DNA from: Pseudomonadota bacterium
GTDB taxonomy: Bacteria; Desulfobacterota; Desulfobulbia; Desulfobulbales; Desulfocapsaceae
NCBI GenBank assembly: GCA_018820855.1
Contig: JAHJNL010000029.1
Coordinates: forward strand, 1 to 64,000
DNA: 64,000 nucleotides
Direction: 5' to 3'
Of the stretch, positions 1 through 64,000 are shown piece by piece; within the stretch, counting starts at the first letter, position 1, and each line of letters opens with the position of its first letter. The notes under the pieces are model-generated. The model was not told where the DNA came from. It searched no databases and was given only the letters and a program-made list of their open reading frames with translations. Position numbers and translations under genes: made by a program.

Positions 1-10
1 AGAGAATATA

Positions 11-1219
11 ATGCCTATCTATACATGGAAAGGTATCAATTCATATGGTGACAAACGCAAGGGTGAAATCGAGGCCCCTAATCAGGCAGCAGCACTCGCC
101 CATATCAAACGCCTTCGCATCCAAGCCCCTGTTATCAAGGAGAAGCCTAAAGACCTCCTAGAAAACATCTCCTTTTTTCAGCCAAAGGTAACTGGCAAGG
201 ATATAGTTATCTTCACCAGGCAACTCTCCACCATGATTGATGCTGGCCTGCCGTTGGTACAAAGTCTGGAAATTCTCTCAAAACAGCAGGAAAACACTAC
301 CTTCAAAAAAGTCCTTCTGGCTATCAGAATGGATGTTGAAACCGGTACCACCTTTGCCGACTCCATGCGCAAGCATCCCAAGGTATTCGACAACCTTTTT
401 TCCAATATGATCGAAGCCGGAGAAACCGGCGGCATCCTGGACACCATCCTCAGTCGCCTGGCACTCTTCATGGAAAAATCCATGGCATTGAAGAAAAAGA
501 TTAAAGGAGCCATGACTTACCCGGCGATCTGCCTTGCCATTTCAATTGTGATTCTCGTTGTTATTTTAGTTTTTGTTATTCCTGTTTTTGAAGACATGTT
601 TTCAAACTTTGGATCAGCCCTTCCCATGCCCACTCAAGTCGTAGTAAACATGTCAAACTTTTTCAAATCTAACTTTCTCTGGATAGCAATGGCAACGGTC
701 GCTGTCTTTTATACCATCAAAAAAATTTACAACACGGAAAAAGGGCGATTTAGAATGGATGCAGCTTTTCTCAGAGCACCAGTCGTTGGCGTTCTGATCC
801 GAAAAGTTGCGGTGGCCAAATTTACGAGAACACTCAGCACCATGCTCCAGAGTGGTGTTCCGATTCTTGAAGCCCTACAAGTGGTTGCCAAAACCGCAGG
901 AAACAAGATCATTGAAGCAGCCGTGCTTCGTGTTGCTGACAGTATTGCCGAAGGTCGACCCATTGCCGAACCCCTCGAAGAAAGCGGCGTATTTCCGAAC
1001 ATGGTGGTACAAATGATCAATGTTGGTGAATCGGTTGGTGCCTTGGACACGATGCTTGCCAAAATTGCCGACTTTTATGATGAAGAAGTTGATCAGGCTG
1101 TTGAAAATCTAACTGCCATGATAGAACCATTCATGATGGTGTTTCTTGGTGGAATGATCGGTGGTCTTGTCGTTGCCATGTATCTTCCGATTTTCAGTAT
1201 TGCAACGACAATTGGATAA
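11..1219 (+). CDS. pilC: Type IV pilus / type II secretion inner-membrane platform protein (PilC/GspF family)
   Basis: 402 aa with two GspF repeats (FTRQLSTMIDAGLPLVQSLEIL and FTRTLSTMLQSGVPILEALQVVAKTAGN) and a C-terminal hydrophobic segment. Confidence 0.93.
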   Translation: MPIYTWKGINSYGDKRKGEIEAPNQAAALAHIKRLRIQAPVIKEKPKDLLENISFFQPKVTGKDIVIFTRQLSTMIDAGLPLVQSLEILSKQQENTTFKKVLLAIRMDVETGTTFADSMRKHPKVFDNLFSNMIEAGETGGILDTILSRLALFMEKSMALKKKIKGAMTYPAICLAISIVILVVILVFVIPVFEDMFSNFGSALPMPTQVVVNMSNFFKSNFLWIAMATVAVFYTIKKIYNTEKGRFRMDAAFLRAPVVGVLIRKVAVAKFTRTLSTMLQSGVPILEALQVVAKTAGNKIIEAAVLRVADSIAEGRPIAEPLEESGVFPNMVVQMINVGESVGALDTMLAKIADFYDEEVDQAVENLTAMIEPFMMVFLGGMIGGLVVAMYLPIFSIATTIG

Positions 1220-1316
1220 AAAAGCGTTCTAAAACAGTTGACTTTATTCTCCCGACGCCTATCATTAACTACGGAGTTTAAATAACAATCGAATATTTTA
1301 AAAGGAGAATTCAAAC

Positions 1317-1604
1317 ATGACTCTTACAAAAGCTGACTTGGTACAACGGGTATATAAAGCTCACGGTTCGTTAACTAAAGCACAGGCCACCGATTCCGTG
1401 GAGGCCTTTCTGCGTATCTCAAAATCTTCTCTTATCGAGGGAGCCGACCTGCTTCTCAGTGGATTCGGGAAGTTTAATGTCAAAGATAAAAAATCCCGGA
1501 GAGGACGCAATCCTCAGACTGGTGACGAATTAACCTTGGATGCTCGTCGCGTGGTTACCTTTAAACCATCAGGCATTCTTCGTAATAAAATCAACGAGGC
1601 TTGA
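1317..1604 (+). CDS. HU/IHF family DNA-binding protein, IHF-alpha-like
   Basis: 95 aa; MTLTKADLV...SGFGKFNVKDKKSRRGRNPQTGDELTLDARRVVTFKPSG is the HU/IHF signature; good upstream RBS (aaaaggag). Confidence 0.93.
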   Translation: MTLTKADLVQRVYKAHGSLTKAQATDSVEAFLRISKSSLIEGADLLLSGFGKFNVKDKKSRRGRNPQTGDELTLDARRVVTFKPSGILRNKINEA

Positions 1605-1654
1605 TCGGCTTTGAGGTAGCACTCTACAAAGCCATTCTTCCTTTTAGAGTATCA

Positions 1655-1700
1655 CCTGTACAGTTTTGCACCTTAGGCAAAACTGTACAGGTATTTTTTT
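1655..1700 (+). terminator. Rho-independent terminator downstream of the IHF gene
   Basis: Perfect 15-bp stem CCTGTACAGTTTTGC / GCAAAACTGTACAGG (1655-1669 / 1677-1691) followed by a T-run. Confidence 0.93.
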
Positions 1701-1775
1701 TGCTTTTGAGTTATCTCATTTGCTGTAATTCTCCCAGCCATCTTTTCTTCTATATTCCTGTACCATTGGAACAGC

Positions 1776-2735
1776 ATGCCACACTTGCACACTTTTCAAA
1801 ATATCGAGATAAGTTCCATTACTCTTTCAGATGAATGGAACCTCCATCCATTTCTTCCTCCCGACCCGTCATCCAGACTTCGACAATCCATTCAAACCAT
1901 AGGTCTGTTACACCCCATAATCCTGAAAAAAAGTCCAGGCAACAGGCACCAGTTACTGTGTGGACGTAATCGACTTAGATCCTTGCAAAGCGATAGACAC
2001 CCACCTACTCTAATTAATGCTCTGATACTTGATGAAGGGATCGAAGCGCGAAGACTATTGCATTATATCCTCGAAGACCAGTTGCTTTCCGGTACACTTA
2101 GCCCTATGGAAAAAGCCTATTTCTTCAAATACTGTCTTGAGCATATGGAACTTGAAGAGGCTGCCAATTATTTTTTCCCAATCCTGGAAGAAAATGTACA
2201 ACCCCATATGATTTTGAGAGTACTGCTGTTGCTGGATCTAGAAGCAGAAATTCAGAAGAGTATCCATTTGGGAGAGACAGGAGAAAAAATTGCACTTGAG
2301 TTGCGTCAGCTCACGCCTGATGACAGACTTACACTCCACAGGATATTTCAAGAGCTGGAACTTGGCGGAGGGAAACAGAAAAGGCTTTTGGCATTGTCAA
2401 CAGACCTGGCCTTTGGACAGGATAAGACAATTACCGCACTCCTGGCAGAGCCGGACCTTACCCTTATCCTTGATCATCCTGAAATGAATCGTCCGCAAAA
2501 GGCATCAACTCTTCTCGCAATCCTACAGAAAAGACTATCCCCGCAAAGCAACACCGCAGAAGAAATCTTTCAAAAAACTGTACATAAAATGCAGCTGCCA
2601 GCAGCATGTACTATCTGTCACAGTCCGGCATTTGAAAAAGATGAGGTATATGTCACTCTGCGCTTTGATAGCTTAACAGAGGTAGAAAATCAACTCGATG
2701 GACTAAAATCCCTGGCAACAGGAAAAGAAGAATAA
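1776..2735 (+). CDS. ParB-like nuclease-domain (ParB N-terminal) protein
   Basis: ISSITLSDEWNLHPFLPPDPSSRLRQSIQTIGLLHPIILKKSPGNRHQLLCGRNRLRSLQ resembles the ParB N-terminal domain; no adjacent parA. Confidence 0.7.
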   Translation: MPHLHTFQNIEISSITLSDEWNLHPFLPPDPSSRLRQSIQTIGLLHPIILKKSPGNRHQLLCGRNRLRSLQSDRHPPTLINALILDEGIEARRLLHYILEDQLLSGTLSPMEKAYFFKYCLEHMELEEAANYFFPILEENVQPHMILRVLLLLDLEAEIQKSIHLGETGEKIALELRQLTPDDRLTLHRIFQELELGGGKQKRLLALSTDLAFGQDKTITALLAEPDLTLILDHPEMNRPQKASTLLAILQKRLSPQSNTAEEIFQKTVHKMQLPAACTICHSPAFEKDEVYVTLRFDSLTEVENQLDGLKSLATGKEE

Positions 2736-2761
2736 ACTCATCTTCGCTAAATGCTCTTCTA

Positions 2762-3883
2762 TCAAAGAAAAGGATCGAACAGATCGCCCTGCACAAGCAT
2801 GTCATTACCGCATCGACTATAGTGCAGATTTCTCAATGCTAAGGCCTCATTCCGACCTCCAATCGGAAGACCACTCACCAGAGGCGTACCGCTGGAACCA
2901 GCAAACAAAGGGGCTATAAAGAGGAAAACTCTATCTACCAGCCCCTTTCTAAGAAAACTACCATGCACAGTTGCCCCTCCTTCTACAAGGAGAGAACATA
3001 TTCCCATCTCGCCAAGACAAACCAAGACAGCGCGTAAATCCAATCCTCCATCTTCGTCGCAGTCAACTCTGTGGACAAGAACGTTGTTCATTGCGCTCAG
3101 CAATTTTTTTTTCTTTTCATCGGCTGAGGGGCTACAAAAAAGAATAGTTGGTGCTGGTGAAGCCAAATGAAGAATTTTAGATTCCAGCGAAAGCTGCAAC
3201 CGGCTGTCCAAGATCACCCGCACGGGATCTCTGCCACGCTTATCGGGAAGACGGGTAGTTAGAGAGGGGTTATCTACGGTAATAGTACCTCTACCTACAA
3301 GAATGGCATCGAGAGTGTTGCGTAACCCATGCACCTTTTTCGAGCTGCACTCCCCTGTCATCCATCCAGGCTGCCCCTGTTGATAGCTGATTCTGCCGTC
3401 AAGACTCATACCGGCCTTCATCACCACGAATGGCATTCCGAAGGTAATGTGTTTAAAAAAGGGCAGGTTCAAATCTCGACATTCCCGCTCTAAGACACCG
3501 ACGGCTACTTCAATTCCCTGTTCGCGGAGATACTGGTTGCCGCTCCCCCTAACCAGAGGATTGGGGTCTTGCATACCCACCACTACACGCCTAATTCCGG
3601 CAGCGGCGACAGCATGACTACAGGGAGGCGTTCGTCCAGTATGGTTGCAGGGCTCCAATGTAACGTAGATTGTTGCTCCGCGAGCCCGGTCACCAGCCTT
3701 GCGCAGGGCATGAATTTCAGCATGAGGGGTTCCGGCCTTTTTGTGATACCCGCAACTGACAACCGTATCATCTTGGACAACCACTGCACCGACACAAGGG
3801 TTAGGAGAAGTTCTCCCCAGTCCTTTTCTGGCCTCGCGAAGGGCAAGGCGCATAAAACGAATATCTGTTGGAGAATCAGTCAT
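2762..3883 (-). CDS. ribD: Bifunctional diaminohydroxyphosphoribosylaminopyrimidine deaminase / 5-amino-6-(5-phosphoribosylamino)uracil reductase
   Basis: Deaminase zinc motif HAEIHAL...TLEPCNHTGRTPPC plus RibD reductase domain (MKAGMSLDGRI, LVEGGATVHGSFL). Confidence 0.95.
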   Translation of the reverse strand: MTDSPTDIRFMRLALREARKGLGRTSPNPCVGAVVVQDDTVVSCGYHKKAGTPHAEIHALRKAGDRARGATIYVTLEPCNHTGRTPPCSHAVAAAGIRRVVVGMQDPNPLVRGSGNQYLREQGIEVAVGVLERECRDLNLPFFKHITFGMPFVVMKAGMSLDGRISYQQGQPGWMTGECSSKKVHGLRNTLDAILVGRGTITVDNPSLTTRLPDKRGRDPVRVILDSRLQLSLESKILHLASPAPTILFCSPSADEKKKKLLSAMNNVLVHRVDCDEDGGLDLRAVLVCLGEMGICSLLVEGGATVHGSFLRKGLVDRVFLFIAPLFAGSSGTPLVSGLPIGGRNEALALRNLHYSRCGNDMLVQGDLFDPFL

Positions 3884-3887
3884 CTGT

Positions 3888-4370
3888 TCAAGAAGTTCCG
3901 TCAGCTTTGCTTTGGTCCCTTGAGTCGAGCAAGCCTTTTAATTCATCCATAAATTCATTGACATCCTTGAATTGACGATAGACAGAGGCAAAGCGAACAT
4001 AGGCGACCTCGTCCAGACGCGGGAGTTCTTCCATCACCCATTCACCAATGACTTTGGATGGCACCTCTTTCGACCCGTAATCCTGAAGCTTTTTTTCTAT
4101 CTCATCAACAAACTCATCGATTTTGTCACAGCTGACAGGTCGTTTTTCACAAGCCTTTTCTAGACCGATTACCATTTTTTGGCGATCCCAGACCTCTCGT
4201 CGACCATCCTTTTTGACCAGCATTGGCAACATGACTTCCAGCCGCTCATAGGTGGTAAAACGCTGATCACAGGAAAGACATGAACGCCTTCTCCTCGTGA
4301 TGGTGGACTCTTTATTTAAACGTGAATCTATGACTTTGTTATCAAGATGACCACAATATGGACATTTCAT
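3888..4370 (-). CDS. nrdR: Transcriptional repressor NrdR
   Basis: [43 protein letters not shown] zinc ribbon plus ATP-cone. Confidence 0.96.
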
Positions 4371-4513
4371 GCTGTCTCCATAGGCTTAGGCTGCATTATT
4401 CCAAACGAACTCTCCTCAGCACCCCTTCAGGAAGGCAACTTCCCAAGGGTAGATAGTAGCACGAAGAATTTTCATTATTTTTAATAAAAAATCTGAAAAT
4501 TATGTATAAAGCA

Positions 4514-5752
4514 CTAAATAACAGCGGAGAGAGGAAATCTCTCACACAATGCACGCACTTCATTACGAACAGCAGCAATGCTCGCCTCATCCCGGTCTCT
4601 GATAACACGCTCAATCCAAGCGGCGATGAGTTCCATCTCGGCAGTTTTAAGGCCTCTGGTGGTAACAGCAGGGGTGCCGATTCGAACACCAGAGGTAACG
4701 AAACGCGGCTGACCATCAAAGGGAATCGCATTTTTATTAACGGTAAGCCCAGCCTTTTCAAGAAGCTCTTCAGCCTCTTTGCCAGTAATGTCTTTACTGG
4801 AAAGATCCAAGAGCAGGAGATGATTATCAGTGCCTCCGGACACCAAGCGGAAACCTTTATCAACGAGGCTTTTCCCAAGGGCGGCAGCGTTAACCACCAC
4901 CTGCTGTTGATATTTCTTAAAAGAATCACTCATGGCTTCTTTGAAACCGACTGCTTTGGCTGCAATCACATGAACGAGCGGTCCTCCTTGAATCCCTGGA
5001 AAAATCTTAGAATTAATGCTTTTCTCCCATTTGTTTCTAGCAAGGATCAATCCGCCTCTTGGGCCACGCAAGGTTTTATGAGTGGTTGAAGTGACAAAAT
5101 CGGCATAAGGTACAGGAGAAGGATGAACTCCACCGGCAATAAGGCCGGCAATATGTGCCATATCCACCATAAACAGAGCGCCGATCTGATCGGCTATTTT
5201 TCTAAATCCTTCAAAGTCGATAAACCGAGAATAAGCACTGGCTCCGGCCACGATCATCTTCGGGCGATTTTCAAAGGCAATACGCTCCACTTCCTCCATG
5301 TTGATCTTTTCGGTCTTACGATCAACACCATAGGAAATAAAATTAAACAACTGTCCTGAGAAATTAACATTGCTGCCATGGGTCAGATGTCCTCCATGAG
5401 CAAGATCCATGCCCAGGACTTTATCTCCTGGTTTCAGCGTCGCAAAATAGACTGCCATATTAGCCTGGGAACCGGAGTGAGGCTGCACATTGGCATATTC
5501 AGCACCAAATATTTCTTTAGCCCTGTCAATAGCCAGAGTCTCAACCTCGTCAGCATAGTCGCATCCGCCGTAATACCTCTTTTTAGGATACCCTTCTGCA
5601 TACTTATTTGTAAAAATAGACCCCTGTGCCTCAAGAATCGCACCAGAGACAATATTTTCTGATGCAATTAGCTCAAGCTGGCTATTCTGACGATCAAATT
5701 CACTGTTGATAAACCTAAAGACATCCGGATCTGTATTTTGCAAGGATGACAT
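4514..5752 (-). CDS. glyA: Serine hydroxymethyltransferase
   Basis: 412 aa; [27 protein letters not shown]...[18 protein letters not shown]-lysine motif. Confidence 0.97.
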
Positions 5753-5784
5753 ACTTTAATTCCTCTCACTTCAAATGTGTAACA

Positions 5785-5824
5785 CACGAAAAAACCGGCA
5801 TGCCTGTTTTGCAATGCCGGTTTT
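5785..5824 (-). terminator. Hairpin/terminator between rpiB and glyA
   Basis: AAAACCGGCAT (5791-5801) pairs with ATGCCGGTTTT (5814-5824); T-run on the minus strand after the stem. Confidence 0.75.
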
Positions 5825-5850
5825 CATGTACCAGAATAAATACAACTCTA

Positions 5851-6276
5851 TCAATTAAACAGCTCAATGCGACGCAAATGCCTTCCACCGTTAAAAGGGG
5901 TACTCAACCAAGTGCGAACAATCTCTTCAGCAATACCTGGACCAGTCACCCTTTCTCCAATGCATAGGACATTAGCATCATTATGTTCCCGACTCATGCG
6001 TGCTGTATATTGTTCACTACACAGCGCAGCCCTGATGTTGTCGTGTCTATTGGCAGCCATGGACATACCGATGCCGGTTCCACAGATCAGAATTCCCTTG
6101 TCTGCCTGGCCAGAGGTAACTTTTCCACACACAAGATCGGCAAATTGCGGATAATCAACGGAGTCGGTATCAAAGCAACCAACATCCTCTCCATCGTGAC
6201 CAAGCTCCTGCAACAAGGCAAGAACAATCGTTTTCAATGCAAGACCACCATGGTCCGAACCAACTGCTATCTTCAC
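5851..6276 (-). CDS. rpiB: Ribose 5-phosphate isomerase B
   Basis: MKIAVGSDHGGLALK...GILICGTGIGMSMAANR...ARMSREHNDANVLCIG. Confidence 0.95.
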   Translation of the reverse strand: MKIAVGSDHGGLALKTIVLALLQELGHDGEDVGCFDTDSVDYPQFADLVCGKVTSGQADKGILICGTGIGMSMAANRHDNIRAALCSEQYTARMSREHNDANVLCIGERVTGPGIAEEIVRTWLSTPFNGGRHLRRIELFN

Positions 6277-6326
6277 CGCTTTCTCCTTACCAGCGAATTT
6301 CTACAAAACGAATATTGTAAAAAACA

Positions 6327-7571
6327 TTAGCCATCAAAACGCTTCATGATCACAACACCGTTCGTACCGCCAAAACCAAAGGAATTGGAAAGTGCAGCCC
6401 TTATCTCCATCTTCCTAGCTTTATTGGGAACATAATCGAGGTCACATTCAGGGCTGGGCGTATGTAAGTTGATGGTAGGTGGCGCAATCTGATCTCGAAT
6501 GCTAAGCGCCGTAAAGGCAGCCTCAATCCCGCCAGCGGCACCAAGCATATGCCCTGTCATCGACTTTGTTGAACTAATGGCAAGTTTTTTGGCGTGATCG
6601 CCAAAAACAGTTTTAATGGCCAGAGTTTCACATCGGTCATTAAGAGGTGTTGATGTCCCATGAGCATTGATATAATCAATGTCAGCAGGATTCATACCTG
6701 CGTCCTTCAATGCCATATTCATGCATCTCGCAGCCCCTTCACCGTCTTCAGGTGGCGCCGCGATATGATAGGCATCACTCGAAGCACCAAAGCCTACGAT
6801 CTCGGCATATATTTTGGCACCTCGCTTGAGAGCATGCTCAAGTTCTTCAACAACCAGCATTCCCGAACCTTCAGAGATTACGAAACCATCACGGTCCTTA
6901 TCAAACGGACGAGATGCCTGCTCCGGAGCATCATTTCTTGTGGACAAGGCCTTCATAGAACTGAATCCCCCGACTCCCAGAGGACAGACGACAGCCTCTG
7001 TCCCTCCGGTAACTACGACATCACAGTCTCCATAAACAATAGAACGGTACGCCTCACCCACCGCATGGGTTCCTGCTGCACAGGCGGTGGAAAGAGCAAG
7101 ATTCGGGCCCTTTGCTCCAATCTGCATGGAAATGTGACCGGAAGGCATATTGGGAATGGCCATAGGAATAAAAAAAGGTGATATTTTCTTAGCCCCGCGC
7201 TCAAGACAGGCAGTATGGGTTTTCTCAATGATGGGCAGCCCACCTATACCACAACCGGTAATTACACCGACACGAGTACAGTTTTCATTGTTGATCGTTA
7301 TCCCGCTGTCTTCTACGGCAAACTTTGCAGCCACGATACCATATTGAACAAAAAGGTCGAGATGTCTCGCGGCCTTTTTGTCAAAATGATCTTCCTGGTG
7401 AAAATCTTTAACCTCTGCTGCTATCTGAACAGAAAGATCACTTGTATCAAACCGAGTAATCAAAGCGACTCCACTCTTGCCAGCACAGATATTATTCCAG
7501 GTTTTTTCTGTTCCTGTCCCTAGGGGGGTTACCAGTCCAACGCCGGTAACCACGACTCTACGTTTTACCAT
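6327..7571 (-). CDS. fabF: Beta-ketoacyl-ACP synthase II
   Basis: RRVVVTGVGLVTPLG; catalytic STACAAGTHAVGEAYRSI; NAHGTSTPLND; GHMLGAAGGIEA. Confidence 0.97.
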   Translation of the reverse strand: MVKRRVVVTGVGLVTPLGTGTEKTWNNICAGKSGVALITRFDTSDLSVQIAAEVKDFHQEDHFDKKAARHLDLFVQYGIVAAKFAVEDSGITINNENCTRVGVITGCGIGGLPIIEKTHTACLERGAKKISPFFIPMAIPNMPSGHISMQIGAKGPNLALSTACAAGTHAVGEAYRSIVYGDCDVVVTGGTEAVVCPLGVGGFSSMKALSTRNDAPEQASRPFDKDRDGFVISEGSGMLVVEELEHALKRGAKIYAEIVGFGASSDAYHIAAPPEDGEGAARCMNMALKDAGMNPADIDYINAHGTSTPLNDRCETLAIKTVFGDHAKKLAISSTKSMTGHMLGAAGGIEAAFTALSIRDQIAPPTINLHTPSPECDLDYVPNKARKMEIRAALSNSFGFGGTNGVVIMKRFDG

Positions 7572-7612
7572 TGAACGTCTCTTGAAATTATATATGCTTT
7601 TCTGATAGGGAG

Positions 7613-7639
7613 TTTCAGGAACTGCAGCAGTTCCTGAAA
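7613..7639. repeat. 27-nt near-perfect palindrome in the acpP-fabF intergenic region
   Basis: TTTCAGGAACTGC-A-GCAGTTCCTGAAA: 13-bp arms, 1-nt centre; no long T-run directly after it on the minus strand. Confidence 0.85.
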
Positions 7640-7644
7640 AACGC

Positions 7645-7875
7645 TTATTTCAAATTGTTTACAAAATCTATGGCATTCTGCACTGTACTGATCTTCTCTG
7701 CTTCTTCATCGGGAATCTCAACATCAAACTCCTCTTCCATGGCCATGATCAGTTCAACAAGATCCAAGGAATCTGCACCAAGATCATCAACAAAGGAAGC
7801 ATTGGGAACAACCTTTTCTTTATCAACACTCAGCTGCTCAACAATAATATTTACCATCTGCTCTTCAATTGCCAT
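7645..7875 (-). CDS. acpP: Acyl carrier protein
   Basis: 76 aa; phosphopantetheine site [20 protein letters not shown]. Confidence 0.97.
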
Positions 7876-7994
7876 TTCCTATCTCCTGTATGGGGTTATC
7901 TATTCTATTTTTGGTGAGCCCAGGTCTTCCCGGTAACTCAATTACAAATAAATTCAACTTTACTACTAGTAACAGACTCCGAACAAACTGTAAA

Positions 7995-8738
7995 TCACAT
8001 ATACATACCGCCGTTGACGTGAATGGTCTGCCCTGTGATATAGGTACTGTCATCACCAACCAGATAGGCAACTGCACCAGCCACATCTTCAGGTTTCCCA
8101 AGGCAGGCAAGAGGAATTTCCGCCTTGATCTTTTCCTGAATCTCCTCAGGCAGGGTACTGGTCATATCTGTTACAATATATCCTGGTGCCACTGCATTGA
8201 CAGTAATATTGCGGGAGGCAAACTCTTTGGCCATGGACTTGGTTAAGCCCTGCATACCTGCCTTGGCTGAGGCATAATTAACCTGCCCGGCGTTGCCGGC
8301 AAAGCCAATCACTGAAGAAATATTGACGATCCGCCCCCATCTCTTTTTCATCATTGCTCTGGACGCAGCTTTGGCGCAGATAAAAGAACCTTTAAGATTT
8401 GTATCAAGGACAGTATCCCAATCTTCTTCTTTCATCCTGGCCATGAGCCCATCCCTGGTGATACCAGCATTATTCACAAGAATATCAAGGGAGCCGGCAT
8501 CATGGATAAGCTTTTTTATAGCGCCTTCCGCTTGGGCAGGATCTGCAACGTTAAAGGCCAAAACATCTGCTGTCCCTCCAGCAGCAAGAATCGTTTGCCG
8601 AGTCTCCTCTGCAGCCTCTGGATTGCTCACATAATTTATATATACATGAGCGCCCATAACTGCAAGACGAATACAGACAGCACGTCCTATACCCCTACTT
8701 CCTCCAGTAACCAGTGCATTTTTTCCTTTTAGGCTCAT
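7995..8738 (-). CDS. fabG: 3-oxoacyl-ACP reductase
   Basis: SDR family: VTGGSRGIGRAV, NNAGITRDGLMARM, YASAKAGMQGLTKSMAKE. Confidence 0.96.
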   Translation of the reverse strand: MSLKGKNALVTGGSRGIGRAVCIRLAVMGAHVYINYVSNPEAAEETRQTILAAGGTADVLAFNVADPAQAEGAIKKLIHDAGSLDILVNNAGITRDGLMARMKEEDWDTVLDTNLKGSFICAKAASRAMMKKRWGRIVNISSVIGFAGNAGQVNYASAKAGMQGLTKSMAKEFASRNITVNAVAPGYIVTDMTSTLPEEIQEKIKAEIPLACLGKPEDVAGAVAYLVGDDSTYITGQTIHVNGGMYM

Positions 8739-9928
8739 GATTTTCGATGTCCTTCTATTTTACTGATAAGCATGGGGATAATTTTATACATGTCACCGAC
8801 AATACCGAAATCTGCCACATCAAAAATGGGTGCATTCTCATCACGATTGATGGCGACTATGGTCTCTGACGACTGCATCCCTGCTACATGCTGAATAGCT
8901 CCGGAAATACCGCAGGCAATGTAGAGTTTCGGAGCAACGGTTTTCCCGGTTTGCCCGACTTGATGCGGATATCCGATCCATCCGGCATCTACCACGGCTC
9001 GACTTGCGGCAACAGCAGCATCAATAGAATCGGCAAGCTCACGAATAAGCTCAAATCCCTTGGCATTATCCATCCCTCGGCCACCGGCCACCAGAATATC
9101 TGACTCCTGGATATTTACATCATCCTGCTCGAAAACAACTGACTCTAAAACACGCACCTTGGTCTGCAGTAAAACAGGATCCGGTGTGACATTTACAATT
9201 TTACCTTGCCGGGCAGCATCAAATTCCATTGCCTGCATTACTTTGGGACGAACAGTGGACATCTGAGGTCTGGAACTGAGACAAACAATGGTAGCCATGA
9301 TGTTTCCACCAAATGCTGGACGAGTCTGAAGAAGGGCTCCATCATCTAAACGAATATCGAGATGGGTGCAATCGGCTGTCAAACCGGCACCAAGACTATT
9401 AGCTACACCCGGGATAAAAGAACGACCTATCGCGGTAGCACCGGCAAGAACTATCTCAGGTTTATGTTTTTTGATCAAATCAATCAATACTGCGCCGTAA
9501 GCTTCATCCGTAAAATAAGCCAGAGCAGGGTCGTCCACCTGATAGACGATATCAGCGCCATGGCCGATCAGCCTCTGTGCGGTATCTCCTGTGCCCGCGC
9601 CTATAAGCACGGCAGAGAGATGCACACCACGGGCATCAGCAAGTTTTCGGCCTGCCCCGAGAAGTTCTAAAGACACTGGTGCCAAAGTTCCAGCTCTGAA
9701 TTCACAATAGACCCAAACACCACGCCAGCTGTCCAGATCTGCCTGAACGCTCTTTTCCGCACCTTCTATTTGCAGGGCCTCTACTTCACAATTCTCCACA
9801 CAGGCACCGCAGAGCGTACAGGCATCTCCAACCACGGCACAACCGTCGATAACTTCAATGGCACCAAAGGCACAACTTTCCTCACAGACACCGCAACCGA
9901 TGCACAGCTCACTATCTACGATCAACAT
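8735..9928 (-). CDS. etfA: Electron transfer flavoprotein alpha subunit with N-terminal 2[4Fe-4S] ferredoxin domain
   Basis: N-terminus CIGCGVCEESCAFGAIEV...CTLCGACVENCEVEAL, then EtfA domain ending in AACGISGAIQHVAGMQSSETIVAINRDENAPIFDVADFGIVGDMYKIIP. Confidence 0.95.
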   Translation of the reverse strand: MLIVDSELCIGCGVCEESCAFGAIEVIDGCAVVGDACTLCGACVENCEVEALQIEGAEKSVQADLDSWRGVWVYCEFRAGTLAPVSLELLGAGRKLADARGVHLSAVLIGAGTGDTAQRLIGHGADIVYQVDDPALAYFTDEAYGAVLIDLIKKHKPEIVLAGATAIGRSFIPGVANSLGAGLTADCTHLDIRLDDGALLQTRPAFGGNIMATIVCLSSRPQMSTVRPKVMQAMEFDAARQGKIVNVTPDPVLLQTKVRVLESVVFEQDDVNIQESDILVAGGRGMDNAKGFELIRELADSIDAAVAASRAVVDAGWIGYPHQVGQTGKTVAPKLYIACGISGAIQHVAGMQSSETIVAINRDENAPIFDVADFGIVGDMYKIIPMLISKIEGHRKS

Positions 9929-10076
9929 TATTTTCTCCTGTCTGCTTAGTGCCTTAAAAAATAATTTTCTTGATTGTTATGACAAGAAACTAAAGAATAA
10001 AGCAATCCCTTGCAGTACTACCAATTATAAAAGCACTTATATCCCTCAAAAGGGGTACAAAAAAAGTCCTTCAGAA

Positions 10077-10856
10077 TTAGAGGTAGACAGCAATCTTTTC
10101 AACCAACTGCTCGATTTGCTCTTCGACGGTTCCGGTCAAGACAGCCCTTTCGCCGCGAGGTGGCGGAGGAAAGACGCTGACCACCTGCGTGGGTGATCCT
10201 GCAAGACCTATGCAGGCCGAATCAGCTCCGATATCTTCAGCTGAAAGGATCTTGAACTCGGCCTTTTTCGCCTTCATCTTGCCTTTAAGCGAAGGAATAC
10301 GGGGTATGTTCAGATCTTTGACTACGGTCAGTAATACAGGCAATGAGACAGCTACCACATCGTAGCCGTCATCCATCATCCGCTCCAAAACTAATTCACT
10401 CTCACTGGCCTCCCGGACTTTCTGGATACAGGTGACAAAGGGGATATCAAGTTGGATGGCAAGACCTGGTCCCACCTGAGCGGTGTCCCCGTCAATTGCC
10501 TGTTTACCGCAAAGGATGAGATCGAAATCACCGATCTTATGAATGGCCTTGGCCAAGGTATAAGAAGTTGCCCAGGTATCAGCACCGGCAAAGGCCCTAT
10601 CAGACACAAGCACTCCATGGTCTGCCCCTAAGGATATGGCCTGCCGTAGAACGTCCACGGCCTGGGGTGGTCCCATACTCAGCACCGTAACTTCTCCACC
10701 CAGTTGTTCCTTTAACAGCACTGCCTCTTCCAAAGCATACTGGTCATAGGGATTCATTATGGACTGGACACCTTCACGGGCCAGGGTGTTTGTCTTCGGA
10801 TCCAAGCGTACATCTTTGGCATCTGGAACCTGTTTAACGCAGACAATAATCTTCAT
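10077..10856 (-). CDS. etfB: Electron transfer flavoprotein beta subunit
   Basis: MKIIVCVKQVPDAKDVRLDPKTNTL...INPYDQYALEEAVLLKE-like region, SDRAFAGADTWATSYTLAKAI, CGKQAIDGDTAQVGPGLA. Confidence 0.95.
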   Translation of the reverse strand: MKIIVCVKQVPDAKDVRLDPKTNTLAREGVQSIMNPYDQYALEEAVLLKEQLGGEVTVLSMGPPQAVDVLRQAISLGADHGVLVSDRAFAGADTWATSYTLAKAIHKIGDFDLILCGKQAIDGDTAQVGPGLAIQLDIPFVTCIQKVREASESELVLERMMDDGYDVVAVSLPVLLTVVKDLNIPRIPSLKGKMKAKKAEFKILSAEDIGADSACIGLAGSPTQVVSVFPPPPRGERAVLTGTVEEQIEQLVEKIAVYL

Positions 10857-10874
10857 TACATTCCTCTTGTCGTC

Positions 10875-12029
10875 TTATCTGCGGGAATATTCTTTGTTAA
10901 GTTCCTGACCGATAACGTTTCGCTGCACCTGATTGGTTCCTTCATATATCTGAAGGATTTTAGCATCACGCATCATTTTCTCAACAGGATATTCACGCAT
11001 ATACCCATAACCACCCATGACCTGAACAGCATCGATACTCACCTTCATGGCCATATCCGTGGCCATAACCTTGCACATAGAGGAGACCTTTGACATATCC
11101 TTGGGATGAGCATCTATATGTTTTGCAGCGGAATAGACCAGAGCACGTGAAGCTTCAAGCTGAATAGCCATATCCGCAAGTATGTGTTGTACGGCCTGGA
11201 AAGAAATGATAGGTTTGCCAAACTGCACCCGCTGCTTGGCATAGGTAGTTGACTCATCCAGGCACGCCTGTCCAATTCCAAGGCCTAACGCGGCAATACC
11301 TGGGCGAGAAGAGTCAAGCGTCTTCATCACCGTAACAAATCCAGTTCCCGCTCGTCCGATGATCCGGTCTTTGGGAATCCGGCAGTCTTTGAAGATTAGT
11401 TCAGTGGTCGATGAGGCACGGATACCCATCTTCTTTTCTTTGGGTCCGCAGGAAAAACCGGCATCACCCTCTTCCACAACAAACATGGAAGCCCCGCGAG
11501 GCCCTTTTTTTCGGTCAGTGATCGCAACTACTGTATAAATCTGCGCTTCACCACCGTTGGTTATCCACTGTTTGGTTCCATTCAGAACCCACTCTTCACC
11601 GTCTAAAACTGCTGTCGTTTGAATCCCTGAAGCGTCAGAACCGGCATTGGCCTCGGTAAGACCAAAAGCAGCAAACTTCTTCCCAGCGGCAACCGGAGGA
11701 AGATATTTTTCTTTTAACTCTTCAGATCCTGAAATAATGATAGGATAGACGCCAAGTGCACTGGCGGCGAAGGCTGTTCCCACTCCGATGCAGCCTCGGC
11801 CCAGCTGTTCCAACGCCAACACAATATCCAGACATCCACCGCCAAAACCACCATACTCTTCAGGAATCGGCACACCGAATAGATCAGCTTGAGCCATACT
11901 ATTTAGAATATCGCGCGGAAATTCATCTTTTCTGTCTAATTCAGCACGCTGTGGAATGATACGCTCGTCAGTAATCTGCTTAGCGATCTCTACAATCATA
12001 CTCTGTTCTTCTGAAAGAAAATAATCCAT
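10875..12029 (-). CDS. Acyl-CoA dehydrogenase
   Basis: 384 aa; FGLTEANAGSDASG, QWITNGGEAQIY, VQFGKPIISFQAVQ, QVMGGYGYMREYPVEKMMRDAKILQIYEGTNQVQRNVI. Confidence 0.96.
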   Translation of the reverse strand: MDYFLSEEQSMIVEIAKQITDERIIPQRAELDRKDEFPRDILNSMAQADLFGVPIPEEYGGFGGGCLDIVLALEQLGRGCIGVGTAFAASALGVYPIIISGSEELKEKYLPPVAAGKKFAAFGLTEANAGSDASGIQTTAVLDGEEWVLNGTKQWITNGGEAQIYTVVAITDRKKGPRGASMFVVEEGDAGFSCGPKEKKMGIRASSTTELIFKDCRIPKDRIIGRAGTGFVTVMKTLDSSRPGIAALGLGIGQACLDESTTYAKQRVQFGKPIISFQAVQHILADMAIQLEASRALVYSAAKHIDAHPKDMSKVSSMCKVMATDMAMKVSIDAVQVMGGYGYMREYPVEKMMRDAKILQIYEGTNQVQRNVIGQELNKEYSRR

Positions 12030-12041
12030 TGGTTCTCCTGT

Positions 12042-13019
12042 TTACCATCTTACCAAAGCAGCTCCCCAGGTGAACCCTCCACCAAAAGAACAAACCAAGA
12101 GCAAATCATCGGGTTTAAGCCTTCCTTCCCGGCTTGCCTCATCGAGTGCAATGGGGATGGAAGCAGCGGATGTATTACCATATTTCTGGACGTTTATGAA
12201 TACTTTTTCTGCAGGGAGACCTAATCGGGAAACAAGCTTATTGAGGATACGGATATTGGCTTGATGAGGAATCATGAGCCCAATGGTGTCAAGGTCCACC
12301 TTTTCTCTGGCCAGAAGGTCCAAGACGGCACCTTCCATTGCCTTAACCGCATATTTAAAGACTTCCCTGCCCTCCATGAGGATGTGAGTGCCGGGATGTT
12401 GCGGCGGATTAAGATCCGGGTTGCAGGAAGGAGCCGCATGCATACAGAGAAGACTCCAGAGATTACCATCAGAAAACAGATTGGAGGCAACAACTCCACG
12501 AGCTTCATCACGATATCCCATGACTACAGCACCTGCGCCATCTCCAAAGAGAATACAGGTATTTCGATCTTCCCAATCTGTGTGGCTGGAAAGTGTCTCG
12601 GCTCCAATAAGGAGAATTTTTTTCTCCCGATCGGCCCGAAGATATTTGTCAACCATATCCAGACCAAAGAGAAATCCGGAGCAGGCCGCGTTAATATCAA
12701 AGGCAAAGGCCTTTACTGCCCCCAGTTCCTTTTGCACAAAACAGGCACATGAAGGCATGAGCATATGAGAACTGATGGTGGCAACAACAATGAGATCGAT
12801 TTCCTCTGCCGTCACCCCTGCCATCTCCATAGCACGCTGACCGGCTACAGTTGCCAGGCGATATGCTTCTTCACCCTTACCACTGATCCGACGCGTCTTG
12901 ATACCGGTACGGGTCCGAATCCATTCGTCGCTTGTCTCGACTATTTTTTCAAGATCGTGATTTGAAAGAACCCTGTCAGGGAGACAGGAACCGGTTCCCA
13001 GAATAACCGCACCCATCAA
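12042..13019 (-). CDS. fabH: Beta-ketoacyl-ACP synthase III
   Basis: GTGSCLPDRVLSNHDLEKIVETSDEWIRTRTGI; FDINAACSGFLFGL; MIPHQANIRI; KYGNTSAASIPIAL. Confidence 0.97.
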   Translation of the reverse strand: MMGAVILGTGSCLPDRVLSNHDLEKIVETSDEWIRTRTGIKTRRISGKGEEAYRLATVAGQRAMEMAGVTAEEIDLIVVATISSHMLMPSCACFVQKELGAVKAFAFDINAACSGFLFGLDMVDKYLRADREKKILLIGAETLSSHTDWEDRNTCILFGDGAGAVVMGYRDEARGVVASNLFSDGNLWSLLCMHAAPSCNPDLNPPQHPGTHILMEGREVFKYAVKAMEGAVLDLLAREKVDLDTIGLMIPHQANIRILNKLVSRLGLPAEKVFINVQKYGNTSAASIPIALDEASREGRLKPDDLLLVCSFGGGFTWGAALVRW

Positions 13020-14035
13020 CTCCTCTCCCTGGTAGCATCAAGATTTTCGGCAATACTGTCTTCGATTTTTGCATTAACTTTCATTTCAACAATCTTTCCG
13101 GCTTCAATGAGTGCATTCTTAATTGCAGCGGTACTGGATTTTCCATGACAAATCAATCCTGTCCCATTGATTCCTAAAAGTGGAGCACCACCGTATTCAG
13201 CATAATCAACACGTTTTTTCAAACGACGAAATACCGGGCGGGCTAAGAGATAACCAATCTTGGACCGCCAGGAACTCATAATCCCTTCACGGATCATCTG
13301 TCCTGCAGCCTCGACCAATCCCTCACTTACCTTTAAGCAGATATTGCCTACAAAACCGTCACAGACTATGACATCCACATCACCCTGAAAGATGTCCCTG
13401 CCTTCAACGTTACCAATGAAGTTCAATGAACTTGCAGCCAGCATGGCATGTGCCTCTTTCACCAGTTGGTTTCCTTTTCCAGTTTCTTCACCAATACTGA
13501 GGATTCCTACACGGGGAGCATTGATATCGAAAATCGGGGAAAAGGCTGAAGCCATGAGGGCAAACTGAAACAGATGCTGAGGGCGACAATCTACATTGGC
13601 CCCTACATCCATCATAACCACTGGCTTTTTCAGGGTGGGAATAATACTGGCAAGTCCTGGCCGAGAAACGTTCTTCAAACGTCCGAGCTTACGAATGGCA
13701 GCAGCCATGGTTGCCCCGGAGTTTCCGGCGCTGACTGCAGCATCAGCTTCTCCATTACGCACAAGATCAAAAGCGACCATTACAGAGGCATTCTTCTTCT
13801 TGCGAATAGCCTCAACAGGGGATTCCCCCATTTCAACCATTTCAGACGTATGAACAATTTGCAGCCTGGACAACACATCGCTGCCTAGTGACAACCTGTC
13901 GAGGCAAGCACCAATAAGCTGCTCATCCCCGACCAGGGTCACCCGCAGACCGACTTCCTGCACTGCCTGTATTGCGCCGGCAATCAGCTCATCAGGCCCA
14001 TGGTCCCCTCCCATGGCATCCAAGGCAATATGCAC
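13016..14035 (-). CDS. plsX: Phosphate acyltransferase PlsX
   Basis: IALDAMGGDHGP; SAGNSGATMAAA; MDVGANVDCRPQHL; EYGGAPLLGINGTGLICHGKS. Confidence 0.97.
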   Translation of the reverse strand: MHIALDAMGGDHGPDELIAGAIQAVQEVGLRVTLVGDEQLIGACLDRLSLGSDVLSRLQIVHTSEMVEMGESPVEAIRKKKNASVMVAFDLVRNGEADAAVSAGNSGATMAAAIRKLGRLKNVSRPGLASIIPTLKKPVVMMDVGANVDCRPQHLFQFALMASAFSPIFDINAPRVGILSIGEETGKGNQLVKEAHAMLAASSLNFIGNVEGRDIFQGDVDVIVCDGFVGNICLKVSEGLVEAAGQMIREGIMSSWRSKIGYLLARPVFRRLKKRVDYAEYGGAPLLGINGTGLICHGKSSTAAIKNALIEAGKIVEMKVNAKIEDSIAENLDATRERS

Positions 14036-14045
14036 GGCAAACGTC

Positions 14046-14234
14046 CTACTCTAATTCCGCATCCAAACTAAAAACAGAACGCCCCTTATACATACCGCAG
14101 CTCGGGCAAAGACGATGAGGTTGTTTGGGTTCACCGCAATCGGCACAGGTTGAAACCCCAGGTGCCTTCAAGGCATCATGAGATCTTCTTTTATGGGTAC
14201 GAGAATGGGAATGTCTTCTTTTGGGTAGAGCCAT
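14046..14234 (-). CDS. rpmF: 50S ribosomal protein L32
   Basis: [55 protein letters not shown]; true start is the internal ATG at 14234, not the ORF start at 14345. Confidence 0.95.
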
Positions 14235-14284
14235 GCTTTCCTCCAATAGATCAACTGCCGTCAAGCGGCATGAAATAACTAATT

Positions 14285-14778
14285 TTATTTTATTTTTTCC
14301 AAAACAGCATAAGAAGGACCTGAACCTTTTCGGGTGCATTGACATGCATTTTTATTCAGATTCACTCCACAGCAAACACATAATCTCTGCATCCATCTTT
14401 ACATATAAGATGAGCAGGCAAGGCCAGAATAAGCTGCCCCTGGAAAATCATGTCTCTTTCAATAAACGGCTCATCAACATGCACCGTTCCACAACCTTTT
14501 TAACTGCAACAATACTCATTTACTATTTACGGTCCATTTGCCAGCCACAAATGGTAAGCGTTTCGTCAAATTCGAAGTGCATCTGCTATTGCAGTATAAA
14601 TCAAACCAACCAGCAGATATCGAACAGAATGCACAGTCAGTTGCTGCGCCGTTTATCTGCGATATCAATTTGTATCAGTATACTCTGCTCAAAATCATCA
14701 TCGGATCAATGTAATCGATTCGGTGATTCTGAATCTATTACTCTCATTGGTAATGTCACTAAGTTGACTCTTCTTTAT
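14285..14778 (-). pseudogene. Degraded DUF177 (YceD family) gene upstream of rpmF
   Basis: Hand translation of the minus strand gives DUF177-like pieces in successive but different frames: KKSQLSDITNESNRFRITESITLIR (~14775-14701), LYCNSRC, KGCGTVHVDEPFIERDMIFQGQLILALPAHLICKDGCRD (14499-~14386), then [32 protein letters not shown] (14383-14285). No single frame spans the gene. Confidence 0.8.
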
Positions 14779-14943
14779 CTCTCCGCTACTGACAACAATA
14801 TTGGGACAGACGAATTAGACAGAAATACCCAATTTTTGGAAGAATGGCTAGAAAAAAATTCCTGGACACCCAATTCATGGAAAAAAAACAGAGAACAGAG
14901 AAAAAATTCCAAGAAACAAGCACCGAATTTGTCTCAGCGGAAA

Positions 14944-15378
14944 CTATAAAACGCGAGCAAGCCTGTCTGATGTCCTTTCCAGGCGCAACGTGACAATAGA
15001 GAGAATATGCTCAAGGAAACGACAAGTCAGTTCCTTAGACTGTTCTTTGAGTTTGGCAAAATCATGCCTGTCCAGACAATAGAGTCTGCAATCTTCAATG
15101 GCTACAATCCGTGTCTGACGAACATGGCCTTGCAGGAGGGCCGCCTCACCGACCATAGCCCCCGGATCCAACAAGGCAATAACCTGTAGCTTTTCTTCGA
15201 ATCCAGTATACTTATGAACAGAAAGACGCCCCTCACTCAAAAAATACAAGATGTTGGCAGGATCACCATATTCAAACAAAACCTCTCCCGCCGAAATGCT
15301 TTTTTCACTCAGCAGCGCAGAAAGGAAATGACGTTCATCCTCATCAAGAAAATCCAAAAAGGAAAAAGAGGTTTCCAC
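14944..15378 (-). CDS. Single-domain cyclic nucleotide-binding (Crp/cNMP-fold) protein
   Basis: 144 aa; LSEKSISAGEVLFEYGDPANILYFLSEGRLSVHK...LLDPGAMVGEAALLQGHVRQTRIVAIEDCRLYCLDRHDFAKL; no HTH domain. Confidence 0.85.
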   Translation of the reverse strand: METSFSFLDFLDEDERHFLSALLSEKSISAGEVLFEYGDPANILYFLSEGRLSVHKYTGFEEKLQVIALLDPGAMVGEAALLQGHVRQTRIVAIEDCRLYCLDRHDFAKLKEQSKELTCRFLEHILSIVTLRLERTSDRLARVL

Positions 15379-15998
15379 TAGTTGCTGCCCTCAGTAGAAA
15401 AACTGGCATTTTTCTCTTCTATAACCTTGACCAACCCGTCAAATTTTTCTTTTCTAAGAATTGATTTGAACTGTTCCCTAAAATTTCGGACCAGACTTAC
15501 GCCTTCTATATTGATGTCGTAGACTTTCCAGCTGGATTCCTTCTGTAGCATGACATAATGAACAGGAATAGCGACTCCATTGTTATCAACGACAGTGGAA
15601 ACTTGCGCTTTATCTCCCTTTATTCGTTCATCCTGAAATTTCACTTCCTGGCCCGAATAGCTCTCAAGTTTTCCAATGTAAGTATTTTCAAGCAGTTTGG
15701 TGAAAAGCTGCTCAAAATGTGTCTGCTGCTGCTGATCGATGGTATTCCAGGTCTTACCCAACACCAGTTTCGCCATCTCCGGGAAATCAAATCCCTGCGT
15801 GGCAATAGCCATTATTTTGGCTCGTCGTTCCTCTTTATGCTGTATTCCTGAGAGACTTGAATCAGCTAGAATATCAATGATTTTATTGAGGGTGGGCTTC
15901 AGCTCTTCGGTGGGCCCCAGTGAAGCCAGGGCAGCAGGCAATCCACTGAGGACAAAGAAGAGACAGAGGCTAAGAAAAAAGAAACGCTTGGCGTTCAT
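15378..15998 (-). CDS. mlaC: MlaC/Ttg2D family phospholipid-binding ABC component
   Basis: 206 aa; signal peptide; FDFPEMAKLVLGKTWNTIDQQQQTHFEQLFTKLLENTYIGKLESYSGQEVKF. Confidence 0.9.
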   Translation of the reverse strand: MNAKRFFFLSLCLFFVLSGLPAALASLGPTEELKPTLNKIIDILADSSLSGIQHKEERRAKIMAIATQGFDFPEMAKLVLGKTWNTIDQQQQTHFEQLFTKLLENTYIGKLESYSGQEVKFQDERIKGDKAQVSTVVDNNGVAIPVHYVMLQKESSWKVYDINIEGVSLVRNFREQFKSILRKEKFDGLVKVIEEKNASFSTEGSN

Positions 15999-16025
15999 CG
16001 CGATATCCTCACGGCTAAAATTTGA

Positions 16026-16856
16026 TTATAATTCATCAACAACATTCTGTGTTGAAGCTTTATCCTTAATCTTGTTTCTTCTGTAGTCGAGATAGACCTG
16101 GCGCATAGATACATAGGGATCCAGTGAATACTTCTTCAGATCTTCGTAAGCATCCGGATTAAGGGAGAGCAAGTTGATTTTATTTTCGGAATAGTAGGCC
16201 GTACTGACCAGAAGATCATCATTAAAATAGACCACCGGATGCGAATAGACGTCTACACCAAAACCTAACGTATCTCGTGCATTAGACGGTCCGAGAATAG
16301 GCCAGCAGAAATAGATACCCTCCCCCACCCCCCAGAGGCCAAGGGTCTGACCAAAATCTTCGGGTTTTGGTTCCAGTCCGAAATCGACCAGAGCCGGATC
16401 CCCTAAACCATACACACCAAGTGTGGAATTAATGAGAAAACGAGAGAGTTCAATTCCCGCATCACTGAATTTTCCCTGCAACAGATTATTCAAAAGCCGG
16501 ATTGGAGCAGCAAGGTTGGTAAAAAAATTACCAAAACTGTAACGTATATCTATCGGCAGGACGGCGGTGTATACCTTGTTTACGGGTTTCATGACCCAAT
16601 AATAGAGTTTGTCGTTAAACTCAAAAAAGACCCTGTTCATTGGCTCCAGGGGATCATAATACCTCGGTTCACGATTAAGAGGATCTTCATCGAAAAAATT
16701 GTCATTGAGGAGGTCTAACTCATTCTCTTCCCCTTGAGCAGCTTCCAGCGATGGGGCATGGTCTCTGCTTGCCTGTTGACGTTGGGCACAACCCAAAGGA
16801 ACCAGCAAAAAAATCACCATCAAATAAACGATACTGTATCTCATAGTTGTCAACAT
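16026..16856 (-). CDS. mlaA: MlaA/VacJ family lipoprotein
   Basis: Lipobox VPLGCAQ; DPLEPMNRVFFEFNDKLYYWVMKPVNKVY...LGVYGLGDPA...EDFGQTLGLWGVGEG. Confidence 0.93.
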   Translation of the reverse strand: MLTTMRYSIVYLMVIFLLVPLGCAQRQQASRDHAPSLEAAQGEENELDLLNDNFFDEDPLNREPRYYDPLEPMNRVFFEFNDKLYYWVMKPVNKVYTAVLPIDIRYSFGNFFTNLAAPIRLLNNLLQGKFSDAGIELSRFLINSTLGVYGLGDPALVDFGLEPKPEDFGQTLGLWGVGEGIYFCWPILGPSNARDTLGFGVDVYSHPVVYFNDDLLVSTAYYSENKINLLSLNPDAYEDLKKYSLDPYVSMRQVYLDYRRNKIKDKASTQNVVDEL

Positions 16857-16883
16857 AGCGGGAACAACCCTGAACCGCCCAAA

Positions 16884-17333
16884 TTATTTTACATTGCCAA
16901 AGGCAAACTTGCTTATAAGAGACTCAAGATCTATCGCGGATTCGGTATCGGTCAGGATATCACCTTCATGAAAGAACTCTTCCTCACCTCCCAGAGATAA
17001 CTGTACGTATTTATCTCCAATCAGACCCTGTGATTTAATCGAGGCCATGGAATCAGTGCTCAGTTTTACTTCTTTATTTATCAGTAAAAATACATTGGCT
17101 ACGCCATCTTCATCAAGCCAGACCTTGGCAACCTCCCCAACCACCACTCCGGCGACCTGTACTGAAGCACCATTTTTTACCCCGGAAATATTATCAAACT
17201 GGGCGGTGATGGTATAATTTTTACCGCGGTTTAAGAACGAGACCTCACCAAGTTTCAGGGCTAGATAGCCAAAGGCGAGAAACCCGGCAATCATAAATAT
17301 CCCTACCCAGAATTGTATACTGCTATTTTTCAT
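16884..17333 (-). CDS. mlaD: MCE-domain protein MlaD
   Basis: 149 aa; IQFWVGIFMIAGFLAFGYLALKLG...YTITAQFDNISGVKNGASVQVAGVVVGEV. Confidence 0.92.
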   Translation of the reverse strand: MKNSSIQFWVGIFMIAGFLAFGYLALKLGEVSFLNRGKNYTITAQFDNISGVKNGASVQVAGVVVGEVAKVWLDEDGVANVFLLINKEVKLSTDSMASIKSQGLIGDKYVQLSLGGEEEFFHEGDILTDTESAIDLESLISKFAFGNVK

Positions 17334-18115
17334 TGTTCCACCAAGTGACTTTGATAAATTTCCCCCATAGTGGTTTTAACAAATTCTTTAATATGGGTTT
17401 TTTGTGACCACTGGATCGCTTCGGGAGATGTAAAAATATCCATCCCTCCTTTATAGAGAACGATAACCTGATCGGCAAGATTAAATACTTTTGGAATATC
17501 GTGACTGACAATTATGGAGGTATAGCCTATCTGTTTCTGGGTTCGGGCAAAAAGATGATAGATTTCCTGGGTCATTACCGGATCAAGCCCAGTAGTCGGT
17601 TCATCAAAGAGCATGATCTCGGGTTTCAACTGCAGCGCTCTGGCCAGACCTGCCCGTTTTCTCATACCACCGCTGAGCTGAGCAGGAAATTTTTCTTCAT
17701 GGCCCAGAAGTTCAAGCTGCTCCAGAGTGGAAAGAACCTGCGCCCTGATCTCACTCTCCGTCTTTTGAGTGCGCTCTCTAAGAGGCAGGGCTACGTTTTC
17801 AAAAACCGTAAGGGAATCAAAGAGAGCCGATCCCTGAAAAAGGACACCGAAGTGCGACCGCAACTCTTCCAGCTCCCGTCCCCGACTATTGGTGCTCTCC
17901 CTGCCGGCCACAAAGATCTGTCCGCTGTCAGCCTGCATCAAGCCTAACACCAGCTTCAAGGTAACACTTTTACCTTGACCGCTACCTCCGGCTATCACCG
18001 TAGTTTTACCGGCAGGAATGGTGAAATTCACCTTATCCAGAATGACCTGCCTGTCGCCGTCTTCGCGGACAAAGGACTTTTCCACATCTTTAAACTCTAT
18101 GGCTATATCGTTCAT
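17330..18115 (-). CDS. mlaF: MlaF-like ABC transporter ATP-binding protein
   Basis: Walker A GGSGQGKSVTLK, signature LSGGMRKRAGLARAL, Walker B IMLFDEPTTGLDPV; overlaps mlaD by 4 nt. Confidence 0.95.
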   Translation of the reverse strand: MNDIAIEFKDVEKSFVREDGDRQVILDKVNFTIPAGKTTVIAGGSGQGKSVTLKLVLGLMQADSGQIFVAGRESTNSRGRELEELRSHFGVLFQGSALFDSLTVFENVALPLRERTQKTESEIRAQVLSTLEQLELLGHEEKFPAQLSGGMRKRAGLARALQLKPEIMLFDEPTTGLDPVMTQEIYHLFARTQKQIGYTSIIVSHDIPKVFNLADQVIVLYKGGMDIFTSPEAIQWSQKTHIKEFVKTTMGEIYQSHLVEQ

Positions 18116-18921
18116 AGGAGGACAGCGGTGAGAAGATAATCAAAAATAAGCACGGAAATCGATGACAGAACAACAGCTTGGGTCGTGACCTTGGACACAC
18201 TCTGTGCCCCAAAACCGGCCCCCCTGATCTGGTGAACAAAATATCCCCGACTGGTACAGATCCAGACTACCAGCAGGCCAAAGACGAAGGATTTTACGAC
18301 ACCCAGCCAGATATCGTGATTGGTGACACTGGTACGCATCCCCTCCAAATAACTGCCTGAATTGACACCCATCAATTTGACCCCAGCCACATATCCACCG
18401 GCAATGCCAACCACATCAAAGAGCGCGGTAAGCAGCGGAACCGAGACAAGGGCGGCGAGGAATTTCGGAGATATCAAATAGCGAAAGGGATCCACTGCCA
18501 TACAGTCCAAGGCATCAATCTGCTCGGAGATTCTCATGATACCAATTTCAGCACACATGGCTGACCCGGCGCGTCCAGCGACCATCAAGGCGGTGAGTAC
18601 AGGCCCCATTTCCATGATAAGAGTGAGTGAAACAGCTGACCCCAACATGCCTTCGGCACCGAACTTATGCAGGGAATAGTAACCCTGCAACCCCAGCACC
18701 ATTCCCGTGGAGGCAGCGGTAAAGAAGATAACAACAAGCGATCCGACACCGATAAAGTGCAGCTGGCGAAGGAATTCAGCAAAGCGAAAAGGGCGTTTGA
18801 AACACCCCTGGACAGCCTGCAACAGATAAAGTCCCATGCGGCCAAGATCATTGACCACATATAGACCTGTATTGCCCAGTCTTGCTATGGAGTTCTGTTG
18901 CATTGAATTTGTTACCTGCAT
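18112..18921 (-). CDS. mlaE: MlaE-family ABC transporter permease
   Basis: VGSLVVIFFTAASTGMVLGLQGY...GPVLTALMVAGRAGSAMCAEIGIMRISEQIDALDCMAVDPFRYLISPKFLA. Confidence 0.95.
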   Translation of the reverse strand: MQVTNSMQQNSIARLGNTGLYVVNDLGRMGLYLLQAVQGCFKRPFRFAEFLRQLHFIGVGSLVVIFFTAASTGMVLGLQGYYSLHKFGAEGMLGSAVSLTLIMEMGPVLTALMVAGRAGSAMCAEIGIMRISEQIDALDCMAVDPFRYLISPKFLAALVSVPLLTALFDVVGIAGGYVAGVKLMGVNSGSYLEGMRTSVTNHDIWLGVVKSFVFGLLVVWICTSRGYFVHQIRGAGFGAQSVSKVTTQAVVLSSISVLIFDYLLTAVLL

Positions 18922-19184
18922 ATGAATAAATTAACCAACTATCGTTGCCACCGTCTAACCAGAGTAATGCATAAAAACGCTCCGTTCTTTCACCAGACAA
19001 ATGATCCGTCAGAGATTGAAAAATACAAAAAAAATGGCACCACTAGTCCCATGATAAATTTAGAAATATGGAATGTCAATGACAGAGGACGATTCAGAAA
19101 AGAAAGGGGTAATGTTTTTTCTCAAAAAAAATGGCCTGGCACCACCCCAGAGAGAAAAGATTTCTCCCTGGCAGCATGTCCGCC

Positions 19185-20237
19185 TCAACTTTTTCTTGGA
19201 TCAAAGGTCTCACGCAGGGCTTCTCCAATAAAGATTAAGAGAACCAGAGTCCCTACCAGAACAAGAAAGGTTGAAAGTGACAACCACCAGGCGTCAATGT
19301 TGGCCTTTCCCTGAGCCAAGAGTTCACCAAGGCTCGGTGTAGATGGCGGCACCCCCAGTCCCAGAAAGTCAAGACTGGTCAAGGCAAGGATGGATGCAGA
19401 CATCCTAAAGGGGAGAAAAGTGATTACCGGCGTCATGCCATTGGGCAGGAGGTGGCGATACATGATGGTCACATTGGAAACGCCAAGGGCCTTGGCCGCT
19501 TTCACATACTCCATATTCCTTCCTTTGAGAAATTCCGCCCGGACATAATCGGAGAGTCCCATCCAGCTAAACAGGGACAGGAGGATAAGAAGCAGCAGAA
19601 CACTGGGCTTAAAAATGGAGGCAAAAATGATCAACAGATAAAGCTCCGGCATGGCTCCCCATATTTCAATAAATCGCTGGAAGAAAAGATCTGTCCTCCC
19701 TCCGAAGAAGCCCTGAACAGCACCGGCAATAATCCCGACAAACGTACCTACACCTGTGAGGGCAAAACCAAAAAGTACGCTCAGGCGAAAGCCGTAAAGC
19801 AGACGGGCAAAAACATCTCTTCCCCGATCATCAGTCCCAAAGACATTTTCCCTGGTGGGAGGAGACGGCACCGGCCCGTCAATATCAAAGTTGATGGACT
19901 GATAGCTGTGTCTGTTAAATGAAAAATAGACTTTATTCCCCTTTGTTGTCAGCTTCTCCAGAATGTAGGGGTCAAGATAGTCGGCCTCTGTCTCAAAATC
20001 GCCGCCAAAGGTTGTTTCAGTATATTTATTAAACAGAGGAAAATAAGGCTTTCCCTCATAGATGATCAGGAGAGGGACATCATTACTGAGCACCTCGGCA
20101 AAGAGGCTGAGGAAAAAAAAGAGCGCAAAAGCCAGAAAGCTGTAAAAGCCTCTGCGGTTACGACAAAAGCGTCGCCACCGCCTGCGCCCCAGGCCAATAG
20201 CTTTATCACCATTATTTTTGTTATTCAACACTGTCAA
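19185..20237 (-). CDS. YejE-like (oligo)peptide ABC transporter permease
   Basis: 350 aa; ENVFGTDDRGRDVFARLLYGFRLSVLFG...EYVKAAKALGVSNVTIMYRHLLPNG...TFDPRKS. Confidence 0.92.
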   Translation of the reverse strand: MTVLNNKNNGDKAIGLGRRRWRRFCRNRRGFYSFLAFALFFFLSLFAEVLSNDVPLLIIYEGKPYFPLFNKYTETTFGGDFETEADYLDPYILEKLTTKGNKVYFSFNRHSYQSINFDIDGPVPSPPTRENVFGTDDRGRDVFARLLYGFRLSVLFGFALTGVGTFVGIIAGAVQGFFGGRTDLFFQRFIEIWGAMPELYLLIIFASIFKPSVLLLLILLSLFSWMGLSDYVRAEFLKGRNMEYVKAAKALGVSNVTIMYRHLLPNGMTPVITFLPFRMSASILALTSLDFLGLGVPPSTPSLGELLAQGKANIDAWWLSLSTFLVLVGTLVLLIFIGEALRETFDPRKS

Positions 20238-21267
20238 AACTTATCCTCGGGTCCACAAAGACATAACTCAAGTCAGAAAGCAATCTGGCAAACAGACCGA
20301 TAATAGTAAAAAAGTACAAAGTCCCCAATACCACCGGGTAATCTCGATTTAAAACAGATTGATAGGCAAGCAATCCCATTCCGTCCAGAGAAAAAATTGT
20401 CTCGATCAAGAGACTGCCGGTAAAAAATGCAGCAATGAAATATCCTGGAAATCCTGTAATGATGGGAATAATCCCATTTCTGAATACATGTTTATACAGA
20501 ACCTGCTGCTCGCTTAATCCCTTGGCACGAGCCGTGAGTACATACTGTTTACGGATCTCTTCAAGGAAGGAATTCTTGGTCAGCATGGTCATTACGGCCA
20601 AACTCCCCACAGCACTGGAAATAATAGGCAGAACCATATGCCAGAGATAATCAAGTATCTTCTGAATCAGACCCATTTCAGACCAGCCATCCGAAACCAG
20701 TCCCCGCAGAGGGAAAATATTCCAAAACGACCCTCCTCCGAACAAAACGATGAGAACAATGGCAAGGACAAACCCTGGAATGGCATAGCCAATGAGGATC
20801 GCGGTACTGGTCAAAATATCAAAACGAGAACCGTCACGAACAGCTTTCGCGATTCCCAAGGGAATACAGACGCCATAAACAATGAGAAAACTCCACAACC
20901 CCAAAGACATGGAAACCGGCATCCGTGATATGACAAGGTCCACCACAGACTGATGATAGTAATAGGATGAACCGAAATCAAAAACGAGATAGTTTTTCAT
21001 CATGGCCACAAAACGCTGAACCGGTGGCTTGTCAAAGCCGTAGAGCTCTCTCAGTTTTTCCACACGACTGGAGTCCAGACCGGAATCCCCTCGGTAAAAC
21101 GAGGTGCCCCCTCCGACCTCTCCGCCCTTGCCCACCCCTTCCATTTCGGCAACCATTCGTTCTACCGGTCCTCCCGGGACGAACTGGGTGACGGTAAACG
21201 TAATCAGCATCACGCCGATAAGGGTTGGGATCATGAGTCCCACCCGCTTCAGGATATAAAATAACAT
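20221..21267 (-). CDS. YejB-like (oligo)peptide ABC transporter permease
   Basis: 348 aa; MLFYILKRVGLMIPTLIGVMLITFTVTQFVPGGPVE...YVLTARAKGLSEQQVLYKHVFRNG; overlaps the downstream permease by 17 nt. Confidence 0.92.
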   Translation of the reverse strand: MLFYILKRVGLMIPTLIGVMLITFTVTQFVPGGPVERMVAEMEGVGKGGEVGGGTSFYRGDSGLDSSRVEKLRELYGFDKPPVQRFVAMMKNYLVFDFGSSYYYHQSVVDLVISRMPVSMSLGLWSFLIVYGVCIPLGIAKAVRDGSRFDILTSTAILIGYAIPGFVLAIVLIVLFGGGSFWNIFPLRGLVSDGWSEMGLIQKILDYLWHMVLPIISSAVGSLAVMTMLTKNSFLEEIRKQYVLTARAKGLSEQQVLYKHVFRNGIIPIITGFPGYFIAAFFTGSLLIETIFSLDGMGLLAYQSVLNRDYPVVLGTLYFFTIIGLFARLLSDLSYVFVDPRISFDSVE

Positions 21268-21569
21268 AGTGGCAGTCTTCGATTCTTTATCCAGACAGGC
21301 GCCTTGCTATGACATCCATCCTTCAAGAATTCTTTCCAATACCCCTGGAAGGGGCAGATACGTTAACAACAGATAGTAATTCTTCGAATTATTATGATAA
21401 TGAGTTTATTACCATAAAAAAACAAGCAAATTGCTTGTAAGAGACAAAAAAGTCTGGGACAAACACATATTATGCGATTACTGCTTGTATTTTCTTTGCT
21501 GATATGTCTTGTTTCAGAAAGAATATTACTTAAGTACTCCAATGAAACTTCTTTATACAGCAGGCAGCA

Positions 21570-22664
21570 ATGATTGATAACGTAGAAGATCTCCAGGCCC
21601 TGGTGGAACGGGCACGCAAAACTAATGCAGTAGCTTTAGACACGGAATTTGTATGGGAACGAACCTATTACCCTCGCCTGGGACTCATCCAGCTTGCTCT
21701 TTCCAACGAAGAGTGTTTCCTCATCGATCCTTGCGCATTAGATGACCTTTCTCCCTTAGGAGAATTACTCGCTGATCCCGCAGTTGTCAAAATATTTCAT
21801 GATGCCCCTCAAGACATTGCCATTCTGCGCAATGCCACAGGAGTCGATCCGAAAAACATTTTCGACACCAGGCTTGCAGCTGGTTTTGCCGGTCTCTCAT
21901 CTACCCTTTCTTTGGGAGCCCTGATCGAACTCCTCCTTGACATAAAACTGGAAAAGACAGAAACCCGGACAGACTGGCTCAATCGTCCGTTGCACACTCG
22001 ACAAAAAGAATATGCCATGGACGATGTCCGTTATCTTCGGGCCATACGTGTCCTACTGCTGGCCCGTATCATGCCGGAAACCGTGAAATGGCTGGAAGAA
22101 GAACTCCAGAAGCTGAATGATCCTAAGAACTATATCGGAGTGAGTGACCTGTCACGTTATCGCAAGATACGAGGCGCAAGCAAACTGAATCGTCCCTCTC
22201 TTGCCATTCTCCAGGAACTCGCATCATGGCGGGAAGAGGAAGCACGGAAAAGAAATCGGCCAAGAGGACATATTGTCCGTGACAGTGTCCTCCTCTGCAT
22301 TGCCAGACAGCAGTTACGCGACAAATCTGCCATACAGGAGTGCGGCGACATATCCAGCAGATGCGTAAATGCCTATGGTGATATACTGATCCAACTAGTA
22401 AACAAAGGGCTTAGTCGACCTGAAAAAGACTGCCCCTCCCTGTTACAGAATATCAAGCTTAACAAAAAAGAAAAAACAGCTCTGACCAAACTCCACGATT
22501 TTATAATCCTCAAAAGCGATATCCACGGAATCGATCCCGCCCTGGTGGGTAATAAAAGCGAACTGAAAGAACTGGTAAAACTCTCCTCATTCCCTGCTGC
22601 GCAAATCAAACAGAAAAGTGGTTGGAGAAGACATTTTCTTGCTGAACTCACTGAAAAAGATTGA
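21570..22664 (+). CDS. rnd: Ribonuclease D
   Basis: VALDTEFVWERTYYPRLGLIQLA; KIFHDAPQDIAIL; TRTDWLNRPLHTRQKEYAMDDVRYL; HRDC-like C-terminus. Confidence 0.93.
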   Translation: MIDNVEDLQALVERARKTNAVALDTEFVWERTYYPRLGLIQLALSNEECFLIDPCALDDLSPLGELLADPAVVKIFHDAPQDIAILRNATGVDPKNIFDTRLAAGFAGLSSTLSLGALIELLLDIKLEKTETRTDWLNRPLHTRQKEYAMDDVRYLRAIRVLLLARIMPETVKWLEEELQKLNDPKNYIGVSDLSRYRKIRGASKLNRPSLAILQELASWREEEARKRNRPRGHIVRDSVLLCIARQQLRDKSAIQECGDISSRCVNAYGDILIQLVNKGLSRPEKDCPSLLQNIKLNKKEKTALTKLHDFIILKSDIHGIDPALVGNKSELKELVKLSSFPAAQIKQKSGWRRHFLAELTEKD

Positions 22665-23010
22665 GCTTTCGTTCCTCCTGCAAGGCCCCGAAGAGGACAA
22701 AAGGCTAAAACGAACTCGTCACAGGCTTCGCAGAATTGTTACCCCGATCAGCATTGGGCAGATGATTTCAGGCAAGCCGGCTTCAACCCGCAACGGGATG
22801 TAAGGGTGACTGCCTGTAAACATTTTCATTTTCACGCCCGCTAATCTTTAGTATCCACTTGATCGCAAATATCTCCGCACATGGTTTGTCAGAATTTTCC
22901 ACCTCAAGTATTTCATGCTCCAACCGTCATCCCCCTCTCCCTTTTCCCCCTGTTCAACCCTGTCCCATTCCACGACAAATACTGTCTTATGCCAAATGTT
23001 TTTCTTTCCT

Positions 23011-24192
23011 CTACTGCACTTTCTGAACAAAGGACTCCATCGTATATTGATCCTTTGCCACATGTTCCGAAACCAAATCGATAATAGTGATCTCAGGAGG
23101 AGAAAAAATCCTTATCGGAGGCCCCCAGGTAGCACTGCCACGACTGACATAGAGCCACTTCCCGCCATCCTCGGATAATCCTCCCGGATAGGAAAAGACC
23201 ATCCGCGTCAGCAGGCCAAACGGAAAAATCTGCCCCTGATGGGTATGACCGGAGAGTTGCAGATCAGCTTTCCCTGTAAACAAAGAACTGAGGCCCGGAC
23301 GATGCTTCAGAAGAAGAAGGAATCGCCGCGCTTTCTCCTCCGACAGAGAAAAATTTTTTCTATCCCCAGGATTCTCTGGCACTGAAGAAGAGTGAAGATC
23401 ATCAAGACCAATCACTACAACAGGGCCTAGGTCCAGTACTTCATCGCGCAGGAGAACAAAACCAGCCTGGCCTGTAAAACGAATGGAATCCTCTATCCCG
23501 GTATAAAATTCATGATTCCCGGTAACAGCCAACTTTCCCAATCGCGGCTTCACCCCATTCCACATCTCAGCTTCCCGTATCAGGGTTTTCGGGCTGCTAT
23601 CCACCAAATCGCCGGTGCTAACAAGAAGGTCCGGCTCAGCCTCTCTTACTGCTTTGACGATCCGGCCAAGGGTCCTTTCCCCAACCAGCAAACCGAGATG
23701 AACATCGGAAACCTGAACAATCCGGAGCCTGTCGACACCCGGTGGAAGTTTTGCAGAAGAGAGGATCACGTGTTCTTGCCGCAGGTCCTGGGCCTCAAAC
23801 AGACCATAAGCAAAAAGAATCAGCGCAAAGACCACACCCATCCGGGATGCGACTTGCGAAGAAAACACTGGCCAGGGCAAGCCTCCAATCCCAAATCGCT
23901 TACCTATCCATAGCAACAGACGCAGAGAATCAAGGACAAGGGAGAAAACCACAAAAAGAAAAAGAAGCCCCATCCAGCTGAAAACCACCAGCCCAGCAAA
24001 CATCAAACCAATCTCCCATCCTGAACGTTCAAGAATCCGTATCACTATCGGTGCTGGAACCATGCCCATCAGAAAGACGGAGAGACAAGATCGGACCACC
24101 CGACTATCAGGCAAGATGGGAAGCAAGCGGCAATAGCAATACCCATTCATTGCCGAATAAATAATGATATAGCCAATCAGAAAAATAGACAT
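23011..24192 (-). CDS. Integral-membrane metallophosphoesterase (calcineurin-like)
   Basis: TM segments, then IVQVSDVHLGLLVG...LLVSTGDLVDSS...AVTGNHEFYTG...LQLSGHTHQGQIFPF. Confidence 0.93.
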   Translation of the reverse strand: MSIFLIGYIIIYSAMNGYCYCRLLPILPDSRVVRSCLSVFLMGMVPAPIVIRILERSGWEIGLMFAGLVVFSWMGLLFLFVVFSLVLDSLRLLLWIGKRFGIGGLPWPVFSSQVASRMGVVFALILFAYGLFEAQDLRQEHVILSSAKLPPGVDRLRIVQVSDVHLGLLVGERTLGRIVKAVREAEPDLLVSTGDLVDSSPKTLIREAEMWNGVKPRLGKLAVTGNHEFYTGIEDSIRFTGQAGFVLLRDEVLDLGPVVVIGLDDLHSSSVPENPGDRKNFSLSEEKARRFLLLLKHRPGLSSLFTGKADLQLSGHTHQGQIFPFGLLTRMVFSYPGGLSEDGGKWLYVSRGSATWGPPIRIFSPPEITIIDLVSEHVAKDQYTMESFVQKVQ

Positions 24193-24427
24193 AATTTTCT
24201 TCCTAAAAAAAAGTAGAAGCTCTTCGTGACAGAGAAATTTCGGGGTAAGTTATTTTCTCATTGCTCAAGCAACTATAGGAAACATGTAAAAAACGATTAT
24301 CCTGGCAACACCGGGGGAAAATGGGTAGTCTCGAACGGCTGAGCGACTCTCTGGACAAGAATTCTTTCCCCTATCTTCCCATCCAGAGACATTCATATAA
24401 CACACTCAATCCGTAGTAATAAAAAAA

Positions 24428-24871
24428 ATGGAGAACTTCCTTCTTGACAATGGCCTTCCGGCCCTCTTTCTTCTCAGTCTTCTGGCGGCCACTCTCCTGC
24501 CCCTTGGATCTGAATGGCTGCTGGTCGCCCTTATATTGCAGGGCTTGCCATTGACACAGGTGATTGCTGTCGCCACCTTCGGTAATGTCTTAGGCGCCTT
24601 TATCACCTACGGAATAGGTCTCTGGGGATCTGAGCTCTTTATGAGAAAACTCCTGCGGGTAGACAAAAAACAGACGGCCAGGGCCATGGAACTGTACCAA
24701 CGTTACGGTGCCATCTCTCTCCTCTTTGCCTGGCTTCCCATCATCGGTGACCCCTTATGTCTGGCTGCAGGGATCTTGCGTCTGCAGCCACTGCTCTTCC
24801 TCTTTCTTGTTTTCCTTGGAAAGCTAAGCCGCTATATCCTTATTGCCATGGTGGCTGACATGCATATCTGA
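24428..24871 (+). CDS. YqaA/DedA-like (VTT-domain) membrane protein
   Basis: 147 aa; PLGSEWLLVALILQG...ATFGNVLGAFITYGIGLWG...FAWLPIIGDPLCLAAGILRLQ. Confidence 0.85.
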   Translation: MENFLLDNGLPALFLLSLLAATLLPLGSEWLLVALILQGLPLTQVIAVATFGNVLGAFITYGIGLWGSELFMRKLLRVDKKQTARAMELYQRYGAISLLFAWLPIIGDPLCLAAGILRLQPLLFLFLVFLGKLSRYILIAMVADMHI

Positions 24872-24887
24872 GTCAAGAACGTTATCA

Positions 24888-25103
24888 TTACTCCGGCATC
24901 GGCCACTCCTGTTCACGGTTCTCAACATGGAAGCAGAAACGATCCCAGGAGAATTCTCTCTTACTGACCGGACACTGCAAAGTAACTTTTTTCTCATCAC
25001 AGGTAAGTACCAGCCAATCCCCGCGCCGCGGTCCACTCTCGATAAAGATTTTTTCACCCGGCTGAAAAGGGTACGGTTTCAACACAGTCACATTTGTCTT
25101 CAT
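24888..25103 (-). CDS. Small hypothetical protein, 71 aa
   Basis: Compact, low-Ser ORF (MKTNVTVLKPYPFQPGEKIFIESGPRRGDWLVLTCDEKKVTLQCPVSKREFSWDRFCFH) convergent with the DedA-like gene. Confidence 0.6.
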   Translation of the reverse strand: MKTNVTVLKPYPFQPGEKIFIESGPRRGDWLVLTCDEKKVTLQCPVSKREFSWDRFCFHVENREQEWPMPE

Positions 25104-25776
25104 AGTACGATTAGGCCTCCTGCCTGCATAGACATATATATTTTCTCATTCTCTGACAACAATCCAAAAAATAATTTGAGAGCCTTCTGGCTCTTAGTAT
25201 CGAAACTCTTTCATAACCACTTTCATCATTGCATGAGAACATTCTATTTTTCTGACCAGAGAGCAGTCTGACCGCCATAGCAATTTGCGCCGTATCAAAC
25301 TACCCGTTGTTTCACAAATAGTGAACACCTCTTCAGAACATTCTATAGCCTCTTAGCTTTGTGTCTATCTTTTCCTTAGTAGTTCAATCTGTGTATATCG
25401 TAATACCAGGGTTCCAGATCTCGTCCGTTAAGTTTTTTTCAGCCGTTCCATGAATTCAGCCATTCGTGTTATTAATTATTTTAATCATATTGACATTCTC
25501 TATTGAATATTAGAATATATTTACATTCCTGTGGAGATACTGAAATCATTATATTTACAGTGCGGTAACTATGTTTTTCAATCCAGTATCCGGAAAGTTA
25601 CTGGTTGAACCTAACTGTAAATCATAATTTATGGCAAATTTATAGAACAATAATAACCAGTAACAATCATAAATACAAAATGGAGCCTTATACCATCCTA
25701 TACAACCCGTCGCATTTTTTTCCCACTACGACATAAACAAGCAGGTCTTATCGAGGACACACAAGAAAAGGCAGAT

Positions 25777-27843
25777 ATGAACTCACCGTTAATAAATAAA
25801 GAAATCAGAATACTCTTCCTGACTCTTCATCATCTCATGGCTGTATGCTTTTTTCTGGGCACGCTCTCTTCCACTCCGGTCAGCGCTAAAGATCTTGGTG
25901 TTCTCTCTTTGAATGAACTCCTTGATCTGGAAGTTATATCCGTCGCCAAGGTTCCTGAAAAAGTAACCGATACTCCTGCGGCAATCTATATCATCACCCA
26001 GGAGGATCTTCGTAGAAACGGTGTTCAAAGCATTCCGGAAGCCCTGCGCATGGTTCCGGGTCTGCACGTATATCAGATTGACGCAAACAAATGGGCAGTC
26101 AGCGCCCGTGGCTATGCCTCCCGGTTTGCCAATAAAATGTTGGTCATGATTGATGGTCGTACAGTCTATTCCACCCTTTTTTCCGGAGTATTCTGGGATG
26201 TGCAAGATGTCATGCTGGAAGATATCGATCGCATAGAAGTTGTCCGTGGCCCCGGAGGAACCTTGTGGGGTGCCAATGCGGTGAATGGCGTTATCAATAT
26301 CATCAGCAAGGACAGTGCTGATACCCAGGGTGGTCTTGTCTCCGTCCAGGCTGAAACCAGCGCAAGTGGTGAGATCTCGACCCGCTATGGAGGTTGGCTG
26401 AACGACAGGGTATCGTATCGTCTCTATGGGAAGTATTTCGACCGTGGCAACTTTGAAACTCCATCGGACGAAGACGCTGCCGATAACTGGCATGCCGCCC
26501 GTGGAGGATTTCGAATGGATATGAATCTTACAGCGTCAAACAAAGTGACGCTTCAGGGAGATTTATATGAAGGAGAATCAGGAGAGTCGATCAAATACCT
26601 CACCCCCTTCCCGCCCTATGAAAATATCGATTTCACCGATGCCCCCGTCTCCGGCGGAAATATGCTTGGCCGCTGGATCCGCACATTTTCCAAAGATTCA
26701 GAGATAACCGTTCAGGCCTATTACGACCATATCGAACGCAACGAGATCTTTGTCGATGAGACGGTTGACACCATGGACATTGACTTGCAGCACCGTCTGG
26801 ACATGGTTAGCGGGCTGGAAATACTCTGGGGAATGGGCTACCGCTATACAAAAGGCAATACTGCAGGCAAAGAGGCAATTCCAGGAATATACTCTTACAG
26901 TCTGGACCCTCAAATAAGAGAAGACAACCTGTTCAGCGGTTTTTTACAGGGACGCATTCCCTTTGCCGAAGACAAGGGAGAGATCACTCTGGGGACCAAA
27001 CTGGAGCACAATGATTATACAGGTTTTGAATGGCAGCCCAGCGCTCGTGCCATGTGGAACCTGAGTGCCGATCATTCACTATGGGGTGCGATATCTCGGT
27101 CAGTCCGTACTCCCTCCCGCATTGAGCATGATGCAGATGTCACTGCAGGTGCTTTCCTTTTATCCTCGCAACAGGAGGGATTACTCACTTTTGTCCGTCT
27201 TATTGGTAATGAGGAGGCAGAATCAGAAACAGTCTTTTCCTATGAAACCGGTTACCGTGCCAGACTCAACGATAATATCTTCATTGATCTGAGCATGTAC
27301 TACAACAAATATGAAAATCTCATAAATGGATTACCAATGGGTGCTCCTTTTCCTGAGTATTCATCAACATCATCCCGTCTCATTTTACCTATACAGATTG
27401 ATAATGGAATGGACGGAGAAACCTACGGTGCTGAAATCAGCTGCAGATGGAGCATTGCCAACTGGTGGCGACTGACCGGTGGTTTTACCTGGTTTCAGTT
27501 TAATGCCCTGAACATGGGTGATTCCCAGGAAGCGAGACAGGGCTTCGAAGAAGATCAAAATGCCAACTTTCTCTTTTCACTCGTTTCTTATATCGATCTG
27601 CCTGGCAATTTTGAACTCAACACCACCCTATATGGCGTTGACTCCCTGGACGAACTGAAGATAGACTCTTATCTCCGTCTTGACATCAATGTTGCCTGGC
27701 ATCCAACTGAAGATATGACAATTAGCGCAGGCGGGCATAACCTCTTTAACGATTCTCACCAGGAATTTAATGACACTATGGACGGTATCCTTGCCAGCAA
27801 TATTCCGCAGACGTTTTACACTAAACTTACCCTTACTTTTTAG
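25777..27843 (+). CDS. TonB-dependent receptor
   Basis: 688 aa; plug domain TPAAIYIITQEDLRRNGVQSIPEALRMVPGLHV...DRIEVVRGPGGTLWGANAVNGVINIISK; C-terminal aromatic TFYTKLTLTF. Confidence 0.95.
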   Translation: MNSPLINKEIRILFLTLHHLMAVCFFLGTLSSTPVSAKDLGVLSLNELLDLEVISVAKVPEKVTDTPAAIYIITQEDLRRNGVQSIPEALRMVPGLHVYQIDANKWAVSARGYASRFANKMLVMIDGRTVYSTLFSGVFWDVQDVMLEDIDRIEVVRGPGGTLWGANAVNGVINIISKDSADTQGGLVSVQAETSASGEISTRYGGWLNDRVSYRLYGKYFDRGNFETPSDEDAADNWHAARGGFRMDMNLTASNKVTLQGDLYEGESGESIKYLTPFPPYENIDFTDAPVSGGNMLGRWIRTFSKDSEITVQAYYDHIERNEIFVDETVDTMDIDLQHRLDMVSGLEILWGMGYRYTKGNTAGKEAIPGIYSYSLDPQIREDNLFSGFLQGRIPFAEDKGEITLGTKLEHNDYTGFEWQPSARAMWNLSADHSLWGAISRSVRTPSRIEHDADVTAGAFLLSSQQEGLLTFVRLIGNEEAESETVFSYETGYRARLNDNIFIDLSMYYNKYENLINGLPMGAPFPEYSSTSSRLILPIQIDNGMDGETYGAEISCRWSIANWWRLTGGFTWFQFNALNMGDSQEARQGFEEDQNANFLFSLVSYIDLPGNFELNTTLYGVDSLDELKIDSYLRLDINVAWHPTEDMTISAGGHNLFNDSHQEFNDTMDGILASNIPQTFYTKLTLTF

Positions 27844-27856
27844 GTAGCTGCGCAGA

Positions 27857-28399
27857 ATGTTTCACAAGCTGTTTTTTTTCCTCATTTTCTCTATTTTTCT
27901 GCAGATGAACACCATTTCTGCATATGGTGAACTGCAATCTGCCCGGGCCATGGAAATTCAGGCAGCTTTTCTCATAAAATTCAGCTCATACGTCAAGTGG
28001 CCTGAGGAGGCTTTCGCTGACGCTCGTGCTCCTGTGACCGTCGGTATTTTCGGCCGCGACCCTTTCGGCTCAGCAATTGATGAGATAGCCCGTTCCTTTA
28101 ACGCAAACGGCAGAAACGTCGAAGTCAGGCGCTTTAAAGACCCTCCAGCTATCCGCCAGAGTCACATCCTGTTTATTCCCGCTTCCGAGATGGAAAGAAT
28201 GGATGAAATTACTGCAGTACTCTCCGGCCGTTCCGTTCTTATTGTAGGTAATTCACCGGAATTTCTTAACAAGTCAGGAATTATCAATTTTGTTATGGTC
28301 GGCAAAAAAATACGCTTCAACATCAGCAGAACGAATTGCCAAAAGATGGGTTTAGATATCAGTTCGAAACTGCTCTCTGTTGCCCATAAAATTCAATAG
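27857..28399 (+). CDS. YfiR family protein (DUF4154)
   Basis: Signal peptide; EIQAAFLIKFSSYVKWPEEAFADARAPVTVGIFGRDPFG...LSGRSVLIVGNSPEFLNKSGIINFVMVGKKIRFNIS. Confidence 0.92.
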   Translation: MFHKLFFFLIFSIFLQMNTISAYGELQSARAMEIQAAFLIKFSSYVKWPEEAFADARAPVTVGIFGRDPFGSAIDEIARSFNANGRNVEVRRFKDPPAIRQSHILFIPASEMERMDEITAVLSGRSVLIVGNSPEFLNKSGIINFVMVGKKIRFNISRTNCQKMGLDISSKLLSVAHKIQ

Positions 28400-28439
28400 G
28401 TACGGACCAGCAAGTGACTTTCACAGCCCAAAAAAGCAG

Positions 28440-30761
28440 ATGACCTTTCCACAATTTCGCGATCTCTCCATTAATATCAAGTTGACTGTTATCATAATCT
28501 TCAGCTGTCTTCTGGTTTCCCTGATGGCCTCAGGATTTTTTATCGGCCGGGAAATTATTTCGTTCCGTCGATCTGTAGTAGAAGATCTTTCAGGACTGGC
28601 CAGGGTTATCGGTATTAACTGCACTGCTCCTCTTGAATTCATGGATTCCGAAACAGCGGACGAAATACTTTCCTCCCTGAGCGCAAGACCCCATATACTC
28701 CAGGCTTTACTTTTTACCGCAGACGGTACGAAATTTTCCCAATACCAAAAACCTTCTCTTTCTCTTGAGAATGCGCAAGAACTTCGTGACCATTTCAAAG
28801 AAACCAAACTTCAGTTACTGGGCGAAGCTCATCACTTTCATAAAAATCATATGGCTCTTTCTGTTTTCGTTGGGAAACCTGGAAAAACAATCGGCACTCT
28901 TGTTTTGCAGGCAGACCAGTCTGGGTTCCATGCCATACTTACCCGCCTCATCTATGTCGTCAGTGGTATTTTCACAACTACTCTGCTTCTTGCCGCACTC
29001 TTATCATCCCTGCTCAACAGAGTCGTTTCTCGGCCCATCCTTGAGCTTGCAGAAACAATGGAGCGAGTCCGCAGGGAAAAGAACTACTCCATACGCGCCA
29101 TAAAAAACTCCAACGATGAACTTGGAGTGTTGGTCAAAGGCATTAACTCCACACTTGACGATATTGAAAAACGAGATGAACAGTTGCTGGTGGCCAAAAA
29201 AACGGCCGAAGATGCAAACCTGGCCAAGTCACAATTTCTTGCCCAGATGAGTCATGAAATTCGTACGCCCATGAACGGCATACTCGGAATCGCTTCTTTA
29301 CTCTTGAATACGTCGATAAACGAAAAACAGTACCAATTCGTTCACACAATACGCAGATCCGGAGAATCACTTCTCAACCTGATTAATGATATTCTCGATT
29401 TTTCCAAGATTGAGGCCGGCAAACTTGAGTTGGAACTGATTCAATTTGACCTCAGAGAGATTGCTGAGGAGACTGTCGACCTGCTCTCCGAACGGGCCAA
29501 TGAAAAAAATTTAAACCTCGCTTGCTTTATCCATTCCGCAGTACCGGCTCATTTTGAGGGAGACCCGGGACGGCTGCGACAGATACTGATGAATCTGCTT
29601 GGCAATGCTATAAAGTTTACCAATCGTGGAGAGGTGGTACTCAATATATTTCTGAAAAAAATTGAAGGAAATAGCGCCTACCTTCGTTTTGAAGTCAGCG
29701 ACACAGGCATAGGCATCAACAAAGGAAAACAGAAGGAGATATTTTGTGCTTTTTCCCAGGCAGATGGATCCACAACCCGTCAATTTGGAGGCACCGGTCT
29801 TGGCCTGGCAATCTGTCATCAACTCGTGAGCCTGATGGATGGTGAAATAGGCGTGGAAAGTGTGGAAGGACAAGGAGCGACCTTCTGGTTTACAACGGTG
29901 TTTGCCATCAGCAGCTTTAATGAATCCCTTTCAGACAGGCCGCACCAACCAATAGCTCTCCAAAAATTTGATGCAGTGATCCTTGTTGCTGAAGATAATC
30001 CCACCAATCAGATTGTGGCACAGGGTTTACTGGAACACCTGGGCTGCAGGATCGATCTGGCTGATAACGGCAAGGTAGCTGCTACCATAACTGCGAAAAA
30101 GAACTATGACCTCATTTTCATGGATTGCCAGATGCCGGTCATGGATGGCTATGAGGCTACCAAACAAATCAGGAAAGCTGAAAATCTTGCAGGAACCGGG
30201 CCAACTCCTATTATTGCCCTCACCGCACACGCCATGAAGGGTGACCGGGAACGTTGCCTTGCAGTCGGCATGAATGACTTTATCACCAAGCCTTTTAATG
30301 AACAACAGTTGGCAATTATTCTGTCGAAATGGCTCCCGGACACTTGCATAAAAAACTTGCCAGGGCCACCGACAAAGATACTGAAGAATCGTGCCACGCA
30401 ATCGACACAAGTCCATATCGACGAAAGTGTCCTGAATAGTTTTCGCCAATTGCAGCAACCGGGGAAATCTGATATCAGAACAGAGCTGGTCAGCGTTTAC
30501 CTGCGAAGCAGCCCGGGAATTATGCAGAGCCTCCAGCAAGCTGCTGAAAAAAATGACAGTGAAAAACTCTGGCAGGCAGCGCACACTTTAAAATCGAGCA
30601 GCGCCAGTTTAGGTGCACGCCGGCTGTCCTCTCTCTGTCATGAACTGGAGATAATGGGCCGGGAAACACGTGTGGATGACCCCTTGCAAAGGGTTTTGGA
30701 AATTGAATCGGAATTCAAAACAGTTGCCGATGAACTAGAGAGAATTCTCTCCGGCGTATAA
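28440..30761 (+). CDS. Hybrid sensor histidine kinase: CHASE8-like sensor, HAMP, HisKA, HATPase, REC, Hpt
   Basis: VEDLSGLARVIGINCTAPLEFMDSETADEILSSLSARPHILQALLF (CHASE8-like); FLAQMSHEIRTPMNGILG H-box; GGTGLGLAI; LVAEDNPTNQIVAQGLL...IFMDCQMPVMDGYEA REC; AAHTLKSSSASLGARRLS Hpt. Start taken at the internal ATG 28440. Confidence 0.9.
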   Translation: MTFPQFRDLSINIKLTVIIIFSCLLVSLMASGFFIGREIISFRRSVVEDLSGLARVIGINCTAPLEFMDSETADEILSSLSARPHILQALLFTADGTKFSQYQKPSLSLENAQELRDHFKETKLQLLGEAHHFHKNHMALSVFVGKPGKTIGTLVLQADQSGFHAILTRLIYVVSGIFTTTLLLAALLSSLLNRVVSRPILELAETMERVRREKNYSIRAIKNSNDELGVLVKGINSTLDDIEKRDEQLLVAKKTAEDANLAKSQFLAQMSHEIRTPMNGILGIASLLLNTSINEKQYQFVHTIRRSGESLLNLINDILDFSKIEAGKLELELIQFDLREIAEETVDLLSERANEKNLNLACFIHSAVPAHFEGDPGRLRQILMNLLGNAIKFTNRGEVVLNIFLKKIEGNSAYLRFEVSDTGIGINKGKQKEIFCAFSQADGSTTRQFGGTGLGLAICHQLVSLMDGEIGVESVEGQGATFWFTTVFAISSFNESLSDRPHQPIALQKFDAVILVAEDNPTNQIVAQGLLEHLGCRIDLADNGKVAATITAKKNYDLIFMDCQMPVMDGYEATKQIRKAENLAGTGPTPIIALTAHAMKGDRERCLAVGMNDFITKPFNEQQLAIILSKWLPDTCIKNLPGPPTKILKNRATQSTQVHIDESVLNSFRQLQQPGKSDIRTELVSVYLRSSPGIMQSLQQAAEKNDSEKLWQAAHTLKSSSASLGARRLSSLCHELEIMGRETRVDDPLQRVLEIESEFKTVADELERILSGV

Positions 30762-30802
30762 TAACGGAAGACAGGGCAAGCCCTTTCAGTGCGGAGTCAC
30801 CA

Positions 30803-31261
30803 ATGAGCAAACCATCAAGACAGGCAGAACTGAATATATACTTTGCCGGAGCTATTCGTGGAGGTCGAGATGATGCGGAACTCTATGCCACTCTCATCCA
30901 ATGGTTGAAACAGTACGGCAGAATTCTCACTGAGCATGTGGGGAACGAAGATCTCCTGCAGGAAGAACAATTTCTCAGTGAAAAAGAAATTTTTGCACGA
31001 GACATGCGCTGGATTGCAGAAGCAGACCTGGTTGTCGCCGAAGTAACCACTCCTTCTCTGGGGGTTGGCTATGAATTGGCTGTTGCCGAAACCCTGAGAA
31101 TCCCAACTGTCTGTCTTTTTCGAGAGAAAAAAGGGAGTATGCTCTCAGCCATGATTCAAGGAAACCCTTTTTTTCACGTGAGGAGCTACAGAAACAGGGA
31201 TGAGGCGGAAAGCACCATTGTCCGCCTCATGCAAGACTTTCAGAAAAACCTCTTATGCTGA
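30803..31261 (+). CDS. DNPH1/Rcl-like 2'-deoxynucleoside 5'-phosphate N-hydrolase (nucleoside 2-deoxyribosyltransferase fold)
   Basis: IYFAGAIRGGRDDAELYATLIQWLKQYGRILTEHVG...ADLVVAEVTTPSLGVGYELAVAETLRIPTVCLFREKKGSMLSAMIQGN matches the layout of eukaryotic DNPH1 from memory. Confidence 0.88.
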   Translation: MSKPSRQAELNIYFAGAIRGGRDDAELYATLIQWLKQYGRILTEHVGNEDLLQEEQFLSEKEIFARDMRWIAEADLVVAEVTTPSLGVGYELAVAETLRIPTVCLFREKKGSMLSAMIQGNPFFHVRSYRNRDEAESTIVRLMQDFQKNLLC

Positions 31262-31282
31262 AAGCCCCTGTCCTGAGAAATT

Positions 31283-31310
31283 TTCTTCCGGACCGGAAGA
31301 GTTTCTTTTA
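31283..31310. terminator. Possible bidirectional terminator between convergent genes
   Basis: CTTCCGG-A-CCGGAAG inverted repeat (31285-31299) followed by a T-rich stretch, between converging CDSs. Confidence 0.5.
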
Positions 31311-31313
31311 GCG

Positions 31314-31715
31314 TCAGGCGCTATCGTTGATATCCATGGAATCGGAAGCCCAGCGATAGAGATAGTCATTTACCATAAGCAGTTGATCATCAGAAAGCCT
31401 TGCCCAAACTCCATCTCTTGCGCACTTTGCCCGCATCTTGGTAAACACCATGTTCCAGCCCCGTGAAGTCTTGGACTCCTCCCAGAGAAAAGTTGCTCCT
31501 TCGATATTATCACGGGTGTGACAGCTTTTACAAACCTGTTTGAAAGCCTTGCCTCCTTCCCCCCAAGGCCTGCTTTCCCACTCAAGAGGACCATCATTAA
31601 GGACCCTGCATGTCCCTGTTTTGACATCATGCCGCGTTGCCGGGGTGGCATAAACAGACAGCGCTGCGGCTACCAAAACAAAAAAACAAATCACCCCGAT
31701 ATACGTACGTTGCAT
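31314..31715 (-). CDS. Small exported c-type cytochrome
   Basis: Signal peptide; one haem motif CKSCH (KQVCKSCHTRDNIEGATFLWEES). Confidence 0.8.
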   Translation of the reverse strand: MQRTYIGVICFFVLVAAALSVYATPATRHDVKTGTCRVLNDGPLEWESRPWGEGGKAFKQVCKSCHTRDNIEGATFLWEESKTSRGWNMVFTKMRAKCARDGVWARLSDDQLLMVNDYLYRWASDSMDINDSA

Positions 31716-31907
31716 AGTTACCTCCTGTTCTGGTTGGGGAATCGAGAGAATCTACCGAAAAAATCCAGCAAGGCCATCTGGCCTCTTTGGATAGATCAGT
31801 GGAGAAAAGTGATTGAAGCAAGATTGTCTCCCTGCAGAGATGATAAAAAAAGTATACTGATCTGGCGAAAAAAACGCCTGAGAAAGGAAGTGGCGTGTTC
31901 TTGAAAA

Positions 31908-31931
31908 ATATTGTACCATACGTTACAATAT
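31908..31931. promoter_or_regulatory. Candidate TetR-family operator
   Basis: Perfect inverted repeat ATATTGTA-CCATACGT-TACAATAT in the divergent intergenic region, ~84 bp upstream of the TetR start. Confidence 0.6.
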
Positions 31932-32014
31932 CATACGCCCCAGGCTTCCAGTCAAGGTTTTTTATACCGATCAGTAAAAAACAACTCAGCAACCACAAAA
32001 ACGGTTCAGCATAC

Positions 32015-32626
32015 ATGGCAAGAAACAAACAATTTAATGATGGCGAGGTATTGGATATTGTTCTCAATCTCTTCTGGAAAAAAGGTTATGGAGCAACCTC
32101 AATCCAGGATATCGAGAAGGCAACAGGATTGAAACGAACCAGCCTGTACAACGCATTCGGCAACAAGCGCAGTCTTTTTATGAAAGTGCTTAGTACGTAT
32201 AGCGACAATATTAAGGAGATGCTGATCAAAACCATCAGCGAGTCTGCAGACTGTAGGGCAATGACGAAAGACTGGCTCAATAAGGTCATAGACTTTCAGT
32301 TCAATGACATAACTCCCGGCGGTTGCCTGGTCATTTTTTCCGTTCTGGAAAATGAACAGCACGACCAAGAGGTAAAGAAGCTGGCACAATCTCTCTTCTG
32401 GCAGGAAAAAGAACTCATCGAGCAGGACTTTTACAGAGGAATAAAAGAAGGAGAACTTCCGCCTGATTTTGCCTGCCAGCGTATGGCCGGAGTCATCACA
32501 GCCACGGCTTCAGGACTCGTGATTCTGGCCTTGGCTGGTTTTCCGGAAGCCATGCTTCGAGATCAGGTAGAGACATTCCTGGCCATGATGGATTTACAAC
32601 TCAGGCCAAGCCCCTGTCAAAATTAA
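32015..32626 (+). CDS. TetR/AcrR family transcriptional regulator
   Basis: MARNKQFNDGEVLDIVLNLFWKKGYGATSIQDIEKATGLKRTSLYNAFGNKRSLFMKVL; start is the internal ATG at 32015. Confidence 0.93.
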   Translation: MARNKQFNDGEVLDIVLNLFWKKGYGATSIQDIEKATGLKRTSLYNAFGNKRSLFMKVLSTYSDNIKEMLIKTISESADCRAMTKDWLNKVIDFQFNDITPGGCLVIFSVLENEQHDQEVKKLAQSLFWQEKELIEQDFYRGIKEGELPPDFACQRMAGVITATASGLVILALAGFPEAMLRDQVETFLAMMDLQLRPSPCQN

Positions 32627-34985
32627 AACTGCTAGTCCCGGGCAGGACAAGATCCTTGTTAAAGGCCTGGAGAATCTGCTGACCTTGGGGCGTGAGAAGA
32701 CCGATTCCAGTGAGGTCGACAACAAAGGCACAATATCCCATCTTGCGCAGCATATGGAGCTTTCCAAGCAGAGAGAATCGTTCATTGGCTTGAGTTACAG
32801 TCAGCCCACGATATTGATGAAGGTGAAGAGAAGTTCCGGAATCACTCTGCAGAGAAGCGTCCTGCTCCTGAAAAGCAGATGGAATACGAGAAGTAAAAAG
32901 AGCAATGGGACTGTAAACGGTAACCAGCAGGTTGCAGAGATTCCCTCCTGTCAGCAATCCGGCCATGTTTTCTCTATCATCTTCCAGAGACAGACAGCAC
33001 TCCAGGATGCCAAGACCTTGCAAGGTCTGAATAGCCTGACTGTTCAGGATATATAGCCAGGGCCCAGCCAACATCTGAACCTTGTCCGTTTGAGAAAAAA
33101 GATCTCGATGACCCAAATTATTCAAACGAAAGCGGAGGAATCCTAAGTGTAATGCTCTGTTCACTGTTTCCTGCAGGATATTCCATTCTTCATCAAAAAC
33201 TACGGAAGGCAAATCCCAGATCAATCGCTGCCGCTCTCCTTCGCACCATTGGTGAGTCTTTTCACTCTTTTCAAGCAACTGCCCGTTAAGCGGTACAATA
33301 AACTGCAGATCCTCATTATCCGCCAATTTTGCCAGATCCTCAATACGATCAGTAAGCAGATAGAGACTCTTCCGGAAACACTCTTCTCTGCCCTCAGGCA
33401 CAGGCAGGATCCGCCCTTTAACCTTCTGCAACCGTGCCTCTTTCTGTCTCTTTCGCTCTATGCTCAGAAGCTCCAGAAGATATTTATAGAAGTCCCGCCG
33501 GATTTCTTTGAGACGACTGGGCTTGATCACTACCGGAGGAAGGTCTGCTGCATGCAGCTTTGTTAATGACAGGCTTTGAAAACCCGTATGGCCAAATACT
33601 CCCAGAAGTGTTTCTGCCGTTAACGGTGACCGCTCTGCGGCAAGCATTTCCACGGGATAGTCTCTGGTCACTGTTACCCCTTCAACTGAAGCCGCAACCA
33701 GAAGGCTTTCCTTCCTGCACTGAACAGTAAGTTCCACAGCTGTCGCAAGAGGAGGAGCCGCGACCAGACGTTTACGACAGGCCTCTTCACTCATGGTAAA
33801 AGATTTGCCCATACCCAGTTTGAAAACCAGATCTCCGGGCCGAACCTTTCCCTTGAAAGGCAAAGGAATTGAAACAACACTGCCTTTACCTGCCCGCTTT
33901 ACCGATTTTTTGCCAAGTTGCAATGTCCTGACCGTAAACCCCTGCCCTGCCCGATCATTTCCAGGCTGAATACGAAGCCGATCCCCCACATGGATTATGT
34001 CATCTGTTCTGAAAAAAACAGCTCCTCCCTGTAGTCGCTCCACCTTCCCAAGGATCCGGCCGATTCCTCCTTTTCGTTCCGGCAAAACAATATCAGCGCC
34101 ACCCTTTCCAGACAAAAAGCCGTCTGTGCTTTTGCGGCCCATAGCATTTTCCAGCACGCGTTTCGCCTCAACTACAGCATCTTTTATGCTCCCAGATGGT
34201 GCATCAAGAACCATCCGATAGGCAGAAACCACGGTGGCCACATACTCTGCACTTTTCATGCGTCCTTCAATTTTAAGACTCATTACCCCGGCTTCAGCCA
34301 GTTGCGGGATCAGATCAATCGCCGAAAAATCACTGGTGGAAAAATAAAAACCTGGCTGCTTGTGCGAGTGATAGCGTCGCCGACAGGGCTGGATACACTG
34401 CCCACGATTGCCGCTTCTGCCATCAATATAAGAAGAGAAAAGGCAGTGGCCGGATATTGAATAACAGAGAGCCCCATGGATAAAATGTTCTAATTCGAGT
34501 GTGGTCTGGCTTCGGATATGTGCAATTTCCTGAATACTCAGTTCCCGGGCCAGCACTGCACGGGTAAATCCCATCCGCTCCAGCATTCGAACTCCGGCGA
34601 TGTTGTGAATGGTCATCTGGGTGGAGGCATGGAGGGGAATCTCCGGAAAATAGGTGTGCGCCAGGTGATACAGGCCAAGATCCTGAATAATAAGGCCATC
34701 CACCTGAAAATCAGAAAGAGCAGCAAGGACGTCGACCAGTTCGGCTAATTCCGCTTCCTTGATCAAGGTATTCAGAGCGACATAGATCCTCTTGTCCTTT
34801 GAATGGCTATAGCAAGTCAGACGTTCCAGTTCTGCTAAGGTAAAATTTTTGGCCTTAGCTCGGGCAGAAAACGTTTTCAGACCACAAAAAACGGCATCGG
34901 CACCACTTTCAAGAGCCGCAAAGAAGGATTCAAGAGAACCGGCTGGAGCCAGAAGTTCCAGCCGGTTCTGTTTTGATAATATCAT
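32601..34985 (-). CDS. Peptidase U32 family protein with DUF3656-type domain (RlhA/YhbU-like)
   Basis: LELLAPAGSLESFFAALESGADAVFCGL; ELEHFIHGALCYSISGHCLFSSYIDGRSGNRGQCIQPCRRRY; LKIEGRMKSAEYVATVVSAYR. Likely start is ATG 34985; 35045 is also possible. Confidence 0.92.
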   Translation of the reverse strand: MILSKQNRLELLAPAGSLESFFAALESGADAVFCGLKTFSARAKAKNFTLAELERLTCYSHSKDKRIYVALNTLIKEAELAELVDVLAALSDFQVDGLIIQDLGLYHLAHTYFPEIPLHASTQMTIHNIAGVRMLERMGFTRAVLARELSIQEIAHIRSQTTLELEHFIHGALCYSISGHCLFSSYIDGRSGNRGQCIQPCRRRYHSHKQPGFYFSTSDFSAIDLIPQLAEAGVMSLKIEGRMKSAEYVATVVSAYRMVLDAPSGSIKDAVVEAKRVLENAMGRKSTDGFLSGKGGADIVLPERKGGIGRILGKVERLQGGAVFFRTDDIIHVGDRLRIQPGNDRAGQGFTVRTLQLGKKSVKRAGKGSVVSIPLPFKGKVRPGDLVFKLGMGKSFTMSEEACRKRLVAAPPLATAVELTVQCRKESLLVAASVEGVTVTRDYPVEMLAAERSPLTAETLLGVFGHTGFQSLSLTKLHAADLPPVVIKPSRLKEIRRDFYKYLLELLSIERKRQKEARLQKVKGRILPVPEGREECFRKSLYLLTDRIEDLAKLADNEDLQFIVPLNGQLLEKSEKTHQWCEGERQRLIWDLPSVVFDEEWNILQETVNRALHLGFLRFRLNNLGHRDLFSQTDKVQMLAGPWLYILNSQAIQTLQGLGILECCLSLEDDRENMAGLLTGGNLCNLLVTVYSPIALFTSRIPSAFQEQDASLQSDSGTSLHLHQYRGLTVTQANERFSLLGKLHMLRKMGYCAFVVDLTGIGLLTPQGQQILQAFNKDLVLPGTSSFNFDRGLA

Positions 34986-35292
34986 TTTCTCACACACAAA
35001 TGGGATATCCACTTTCAAAAAACATTTTTCACAGAGGTCACACAACGCGTCACCACGGAATAAAACGAAAATCCACCACTACAAAACACAATTTCTTCCA
35101 TCCGGCAACTTATCTTCATCACTCGCCCAAGCCCCTTCATATTACTAGGATGTCGTCTCATTTTTCTTTTATTTTAAGAGGATAAGGGAACAAACTGGCA
35201 AAAACCCGGTATTGACACCCCATGCTTACAAAAGCTATACAATAATCAGAGATATTTTTTCTCTTTCCCTTTTCCTTTGTACAGTTCAGCAC

Positions 35293-36318
35293 ATGACCAA
35301 ACCCAAAATCCTCATCATTGATGACGAACCCCTTATCCGCACGTTTATCGCCGGTGCGTTAGAAGAAGAAGGCTATGACCTTCATTTTGCCTCTGATGGA
35401 CAGGACGGGCTTAACCAGGCCATTGCCCTTCAACCCGATCTGATCTTTCTTGACATCCGAATGCCTATCCTTGATGGTGTTTCATTTCTCAGAGAATTCC
35501 ATAAGCAAACGGCCACACCCTGCCCCATCATTGCCATGACAGGATATAAGGATGACAGGGCACTTGACCAATGCTACCAGCTGGATGTCTTTGTCCTGAT
35601 AAGCAAGCCACTCTATCTCAACGAAATCATTGCCCTGGCACGCCGCTACACCCGACTTCCGCAGACCAGGGAACCGATAACTTTTGATATCCAGAGCGTG
35701 GAGTCACTGGGCAGGCAGGCAGCTTCCTTGGGTTTGGATTCCACAGCCTTTCAATACTTCATCGATGCCATCCCCTTCCCGGTATTTGTTAAAGATGAAG
35801 ACAGGATTTATATCCACACCAACAGTGCATTCGAAAATTTCACCGGACTTGATCGTGATAAATTATTAGGGAAGACATCACGGGATCTGCAACTCAAAGA
35901 TCTGACAGACCGAGAGGCAACACTGGAAGAAGAACTGCTCAGGAAAGGCGGTGTATTCGAACATGAGAAATCTGTCAGCGATGCCAAAGGTCTTTTCCGG
36001 GATGTTGTTATCTATCGCTCAGTCATTACAAGAAAAAATGACGGAGAACATCCTGTTGCCATCCTCGGTATAATAATCGACATAAACGATCTGGGCATCA
36101 AATCTTTTAAAAAAAAGCTGGCCCTGAAATACCCCCGCCTTTCCCCAAGAGAATGCGAAGTAGCGGACCTGGTCAGACAGGCAATGAGCAACAAGGAGAT
36201 CGCTGAACAGCTTCATATCTCTTTGAGCACCGTTGAATATCATCGAAACAATCTCAGGGACAAACTGGGAATCAAAGGCGATAATATCAACCTCAGCACT
36301 ACCCTGCTCACAATCTAA
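35293..36318 (+). CDS. Response regulator with REC, PAS and LuxR-type HTH
   Basis: KILIIDDEPLIRTFIAGAL...LIFLDIRMPILDG; PAS FVKDEDRIYIHTNSAFENFTGLDRDKLLGKTSRDL; HTH LSPRECEVADLVRQAMSNKEIAEQLHISLSTVEYHRNNLRDKLGI. Confidence 0.92.
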   Translation: MTKPKILIIDDEPLIRTFIAGALEEEGYDLHFASDGQDGLNQAIALQPDLIFLDIRMPILDGVSFLREFHKQTATPCPIIAMTGYKDDRALDQCYQLDVFVLISKPLYLNEIIALARRYTRLPQTREPITFDIQSVESLGRQAASLGLDSTAFQYFIDAIPFPVFVKDEDRIYIHTNSAFENFTGLDRDKLLGKTSRDLQLKDLTDREATLEEELLRKGGVFEHEKSVSDAKGLFRDVVIYRSVITRKNDGEHPVAILGIIIDINDLGIKSFKKKLALKYPRLSPRECEVADLVRQAMSNKEIAEQLHISLSTVEYHRNNLRDKLGIKGDNINLSTTLLTI

Positions 36319-36338
36319 AAAAGGAGAGTCAGGCAGCG

Positions 36339-36767
36339 ATGTCCATCAAAATGACGAACAACATGATATCCGCATCAGTGAATAATGCCGACCTCTCCGG
36401 AGCAGACGAATCCATTCTTATTGTTGACGACGAGAGGATGCAACGCGATCTTCTCTCCAAACTACTCAACGTCCTTGGATATGCAGCAACTGCTGTAGCA
36501 AGCGGAGAGGAAGCCGTGACCTTCCTCCGAACTCACCAGGTGAACCTGGTTATGCTGGATATGTGCATGACTCCGGGCATGAACGGACGACAGACCTTTG
36601 AGGCTATTCTGAAACTGCATCCTGAGCAAAAGGTCATTATTGTCAGCGGCTACTCAGACTCTGAAGAAATCAGCAAGTCTTTTGCACTGGGTGCCAAAGA
36701 TTTTGTCCGCAAGCCCTACACTATTGCAGAACTTGGACAGGCCGTCAAAAGAGGACTTAGTTCCTAA
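36339..36767 (+). CDS. CheY-like response regulator (stand-alone receiver)
   Basis: SILIVDDERMQRDLLSKLLNVLGY...LVMLDMCMTPGMNGRQTFEAIL...KDFVRKPYTIAEL. Confidence 0.93.
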   Translation: MSIKMTNNMISASVNNADLSGADESILIVDDERMQRDLLSKLLNVLGYAATAVASGEEAVTFLRTHQVNLVMLDMCMTPGMNGRQTFEAILKLHPEQKVIIVSGYSDSEEISKSFALGAKDFVRKPYTIAELGQAVKRGLSS

Positions 36768-36768
36768 C

Positions 36769-37254
36769 TTATTCGCCAAGCCTGTTACGCAAACGTTCAG
36801 CGCTAACCGGATCCCTGTAAGAAAGAATAGAAATAGGGGATCGACGAAACAAGGTATTGGCTATACTCCCGGTAAAGGTGTGCAGAAGGTCCGATTTACC
36901 ACGAATCCCCATGATAATCATCTCCACCTCTTCCCGAACAGCGAACTTAAGTAATTCGTCAACAGGATCTCCTTCAAGGAGTGTACTTGTTATTTTTTCA
37001 TGGGGGTAATCGGTCACCTTGAGGAGTCTGGCAAATTTTTCCTCTTTATCCTGACGGATGGATTCTAACAGTTGTTTTTCATTCACATGGAAGCCATAAG
37101 AGGCAATATTACGTATGGCTTTGACATCTTTTTCTTCGATAACATGGACAAGAAGGAGATTCGCGTTTGTCTTCCTGGCCTGCTCAACGGCAAATTTAAA
37201 CAGGTTGTTTTTGTAATCAGAAAGGGCCAATGGGACCATTATTTTGTTGGACAT
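36769..37254 (-). CDS. Universal stress protein family
   Basis: KIMVPLALSDYKNNLFKFAVEQARKTNANLLLVHVIEE...VEMIIMGIRGKSDLLHTFTGSIANTLFRRSPISILSYR. Confidence 0.92.
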   Translation of the reverse strand: MSNKIMVPLALSDYKNNLFKFAVEQARKTNANLLLVHVIEEKDVKAIRNIASYGFHVNEKQLLESIRQDKEEKFARLLKVTDYPHEKITSTLLEGDPVDELLKFAVREEVEMIIMGIRGKSDLLHTFTGSIANTLFRRSPISILSYRDPVSAERLRNRLGE

Positions 37255-37357
37255 GACAAAACTCCTCAGGTGGTAAAAAAATATCCGCTGTAAAACTGTT
37301 AGCGCCTAACAGACGACAAGATTCAATTCATAGTGACGATTTCTCATCAGTATATCC

Positions 37358-37382
37358 CCTTTTGCTTTCCGGAAGCAAAAGG
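37358..37382. repeat. Inverted repeat between usp and the DUF401-like gene
   Basis: CCTTTTGCTT-TCCGG-AAGCAAAAGG, perfect 10-bp arms. Confidence 0.7.
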
Positions 37383-37410
37383 TATCTTTCAAGACCAAGA
37401 AAACACCGCA

Positions 37411-38706
37411 TTATCCTGGCAGCAAAGTCAATAATAGCCAGAACAGAAGACAGCCAAACAGAGCAAAGCATACACAGGGGGAAACCAAACGTCGCCAGGT
37501 TCTGGCCGGTTCTGCTCCAAAAAACTCGCAGGTCAGGACAAAACAGATGTGCAGGGGAGAAATCATCACGCCGGTGAACCCGAAAAATGTGGCCAGTACC
37601 AGGTAAGGTATGGTCTGATCGCGCATTCCGAGAGTGGCAAGGAGTGCCAGCAACAGGGGAAAGGTGGCTCCGACAAAGGCCACGTTGATCCCGGCCACCA
37701 TGCCTACCAGAAAAGGAAGAAAGGCGGCAGCTGCAACAAGGGCGATTCCGTCGCCTGCTGCACCAGCCATGGCATCCACAACGCCTGCCGCCTGCATGAT
37801 ATCTTTAAAAACAAAGATTGCCGCTATGACCGAAAGCATGGTCCACAGACTTTTCTTGCCAAGAACAGCCATCACAAACTTCAGGCCGAGACGATTTTGT
37901 ACCATCATGCAGATAACTGCGAAAAAAAGAGCTGCAATAACACCCCACTCAAAAGAAAATTTCGGGGCCAAAACCGGCAACAGACTTTCAAGTCCAACTG
38001 CACCTATAATGGCAATCAGCAAAGGCATCCCTTCTTTCATCACTAACACTATCTTGGCGCGTTGTGATGAAACAGCTCCTTCTTCGTTGCTCGTTCTAGC
38101 CTGCAAGGGACGCAAAAAAAAGAACCACCCGAGAAAAAACATCATCAGGACACCGGGCCAGGTACATGAAATAAAAGAGAGCAAAGGGATGTCAGCCAAA
38201 GCCACGGTAAGAATAATCCCTGGATAAAGCGGCCAGGCAAGTTCCCAAACATGCCTGAACCAGTAGTTAATCAATGCCCGTTCTCCACTTGTAAGCTCCA
38301 TGGATTCAGAAACAGATTGCACCATAGGTGCTGAAAAAACAGCTCCACCAGGCATGGGCAAAAGTCCAATCAAAGCAGGAAAAAAGATCAAGCGAAGTCG
38401 GGGACTGTGGAGATAGCCAGACAACATGGTCATGAGCCGCTTTGATTGGCCAGATCGTTCAAGGCCGTCAGAAAGGATGAGGATGAAAGCGATTATGGCT
38501 AAGAGAAAAAGAAATTTTTCCTAGGTGAGAGCCAACAGGCCTGTCTTAGCAAAGGTCAACGGTGACAGACCAAAGAAAAAACCCATGGCAAGAGCCCCGA
38601 CAAGGATAGAAATGGCCAGACCTCTTTTGAAACGAATTCCAAGCAGCATGAGGAAAAAGGCCCCAAGCACTTTTAAAAAGGGTAACGCTGCTGTCAGCCA
38701 GTCCAT
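37411..38706 (-). pseudogene. DUF401-like integral membrane protein interrupted by one in-frame TAG at 38521-38523
   Basis: ORFs 38521..38745 and 37411..38433 are in the same frame. Reading through gives ...FGLSPLTFAKTGLLALT*EKFLFLLAIIAFILILSDGLERSGQSKRLMTMLSGYLHSPRLRLIFFPALIGLLPMPGGAVFSAPM..., one continuous membrane protein. Confidence 0.8.
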
Positions 38707-38757
38707 TGGAATCCTTACACTATCGGAACAGATAGTTATCCTCACTTCAACAGAACA

Positions 38758-38800
38758 ATCAAAAAAGGCCCTCTTTTCTAAGAAGGGGCCTTTTTTGATC
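38758..38800 (-). terminator. Rho-independent terminator downstream of the YkgJ-like gene
   Basis: ATCAAAAAAGGCCC / GGGCCTTTTTTGAT stem (38758-38771 / 38786-38799); T-run in both directions. Confidence 0.85.
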
Positions 38801-38822
38801 CTAACTCCTACGCAAATGAAGC

Positions 38823-39614
38823 TTACCTGTTGTTCAAAATATCCTCAATATTCTTCTCTTCGATCTTATGCGCAAAAATTCTCTGCAGTAATGGGCCTAA
38901 TATTTCCACATCCTCTTCCAGGAACAGAAAACCTGGAAGAGGCAATGCCTTCACCACTTGCGCACGCCCCTGATCTGCTGACGATGCAGGCAGCAGCCCG
39001 ATATACTGTCTGTTTTCAGGAAGATCGCTCAGAGCAAGGAGGACATCAAGCATATTCCCCCAGTATTCACCCTGCCCCAGATGTTCAATAATCTGCATAA
39101 CTGCAGTGGAAGCTGCAAGATAGCTTTCTGAAATCACGGCTGATATTCCAGGAATACATTTTTTTTCAGAAACAAAACAGCGACAGGAGAAAGGTCGAAC
39201 CTCATAAACAGCGCAGCAGTCATTTTCCAAAAACGGGCAACCACTTTCATTGCCATAAGCCCCGGACTCCACATCATCTCCCTGCAAACAGGCAGCGGCA
39301 AAACCGTTGGTTGTCATTTCAGGACGCCTGGTAACTCCTTTTTGCTGCATTTTTTTCGCAAACCACTCCATTTTCCCATTCTCACGAATATGACGGTGGA
39401 TCAGATCCCCTTCAACAGCAGCCATTGTCACATTTTGTGTACAACAGACACGGCAACCCTTTTTACAGATAATTTTCTCCTGCGTTGCCCATGTTTCAAA
39501 TTCATCATAGATCGCTAACAAAATTCTTTCTTTTAATGAAACCATACTATCTCTTCCTTTTTCTGTGATAAATTCAATATCATACTGCGCTAGCATAGTG
39601 GTTGACTTTTCCAA
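38823..39614 (-). CDS. YkgJ family cysteine-cluster protein
   Basis: ICKKGCRVCCTQNVTMAAVEGDLI...CPFLENDCCAVYEVRPFSCRCFVSEKKC. Confidence 0.85.
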   Translation of the reverse strand: MEKSTTMLAQYDIEFITEKGRDSMVSLKERILLAIYDEFETWATQEKIICKKGCRVCCTQNVTMAAVEGDLIHRHIRENGKMEWFAKKMQQKGVTRRPEMTTNGFAAACLQGDDVESGAYGNESGCPFLENDCCAVYEVRPFSCRCFVSEKKCIPGISAVISESYLAASTAVMQIIEHLGQGEYWGNMLDVLLALSDLPENRQYIGLLPASSADQGRAQVVKALPLPGFLFLEEDVEILGPLLQRIFAHKIEEKNIEDILNNR

Positions 39615-39721
39615 GCGCCTTCATATATAATAAAAAAAACCTGCTTGTTCAGCTGGTTATCTTATGGTGCAATCCCACTTGCGCCACTATAGCAGTTCAA
39701 TTCTTAAAAAAGGAGAATATT

Positions 39722-40426
39722 ATGACACTTTCTAGAATTTGCGTTCTCTCTCTTTTCTTTCTGATAACCAGCAGTATCAATGCAGTCTCAGCTTCCAGCG
39801 AAGATTATTCCGATCCCCAGGCCTTGGTGGATGAAAGCAGCGTCGTCTTTCAACGCTTCAAGGAAGATCCGAATATGACATGGTTTCGCGATAATGTTCA
39901 AAACGCCAAGGCAATCTTCATTGTCCCGCAAATGCTGAAGGCAGGCTTTATCATCGGTGGTTCCGGCGGCTCAGGAGCACTACTCTCCAAAGACATGAAA
40001 ACCGGCGACTGGAGCTATCCTGCTTTTTACACCATGGGATCTGTCTCATTCGGATTGCAGGCCGGCGGTGAAGCCTCGGAAATCATCCTCATGATCATGA
40101 CTGAAAAAGGTATGGATTCCATGCTGACCACATCCTTTAAACTTGGAGCAGATGCCACGGTAGCAGCCGGACCTGTGGGAACGGGTGTCAAGGCAGCAAC
40201 GACAGACATCCTTGCCTTTGCCAGATCCAAAGGAGCCTTTGCCGGGATATCCATCGAAGGAGCTGTGATCAGCCCTCGCAACAAGTGGAACGAATCATAT
40301 TATGGACAACCCACTACTCCTGCCGACATTGTTATCAGACATATGGTAACAAACCCTCAGGCCGATAAACTACGTGCTCTGGTAACAGAACAGGGTAAGC
40401 AAACAACCACCAAGGTAACCTATTAA
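39722..40426 (+). CDS. SYLF-domain (YSC84-like lipid-binding) exported protein
   Basis: Signal peptide, then AKAIFIVPQMLKAGFIIGGSGGSGALLSKD...WSYPAFYTMGSVSFGLQAGGEASEIILMIMTEKGMDSMLTTSFKLGADATVAAGPVG. Start at internal ATG 39722 after aaaaaaggag. Confidence 0.92.
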   Translation: MTLSRICVLSLFFLITSSINAVSASSEDYSDPQALVDESSVVFQRFKEDPNMTWFRDNVQNAKAIFIVPQMLKAGFIIGGSGGSGALLSKDMKTGDWSYPAFYTMGSVSFGLQAGGEASEIILMIMTEKGMDSMLTTSFKLGADATVAAGPVGTGVKAATTDILAFARSKGAFAGISIEGAVISPRNKWNESYYGQPTTPADIVIRHMVTNPQADKLRALVTEQGKQTTTKVTY

Positions 40427-40540
40427 CCCCATCAATTTTGCTCTGCAACTCCAACAGATTTTGGCGGATATTTTGTAACAGTTTCTTACTTATCTTCATC
40501 GAGACATATCCCTTATACCCAAAATAAAAGACTCTTTAAG

Positions 40541-40575
40541 AAAACGACCTGGCAGTCCAGGTCGTTTTGTTTTTT
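40541..40575 (+). terminator. Rho-independent terminator between the SYLF gene and the RND operon
   Basis: AAAACGACCTGG-CAGT-CCAGGTCGTTTT, then GTTTTTTT. Confidence 0.93.
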
Positions 40576-40606
40576 TACACCCCTTTTTGCAATAGGAACT
40601 GATTCA

Positions 40607-41794
40607 ATGATTGGTAAAATGCAACTCCTGCCCCTCTGTCTTGGGGTCTGTCTAGCTCTGTCCGCCTGTTCTTCTGATAAAAAGAATCAACAGGAAAACA
40701 CCCCACAGGCACCACCGCCTCTGCCTGTGGAAACAATTACCGTACAACAAGAACAGGTTCCTATCTGGCTGGAATACACCGGAAAAACAGAAGCCACCCA
40801 GCGCATAGAAGTCCGGGCCCGTGTCTCAGGAACCCTGGAAGAGGTCCTCTTCAACGATGGTGATTTTGTAACAAAAGGCCAGAAACTCTTTGTCATTGAA
40901 AAAACTTCTTACCAGGCATCTCTTGACCAGGCACAGGCCGTACTGGAACAGGACACAGCCTCGTTGAATCTGGCAATTTCTGATGTGGATCGCTACAAGC
41001 CGCTGGTAGCAAAAGATCTGGCGCCCAAAGCAACGCTGGACCAGTACGTTGCCAAGGCCGATGAACTGCGCGCCCGAATTAAATCTGATCAGGCTTCAAT
41101 CAGGGAAGCAAAGCTCAATCTCAGCTACACCGATGTCCTTGCGCCAGAATCAGGACGCGTCGGTCGCAAGCAGGTGGATGTCGGCAATATCGTAGGCTAT
41201 GCAGAAAAAACTCTGCTCGCCACCATCATCTTTGATGATCCCATGTACGCCTATTTCAACCCCAGTGAAGAAGAGTTCCAGATCATGCGCCAGCATAAAT
41301 CAATGCAGATCATGCCTGCCAAGGTCCGTGTCCCTGATAATCGGGGAAATCTGGTAAAACGAGAACCCTACCAGGGGCAGGTCGATTTTGGCGACAACCG
41401 TGTGGACCGAATGACTGGCACCATCACCATGCGTGCCATTGTTCCCAACCCGGACCATGACATCCTTGAAGGTACCTTTGTTTATGTGGATGTCTTTGTC
41501 TCTGACAAATCTGAATTCATGATGGTTCCTCCCAGTGTGGTTATGGAAGATCAGCAGGGGAGTTTTCTCTACATTGTCAACAAAGACGGAAAGGCTGAAC
41601 GAGTGAATGTCAAACGCGGGTTTGAGAGCAGGTTTTACCTGCAGATCACGGAAGGACTGCCAGACAATTCCCAGGTCATCATTTCAGGACTGCAAAAAGT
41701 CAGGCAAGGCGGCAAGGTAACAGCTAAAGATGTCACTGCCGAAAAGGGCGTCATGGCAGTCTTGAAGCAACAAAAGATGACCCCCACGGAGTAA
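40607..41794 (+). CDS. RND efflux periplasmic adaptor (AcrA/MexA family)
   Basis: Lipobox LALSACSS; EYTGKTEATQRIEVRARVSGTLEEVLFNDGDFVTKGQKLFVIE; TDVLAPESGRVGRKQVDVGNIV. Confidence 0.95.
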   Translation: MIGKMQLLPLCLGVCLALSACSSDKKNQQENTPQAPPPLPVETITVQQEQVPIWLEYTGKTEATQRIEVRARVSGTLEEVLFNDGDFVTKGQKLFVIEKTSYQASLDQAQAVLEQDTASLNLAISDVDRYKPLVAKDLAPKATLDQYVAKADELRARIKSDQASIREAKLNLSYTDVLAPESGRVGRKQVDVGNIVGYAEKTLLATIIFDDPMYAYFNPSEEEFQIMRQHKSMQIMPAKVRVPDNRGNLVKREPYQGQVDFGDNRVDRMTGTITMRAIVPNPDHDILEGTFVYVDVFVSDKSEFMMVPPSVVMEDQQGSFLYIVNKDGKAERVNVKRGFESRFYLQITEGLPDNSQVIISGLQKVRQGGKVTAKDVTAEKGVMAVLKQQKMTPTE

Positions 41795-41796
41795 AT

Positions 41797-44700
41797 ATGC
41801 TATCCATATTTTTTATTAAAAGACCCATATTTGCCATGGTCATCGCTCTGATGACCGTGATTGCAGGGGCGGTCTGTATTGTCATCCTGCCCATCCAGGA
41901 ATATCCGGATGTAACGCCACCCACGGTTGTCGTTTCTGCCACCTATGTCGGAGCCAATGCATATACTGTAGAAGAGTCCGTAACCCGTCCCCTCGAAGAC
42001 CAGATCAATGGGGTCAAGGGTATGATCTACATGGATTCCTCATCCACCAGTTCCGGGACCTCCACTATCAATATCTATTTTGAACCTGGCTATGACTTGG
42101 ATATTGCCACTGTGGATGTTCAGAACAAGGTCTCCATGGCCACCCCTCAGCTCCCATCCGAAGTTAAACAACAAGGAGTTATGGTCGACAAACAATCTCC
42201 TTCAATCATCTGTTTTGTCGGCGTAACCGGCGATGAACGCTATGATGACAAGTTTCTTAGTAACTTTGTTAACATCAATATCCTCGACGAACTACGCCGT
42301 ATTCCCGGTGTCGGGAAAGCAACCAACATGGGGGAGAAAAAATATTCCATCCGTGTATGGCTTGATCCTGATCGGGTGAAATCCCTGGGACTCAGTCCCA
42401 ATGATATTATCAGCTCCATTCAATCTCAGAACAGGCAGGCTGCTCTCGGTCGTATCGGAGCCGCGCCCACCTTTAAAAATCAACAGATCGAATTTGTCCT
42501 CACCACTGATGGCCGTCTCAGTCAGGTCAAGGAATTTGAGAACATCGTAATCAAATTCAAGGATGACGGCACCCTGGTCTACCTCAAAGACGTGGCAAAA
42601 GTTGAGATGGGATCGGAAAAGTATGACTGGAATGCTCTTATCAATAAAAAAGAAGCTGCCCTCGTTGCCATCTATCAACAGCCCGGCTCTAATTCTTTAG
42701 AGATTAAACAGGCCGTTGTTAAAAAAATGGAAGAACTCAAAGACCGTTTCCCAGAAGGGGTTGAATACCGCATTCCCTACGATACGACTCTCTTTGTTGA
42801 CGTAGCCATTGCAAACGTCGTGGAAACACTCTTTATTGCTGTGGCACTGGTTGTTCTGACCATCCTTATTTTTCTCGGATCCATCCGTCCCACTATAATT
42901 GCCGTCATTTCCGTTCCTGTGTCGCTTGTAGGAACCTTTGCCATACTGAAAGCTGCAGACTTTTCCATAAACTTTCTGACCCTTTTTGGTTTGATCCTGG
43001 CCATTGGTATTGTGGTCGATGACGTTATCCTGGTAGTGGAGAACGTGGAGAGGCTGCTGAGCGAAGAACCGGATCTGACCGTTCCTCAAGTCGTCAAAAA
43101 AGCGATGATCCAGCTCATTGGCCCAATCATAGCAACTACTCTGGTCCTTGTGGCTGTCTTTGTTCCAGTCTCTTTCATGCCTGGGCTGACCGGTTCCATC
43201 TACCGTCAGTTTTCCTTAACCATCAGTTTCTCAGTTCTCATCTCCTCGGTGAATGCGCTGACCCTGTCACCGGCATTGGCCGCCATCCTTATTAAACGTA
43301 CCAAGGAAGGAAGCAAGAAGTTTATCTTCTTCCGTTGGTTTGACACTTTTTTTAATTGGGTTACAGGCATCTACACCGGCACTGTCAACTTTCTGATCAA
43401 GACCCGCTATCTGGTCATGCTTGCCTTTTTCGGGATGGTCTGGGTTACCTACTATCTTTTTACCATTACTCCCACAGGCTTTGTCCCTGAAGAGGACAAG
43501 GGCGCATTAATGGTCATGTATAATCTCAAACCCGGTTCTTCCATCGAAAAAACATCAGAAATACGCAAAGAATTCGAAGAGATCCTCCTCGCCATTCCCG
43601 GAATCAAAGATGTGGTCATCATTGATGGCTACAATATACTTTCCTCAACTTTGGATTCCAGTTCCGGTGCTGGTTTTATTTCCCTGACCCCTTGGGAGGA
43701 ACGCAAAACACCGGAACTTCAAGTGGCTGGCATTATCCGGGCCATCAATGAAAAAGGACAAGCCATCACCGACGCCAATGTTGGGGCCTTTAATATTCCA
43801 GGAATACCAGGACTCGGAACAGTAGGCGGTTTTGACTTTAGAATGCAGGATTTTCTTTCCGGTGATCTCAATACTTTTGTTAATTATACGAGGCAACTCC
43901 TGGCCGAGGCTAATAAGGACCCTCGTATCGAAAAAGCATACACCACATATTCCCCCAACTATCCTATGCTCGCAGTCGATGTAGATCGTAGAAAGGCAGC
44001 AGCACTAGGGGTGGAGATGTCTGAACTCTATTCCACCATGCAGGCCTATTTTGGTTCTTTCTATGTCAACGACTTCAACAAATATGGCAAGGTCTATCGG
44101 GTCTATGTCCAGGCCGACAAGAACTTTAGAAGTGAGGTCAAAGATATAGACAAACTCTTTGTTAAGAATTACCAGGGTAATATGGTTCCCCTTTCCACCC
44201 TGCTCAAGGTTTCCTTTGAAACCGGCCCCCAGAACCTACAGCATTACAACATGTACCGATCCATCACCATCAACGGTGGAGCTGCTCCAGGTTACAGCTC
44301 AGGTCAGGCCATGGCAGCAATGCAGGAAATCTCAGAGAAGGTGTTACCGCCAAGCAAGACTTACGGTTTTGATTGGTCCGGTATGTCCTACCAGGAAAGG
44401 CTTGCCGGCAATATGACCATATACGTCTTCACCTTTGCCATTGTTGCCGTCTACCTCTTTCTCTGCGCCCAGTTTGAAAGCTGGGTACTGCCTATTATGA
44501 TTCTTATCCCCGTACCTCTGGTCATGCTCGGAGCCTTGGTCGCCCTGAAGATCACCGGAATCGACAATAATCTCTTTGCCCAGGTGGGTCTGATCCTGCT
44601 AATCGGCATGTCCACTAAAAATGCGATTCTCATTATCGAGTTCTGCAAGGAGCAGCGAGAAGATGGATTCTCCATTATAGAATCAGCGCAAAATGCTGCT

Positions 44701-44946
44701 CGCCTGCGATTCCGACCCATTATGATGACCATTATCTCTTTTCTCCTCGGCGTCCTGCCCCTCGCCTTTGCAGCGGGTGCCGGAGCCATGACCATGCGCT
44801 CCATTGGCGTTGTCATCATGGGAGGAATGATCGCCGCAACCTTTGTCTCCACCCTCCTGGTCCCCGTTATCTATGTCCTTTTGGAGACGGTGCGAGAAAA
44901 ATTTGTCAGTGTCGAAGAAGAAGTTCGCAATCGGCAGCTAGTTTAG
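41797..44946 (+). CDS. RND efflux permease (AcrB/MexB, HAE1 family)
   Basis: 1049 aa; FFIKRPIFAMVIALMTVIAGAVCIVILPIQEYPDVTPPTVVVSATYVGANA; TM4 IGIVVDDVILVVENVERLL. Confidence 0.97.
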   Translation: MLSIFFIKRPIFAMVIALMTVIAGAVCIVILPIQEYPDVTPPTVVVSATYVGANAYTVEESVTRPLEDQINGVKGMIYMDSSSTSSGTSTINIYFEPGYDLDIATVDVQNKVSMATPQLPSEVKQQGVMVDKQSPSIICFVGVTGDERYDDKFLSNFVNINILDELRRIPGVGKATNMGEKKYSIRVWLDPDRVKSLGLSPNDIISSIQSQNRQAALGRIGAAPTFKNQQIEFVLTTDGRLSQVKEFENIVIKFKDDGTLVYLKDVAKVEMGSEKYDWNALINKKEAALVAIYQQPGSNSLEIKQAVVKKMEELKDRFPEGVEYRIPYDTTLFVDVAIANVVETLFIAVALVVLTILIFLGSIRPTIIAVISVPVSLVGTFAILKAADFSINFLTLFGLILAIGIVVDDVILVVENVERLLSEEPDLTVPQVVKKAMIQLIGPIIATTLVLVAVFVPVSFMPGLTGSIYRQFSLTISFSVLISSVNALTLSPALAAILIKRTKEGSKKFIFFRWFDTFFNWVTGIYTGTVNFLIKTRYLVMLAFFGMVWVTYYLFTITPTGFVPEEDKGALMVMYNLKPGSSIEKTSEIRKEFEEILLAIPGIKDVVIIDGYNILSSTLDSSSGAGFISLTPWEERKTPELQVAGIIRAINEKGQAITDANVGAFNIPGIPGLGTVGGFDFRMQDFLSGDLNTFVNYTRQLLAEANKDPRIEKAYTTYSPNYPMLAVDVDRRKAAALGVEMSELYSTMQAYFGSFYVNDFNKYGKVYRVYVQADKNFRSEVKDIDKLFVKNYQGNMVPLSTLLKVSFETGPQNLQHYNMYRSITINGGAAPGYSSGQAMAAMQEISEKVLPPSKTYGFDWSGMSYQERLAGNMTIYVFTFAIVAVYLFLCAQFESWVLPIMILIPVPLVMLGALVALKITGIDNNLFAQVGLILLIGMSTKNAILIIEFCKEQREDGFSIIESAQNAARLRFRPIMMTIISFLLGVLPLAFAAGAGAMTMRSIGVVIMGGMIAATFVSTLLVPVIYVLLETVREKFVSVEEEVRNRQLV

Positions 44947-44977
44947 GATTATTAATACAAGATCCGCAGGTAATCGT

Positions 44978-46327
44978 ATGCGCCTTACACTCAAAGCACT
45001 CTCCTTTATCATCATTCTCTGTTCTACTGGTATGCCGAAGAACGGATACAGTACCGAACCGGCTTCTGGCCCGATACTCGGCCTCGAAGATTTCATTGAA
45101 ATTGCCCTTCGCAATAACCCAGCAGTAGCCATAGCCCGGAGCCAGGTATTAGCATCAGAAGGCAGAAAGACTCAGGCCGTCAGTGGATACTTGCCCCGAC
45201 TCACAGCGAAAGGCGAAGCCGGTCGCATCCATATCAACGACTTAACGCCTGTTGATGAAGCCGGCGTCATGTCCGGAAATCTGTCTGCAAACCAGCTTAT
45301 TTATGATTTTGGCAACACCACCGGTGCAATTTCCGCCAGCGTTTATAATATTGAAGCAGCAAGAGCACAGCTGAATTCCGTTGGCTCAGATCTCATATAC
45401 CAAGTCAAAGCAGCCTACTACAGTGTACTTGAAAAACATCACTTGATTATGGTGGCTAATGAACAGGTCAAGAGCTATCAGATGCATTATGACCGTGCCA
45501 AGGAATACTTCAAGGCAGGGGTAAAGTCCAAGATTGACGTTACCAATGCCCAGGTAGAATTGACAGACGCCAAATTGCAGTTACTCCAGAGCCGCTTTGC
45601 CTTGAAATCTGCCAAAGTTGCCCTGGAGAAAGTTGTAGGAACAAATCCTGGCGAGGGCACCTACCTCATTCAAGAGCAAGACCTTGATCTCAAACAATTT
45701 ATAAATTTCCTTGCCCCCATGCCGGTTTCACGAGAAGAACTGCTGCAAACAGCCACTCTCCAGCGCCCCGACCTGCAGCAGGCCCAAAAAGCAATCAATT
45801 CTGCCGAATCACTACTCACCGCTGCCCAGGGCGGCTTCTGGCCGACACTTGGCGCTACAGCTTCCTATGACACTTACAACACTGACCTGCCAACGCTTCA
45901 AGACCAATGGCAGATTGGCATCGCCCTGGACTGGGAGTTTTTTTCAGGCTTCCGTACCCAGGGTGAAGTCGCTGAGGCGAAATCCAGTTTAAGAAGTTAC
46001 AAAGCACAGATGCGTGACATTGAACTGACTGTCACGCAGGAAGTGACAAACAACTTCCTTCTTGCCGAGGAACAACGGGAATCAGTTTTTCTTGCCAATG
46101 AAATTCTCACCCTTGCTGAAGAGAACCTTGATCTGGCAGATCAACGCTATAAAACAGGCCTGGGAGACATGATAGAGTTTAATGATGCCCAGCTCAGGAT
46201 CGCAAAGGCCAGGAGTAACCTGGTAACTGCGTATTACGGTTACAACACGGCGTTAGCCAGTCTTGAGAAGGCCATAGGAATTTACCCGGATATGAATGAG
46301 CCTGAAACCAAAGAAATTCAAAAATAA
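44978..46327 (+). CDS. TolC family outer-membrane efflux protein
   Basis: 449 aa; two OEP repeats (LEDFIEIALRNNPAVAIARSQVLASEGRKTQAVSGYLPRL; LATLQRPDLQQAQKAINSAESLLTAAQGGFWPTLGATASY). Confidence 0.93.
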   Translation: MRLTLKALSFIIILCSTGMPKNGYSTEPASGPILGLEDFIEIALRNNPAVAIARSQVLASEGRKTQAVSGYLPRLTAKGEAGRIHINDLTPVDEAGVMSGNLSANQLIYDFGNTTGAISASVYNIEAARAQLNSVGSDLIYQVKAAYYSVLEKHHLIMVANEQVKSYQMHYDRAKEYFKAGVKSKIDVTNAQVELTDAKLQLLQSRFALKSAKVALEKVVGTNPGEGTYLIQEQDLDLKQFINFLAPMPVSREELLQTATLQRPDLQQAQKAINSAESLLTAAQGGFWPTLGATASYDTYNTDLPTLQDQWQIGIALDWEFFSGFRTQGEVAEAKSSLRSYKAQMRDIELTVTQEVTNNFLLAEEQRESVFLANEILTLAEENLDLADQRYKTGLGDMIEFNDAQLRIAKARSNLVTAYYGYNTALASLEKAIGIYPDMNEPETKEIQK

Positions 46328-46501
46328 GCATAAGCCGTATTCCTTATCGAGGCAAGCTGGCCTTCCAAGAACGCCAGACGCTTTTAACACTCTATAAATG
46401 TGTAGGAAGTACCTTATTAAATTAATTATTAATTTTTCACAGATAACGAAAGGTCCTGGCCACAAGGCCCATTTGTCATAGCTGATCTCGTCAATAAACG
46501 T

Positions 46502-47593
46502 ATGCATACTCCCCCCACCTCAACCGTGTCTCCATCTCTAACAGAAAAGGAAATCATACTGATTGTAGAAGACTCCTTGGTCAATCGTACGTTGTTATCC
46601 AACCTCCTTACCCGACATGGTTACCAGGTTTGGAGCACTGACAGTGCACAAGCTGCTCTAGAAACTCTTGAACATGAATTACCTGACCTGATAGCCTTGG
46701 ACATCATGATGCCCGGCATGGATGGTTATGAACTTTGCAGAATACTCAAAAAAGACAGACGGACCAGGGATATCCCTGTCATTTTCATCAGCTCACTGGA
46801 TAAAACAGAAAACAAGTTGACCGGATTTAGAGCAGGAGGGGTAGATTATATAACCAAGCCTTTTTATCATGAAGAGGTCCTGGCCCGCTTCTCCACCCAC
46901 TTGAAACTCAGTCGACTGCAACACCAACTTAGTGAACAAAACAAGCAGTTGACACAGGAAAAACAAAAAACAGAATCACTCCTCTTCAATGTGTTCCCGG
47001 TCAACGTGGCGAGGGAATTAATGGAAACAGGAACCTGCCTGCCACGCTCCTTTGACCAGGTAACTGTCTGTTTTGCTGATATTATTTCTTTTACCGCCAC
47101 CGCCTCCTCACTTGCACCCGAATTCATCATAGGCGAACTCAATGATATATTTACTGAATTTGATCAGATAGCTGAAGAGTACGATTGTGAGCGCATAAAA
47201 ACAATGGGTGATGCCTATCTCTTTGCCTGTGGTGTTCCTGTGGAAAACAGGCAACATGCGTTCAATGTTGTCCAGACTGCAAAGGGAATGATTAACTTTC
47301 TGGAAAAACGCAACAACTCAACAGGACAACAATGGAAAATCCGGATTGGCATACACAGTGGTAAGATCGTGAGCGGCATAGTCGGTTCGAAAAAATTCCT
47401 CTATGACATCTTTGGTGATACAGTAAATATTGCCGCGCGAATGGAAGAGCTTTCCTTACCGATGCGAATCAACATCTCCGAGGCAACCTATATGTTGCTG
47501 CAAGATCGATTCACCTTTATCAAAAGAAGCGACATTGAAGTAAAAGGTAAGGGCATATTATCCATGTATCTTGTTGAAAACAACCTTCTATAA
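46502..47593 (+). CDS. Response regulator with class III adenylate/guanylate cyclase output
   Basis: REC ILIVEDSLVNRTLLSNLLTRHGY...LIALDIMMPGMDGYEL; cyclase VTVCFADIISFTATASSLAPEFIIGELNDIFTEFDQIAEEYDCERIKTMGDAYLFACG...IRIGIHSGKIVSGIVGSKKFLYDIFGDTVNIAARMEE. Confidence 0.94.
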   Translation: MHTPPTSTVSPSLTEKEIILIVEDSLVNRTLLSNLLTRHGYQVWSTDSAQAALETLEHELPDLIALDIMMPGMDGYELCRILKKDRRTRDIPVIFISSLDKTENKLTGFRAGGVDYITKPFYHEEVLARFSTHLKLSRLQHQLSEQNKQLTQEKQKTESLLFNVFPVNVARELMETGTCLPRSFDQVTVCFADIISFTATASSLAPEFIIGELNDIFTEFDQIAEEYDCERIKTMGDAYLFACGVPVENRQHAFNVVQTAKGMINFLEKRNNSTGQQWKIRIGIHSGKIVSGIVGSKKFLYDIFGDTVNIAARMEELSLPMRINISEATYMLLQDRFTFIKRSDIEVKGKGILSMYLVENNLL

Positions 47594-48024
47594 ATCACAG
47601 CGGTGCCATTCCGACTGAACAGCCCCTGTTAGATTATACGGAATATGTGTCGGACCGCCCCCTGTCTCTTGCAGTACCGTATCAGATTCTACACTCCTTG
47701 TTCAGTTCAAACCATGTGCCTGTGTGGTGTTCCTTCTGCCGATACATGAAAGATGCAGTAACGCGTTGTCCAGTCTGCCGACTCAATCCTTCCTTTATGG
47801 CCGTATCATATAGGATTACCGACACATTTCCTCCTTTCGTCCCATTTGACATTTGATCCCTTTTGATCGTATAATTTTAATTGAGAAAGAGCCACGCCTG
47901 TTGCAAGACAGCGACGACTAACCACTGAGCCTATAAGCCAGCTCGGTTGCCCTTAAAAGACAAACCCTGCTGTTTTTTTTAAAATTCTTAGTATCTACAC
48001 CTAATCTGAGAAATTTTAGGAGGA

Positions 48025-48516
48025 ATGTATATGCGGCCTGTAACAATCTATCGTTTCGCTCTTCTTTTCATGCTAGTGGTTGGTTGTTTTTTCAGCCTTT
48101 CTTCCTGCCACAAATCCACAGCAACCGCTGATCGCACTGTTTCCAGTAAAGAAATGCTGTTAAAGGATATGGGAAATGGAGTATGTCGTCAACTTCCATC
48201 AGGACTTATGTGGCAGATCAAAGAGAGTCAGAAATTCTCCACATGGAATGAAGCCAATGAATATGTCAATACACTGAAACTCGGCGGATTCGATGATTGG
48301 CGATTACCGACTCGTGACGAGTGCCTCAACTTATCTGAGTTACTTGAAATGAAAAAAGGAGATTGCCCCATCAAAATCAAAGCAGGTCACTGGGTAAGCA
48401 ACAAGAACAAAGGTGAGTCTGGGTATTGGGAAGATTATCCACTCTGCGGCGGATCAGAGTTTCGCTGGGTAAAAGATAAAAAAGGCTCTGTGCGTGGAGT
48501 TCGCCCTTCAAAATAA
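48025..48516 (+). CDS. DUF1566 (Lcl C-terminal-like) lipoprotein
   Basis: Signal/lipobox LSSCHKS; LPSGLMWQ...TWNEANEYVNTLKLGGFDDWRLPTRDEC...FRWVKDKKGSVRGVRPSK. Confidence 0.8.
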   Translation: MYMRPVTIYRFALLFMLVVGCFFSLSSCHKSTATADRTVSSKEMLLKDMGNGVCRQLPSGLMWQIKESQKFSTWNEANEYVNTLKLGGFDDWRLPTRDECLNLSELLEMKKGDCPIKIKAGHWVSNKNKGESGYWEDYPLCGGSEFRWVKDKKGSVRGVRPSK

Positions 48517-48629
48517 TTCTCTTTTAAAATAGTATGAAACAGCTTCCTTTTTTGAGGAGAAATCTATTCAGCACTACAGGCTTACGTGTATTTATTCAAA
48601 TCAGATCCGGCATCTAAAGGGATAAAAAC

Positions 48630-48866
48630 ATGAGAGTGATAAAATGTACCGAGTGTGGCACTCCGATTAGCACAAAGGCCACAGCATGTCCCAAGTGTGG
48701 AGCAAACCCGAAAGAGCAAATCAGACGGTTAGGATTTATCAGTAAAGTCTGTCTTATTTTATTACTTCTTGGATTAGCGGGAAATCTGTTAAATTTCTGT
48801 AGCGGTACAAGCAGTATGCTGCCTGTACCCAGCCCCAAACAAGCAAATGAGTATGCTGTCGAATAA
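48630..48866 (+). CDS. Small zinc-ribbon membrane protein
   Basis: MRVIKCTECGTPISTKATACPKCGANPKEQIRRLGFISKVCLILLLLGLAGNLL: zinc ribbon plus one TM helix. Confidence 0.75.
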   Translation: MRVIKCTECGTPISTKATACPKCGANPKEQIRRLGFISKVCLILLLLGLAGNLLNFCSGTSSMLPVPSPKQANEYAVE

Positions 48867-49389
48867 GAAAGCCGCTTTCAAGAAAAGCTCTAATTGATGA
48901 CACAGGCAGAACAAAGGAAATAAGCGTCATGCCAGAAATAAGGCATATGGGTCGGGTAACAAAACCACTCTCCTTTCCTCTATTCGGCGAGGTGAACGAA
49001 CGAAAAAGAAATTCTAACAGCAATTACCAGACAACAGAATACTTCCCCTCCCACCAAGTATCATATCGTTATCTGTCAGGAAAAGATATTCCCCTGATGC
49101 GCCCAAATTATCCACAGGAAACACAAGTCAACGTGACCAGGAAATCGGCAGACAAAGGGCGCCAGGAATATTCAAAAAATACCAGGAAGGATCTGATGTC
49201 ACACGTTCGGGCTATATGCATACGCCGGAATCCACTAGACAACTGCAGTGAGAACAGTATATGGTACGGAATAACTTATGATGGCATAAGTACGAACTCT
49301 TCATCCAGTGCGTAACTGGAAATTTGTACACTTTGTATATACTGTTTTTACAGTCTTGCTGTCTGTCCACTCTGAATTGATCATTACCC

Positions 49390-50514
49390 ATGACTACAGA
49401 ATGTGCACTGCAAACCAATAGAGACCGAGATCGTCTCTGTCTTACCTTTCTGGGTTCCTGGACTATTCATACTCCGCTTTGCGCTATTCCTGCCATCCAT
49501 CCCCTCTTCTCTCCCCCTGTGACCACCCTCTGCTTCAACACAGACAATCTCAATGAATGGGATAGCAGGTTACTTATCGAACTTTCACGAATTATCGACC
49601 TGGCTGAATCTCAAGCCATCACGGTGGATAATCAAGGTCTCCCTCCAGGTGTTCGGAATCTCCTCCAGCTGACCAAACAAAACAAAGACAAGCCATCCGC
49701 TGCAGAAAAAACTACCACCCCCGGATTTCTTGCAGACCTTGGTAATCATACCCTTGGTTTTTTGCGGGAATCACAGGAAATGGTGATTTTCACCGGTGAA
49801 ATCATCCTGGCCTACAGTCGATTTTTCCTTGGCAGAGCCCGTTTTCTCAAGGAGGATTTTTTCTATTTTCTTTATGACTGTGGCCCGCAGTCCCTGCCCA
49901 TCGTCACTCTGATTTCTTTTCTTGTCGGTGTCATCCTGGCCTTTGTAGGTGCTGTGCAATTAAAAATGTTTGGTGCTGATATCTATATAGCCGACCTGGT
50001 TGGCTTGGGTATGACCCGGGAGATGGGGGCCATGATGGCTGCCATCATTCTTGCCGGCCGCACCGGTGCGGCCTTTGCTGCCCAGCTCGGCACCATGCAG
50101 GTCAATGAAGAAATTGATGCTCTCAAGACTATGGGAATCAGCCCCATGGACTTTCTTGTTATTCCCAGGATGACGGCCCTGATAATGATGATGCCGTTGC
50201 TCGCCCTCTGGGCCGATTTCATTGGAATTCTTGGTGGTTTTTTTATCGGCTGCCTGACCCTCGACATCAGTGCCAGTCTTTATTACGAACAGACTATCAA
50301 GGCCATCACCCTCAATCATTTTTCAGTAGGACTCATCAAAGCCGCAGTTTTCGGGTATCTTGTGGCCTTCTGCGGTTGCCTTAAAGGAATACAATGCGGT
50401 CGCAGTGCCTCTTCTGTTGGCAAGGCCACCACCTCTGCTGTAGTAACAGCCATTGTCTTTATTGTCATGGCAGATGCGGCATTCACTTTCCTGTTTAACA
50501 TCATTGGAGTATAG
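49390..50514 (+). CDS. MlaE-family ABC permease with N-terminal STAS-like extension
   Basis: 374 aa; DNLNEWDSRLLIELSRIIDLAESQAITVDNQGLPPGVRNLL resembles a STAS domain, then VGVILAFVGAVQLKMFGADIYIADLVGLGMTREMGAMMAAIILAGRTGAAFAAQLGTMQVNEEIDALKTMGISPMDFLVIPR. Confidence 0.92.
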   Translation: MTTECALQTNRDRDRLCLTFLGSWTIHTPLCAIPAIHPLFSPPVTTLCFNTDNLNEWDSRLLIELSRIIDLAESQAITVDNQGLPPGVRNLLQLTKQNKDKPSAAEKTTTPGFLADLGNHTLGFLRESQEMVIFTGEIILAYSRFFLGRARFLKEDFFYFLYDCGPQSLPIVTLISFLVGVILAFVGAVQLKMFGADIYIADLVGLGMTREMGAMMAAIILAGRTGAAFAAQLGTMQVNEEIDALKTMGISPMDFLVIPRMTALIMMMPLLALWADFIGILGGFFIGCLTLDISASLYYEQTIKAITLNHFSVGLIKAAVFGYLVAFCGCLKGIQCGRSASSVGKATTSAVVTAIVFIVMADAAFTFLFNIIGV

Positions 50515-50524
50515 TAGTATTATC

Positions 50525-51304
50525 ATGACTTCCGCTCTGCCCCTTATCGATGTTCAGGATCTGACCATGGCCTATGGCGATTTTATCCTGCAGCAGAATT
50601 TAACCTTTTCCATAGCAAAAGGGACTATTTTTGCTATCATGGGAGAATCCGGGTGCGGCAAATCCACCCTGCTCAAACATATGATAGGCCTCAAACGCCC
50701 GGCAATAGGTACTATTCATTACTATGGCAAAGATTTCTGGAAGAGTTCTCCCCAGGAGCAGATACAGCTCCTGCAAAAAGCTGGAATCCTCTATCAGTCC
50801 GGTGCATTATGGAGTTCCATGACCGTTGGTGATAACATTGCCCTTCCCTTACAGCAATTCACCGACCTCTCTCCCAAAATTATCACCGAGCTCGTCGCCC
50901 TCAAACTTGCCCTTGTCGGTCTTAAAGGTTTTGCAGACTACTTCCCTTCAGAGATCAGCGGTGGCATGAGAAAACGGGCTGGACTTGCGCGTGCCATGGC
51001 CCTGGACCCGGATATCCTTTTTTTTGACGAGCCTTCTGCCGGTCTTGACCCCATCAGTTCAAAATCGCTCGACGACTTGATCCTTCAACTTCGAGACAGT
51101 CTCGGAGCCACCATTGTCATGGTAACCCATGAACTGCCGTCAATCTTCGCCCTGGCTGATGATTCCGTCTTTCTCGATACTGAAACACGAACCATGCTGA
51201 CCACCGGCAACCCCAAAATACTCGCTAAAGAGAGCGATATCACTAAGGTCAGACAGTTTCTCAGCCGTAATGCGCTCTCGCCAGAAAAAGGACTGCAACA
51301 CTAA
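50525..51304 (+). CDS. MlaF-like ABC transporter ATP-binding protein
   Basis: Walker A GESGCGKSTLLK; ISGGMRKRAGLARAMALDPDILFFDEPSAGLDPISS. Start ATG 50525. Confidence 0.94.
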   Translation: MTSALPLIDVQDLTMAYGDFILQQNLTFSIAKGTIFAIMGESGCGKSTLLKHMIGLKRPAIGTIHYYGKDFWKSSPQEQIQLLQKAGILYQSGALWSSMTVGDNIALPLQQFTDLSPKIITELVALKLALVGLKGFADYFPSEISGGMRKRAGLARAMALDPDILFFDEPSAGLDPISSKSLDDLILQLRDSLGATIVMVTHELPSIFALADDSVFLDTETRTMLTTGNPKILAKESDITKVRQFLSRNALSPEKGLQH

Positions 51305-51306
51305 TC

Positions 51307-52365
51307 ATGACGAGCAAAAAATTACAGCCAGCACTGATAGGTGCCTTTGTTTTCCTCTCTTTTTTCCTGTTTACGGTGGCAATCCTTATTTTTGGAGGCT
51401 CCAAATTTTTCGACAAAACAGATACAGTGATCGCCTACTTTGACGGCTCCCTTCAGGGACTGACTGTCGGGGCTCCAGTAACCTACCGTGGTGTGACCAT
51501 TGGTAGGGTGAAGGATATTAAAATTCACATTCAGACTGATGACAACCAGCAGCATCAGATTGTTATTCCCGTCCTGATCTCACTCATTCCCGGAAAATCG
51601 ATCATCAGCGACGGTTCCGACAGCTCCGACGAAAACAAGAGAAATGATTTCTTAAAAACTATGTGTGAACAAGGCCTTAGAGCTAAACTGAAGTTACAAA
51701 GTCTGGTAACCGGTAAGCTCTACATCGATCTGGCCATTTACGCCAACACGACTCCCGTATACCACAACCAGGACGATGCCTATTTCGAAATCCCCACTCT
51801 CCCCTCGGAGATGTATCAACTCAGCCAGGTTTTGGAAAACATGAACCTCGGCGAATTGTACAATAAGACGCTGAGTACCCTCAACGCCATCGAAAGTCTG
51901 ACCACCGGTCTTGCCCAGGCTCTGCACAGTGAGCAAACAATGGACATCATAACCAAACTAGACACCTCCACAACTAGTCTCGATTCCATTCTCTCCCAAA
52001 TTGACAACAGGATCTCTCCTCTTTTACAAAACATGGACAGCAGCTTCATTCATATCAATGAACTGGCCATTCATGCAGACCAGACAATCACTTCTTTCGA
52101 TGCGAAAATGTCACCTTTCATTGATGATATGACAACAACCCTTTCCCGCCTTGACACAGCCCTGCAACATGCAGATCAACTTCTGGACCAGGCAGAAAAA
52201 ACAATACAACCGAGCTCTCCACTCTACTTCAGACTCACAGAGGCAATGCGTCAACTCGAAAAAACTGCCAACTCCATCCAGAATCTGAGTACATTCCTCC
52301 ATCGTAACCCCGAGGCCCTGATCTACGGGCTGCAAAAGACAGGAGACGCCGCTCATGATCAATAA
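51307..52365 (+). CDS. MCE-domain (MlaD/PqiB-like) protein
   Basis: LIGAFVFLSFFLFTVAILIFGGSKFFDKTDTVIAYFDGSLQGLTVGAPVTYRGVTIGRVKDI; long helical C-terminus. Confidence 0.92.
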   Translation: MTSKKLQPALIGAFVFLSFFLFTVAILIFGGSKFFDKTDTVIAYFDGSLQGLTVGAPVTYRGVTIGRVKDIKIHIQTDDNQQHQIVIPVLISLIPGKSIISDGSDSSDENKRNDFLKTMCEQGLRAKLKLQSLVTGKLYIDLAIYANTTPVYHNQDDAYFEIPTLPSEMYQLSQVLENMNLGELYNKTLSTLNAIESLTTGLAQALHSEQTMDIITKLDTSTTSLDSILSQIDNRISPLLQNMDSSFIHINELAIHADQTITSFDAKMSPFIDDMTTTLSRLDTALQHADQLLDQAEKTIQPSSPLYFRLTEAMRQLEKTANSIQNLSTFLHRNPEALIYGLQKTGDAAHDQ

Positions 52366-52981
52366 TATACTGTACAGAGCAGGTTTTTTTGCTTTCCTGC
52401 TACTCCTCTTTTTGGCAGGCGGATGCATGAAGCAGGGCATACCCCTCTACTATCATACTCTCAGCAACCCCGGGCAGGCATCCGTATCTCCCCCTCAAAA
52501 TGATCTGCCGACTATCCTGGTAGGTCCCGTTCGCGTCGCCTCCTTCCTTGACCAGAAACAACTCGTCAAACAACGCACAAGCAATTCCGTTTCCTTGATA
52601 GAACAGCACCGCTGGGCTGGAAATCTTTCCGAGATGCTGAGCAATGCACTCATCACTCAGCTGAGCCAAATGCTTAACAATGAAAAGGTCTACAGTTTTC
52701 CAAATACCACCTCCGGGAATGGACTTCGCCTGGAACTTGATTTTCTACACTTTGAAGAAGATCAGAACAGGATGGCGATTATTGAAGCCCGCTGGAGAAT
52801 TTTGTCAGAGGATAATCAAACCATCCTCCATAGCGCAACTTCACATTACAAGATACCACCTGCGACACAGGATTATGATGCACTGGTCAAGGGACTCAGC
52901 CAGGGACTCACCCGTCTCAGTCAGGAAATTTCTGCCAAGATTCTCTCACTCACCTCTTCAGCGGATAAAGACTTATCATGA
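52355..52981 (+). CDS. PqiC/ABC-type transport auxiliary lipoprotein
   Basis: Lipobox LAGGCMKQ; YYHTLSNPGQ...ILVGPVRVASFLDQKQLVKQRTSNSVSLIEQHRWAGNLSEMLSNALITQLSQML. Confidence 0.88.
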   Translation: MINNILYRAGFFAFLLLLFLAGGCMKQGIPLYYHTLSNPGQASVSPPQNDLPTILVGPVRVASFLDQKQLVKQRTSNSVSLIEQHRWAGNLSEMLSNALITQLSQMLNNEKVYSFPNTTSGNGLRLELDFLHFEEDQNRMAIIEARWRILSEDNQTILHSATSHYKIPPATQDYDALVKGLSQGLTRLSQEISAKILSLTSSADKDLS

Positions 52982-53478
52982 TAGCAAAAACTTGTTACCG
53001 TTTTTCCACTCTTCTCATCACCTTTTCTCTACTTTTCCTTTCTCCTCAAGCAAGCAGCGCTCTTACGGTTGAGCGCTGGCTTGCCCAGACAGTATATGTG
53101 CCTGTCTATTCGCATATCTATGCAGACTCACGGTTCAAAGACAAACCGTTTCAGCTCACCGCCATAGTCAGTATCAGGAATACGGACCAGCACAACTCCT
53201 TTACCCTGGAAAAGGTGGACTATTACGATTCCCACGGAAAATTACTCCAGCATTACCTGGCAAAACCTCTAATAATCGGCCCCCTTGCCTCCACCCGCTA
53301 CATTGTTCCTGAATCAGATACGCTTGGAGGATCAGGAGCAAAATTTATTGTCTCCTGGAGCAGCAAAGACAGTGTTACAGAACCCATCATTGAAGGGGTT
53401 ATGATCGGAACGAAAATGCAACAGGGGATTTCCTTTGTGACTAACTCACAAGTCCTGTCCGGGACCAAGGCCGATTAA
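52978..53478 (+). CDS. DUF3124 exported protein
   Basis: Signal peptide; VYVPVYSHIYADSRFKDKPFQLTAIVSIRNTDQHNSFTLEKVDYYDSHGKLLQHYLAKPLIIGPLAS. Confidence 0.82.
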   Translation: MIAKTCYRFSTLLITFSLLFLSPQASSALTVERWLAQTVYVPVYSHIYADSRFKDKPFQLTAIVSIRNTDQHNSFTLEKVDYYDSHGKLLQHYLAKPLIIGPLASTRYIVPESDTLGGSGAKFIVSWSSKDSVTEPIIEGVMIGTKMQQGISFVTNSQVLSGTKAD

Positions 53479-53532
53479 GCATCTGACTTCTTGTCCTTCT
53501 TCCTCTTCATTTTCTAAAAACAACCTTTTCTT

Positions 53533-54897
53533 ATGAAACACGAAAAATCTCAAAGTTGTGCTGAAAAGCTCTTTTCCAGTTCTCTTGAAAAAACCTTCCG
53601 ACAGGCCATGACCCCGTTTGAAGAGTTTGTCCATGCCGAGGCCTCATCCGGATTACTCCTCATGGCCTGTACTGTTGCGGCTTTGGTCATTGCCAATACG
53701 GGATTGTACAGCACCTATGATGCTATCCTGCAGACCAAAATCACCATAGGCGGAGGCGATTTTGTCATCTCTCACAGCCTGCATCACTGGATCAATGATG
53801 GTTTGATGGCCCTTTTCTTTTTTACCGTGGGCCTGGAAATCAAACGAGAGATCCTCGTCGGAGAACTTGCCGACCGCAGACAGGCCATTCTTCCCATAGC
53901 GGCTGCACTCGGAGGGATGATCATACCTGCCCTGCTCTACGTTATTATTAATGGCAACAGCGACACCATTAACGGCTGGGGCGTTCCCATGGCCACGGAT
54001 ATCGCCTTTGCCATGGGCGTGCTGGCCCTGCTTGGAAAACGTGTCCCGAGAGCGTTGATCGGCTTCCTGCTGGCACTTGCCATCGTCGATGACCTGGGAG
54101 CAGTCCTCGTCATTGCCGCCTTTTATACTGAACAGATCAACACCACAGCACTCATCTTTGCCGGAGGGGCTCTGATAATGCTGATCCTCTCGAATATGGC
54201 AGGGATACGCCACCCCCTCCCCTATATCGTCTTTGGCATCCTGCTCTGGTTGGGAATGCTCAAATCCGGTGTTCATGCCACCCTGGCCGGAGTCATCACC
54301 GCCCTGACCGTACCGGCCAACTCCTACTGTGAAGCCCTGCCTTTTGTCCAACGGATGAGGAAGTTAACTACACAGTTCGAGGACCTCCATGAGCACCAAA
54401 AGCATATCATGGAGAACGGCAGACAGCAGAAGATCCTTCAATCCATGGAAAATTTTGTTCACAAGATGGAAAGCCCCTTGCAACGCATGGAACATAACCT
54501 GCACATCTGGGTCTCTTTTCTGGTTATTCCCATTTTTGCTCTTGCCAATGCAGGGATTCCCATCGACCTCTCTACCTTGGGCGTCACCATGCTGCATCCT
54601 GTGACTCTTGGAATCATCCTGGGACTTATCGGAGGAAAACTGATTGGCATTTCCCTTTTTTCCTGGCTGGTAATCAAGATGGGATGGAGCCGCCTGCCCC
54701 AGGGGGTGACCATGGCCCAGATTGCAAGTGTTGCCCTGCTTGCCGGAATCGGTTTCACCATGTCTATTTTTATAGCAGGCTTGGCCTTCGATAATGCTCA
54801 GTACCTGCTCAACGCCAAAATCGGTATCCTTGCAGCATCACTTGTTGCCGGAATTGTCGGGTATATTGCCTTACTCCTCAGCACCGACAAAGCGTAA
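53533..54897 (+). CDS. nhaA: Na+/H+ antiporter NhaA
   Basis: FVHAEASSGLLLMACTVAALVIANT; NDGLMALFFFTVGLEIKREILVGEL; GWGVPMATDIAFAMGVLALLGKRVP; IVDDLGAVLVIA. Confidence 0.96.
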   Translation: MKHEKSQSCAEKLFSSSLEKTFRQAMTPFEEFVHAEASSGLLLMACTVAALVIANTGLYSTYDAILQTKITIGGGDFVISHSLHHWINDGLMALFFFTVGLEIKREILVGELADRRQAILPIAAALGGMIIPALLYVIINGNSDTINGWGVPMATDIAFAMGVLALLGKRVPRALIGFLLALAIVDDLGAVLVIAAFYTEQINTTALIFAGGALIMLILSNMAGIRHPLPYIVFGILLWLGMLKSGVHATLAGVITALTVPANSYCEALPFVQRMRKLTTQFEDLHEHQKHIMENGRQQKILQSMENFVHKMESPLQRMEHNLHIWVSFLVIPIFALANAGIPIDLSTLGVTMLHPVTLGIILGLIGGKLIGISLFSWLVIKMGWSRLPQGVTMAQIASVALLAGIGFTMSIFIAGLAFDNAQYLLNAKIGILAASLVAGIVGYIALLLSTDKA

Positions 54898-54914
54898 CAG
54901 AGATCTTTCTTCCT

Positions 54915-56531
54915 ATGTCATTTACAGCAACACTCTTCGACCTTATTAAAGGCTGCCCCAGGAATATCAAGCGACGCCTCCTGCGCGACATCCTGCTCAT
55001 TCTCTTTGTGACTTCCGGAGCCATTCTCACCATTGTCATGGTCCAGGGAATCAAGACCCAAAACGACATCTCCACGGCTCTGATCAATGACTCCAATCGC
55101 CTGGTAAAAAAACGTTTTCAATCCTTCACCACCCCTCTGAACAACACCATGAGGCTGCTGGCCAAGTGGGGTGAATCCAACCTGCTCAGACTTGACGATC
55201 CCGAACTGCTTGCCCGGCAATTCCAGGCTCTCATGGAGATTCAACCGACTATCAGTTCAATTGCTCTTGCCGATACAGAAGCAAATGAAGTGAGCCTGTC
55301 TCATCACAACAACCAGTGGCTCCTCTATCAACATCGAAAGGGACGATCAATTACCTCAAGCGTAATTAACGGGAAGCTTATCAACAGGGAAGAAAACCCG
55401 AATGACAGTTACAACCCGGCACAATCCGTCTGGTTTCGCGGAGCAATGACCATCGCACCTGCCGGCAACCTCTTTTTGACAGATCCCCATATCCTCAGAG
55501 GATCAGAGGATGTCGGAATCACGGCAAGTCTCAGCTGGTCAAGGCGCGACACCCCGAACAACTCTTTTATCTCTTCCTTCTCCTTTACAATTAAAGAGCT
55601 CATGCTCTTCATGGAGGATCTTGAAATTACTGAGAATGGCCAGATACTGCTGCTCCAGAAAGACGGGAGCCTCCTGAACAATCTCAGAAATAACAACATG
55701 CAGCCATCAGGTGCCGTCTCATTACAAAAAGGGAAAAACATCTCAGAACAACTTCTCAGCGCCGTTACCCGAAAACTTCAGGAAAGTCCCAGCCCTGCAA
55801 ACGACGTTATCTCCATAAAGAACGACAACACCACCTGGTGGCTTGGCTTTACCCCGCTTCATGATCTGACAAGTGATTTATGGGTCGCCATCGTCATCCC
55901 ACAAAGCGATATATTTTCCAATCTTCGCAATCAGTGGCTGCGCTTTGGTATGTTGGCCGGGTCCATTCTCCTGACTGGTATTCTCATGACAATCTTTCTG
56001 GTCCGGAGATACAGCCACCAGCTCAAAGATCTGCCGCAACAACATATCGACAGTTATGGCTACGAAAACGAGATTGCCGCACTCATCCGGGCAGGTGAGT
56101 CGTCCACCCTGGAATTCAAATCAACCATGCGCACCAATCTGAAATCCGGAAAGACTGGAAAAGAAATAGAGCTGGCCTGGCTCAAGACTGTGACGGCATT
56201 CATGAACAGTGATGGCGGAATCCTCCTTATCGGCGTGGAAGACGATGGAACAGTAATTGGGATTGATGCCGATAATTTTGCCAATGAAGACAAATGCCGA
56301 CTGCATTTTAAAAATCTGATCAATACGCATATCGGGGCTGAATCTTCCCGCTTTATTCATTTGAAGATTCTGACTATTCAGGAAAAAACGATTCTCATCA
56401 TCGAATGTGAACGGGTGCGCCGGCCGGTTTTTCTCTCAGTAGGCAAAAATGAAGATTTCTTCATCCGCTCAGGACCATCGAGCATGAAACTCTCCATGAG
56501 CCAAATGATTAACTATCTGGCAGAACGCTGA
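54915..56531 (+). CDS. Membrane protein with extracytoplasmic Cache-like sensor and C-terminal Schlafen/AlbA_2 domain
   Basis: Two TM segments (ILLILFVTSGAILTIVMVQGI; FGMLAGSILLTGILMTIFLV) flank a ~300-aa extracytoplasmic region. C-terminus: GESSTLEFKSTMRTNL...WLKTVTAFMNSDGGILLIGVEDDGTVIGID...FFIRSGPSSMKLS. Confidence 0.87.
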   Translation: MSFTATLFDLIKGCPRNIKRRLLRDILLILFVTSGAILTIVMVQGIKTQNDISTALINDSNRLVKKRFQSFTTPLNNTMRLLAKWGESNLLRLDDPELLARQFQALMEIQPTISSIALADTEANEVSLSHHNNQWLLYQHRKGRSITSSVINGKLINREENPNDSYNPAQSVWFRGAMTIAPAGNLFLTDPHILRGSEDVGITASLSWSRRDTPNNSFISSFSFTIKELMLFMEDLEITENGQILLLQKDGSLLNNLRNNNMQPSGAVSLQKGKNISEQLLSAVTRKLQESPSPANDVISIKNDNTTWWLGFTPLHDLTSDLWVAIVIPQSDIFSNLRNQWLRFGMLAGSILLTGILMTIFLVRRYSHQLKDLPQQHIDSYGYENEIAALIRAGESSTLEFKSTMRTNLKSGKTGKEIELAWLKTVTAFMNSDGGILLIGVEDDGTVIGIDADNFANEDKCRLHFKNLINTHIGAESSRFIHLKILTIQEKTILIIECERVRRPVFLSVGKNEDFFIRSGPSSMKLSMSQMINYLAER

Positions 56532-56583
56532 TTCTGCTTTCCCCTTTCCTATAACTTTTTCCACAATATCCTCGGGGATCACA

Positions 56584-57393
56584 ATGTCCAGACCGAATTT
56601 TAAACACATTACCTCCCGCTGCTTTGTCAATGCCCCCTGGTATGACCTCAAAGAACGCTATCTCGATATTTTTCTTACGCATGGGATTCAGCCGGAAATC
56701 GGCCTGGAAGGTCTTTGCCTCTACGATGAACCCAGGGAAGAATTCATAAAAATTGCCAAAATCCTACAGAACAACAATCTCGAATGCACCCTGCATGCAC
56801 CTTTTTTTGACCTTGCTCCAGGTGCCCTTGATCCAAAAATCCTTGAGACAAGCCGCAACAAACTGCGCAAGGCCTTCAGCCTGATCGAAGTCTTTCGCCC
56901 AAAATCAGTAGTCTGTCATTTAAACTATGAACAAAACAAACAGGGCTACAAAGAAAAAGAGTGGCGGATGGCAGCTATTGCGACATGGCGCGAACTGACA
57001 GAGATCGCTGCGGCCTCTGGAACCATCCTTATGCTGGAAAACACCTATGAAAACAGCCCGGAAGCCCACGAGGCCATCCTCTCTGCCCTGGATTCTCCCC
57101 ATGCCCGCTTCTGCCTCGACGTCGGCCACCTCATGACCTTTGCCAAGACAGACTGGCAAAAATGGCTGCCCAGACTCTCTCCCTGGTTGGGCCAGCTCCA
57201 TCTCCACGACAACAACGGCAACAGTGATCAGCATCTCGGCCTGGGCCTGGGCTCCTTTGATTTCGTTGGCCTTTTCGACTTTCTGGCCGCAAAAAACCTG
57301 CACCCTCTTGTTACCCTGGAGCCCCACAGTGAAGAAGATCTGTGGCAGGCCCTGGAATATCTGGAGCGGACTGGCCTTCTGGAACTAGTATAA
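56584..57393 (+). CDS. Sugar phosphate isomerase/epimerase-like TIM-barrel protein (AP endonuclease 2 superfamily)
   Basis: IGLEGLCLYDEPREEFIKIAKILQNNNLECTLHAPFFDLAPGALD...MLENTYENSPEAHEAILSALDSPHARFCLDVGHLMTF...LHLHDNNGNSDQHLGLGLGSFDF. Confidence 0.88.
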   Translation: MSRPNFKHITSRCFVNAPWYDLKERYLDIFLTHGIQPEIGLEGLCLYDEPREEFIKIAKILQNNNLECTLHAPFFDLAPGALDPKILETSRNKLRKAFSLIEVFRPKSVVCHLNYEQNKQGYKEKEWRMAAIATWRELTEIAAASGTILMLENTYENSPEAHEAILSALDSPHARFCLDVGHLMTFAKTDWQKWLPRLSPWLGQLHLHDNNGNSDQHLGLGLGSFDFVGLFDFLAAKNLHPLVTLEPHSEEDLWQALEYLERTGLLELV

Positions 57394-57444
57394 AAAAAAT
57401 GCACCGCAGCACCAGTTAACGGAAAGGCTTTTTCTGGCACTTTT

Positions 57445-59460
57445 TCAGTACGTCAAGGTGACGACAAAATCATCCCCTGCTGTGCCGATAAAGGAGATAA
57501 AACTTCCCCCACCAACAACGATGGGCATGGCAGTACTCTCCAGACTGTCGAAGATGGGTTGTTTATCTTGAGAAAATATCATCACTCTGCCATCGCTGGG
57601 GATAGCGCATGAGAAGATTGCCTGTTTGTCAGTTTTTCGCCATTCATTCAAACCGGCAGTTCCGAGGCTGACCGTCTCTCCGGCAATTGGCAGTGAACTC
57701 ACTTTGTCTGCCTCTGAATAGATAAAATTACCGGTCTTAAGCCATTGTTCACCACCGGCTTCCTCTAATTGTATTGCAAAGAGATCCCTGGCATATTGCA
57801 TACTCATTCCGGCAGAACTCTCGCTCTCAAGCTTTAACAGCATCATATTGTTGCCATCAAAGAAAATATAGCCTGGTAACTCAGGTATCTGTCCGGTTTC
57901 AGCCAGATCTTCAATAAAATCATAATTTGTGGCATTGCGAAATACCCACAGTTTTCTGGCAAATGCCGAGCCCGTCCATGAAGAATCGCTCTTGGCAATG
58001 CTTTCAGCAGTGACAATATGGGAAACGTAGTTTTCGCCGACAGCAAGCAGAAGGTAATTCAATTCACCATAGGGTTTCAGCCAATATTTATTGCCGTTTT
58101 CTGAGTGAAAATAAGCATCTTCTTTGTATTGCGAAGAATCGGCAGGTACGAATTGTTCTCCATCCCAGGAACTGGTCTCCAACATATTTGAATCTAAATC
58201 AAAATTTAATTTCATGATGGCATTAGAAGAAGCATAGATCCCGGCAAGCGCAAGTATACTGCTGGGAATAACAGCTCTTCCGGGAGGCAGAAAAATCATT
58301 TTCTTTTCCGTTACTTTTTTCTTTCCTTCCAGCAAGGCCTGCATGACCTTTTCAGTCACTGAAGTTGCATCTATTCCCGCTCCAGCAAAAAGCAGGGCAA
58401 CTGTCAGCTTTTCTTCAGGGACAACCAGGATATGGGATGAAAACGCCGTGGTACCTCCACTTTTCCCCAAAGCCGTAATCCCCTGTTCAGCAAATTTCCT
58501 CATTTGCACGGAATCCCATCCCAGACCGAAATTCAAAAAAGTCCTTTCGCCAACGGCGGTTTCAAGCCCATACTGAGCTTTGCTGAACTCTTCAATTGAA
58601 GCGGTTGATAATAATTTATTGCTATACAAAACAGTGGAAAAACGGCACAGATCTTCGGCAGTCGCGGAAATACCGCCTGTGGCCAACGCGCTTACGTACT
58701 CAGGAGGCATGGGCAATCCTGTCTGCTCATACACCTGCGCAATATTTTCATTTCCAGCTTTAAAAGAGCAGCTGCTTTGGCCCATCCGCAACGGTTCATA
58801 TATCTGTTGTCGCAGATATTTTGCATATGACATTCCACTTACCTGCTCAATAACTGCCTCTGCGACAGTGAGACCATCATTACAGTAGACACTCACCAGG
58901 CCTGGCTCATGTTTGAGCCTGTTCCCTGCGAGATAGGCAAGGGTTTCATCAATATAATTTGGATTTTCACGGGAACCGAATGCATTCCTCATGTTTGAGC
59001 CCGGCAATCCTGACGTATGATTCAGAAGCATCCGCACGGTAATATCCTGATATCGTTTATCTGCCATGCGAAAGTTAGCAAGATACTTCGTCACAGGTGC
59101 ATCCAGTTCAACCTTTCCCTGATCAACTAGATGTAACATCGCCGCAGCGGTAAAGATTTTGCTGATAGAGCCTATATTGAACTGGGTCTCCCTATCGACC
59201 GGCAACGACTTTTCACGACTGCGCATGCCAAACTGTTCCGAATATACAATCTGTCCATCATCCATGATCGCCACAGTCGCTGACGACCCATTGTTGGTGG
59301 ATAATTCTTTCCAGATATCCATTCGGGCCTCTTTGATGGCCTGCATATATTCAGTCCTACCTGGAGAAACAGCACTGTTTGCAATTAATGCGTTTATAAG
59401 CAAAAAAAATATTGCCATGCCAATAGTCAGTTGGTTCACAGAAAACTCCTTTTCATTCAT
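57445..59460 (-). CDS. Serine hydrolase, class C beta-lactamase-like
   Basis: FNIGSISKIFTAAAMLHLVDQGKVELDAPVTKYL (SxxK), VYCNDGLTVAEAVIEQVSG (YxN-like), then a ~290-aa C-terminal extension. Confidence 0.9.
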   Translation of the reverse strand: MNEKEFSVNQLTIGMAIFFLLINALIANSAVSPGRTEYMQAIKEARMDIWKELSTNNGSSATVAIMDDGQIVYSEQFGMRSREKSLPVDRETQFNIGSISKIFTAAAMLHLVDQGKVELDAPVTKYLANFRMADKRYQDITVRMLLNHTSGLPGSNMRNAFGSRENPNYIDETLAYLAGNRLKHEPGLVSVYCNDGLTVAEAVIEQVSGMSYAKYLRQQIYEPLRMGQSSCSFKAGNENIAQVYEQTGLPMPPEYVSALATGGISATAEDLCRFSTVLYSNKLLSTASIEEFSKAQYGLETAVGERTFLNFGLGWDSVQMRKFAEQGITALGKSGGTTAFSSHILVVPEEKLTVALLFAGAGIDATSVTEKVMQALLEGKKKVTEKKMIFLPPGRAVIPSSILALAGIYASSNAIMKLNFDLDSNMLETSSWDGEQFVPADSSQYKEDAYFHSENGNKYWLKPYGELNYLLLAVGENYVSHIVTAESIAKSDSSWTGSAFARKLWVFRNATNYDFIEDLAETGQIPELPGYIFFDGNNMMLLKLESESSAGMSMQYARDLFAIQLEEAGGEQWLKTGNFIYSEADKVSSLPIAGETVSLGTAGLNEWRKTDKQAIFSCAIPSDGRVMIFSQDKQPIFDSLESTAMPIVVGGGSFISFIGTAGDDFVVTLTY

Positions 59461-59638
59461 TGGTTCTTGTTATTGGGCTACATCTGCAAAGCATGTTCCA
59501 TGCCATAACTCTTATCGAATACAGGATTTTTTCCTCTAATTCAACGATACTTTTTCCAAGAGAGATCCCGCGCACCTTTGAGTGTGCAAGAGGCGAACCT
59601 TTTGTCAGTCCGAAATGTCAAGCTATCCCGCGGCCGCC

Positions 59639-59661
59639 GCAAATAGGTATTTCCTATTTGC
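59639..59661. promoter_or_regulatory. Inverted repeat upstream of the rhodanese/reductase cluster
   Basis: GCAAATAGG-TATTT-CCTATTTGC, perfect 9-bp arms, ~95 bp upstream of the rhodanese ATG; no T-run. Confidence 0.5.
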
Positions 59662-59754
59662 ACTATAGCATGCATTAAGGTAATCATTCCTAAATTCTTA
59701 CTTATAGGCCCTATAGACACGTTCACGCCATTCATTTAACAAAGGAAAAACCCA

Positions 59755-60174
59755 ATGAAAAGACTCGCCATTATTGCCTTGTCCCTTCTCTGTCTGCTCA
59801 ATGTGGCAGCCATTTTTGAGAAGTTTAATTACCTGGAGCCTGATCAATTTAAACAGTGGCTTGAGACCAGCAAGCCCATGGTCATTGTCGACATCCAGGA
59901 CAAGGCCTCCTTTGCTGCCCACCATTTCCCCGGTTCCATCGAGACAAACGCCTTTCCGGTCAAGACTGACGCCGAGCAAAAACAGATCGATCCGGCCGTG
60001 GCTGCCTATAAGGCAAGCGGTAATGACGTGGTAGTTGTCTGTCCCCGTGGTGGTGGAGGAGCTAAAAGATGTTACTCCTATCTCAAAAGCCAGGGCGTAC
60101 CCGAAGACAAGCTCACAATTCTACAGGGTGGTGTGGATAACTGGCCCTATCGCAATATGCTGATAAGCAATTGA
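59755..60174 (+). CDS. Rhodanese-like domain protein
   Basis: Signal/TM N-terminus; PMVIVDIQDKASFAAHHFPGSIET...VVVVCPRGGGGAKRCYSYLKSQGVPEDKLTILQGGVDNWPY. Confidence 0.88.
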   Translation: MKRLAIIALSLLCLLNVAAIFEKFNYLEPDQFKQWLETSKPMVIVDIQDKASFAAHHFPGSIETNAFPVKTDAEQKQIDPAVAAYKASGNDVVVVCPRGGGGAKRCYSYLKSQGVPEDKLTILQGGVDNWPYRNMLISN

Positions 60175-60283
60175 TTGAGCCTACCATCAGAACAGGAAAC
60201 TATGCCCTGATGGGAAACGACAGTAAAACAGATAATTTTCAGAAAGATAAAGACCAGGGCGATTGCCGATAAGGAACAGACAG

Positions 60284-61573
60284 ATGACACATTTTGAAAT
60301 AAAGGCCTATCCGGAGATGTGGAAGGACCTCGATATGGACGTGGAACGATTTGACAAGATGCGCCTGATGTTGGGCGAGATCTTTGAAAAGACCTATCTT
60401 TCCCAGAAAAACAGGCCTGCCGGCATGGCCTACTTTGACAACATGATAGCAGAGCTTCATGGCAGCCGGATCAAAGAACTGCTGGCAGCCAAGGAAGAAG
60501 GCAGACCGGTTATCGGCACCTTTTGCGTCTATATTCCGGAAGAAATTGTCCTTGCAGCCGGCGGAGTCTGTGTCGGTCTCTGTGGAGGCTCCCAGGGCTC
60601 GGTACCCGATGCCGAAAAGATCCTGCCGCGCAATATCTGTCCCATGGTGAAATCAGCATTTGGCTTTAAGGCCGGCCGTATCTGCCCCTATTTCCAAGTG
60701 CTTGATTTCGTCTACGGGGAAACCACCTGCGATGCCAAGAAAAAAACATGGGAGATTCTTGATGAGATGGTACCCACCCATGTCATGGAAATCCCGCAGA
60801 TGAAAAATCAGACCGATCAGGAAATGTGGTTGGCCGAAGTAAAGGCGTTCAAGACCAAGGTGGAGTCATTTTCCGGAAAAGAGGTGACCATTGAAGATAT
60901 GAGGCGGGCCACCAGGACAATGAACAACAAACGCAAGGCCCTGCAACGCCTCAACACCCTGCGCCACACCAACCCCACACCAATCTCCGGCAAAGATGTG
61001 CTGCTCATCGAGCAGATCGCCTTTTACGACGAACCGATTCGCTTTGCCAGAGAGGTGAACGAGTTGTGTGATGAGCTGGAAAAACGTATTGCAGATAATG
61101 TGGCCATCCCCAGCAAAAACGCGGCCAGGATAATGGTCGCCGGCGTGCCCATGGCCCTGCCGAACTGGAAACTGCATAATCTGGTGGAAGGGGCTGGAGC
61201 AGTCATCGTCAACGAGGAGAGCTGCATCGGAACCCGTTATTACAAGGACCTGATGGATGAAAACGCTGAAGACATGGAAACCATCCTGCAAAACCTCACC
61301 AGTCGATACATGCAGATCGACTGTTCCTGTTTCACCCCGAATAATGAACGGATCGACCAGGTTCTCAGAGAATACAAAGAATCAGGTGCGCAGGGCATCA
61401 TCCATTACTCCCTGCAGTTTTGCCACACCTATAATATTGAGGAAATCCGTATTCGCCAGGCATGTGAGAGAGAAGGAATTCCATACATGTTCATTGAATC
61501 CGACTACTCGCCCGAAGATGTAGGGCAGTTGCAGACCAGGGTCGAGGCCTTCCTTGAGCAGATAGGCGAATAA
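60284..61573 (+). CDS. 2-hydroxyacyl-CoA dehydratase D-component family / putative double-cubane-cluster anaerobic reductase
   Basis: GRPVIGTFCVYIPEEIVLAAGGVCVGLCGGSQGS...LPRNICPMVKSAFGFKAGRICPYFQVLDFVYGETTCDAKKKTWEIL...CSCFTPNNERID...IIHYSLQFCHTYNIEE. Confidence 0.88.
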   Translation: MTHFEIKAYPEMWKDLDMDVERFDKMRLMLGEIFEKTYLSQKNRPAGMAYFDNMIAELHGSRIKELLAAKEEGRPVIGTFCVYIPEEIVLAAGGVCVGLCGGSQGSVPDAEKILPRNICPMVKSAFGFKAGRICPYFQVLDFVYGETTCDAKKKTWEILDEMVPTHVMEIPQMKNQTDQEMWLAEVKAFKTKVESFSGKEVTIEDMRRATRTMNNKRKALQRLNTLRHTNPTPISGKDVLLIEQIAFYDEPIRFAREVNELCDELEKRIADNVAIPSKNAARIMVAGVPMALPNWKLHNLVEGAGAVIVNEESCIGTRYYKDLMDENAEDMETILQNLTSRYMQIDCSCFTPNNERIDQVLREYKESGAQGIIHYSLQFCHTYNIEEIRIRQACEREGIPYMFIESDYSPEDVGQLQTRVEAFLEQIGE

Positions 61574-61597
61574 GCCTGTACGACGGAAGGGTACACT

Positions 61598-62356
61598 ATG
61601 TATGTAGGCGTAGATCTGGGTTCACGGACGATCAAAGTAGCGGCCTGGCAGGATGGCAGGATGGTAGACCATAAGCTGCAGGAAAGCGGTTTTGAACCGC
61701 ATGAACAGGCCAGGGAAATGATCAAGGCCTATAGCCCCAGGCATGTTATAGCCACGGGATATGGCCGGCATCTGGCCCACGAACATTTTGCCGATGGTGT
61801 TATCACTGAAATCAAGGCCCATGCCATGGGCATACATACCATGCTGCCGGAGGCAACTACTGTTGTGGATATTGGAGGACAGGACTCCAAGGTCATAGCG
61901 CTCAATGTCAAAGGACAGGTTACCAACTTCCAGATGAATGACAAATGCGCAGCCGGCACCGGGAGATTTCTGGAAATCATGGCCACCTCACTGGCCTACC
62001 CCCTTGGTGATTTCGGTCCGGCTGCCCTGGCCTCGGAGCAGGAAATTCAGATCAACTCCATGTGTACGGTCTTTGCCGAATCTGAAGTTATTTCAATGAA
62101 AAACAGGGGAATACCCAGGCAGCACATCGCCCGGGCGGTTCATTCCTCTGTGGCCGACCGTATCATTGCCATGCTGGGTCGTATCGGTTTTGGTGAACTC
62201 ATTGCCTTTTCAGGAGGCGTGGCCAACAATCCCTGCATCGTGCAGATGGTCCGGATGAGACTGGAAAATGTGCAGGTGGTAGTCCCGGAAAACCCTAGCC
62301 TCATTGGCGCCTTGGGCGCAGCCATCGAGGCAGCTAGGCGGGGTGGTCAGGTTTGA
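61598..62356 (+). CDS. 2-hydroxyacyl-CoA dehydratase-type activator ATPase (BadF/BadG/HgdC family)
   Basis: YVGVDLGSRTIKVA; VVDIGGQDSKVIAL; NDKCAAGTGRFLEIMA; INSMCTVFAESEVISMKNRGIPRQHIARAVHSS; FSGGVANNPCIV. Confidence 0.95.
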   Translation: MYVGVDLGSRTIKVAAWQDGRMVDHKLQESGFEPHEQAREMIKAYSPRHVIATGYGRHLAHEHFADGVITEIKAHAMGIHTMLPEATTVVDIGGQDSKVIALNVKGQVTNFQMNDKCAAGTGRFLEIMATSLAYPLGDFGPAALASEQEIQINSMCTVFAESEVISMKNRGIPRQHIARAVHSSVADRIIAMLGRIGFGELIAFSGGVANNPCIVQMVRMRLENVQVVVPENPSLIGALGAAIEAARRGGQV

Positions 62357-62838
62357 CCCAGAACAGGCAACAAAAGAGAAATGCAGCAATCCCTGTTGCC
62401 CTTACCTGGATGGCAAGAATTTCCCGTTGGCTCATCAGTGTGCCTTTTCTTTATGCCGGGATTACAAAACTTGCTGACCCGCAAAGCTTCGCAGTTGTCA
62501 TCGCCGGTTTCGGCCTGCTGCCTGAGCCCCTGCTAATGCCTGCCGCCCTGCTGCTGCCTCTCCTGGAAATCATTGTCGCAGCCGGGCTTCTTTGCAATGT
62601 CCGCATATGCCTCCCAGCTGCTGCCACCCTTATGATTCTCTTTATCGCTGTGCTCAGTTACGGAATCCGGCTAGGACTGGATGTGGACTGCGGCTGTTTT
62701 GGCCCGGAAGATCCGGAACAGGCATACCACAACCTTTGGAGTGCACTTTTCAGAGATTTGGGATTTCTTATCCCGATCCTCTATTTATTCTGGTTTCAAT
62801 ATATTACGGACCGAAAAAAAACGGTTCTATCTTTTTAA
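62353..62838 (+). CDS. MauE/DoxX-like membrane protein
   Basis: RWLISVPFLYAGITKLADPQSFAVVIAGFGLLPEPL...LEIIVAAGLL...LGLDVDCGCFGPED. TTG start overlaps the upstream stop; a later ATG is possible. Confidence 0.85.
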   Translation: MTQNRQQKRNAAIPVALTWMARISRWLISVPFLYAGITKLADPQSFAVVIAGFGLLPEPLLMPAALLLPLLEIIVAAGLLCNVRICLPAAATLMILFIAVLSYGIRLGLDVDCGCFGPEDPEQAYHNLWSALFRDLGFLIPILYLFWFQYITDRKKTVLSF

Positions 62839-62861
62839 TCTTTTTTGAAAGGGAGTCAAAC

Positions 62862-63398
62862 ATGCAACTGAAAAAAATCATGCTCACAACACCTGTAGTC
62901 CTTACCCTGCTTCTAGGATTCAGCCTATCCGCAATGGCCTTCGGTGCCAATAAATTTGAAAAAGAAGTGGAAATCGAGACAGGTGCAGTCAAGCTTGTCC
63001 GGGAAGTGCTCAGAGGTGACTATGGCGTGATCAGCACGGAGGAGCTGAAAAAGATGATCGACTCCGGCCAGGAAATTCTGGTTATCGACACGATGCCCTA
63101 CGAAGACAGCTATAAAAAAGGCCATATCCCCGGCGCCCAACAGTTTCTTTTCCCCATTCCGGAAATGACTACATGGGACAGCAAAGAGACTGATGGCAAA
63201 AGCCAGGAAGATTTTGCCGCCCTCCTCGGACCTGACAAGAATAAAACCATTGTTATCTATTGCGGCTTTGTAAAATGTACCAGGAGTCACAACGGCGCCA
63301 TGTGGGCCAGGAAACTTGGATACACAAACGTTCTTCGCCATCCCGGTGGAATTTTTGCGTGGAAGGGAGCCGGATACGAAGCGGAAGAAGTCAAATAA
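62862..63398 (+). CDS. Exported rhodanese-like domain protein
   Basis: Signal peptide MQLKKIMLTTPVVLTLLLGFSLSAMAFG; EILVIDTMPYEDSYKKGHIPGAQQFLFP...TIVIYCGFVKCTRSHNGAMWARKLGYTNVLRHPGGIFAW. Start ATG 62862 after gaaagggag. Confidence 0.9.
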   Translation: MQLKKIMLTTPVVLTLLLGFSLSAMAFGANKFEKEVEIETGAVKLVREVLRGDYGVISTEELKKMIDSGQEILVIDTMPYEDSYKKGHIPGAQQFLFPIPEMTTWDSKETDGKSQEDFAALLGPDKNKTIVIYCGFVKCTRSHNGAMWARKLGYTNVLRHPGGIFAWKGAGYEAEEVK

Positions 63399-63519
63399 GA
63401 CACAGAAGGTAACATAATGGTGACAGGTTTAAACACATATATTCATTTGCCTGCCATGTTAAAAAACAGCACCGCCACAGACGCACTTAACGTGCGAAAT
63501 AACAACTAGAGAAAAATAG

Positions 63520-64000
63520 ATGAAGAAATTATTACGCTTTTTACTGACTGTCACCTTTCTACTCATTCCTTTCTGGGCCTGGGCCGGCAACGAGAGTAGC
63601 GGAACTATCAGCATGGAATTTGACCTGTCAGGTCATAACCCCAATGAAGAGGCACAGCTCTGGATACCGTATCCCCTCTCTGACCGCGACCAGCTCATCA
63701 GCAAGGTAAAGGTTACCGGTGATTACGCAGAGTCGGCCGTTTACAGCGATCAGGTCTACTCCACCCCCATGCTCTACGCCCGCTGGGACAAAGGGAGTGC
63801 GACTCGTAAGCTGACCCTGTCTTTTCACGTTGTCCGCCAGGAAGTGATGCGCCGGGATTTCCCTTCCCAAGAAGTGGCCTGGGACCCTGCTGATTACGCC
63901 ATGTACCTCAAACCAACAAGTCTTGGTCCAATCGACGGTCAGGTCAAAGTGTTGGCCGACCAGATCACTCAAGGAAAAACAGGCGTACTGGAAAAGGCCA
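63520..64000 (+). CDS. Exported protein, probably the N-terminal part of a transglutaminase-like protein (truncated by window edge)
   Basis: Open frame from ATG 63520 to the end: MKKLLRFLLTVTFLLIPFWAWAGNESSGTISMEFDLSGHNPNEEAQLWIPYPLSDRDQLISKVKVTGDYAESAVYSDQ...; not in the ORF track because it lacks a stop. Confidence 0.7.
   Translation, partial: MKKLLRFLLTVTFLLIPFWAWAGNESSGTISMEFDLSGHNPNEEAQLWIPYPLSDRDQLISKVKVTGDYAESAVYSDQVYSTPMLYARWDKGSATRKLTLSFHVVRQEVMRRDFPSQEVAWDPADYAMYLKPTSLGPIDGQVKVLADQITQGKTGVLEKA

Follow-up and report, generated by a model that had tools for sequence, protein, structure and literature searches.

The known enoyl-ACP reductases draw directly on NAD(P)H to reduce the double bond of their substrate. 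The systems most closely comparable to the locus described here are CarCDE, the caffeyl-CoA reductase-Etf complex of Acetobacterium woodii, Bcd-EtfAB of Clostridioides difficile and AcrCAB, the acryloyl-CoA reductase of Clostridium propionicum. The roles of residues involved in bifurcation by electron transfer flavoproteins (ETFs), among them the b-FAD motif and an Arg, have been described (PMC9232219, PMC5691135), and the DGDTAQVGP motif is described as missing from non-bifurcating ETFs (PMC9232219). The C. propionicum acryloyl-CoA reductase appears to be non-bifurcating (PMC5861303), and an insertion in its ETF is thought to block ferredoxin (PMC9232219). Within fatty-acid synthesis itself, FabX dehydrogenates acyl-ACP with O2 as its only known acceptor (PMC8626469). 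A literature search, with most subscription journals outside its reach, returned no paper describing acd-etf genes in a fab operon.

The window analysed here comprises 64,000 nucleotides of contig JAHJNL010000029.1. On its minus strand, the ORFs run in the order rpmF-plsX-fabH-acd-etfB-etfA-fabG-acpP-fabF-rpiB-glyA, with a 2[4Fe-4S] domain fused to EtfA (Table 1), and Pfam and PDB matches are concordant on the identities of the ORFs of the acd-etf/fab locus. All ORFs from rpmF to fabF, and their order, are as given in a preliminary description of this DNA. The genes fabH-acd-etfB-etfA-fabG likely form one operon because the gaps between them are short (12 nt for fabH/acd, 18 nt for acd/etfB and 148 nt for etfB/etfA) and etfA and fabG overlap by 4 nt. 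Consensus promoter and terminator searches of the locus gave matches at chance level only, and a promoter in the 148-nt gap was dropped from consideration as the matches there were of the same kind.

Table 1. Positions of the genes and motifs of the acd-etf/fab locus within the window
Feature	Position	Strand	Basis or remark
rpmF	14046..14345	-	PF01783; ORF as called, Pfam domain at residues 39-92
plsX	13016..14035	-	PF02504
fabH, ketoacyl-ACP synthase III	12042..13019	-	NF006829 and TIGR00747 above cut-off
acd, flavoprotein of the acyl-CoA dehydrogenase family, predicted enoyl-thioester reductase subunit	10875..12029	-	384 aa
Codon of catalytic Glu363 of Acd	10941-10943	-	
etfB, ETF beta of bifurcating type (CarD/FixA-like) with predicted b-FAD and NADH binding	10077..10856	-	259 aa
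DGDTAQVGP b-FAD recognition motif, EtfB aa 122-130	10467..10493	-	sequence
etfA, CarE-like ETF alpha, 2[4Fe-4S] ferredoxin domain at the N terminus	8735..9928	-	397 aa
2[4Fe-4S] ferredoxin domain, EtfA aa 1-59, two CxxCxxCxxxC	9752..9928	-	sequence and domain match
fabG	7995..8738	-	TIGR01830 above cut-off; start overlaps etfA stop
acpP, acyl carrier protein	7645..7875	-	sequence; homologues hold the same position in relatives' loci
fabF	6327..7571	-	Pfam domain match
rpiB, conserved downstream neighbour	5851..6276	-	ORF and synteny in relatives
glyA, conserved downstream neighbour	4514..5752	-	ORF and synteny in relatives

Each of the 20 Desulfobulbia loci sampled has the acd-etfB-etfA module inside its fab operon, and the module is also fab-linked in 18 further genomes from 16 other Desulfobacterota families, which gives it the conserved operon membership of a type II fatty-acid synthesis enzyme. 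EtfA was found in 146 of the 149 good Desulfobulbia genomes, nearly always as a single copy, and Acd exceeds FabF in conservation in 18/19 and 15/15 loci. The conservation of gene order across the phylum excludes a chance association of the module with the fab genes. The operonic linkage proposed in the preliminary description is thus upheld, and the arrangement is ancient and conserved rather than a recent, poorly conserved insertion.

The same description placed the module where fabD would be expected. No fabD ORF indeed lies between fabH and fabG, and a search of the genome located its sole detected fabD away from the fab operon, in the order ileS-lspA-fabD-bioB (G000:C6:65856). However, deeper lineages and Nitrospirota have the order (fabH)-acd-etfB-etfA-fabD-(fabG), with fabD directly after etfA. 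With fabD found elsewhere in the one case and beside the module in the other, its absence was rejected as an explanation of the module, and the position has to be corrected to that of FabK. The module-less genome G265, from the same phylum, encodes an authentic FabK (478.6 bits against a cut-off of 453) in the order plsX-FabK-fabD-acpP-rpiB, and the module occupies the slot that FabK holds there, a parallel provided in this analysis by this one genome.

Building on the genes, operon, conservation, clade, slot and diagnostic residues shown here, we consider it probable that the module serves type II fatty-acid synthesis as a dedicated enoyl-thioester reductase that is CarCDE-like, driven by NADH and probably ferredoxin-reducing. 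As to the parts of this proposal, enoyl reduction within fatty-acid synthesis is itself probable, acyl-ACP has about an even chance of being the substrate, and bifurcation, rather than simple use of NADH, is rather probable once enoyl reduction in fatty-acid synthesis is granted. In the proposed mechanism, Acd would hold a trans-2-enoyl chain, most probably on ACP and possibly on CoA, at its d-FAD, and the b-FAD of EtfB would accept a hydride from NADH and bifurcate its electrons. The first electron would pass to Acd by way of the a-FAD shuttle of EtfA, and the second through the 2[4Fe-4S] domain of EtfA to ferredoxin. Two turns would spend two NADH on the reduction of two ferredoxins and a single enoyl group, saving the energy that is lost with FabI or FabK.

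Judged from its residues, the module ETF has the diagnostic features of electron-bifurcating ETFs (group 2, CarDE/BcdEtfAB/LctBC) and is closest to CarDE. The DGDTAQVGP motif occurs in 99 of 102 fab-linked EtfB proteins; of the other three, two are fragments and one reads DGETAQVGP. EtfB of the source genome has RAFAG at aa 87-91, corresponding to the NAD-site motif RxFxG, and the anchor SPT at aa 221-223; RxFxG is present in 93/102 fab-linked EtfB and SPT in only 59/102, with GSFT, GSAT or GSTT elsewhere. Arg203 of EtfA corresponds to the Arg that is in contact with N5 of b-FAD, namely R136 in C. difficile and R205 in LctC, and the Arg of RPAxGG is conserved in 97/98 fab-linked EtfA. PDB scores of EtfB are 216-256 bits against bifurcating ETFs and at most 108 bits against canonical ones, and the module ETF does not group with the canonical (group 1) respiratory ETFs of the human/Paracoccus type, which have AMP instead of b-FAD. 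The two CxxCxxCxxxC motifs, the b-FAD motif and the CarCDE-like, bifurcating type of ETF noted in the preliminary description are all borne out. Flavin motifs alone are no proof of bifurcation (PMC5861303), and the AcrCAB models are the best NCBIfam matches for Acd and EtfA, though below their cut-offs. An enoyl reductase whose two flavins are both reduced by NADH, with every electron passed on to the enoyl group, as apparently in C. propionicum, is therefore to be considered; we regard it as unlikely, given that both N-terminal [4Fe-4S] motifs are retained in 96 of 98 fab-linked EtfA, that EtfB aligns to CarD nearly without gaps, and that the AcrB profile is five positions longer than the module EtfB over the aligned stretch, whereas it is the C. 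propionicum ETF that has the insertion mentioned above.

Acd has acyl-CoA dehydrogenase domains and not the SDR or FMN-NMO fold of the known enoyl-ACP reductases (FabI, FabK, FabL, FabV). The catalytic Glu and the flavin-bridging Trp (W166 of MCAD) are each present in 112/112 Acds of the fab-linked clade, which extends to Nitrospirota. In a tree without CarC, 71 Acds form this clade with support of 100/96, separate from Bcd and from catabolic Acds. The Bcd-type +1 insertion in the pocket is absent, and E99 of MCAD is replaced by Ala in 110/112 sequences, features that would fit longer acyl chains. An AlphaFold model of Acd, built from 11 sequences, had a mean pLDDT of 55 and was not used in any conclusion. 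The closest PDB chain to Acd is nevertheless C. difficile Bcd, acd directly follows fabH, and CoA thioesters are, to our knowledge, the substrates of all characterised relatives; these observations favour an enzyme acting on CoA esters, for example from crotonyl- to butyryl-CoA, that feeds FabH with starter units and takes no part in every elongation cycle. We find this improbable, as the module persists in loci with no fabH detected nearby (L154, L161, L165, L190, L263), the pocket helix of Acd is MCAD-like and not Bcd-like, and such a role would leave unexplained the genomes with no other recognised enoyl reductase.

FabI/FabL-type proteins occur in 126/134 Desulfobulbia, and the source genome encodes both a FabL, with NF005975 scoring above cut-off, and a divergent FabI; the suggestion that it might have no other enoyl reductase was accordingly rejected, and the module is not its sole candidate. 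Among module genomes outside Desulfobulbia, 13 of 18 have no recognisable FabI, FabL or FabK, and 10 of these are without any FabK-like protein, among them G591 and G448, where the module lies on chromosome-sized single contigs. The same three reductases are not recognisable in the one-contig Desulfobulbia genome G186, which retains only a FabX-like protein. However, 16 of 33 controls in which no module was seen also miss the known reductases, almost as often as module genomes, so that the absence is not specific to the latter; an anticorrelation of the module with FabI/FabK across the phylum has the expected direction and is not significant (p=0.14). A search for FabV in 17 Desulfobulbia genomes gave no match, but neither did its positive control.

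Acyl-CoA dehydrogenases are reversible, and a strict anaerobe needs an acceptor other than O2. Acd could then oxidise acyl-ACP or acyl-CoA, for example in the anaerobic formation of unsaturated fatty acids as with FabX, the ETF being its oxygen-independent acceptor. This direction seems slightly less probable still than a starter-unit role: a FabX-like NMO protein is already present in Desulfobulbia, the source genome having a separate one, the operon slot matches FabK, and on thermodynamic grounds bifurcating ETFs would accept electrons from saturated thioesters only poorly, short of confurcation with reduced ferredoxin. Beta-oxidation typically relies on Acd-ETF pairs, and some hosts have further Acd-ETF loci (G337, with L190 and L191), but a catabolic or acyl-chain turnover enzyme encoded among fab genes by happenstance is very improbable, with fab linkage phylum-wide, the catabolic-type ETFs of the phylum paired with Acds only 33-44% identical and outside the fab-linked clade, and the module ETF the only ETF found in the source genome, so that it hardly resembles surplus machinery for beta-oxidation. 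Identity as a beta-oxidation ETF is disfavoured on the same two counts, the single ETF and the separate Acd clade.

The preliminary reading of the module is, overall, partly supported: the alternative enoyl reductase it envisaged agrees with the role predicted here from slot, clade and conservation, while a lipid-linked redox valve gained no specific support. If the proposed enoyl-thioester reductase is bifurcating, the exergonic step of fatty-acid synthesis would be coupled to low-potential ferredoxin, and energy-limited cells such as sulfate reducers and sulfur disproportionators would make a real saving. Energy would be recovered during lipid building in anaerobic sulfur-metabolising bacteria and in a second phylum, electron bifurcation would extend from energy metabolism into core anabolism, and fatty-acid synthesis in genomes with no recognisable FabI, FabL or FabK could be explained. 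More tentatively, and with rather less than even confidence, we speculate that an ancient ACP-dependent Acd/bifurcating-ETF complex constitutes a fifth class of enoyl-ACP reductase, coupling every elongation cycle to ferredoxin reduction across much of the Desulfobacterota and in a part of the Nitrospirota, such that membrane synthesis itself would conserve energy; many of the genomes concerned would have this complex as their main, or even sole, enoyl reductase.

Among the known systems, FabK (ENR II) of G265 shares the slot of the module, between plsX/fabH and fabD, but is an unrelated FMN TIM-barrel enzyme without an ETF, and we know of no link between FabK and bifurcation. FabX of Helicobacter pylori is likewise a flavin/Fe-S redox enzyme within type II fatty-acid synthesis (PMC8626469), but has an unrelated fold and is an O2-dependent dehydrogenase/isomerase. 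The AcrCAB models, which are also second best for EtfB, all score below their curated cut-offs (NF042970-2; 370/600, 244/475 and 420/640 bits). Bcd-EtfAB (PDB identifier 5OL2) has in common with the module the Acd family, the catalytic Glu and a bifurcating ETF; its EtfA, however, has no ferredoxin domain, unlike that of the module, and the module Acd belongs to a separate clade, does not have the +1 insertion and has Trp for Phe155 and Met for Thr343 at the flavin interface. CarCDE (PDB identifier 6FAH) has the same three-gene order, Acd-EtfB-EtfA, and all bifurcation residues in common with the module ETF, and is the source of the best PDB matches for EtfA (CarE, 428 bits) and EtfB (CarD, 256 bits). 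It differs in that the module Acd, with 398 bits, is nearer to Bcd than to CarC, which as the 12th best match reaches 309 bits, and in that the module is embedded in a fab operon with the caffeate context absent.

The gene order described around acd-etfB-etfA is confirmed, all genes being found on the minus strand as rpmF-plsX-fabH-acd-etfB-etfA-fabG-acpP-fabF-rpiB-glyA, in a host genome of 4.82 Mb (106 contigs). The module proteins were identified by Pfam and PDB comparisons (see table); their genes are separated by 12, 18 and 148 nt (fabH/acd, acd/etfB and etfB/etfA, respectively), whereas etfA and fabG share a 4-nt overlap. In some loci (L061, L231, L234, L236) ~1.5-2 kb of additional sequence separates etfB from etfA. 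Directly upstream of the operon, mla genes place phospholipid transport beside lipid synthesis.

Location of the module genes and of other features in the window's genome, with top PDB chains
Feature	Location	Strand	Top PDB chain (bits)
acd	window 10875-12029	minus	5OL2_C, Bcd of C. difficile (398)
etfB	window 10077-10856	minus	6FAH_B, CarD (256)
etfA, with 2[4Fe-4S] domain	window 8735-9928	minus	6FAH_A, CarE (428)
mlaD, mlaA, mlaC and cNMP-binding protein	window 14944-17333	minus	
Divergent FabI	L003:1477-2298		
FabX/FabK-like NMO protein	L006:1462-2451 (G000 C73)		

EtfA of the module type is present in 242/258 Desulfobulbia genomes (146/149 good ones), nearly always in single copy, in a census that samples genomes and where draft incompleteness can mimic gene absence. 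Linkage to fab genes is kept across Desulfobacterota: the module lies between fabH and fabG in 20/20 loci fetched across Desulfobulbia (the contig of one, L057, ends within the module) and in the fab operon of 18 more fetched genomes from 16 other families, with Acd identities of 62-70%. At other ETF loci of the phylum, the neighbouring Acd is just 33-44% identical or no Acd is nearby. Very similar loci occur on contigs named Desulfocapsa, Desulfopila and Desulfobulbaceae, and scanning of named genomes extends the list to Desulfacinum hydrothermale, Desulfocarbo indianensis, Syntrophobacteraceae, Candidatus Desulfofervidaceae and Nitrospirota, the last with acd beside plsX-fabH in some genomes and alone in others. 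At several Nitrospirota loci (L248, L253, L268) a fab-type acd lies near neither an ETF nor fab genes. Among the large proteins of the operon Acd shows the highest conservation, exceeding FabF in 18/19 and 15/15 loci. In a maximum-likelihood tree, 71/71 fab-type Acds form one clade (UFBoot 100, SH-aLRT 96) that excludes the two Bcd and two actinobacterial references as well as the catabolic Acds.

The preliminary description had placed the module in the position of fabD, which is not borne out. The single fabD found in the window's genome lies in an ileS-lspA-fabD-bioB cluster, and three other Desulfobulbia loci (L049, L198, L211) carry fabD upstream of rpmF/plsX. fabD follows etfA both in Desulfobacterota that branch more deeply (L154, L165, L256) and in Nitrospirota (L245, L247, L261, L262, L266, L271), and the module therefore did not displace it. 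From these arrangements, the ancestral order appears to have been plsX-fabH-acd-etfB-etfA-fabD-fabG, with fabD departing later. Genome G265 of the same phylum, included in the search for this EtfA but absent from the genomes matching it at E 1e-100, has the fab locus fabF-x-plsX-FabK-fabD-acpP-rpiB, its FabK scoring 478.6 bits (curated cut-off 453). This one genome is suggestive of acd-etfBA standing where FabK stands, between plsX and fabD. FabK likewise follows fabH/plsX in firmicute fab operons.

Other candidate enoyl reductases accompany the module in the window's genome, which encodes FabL (357.9 bits, cut-off 328), a divergent FabI in which Tyr156 and Lys163 are kept and Tyr146 is replaced by Ile, and an NMO protein resembling FabX/FabK that has a cluster of four cysteines. 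In a strict anaerobe this last protein would depend on an electron acceptor different from O2. The same FabI substitution, with Tyr156/Lys163 kept, is seen in all aligned class-wide relatives (69-79% identical), and the cysteines of the NMO protein, 62-83% identical across the Desulfobulbia checked, are spaced C-x3-C-x3-C-x4-C. A FabI/FabL-type match is found in 126/134 Desulfobulbia genomes; among the eight without one are G188, G190 and the single-contig, 100% complete G186, all three keeping FabX-like proteins only. Several FabI/FabL-less Desulfobulbia (L136, L131, L134 and similar loci) encode an SDR family of ~270-280 aa with Tyr-x3-Asn for Tyr-x3-Lys. Among the 18 module genomes outside Desulfobulbia, 13 gave no FabI/FabL/FabK candidate above FabG-like noise (matches with FabI-query E above 1e-20 and FabK-model scores <200 bits being classed as no candidate), 10 of them also lacking any FabK-like match, including G591 and G448, whose modules lie on chromosome-sized single contigs. 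The corresponding figure for genomes without a seen module is 16/33, an underpowered comparison (Fisher p=0.14) in which some controls may carry unseen relatives of the module. FabV (PF12241) gave no match in 17 Desulfobulbia genomes, nor in the positive control.

Enoyl reduction fits an acyl-CoA dehydrogenase with an NADH-linked ETF in the FabK slot; enoyl-ACP as substrate, the reductive direction and bifurcation are predicted. Given potentials of -10 mV for crotonyl-CoA/butyryl-CoA, -320 mV for NADH and near -405 mV for ferredoxin (PMC5691135), bifurcation would be thermodynamically favourable. The diagnostic residues of bifurcating ETFs are all present, viz., DGDTAQVGP (122-130), RAFAG (87-91) and SPT (221-223) in EtfB, at or within two positions of LctB numbering, and EtfA Arg203, which aligns with the Arg contacting N5 of the bifurcating FAD (b-FAD); R136 and the flavin interface are described in PMC5691135. 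The b-FAD motif occurs in 99/102 fab-linked EtfB (the exceptions being two fragments and one DGETAQVGP), RPAxGG in 97/98 fab-linked EtfA and the two Fe-S motifs together in 96/98. DGDTAQVGP marks b-FAD binding and is not found in non-bifurcating ETFs, and coupling is strongly reduced or lost when these sites are mutated (PMC9232219). Second in rank comes the same enoyl reductase without bifurcation, followed by an enzyme supplying FabH with starter units and a dehydrogenase serving unsaturated fatty-acid formation. A catabolic role is much less likely than one in fatty-acid synthesis, since just one ETF was found in the window's genome and the module is kept with fab genes throughout the phylum.

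The fab-linked Acds, as putative enoyl reductases of fatty-acid synthesis, retain the catalytic Glu and the flavin-bridging Trp (each 112/112). They are without the one-residue Bcd insertion, and 110/112 carry Ala at the position of MCAD Glu99, which we take to be the base of the acyl pocket. In VLCAD, small residues at that place deepen the pocket. The Ala is at most a hint of longer-chain substrates; PMC11153573 deals with LCAD.
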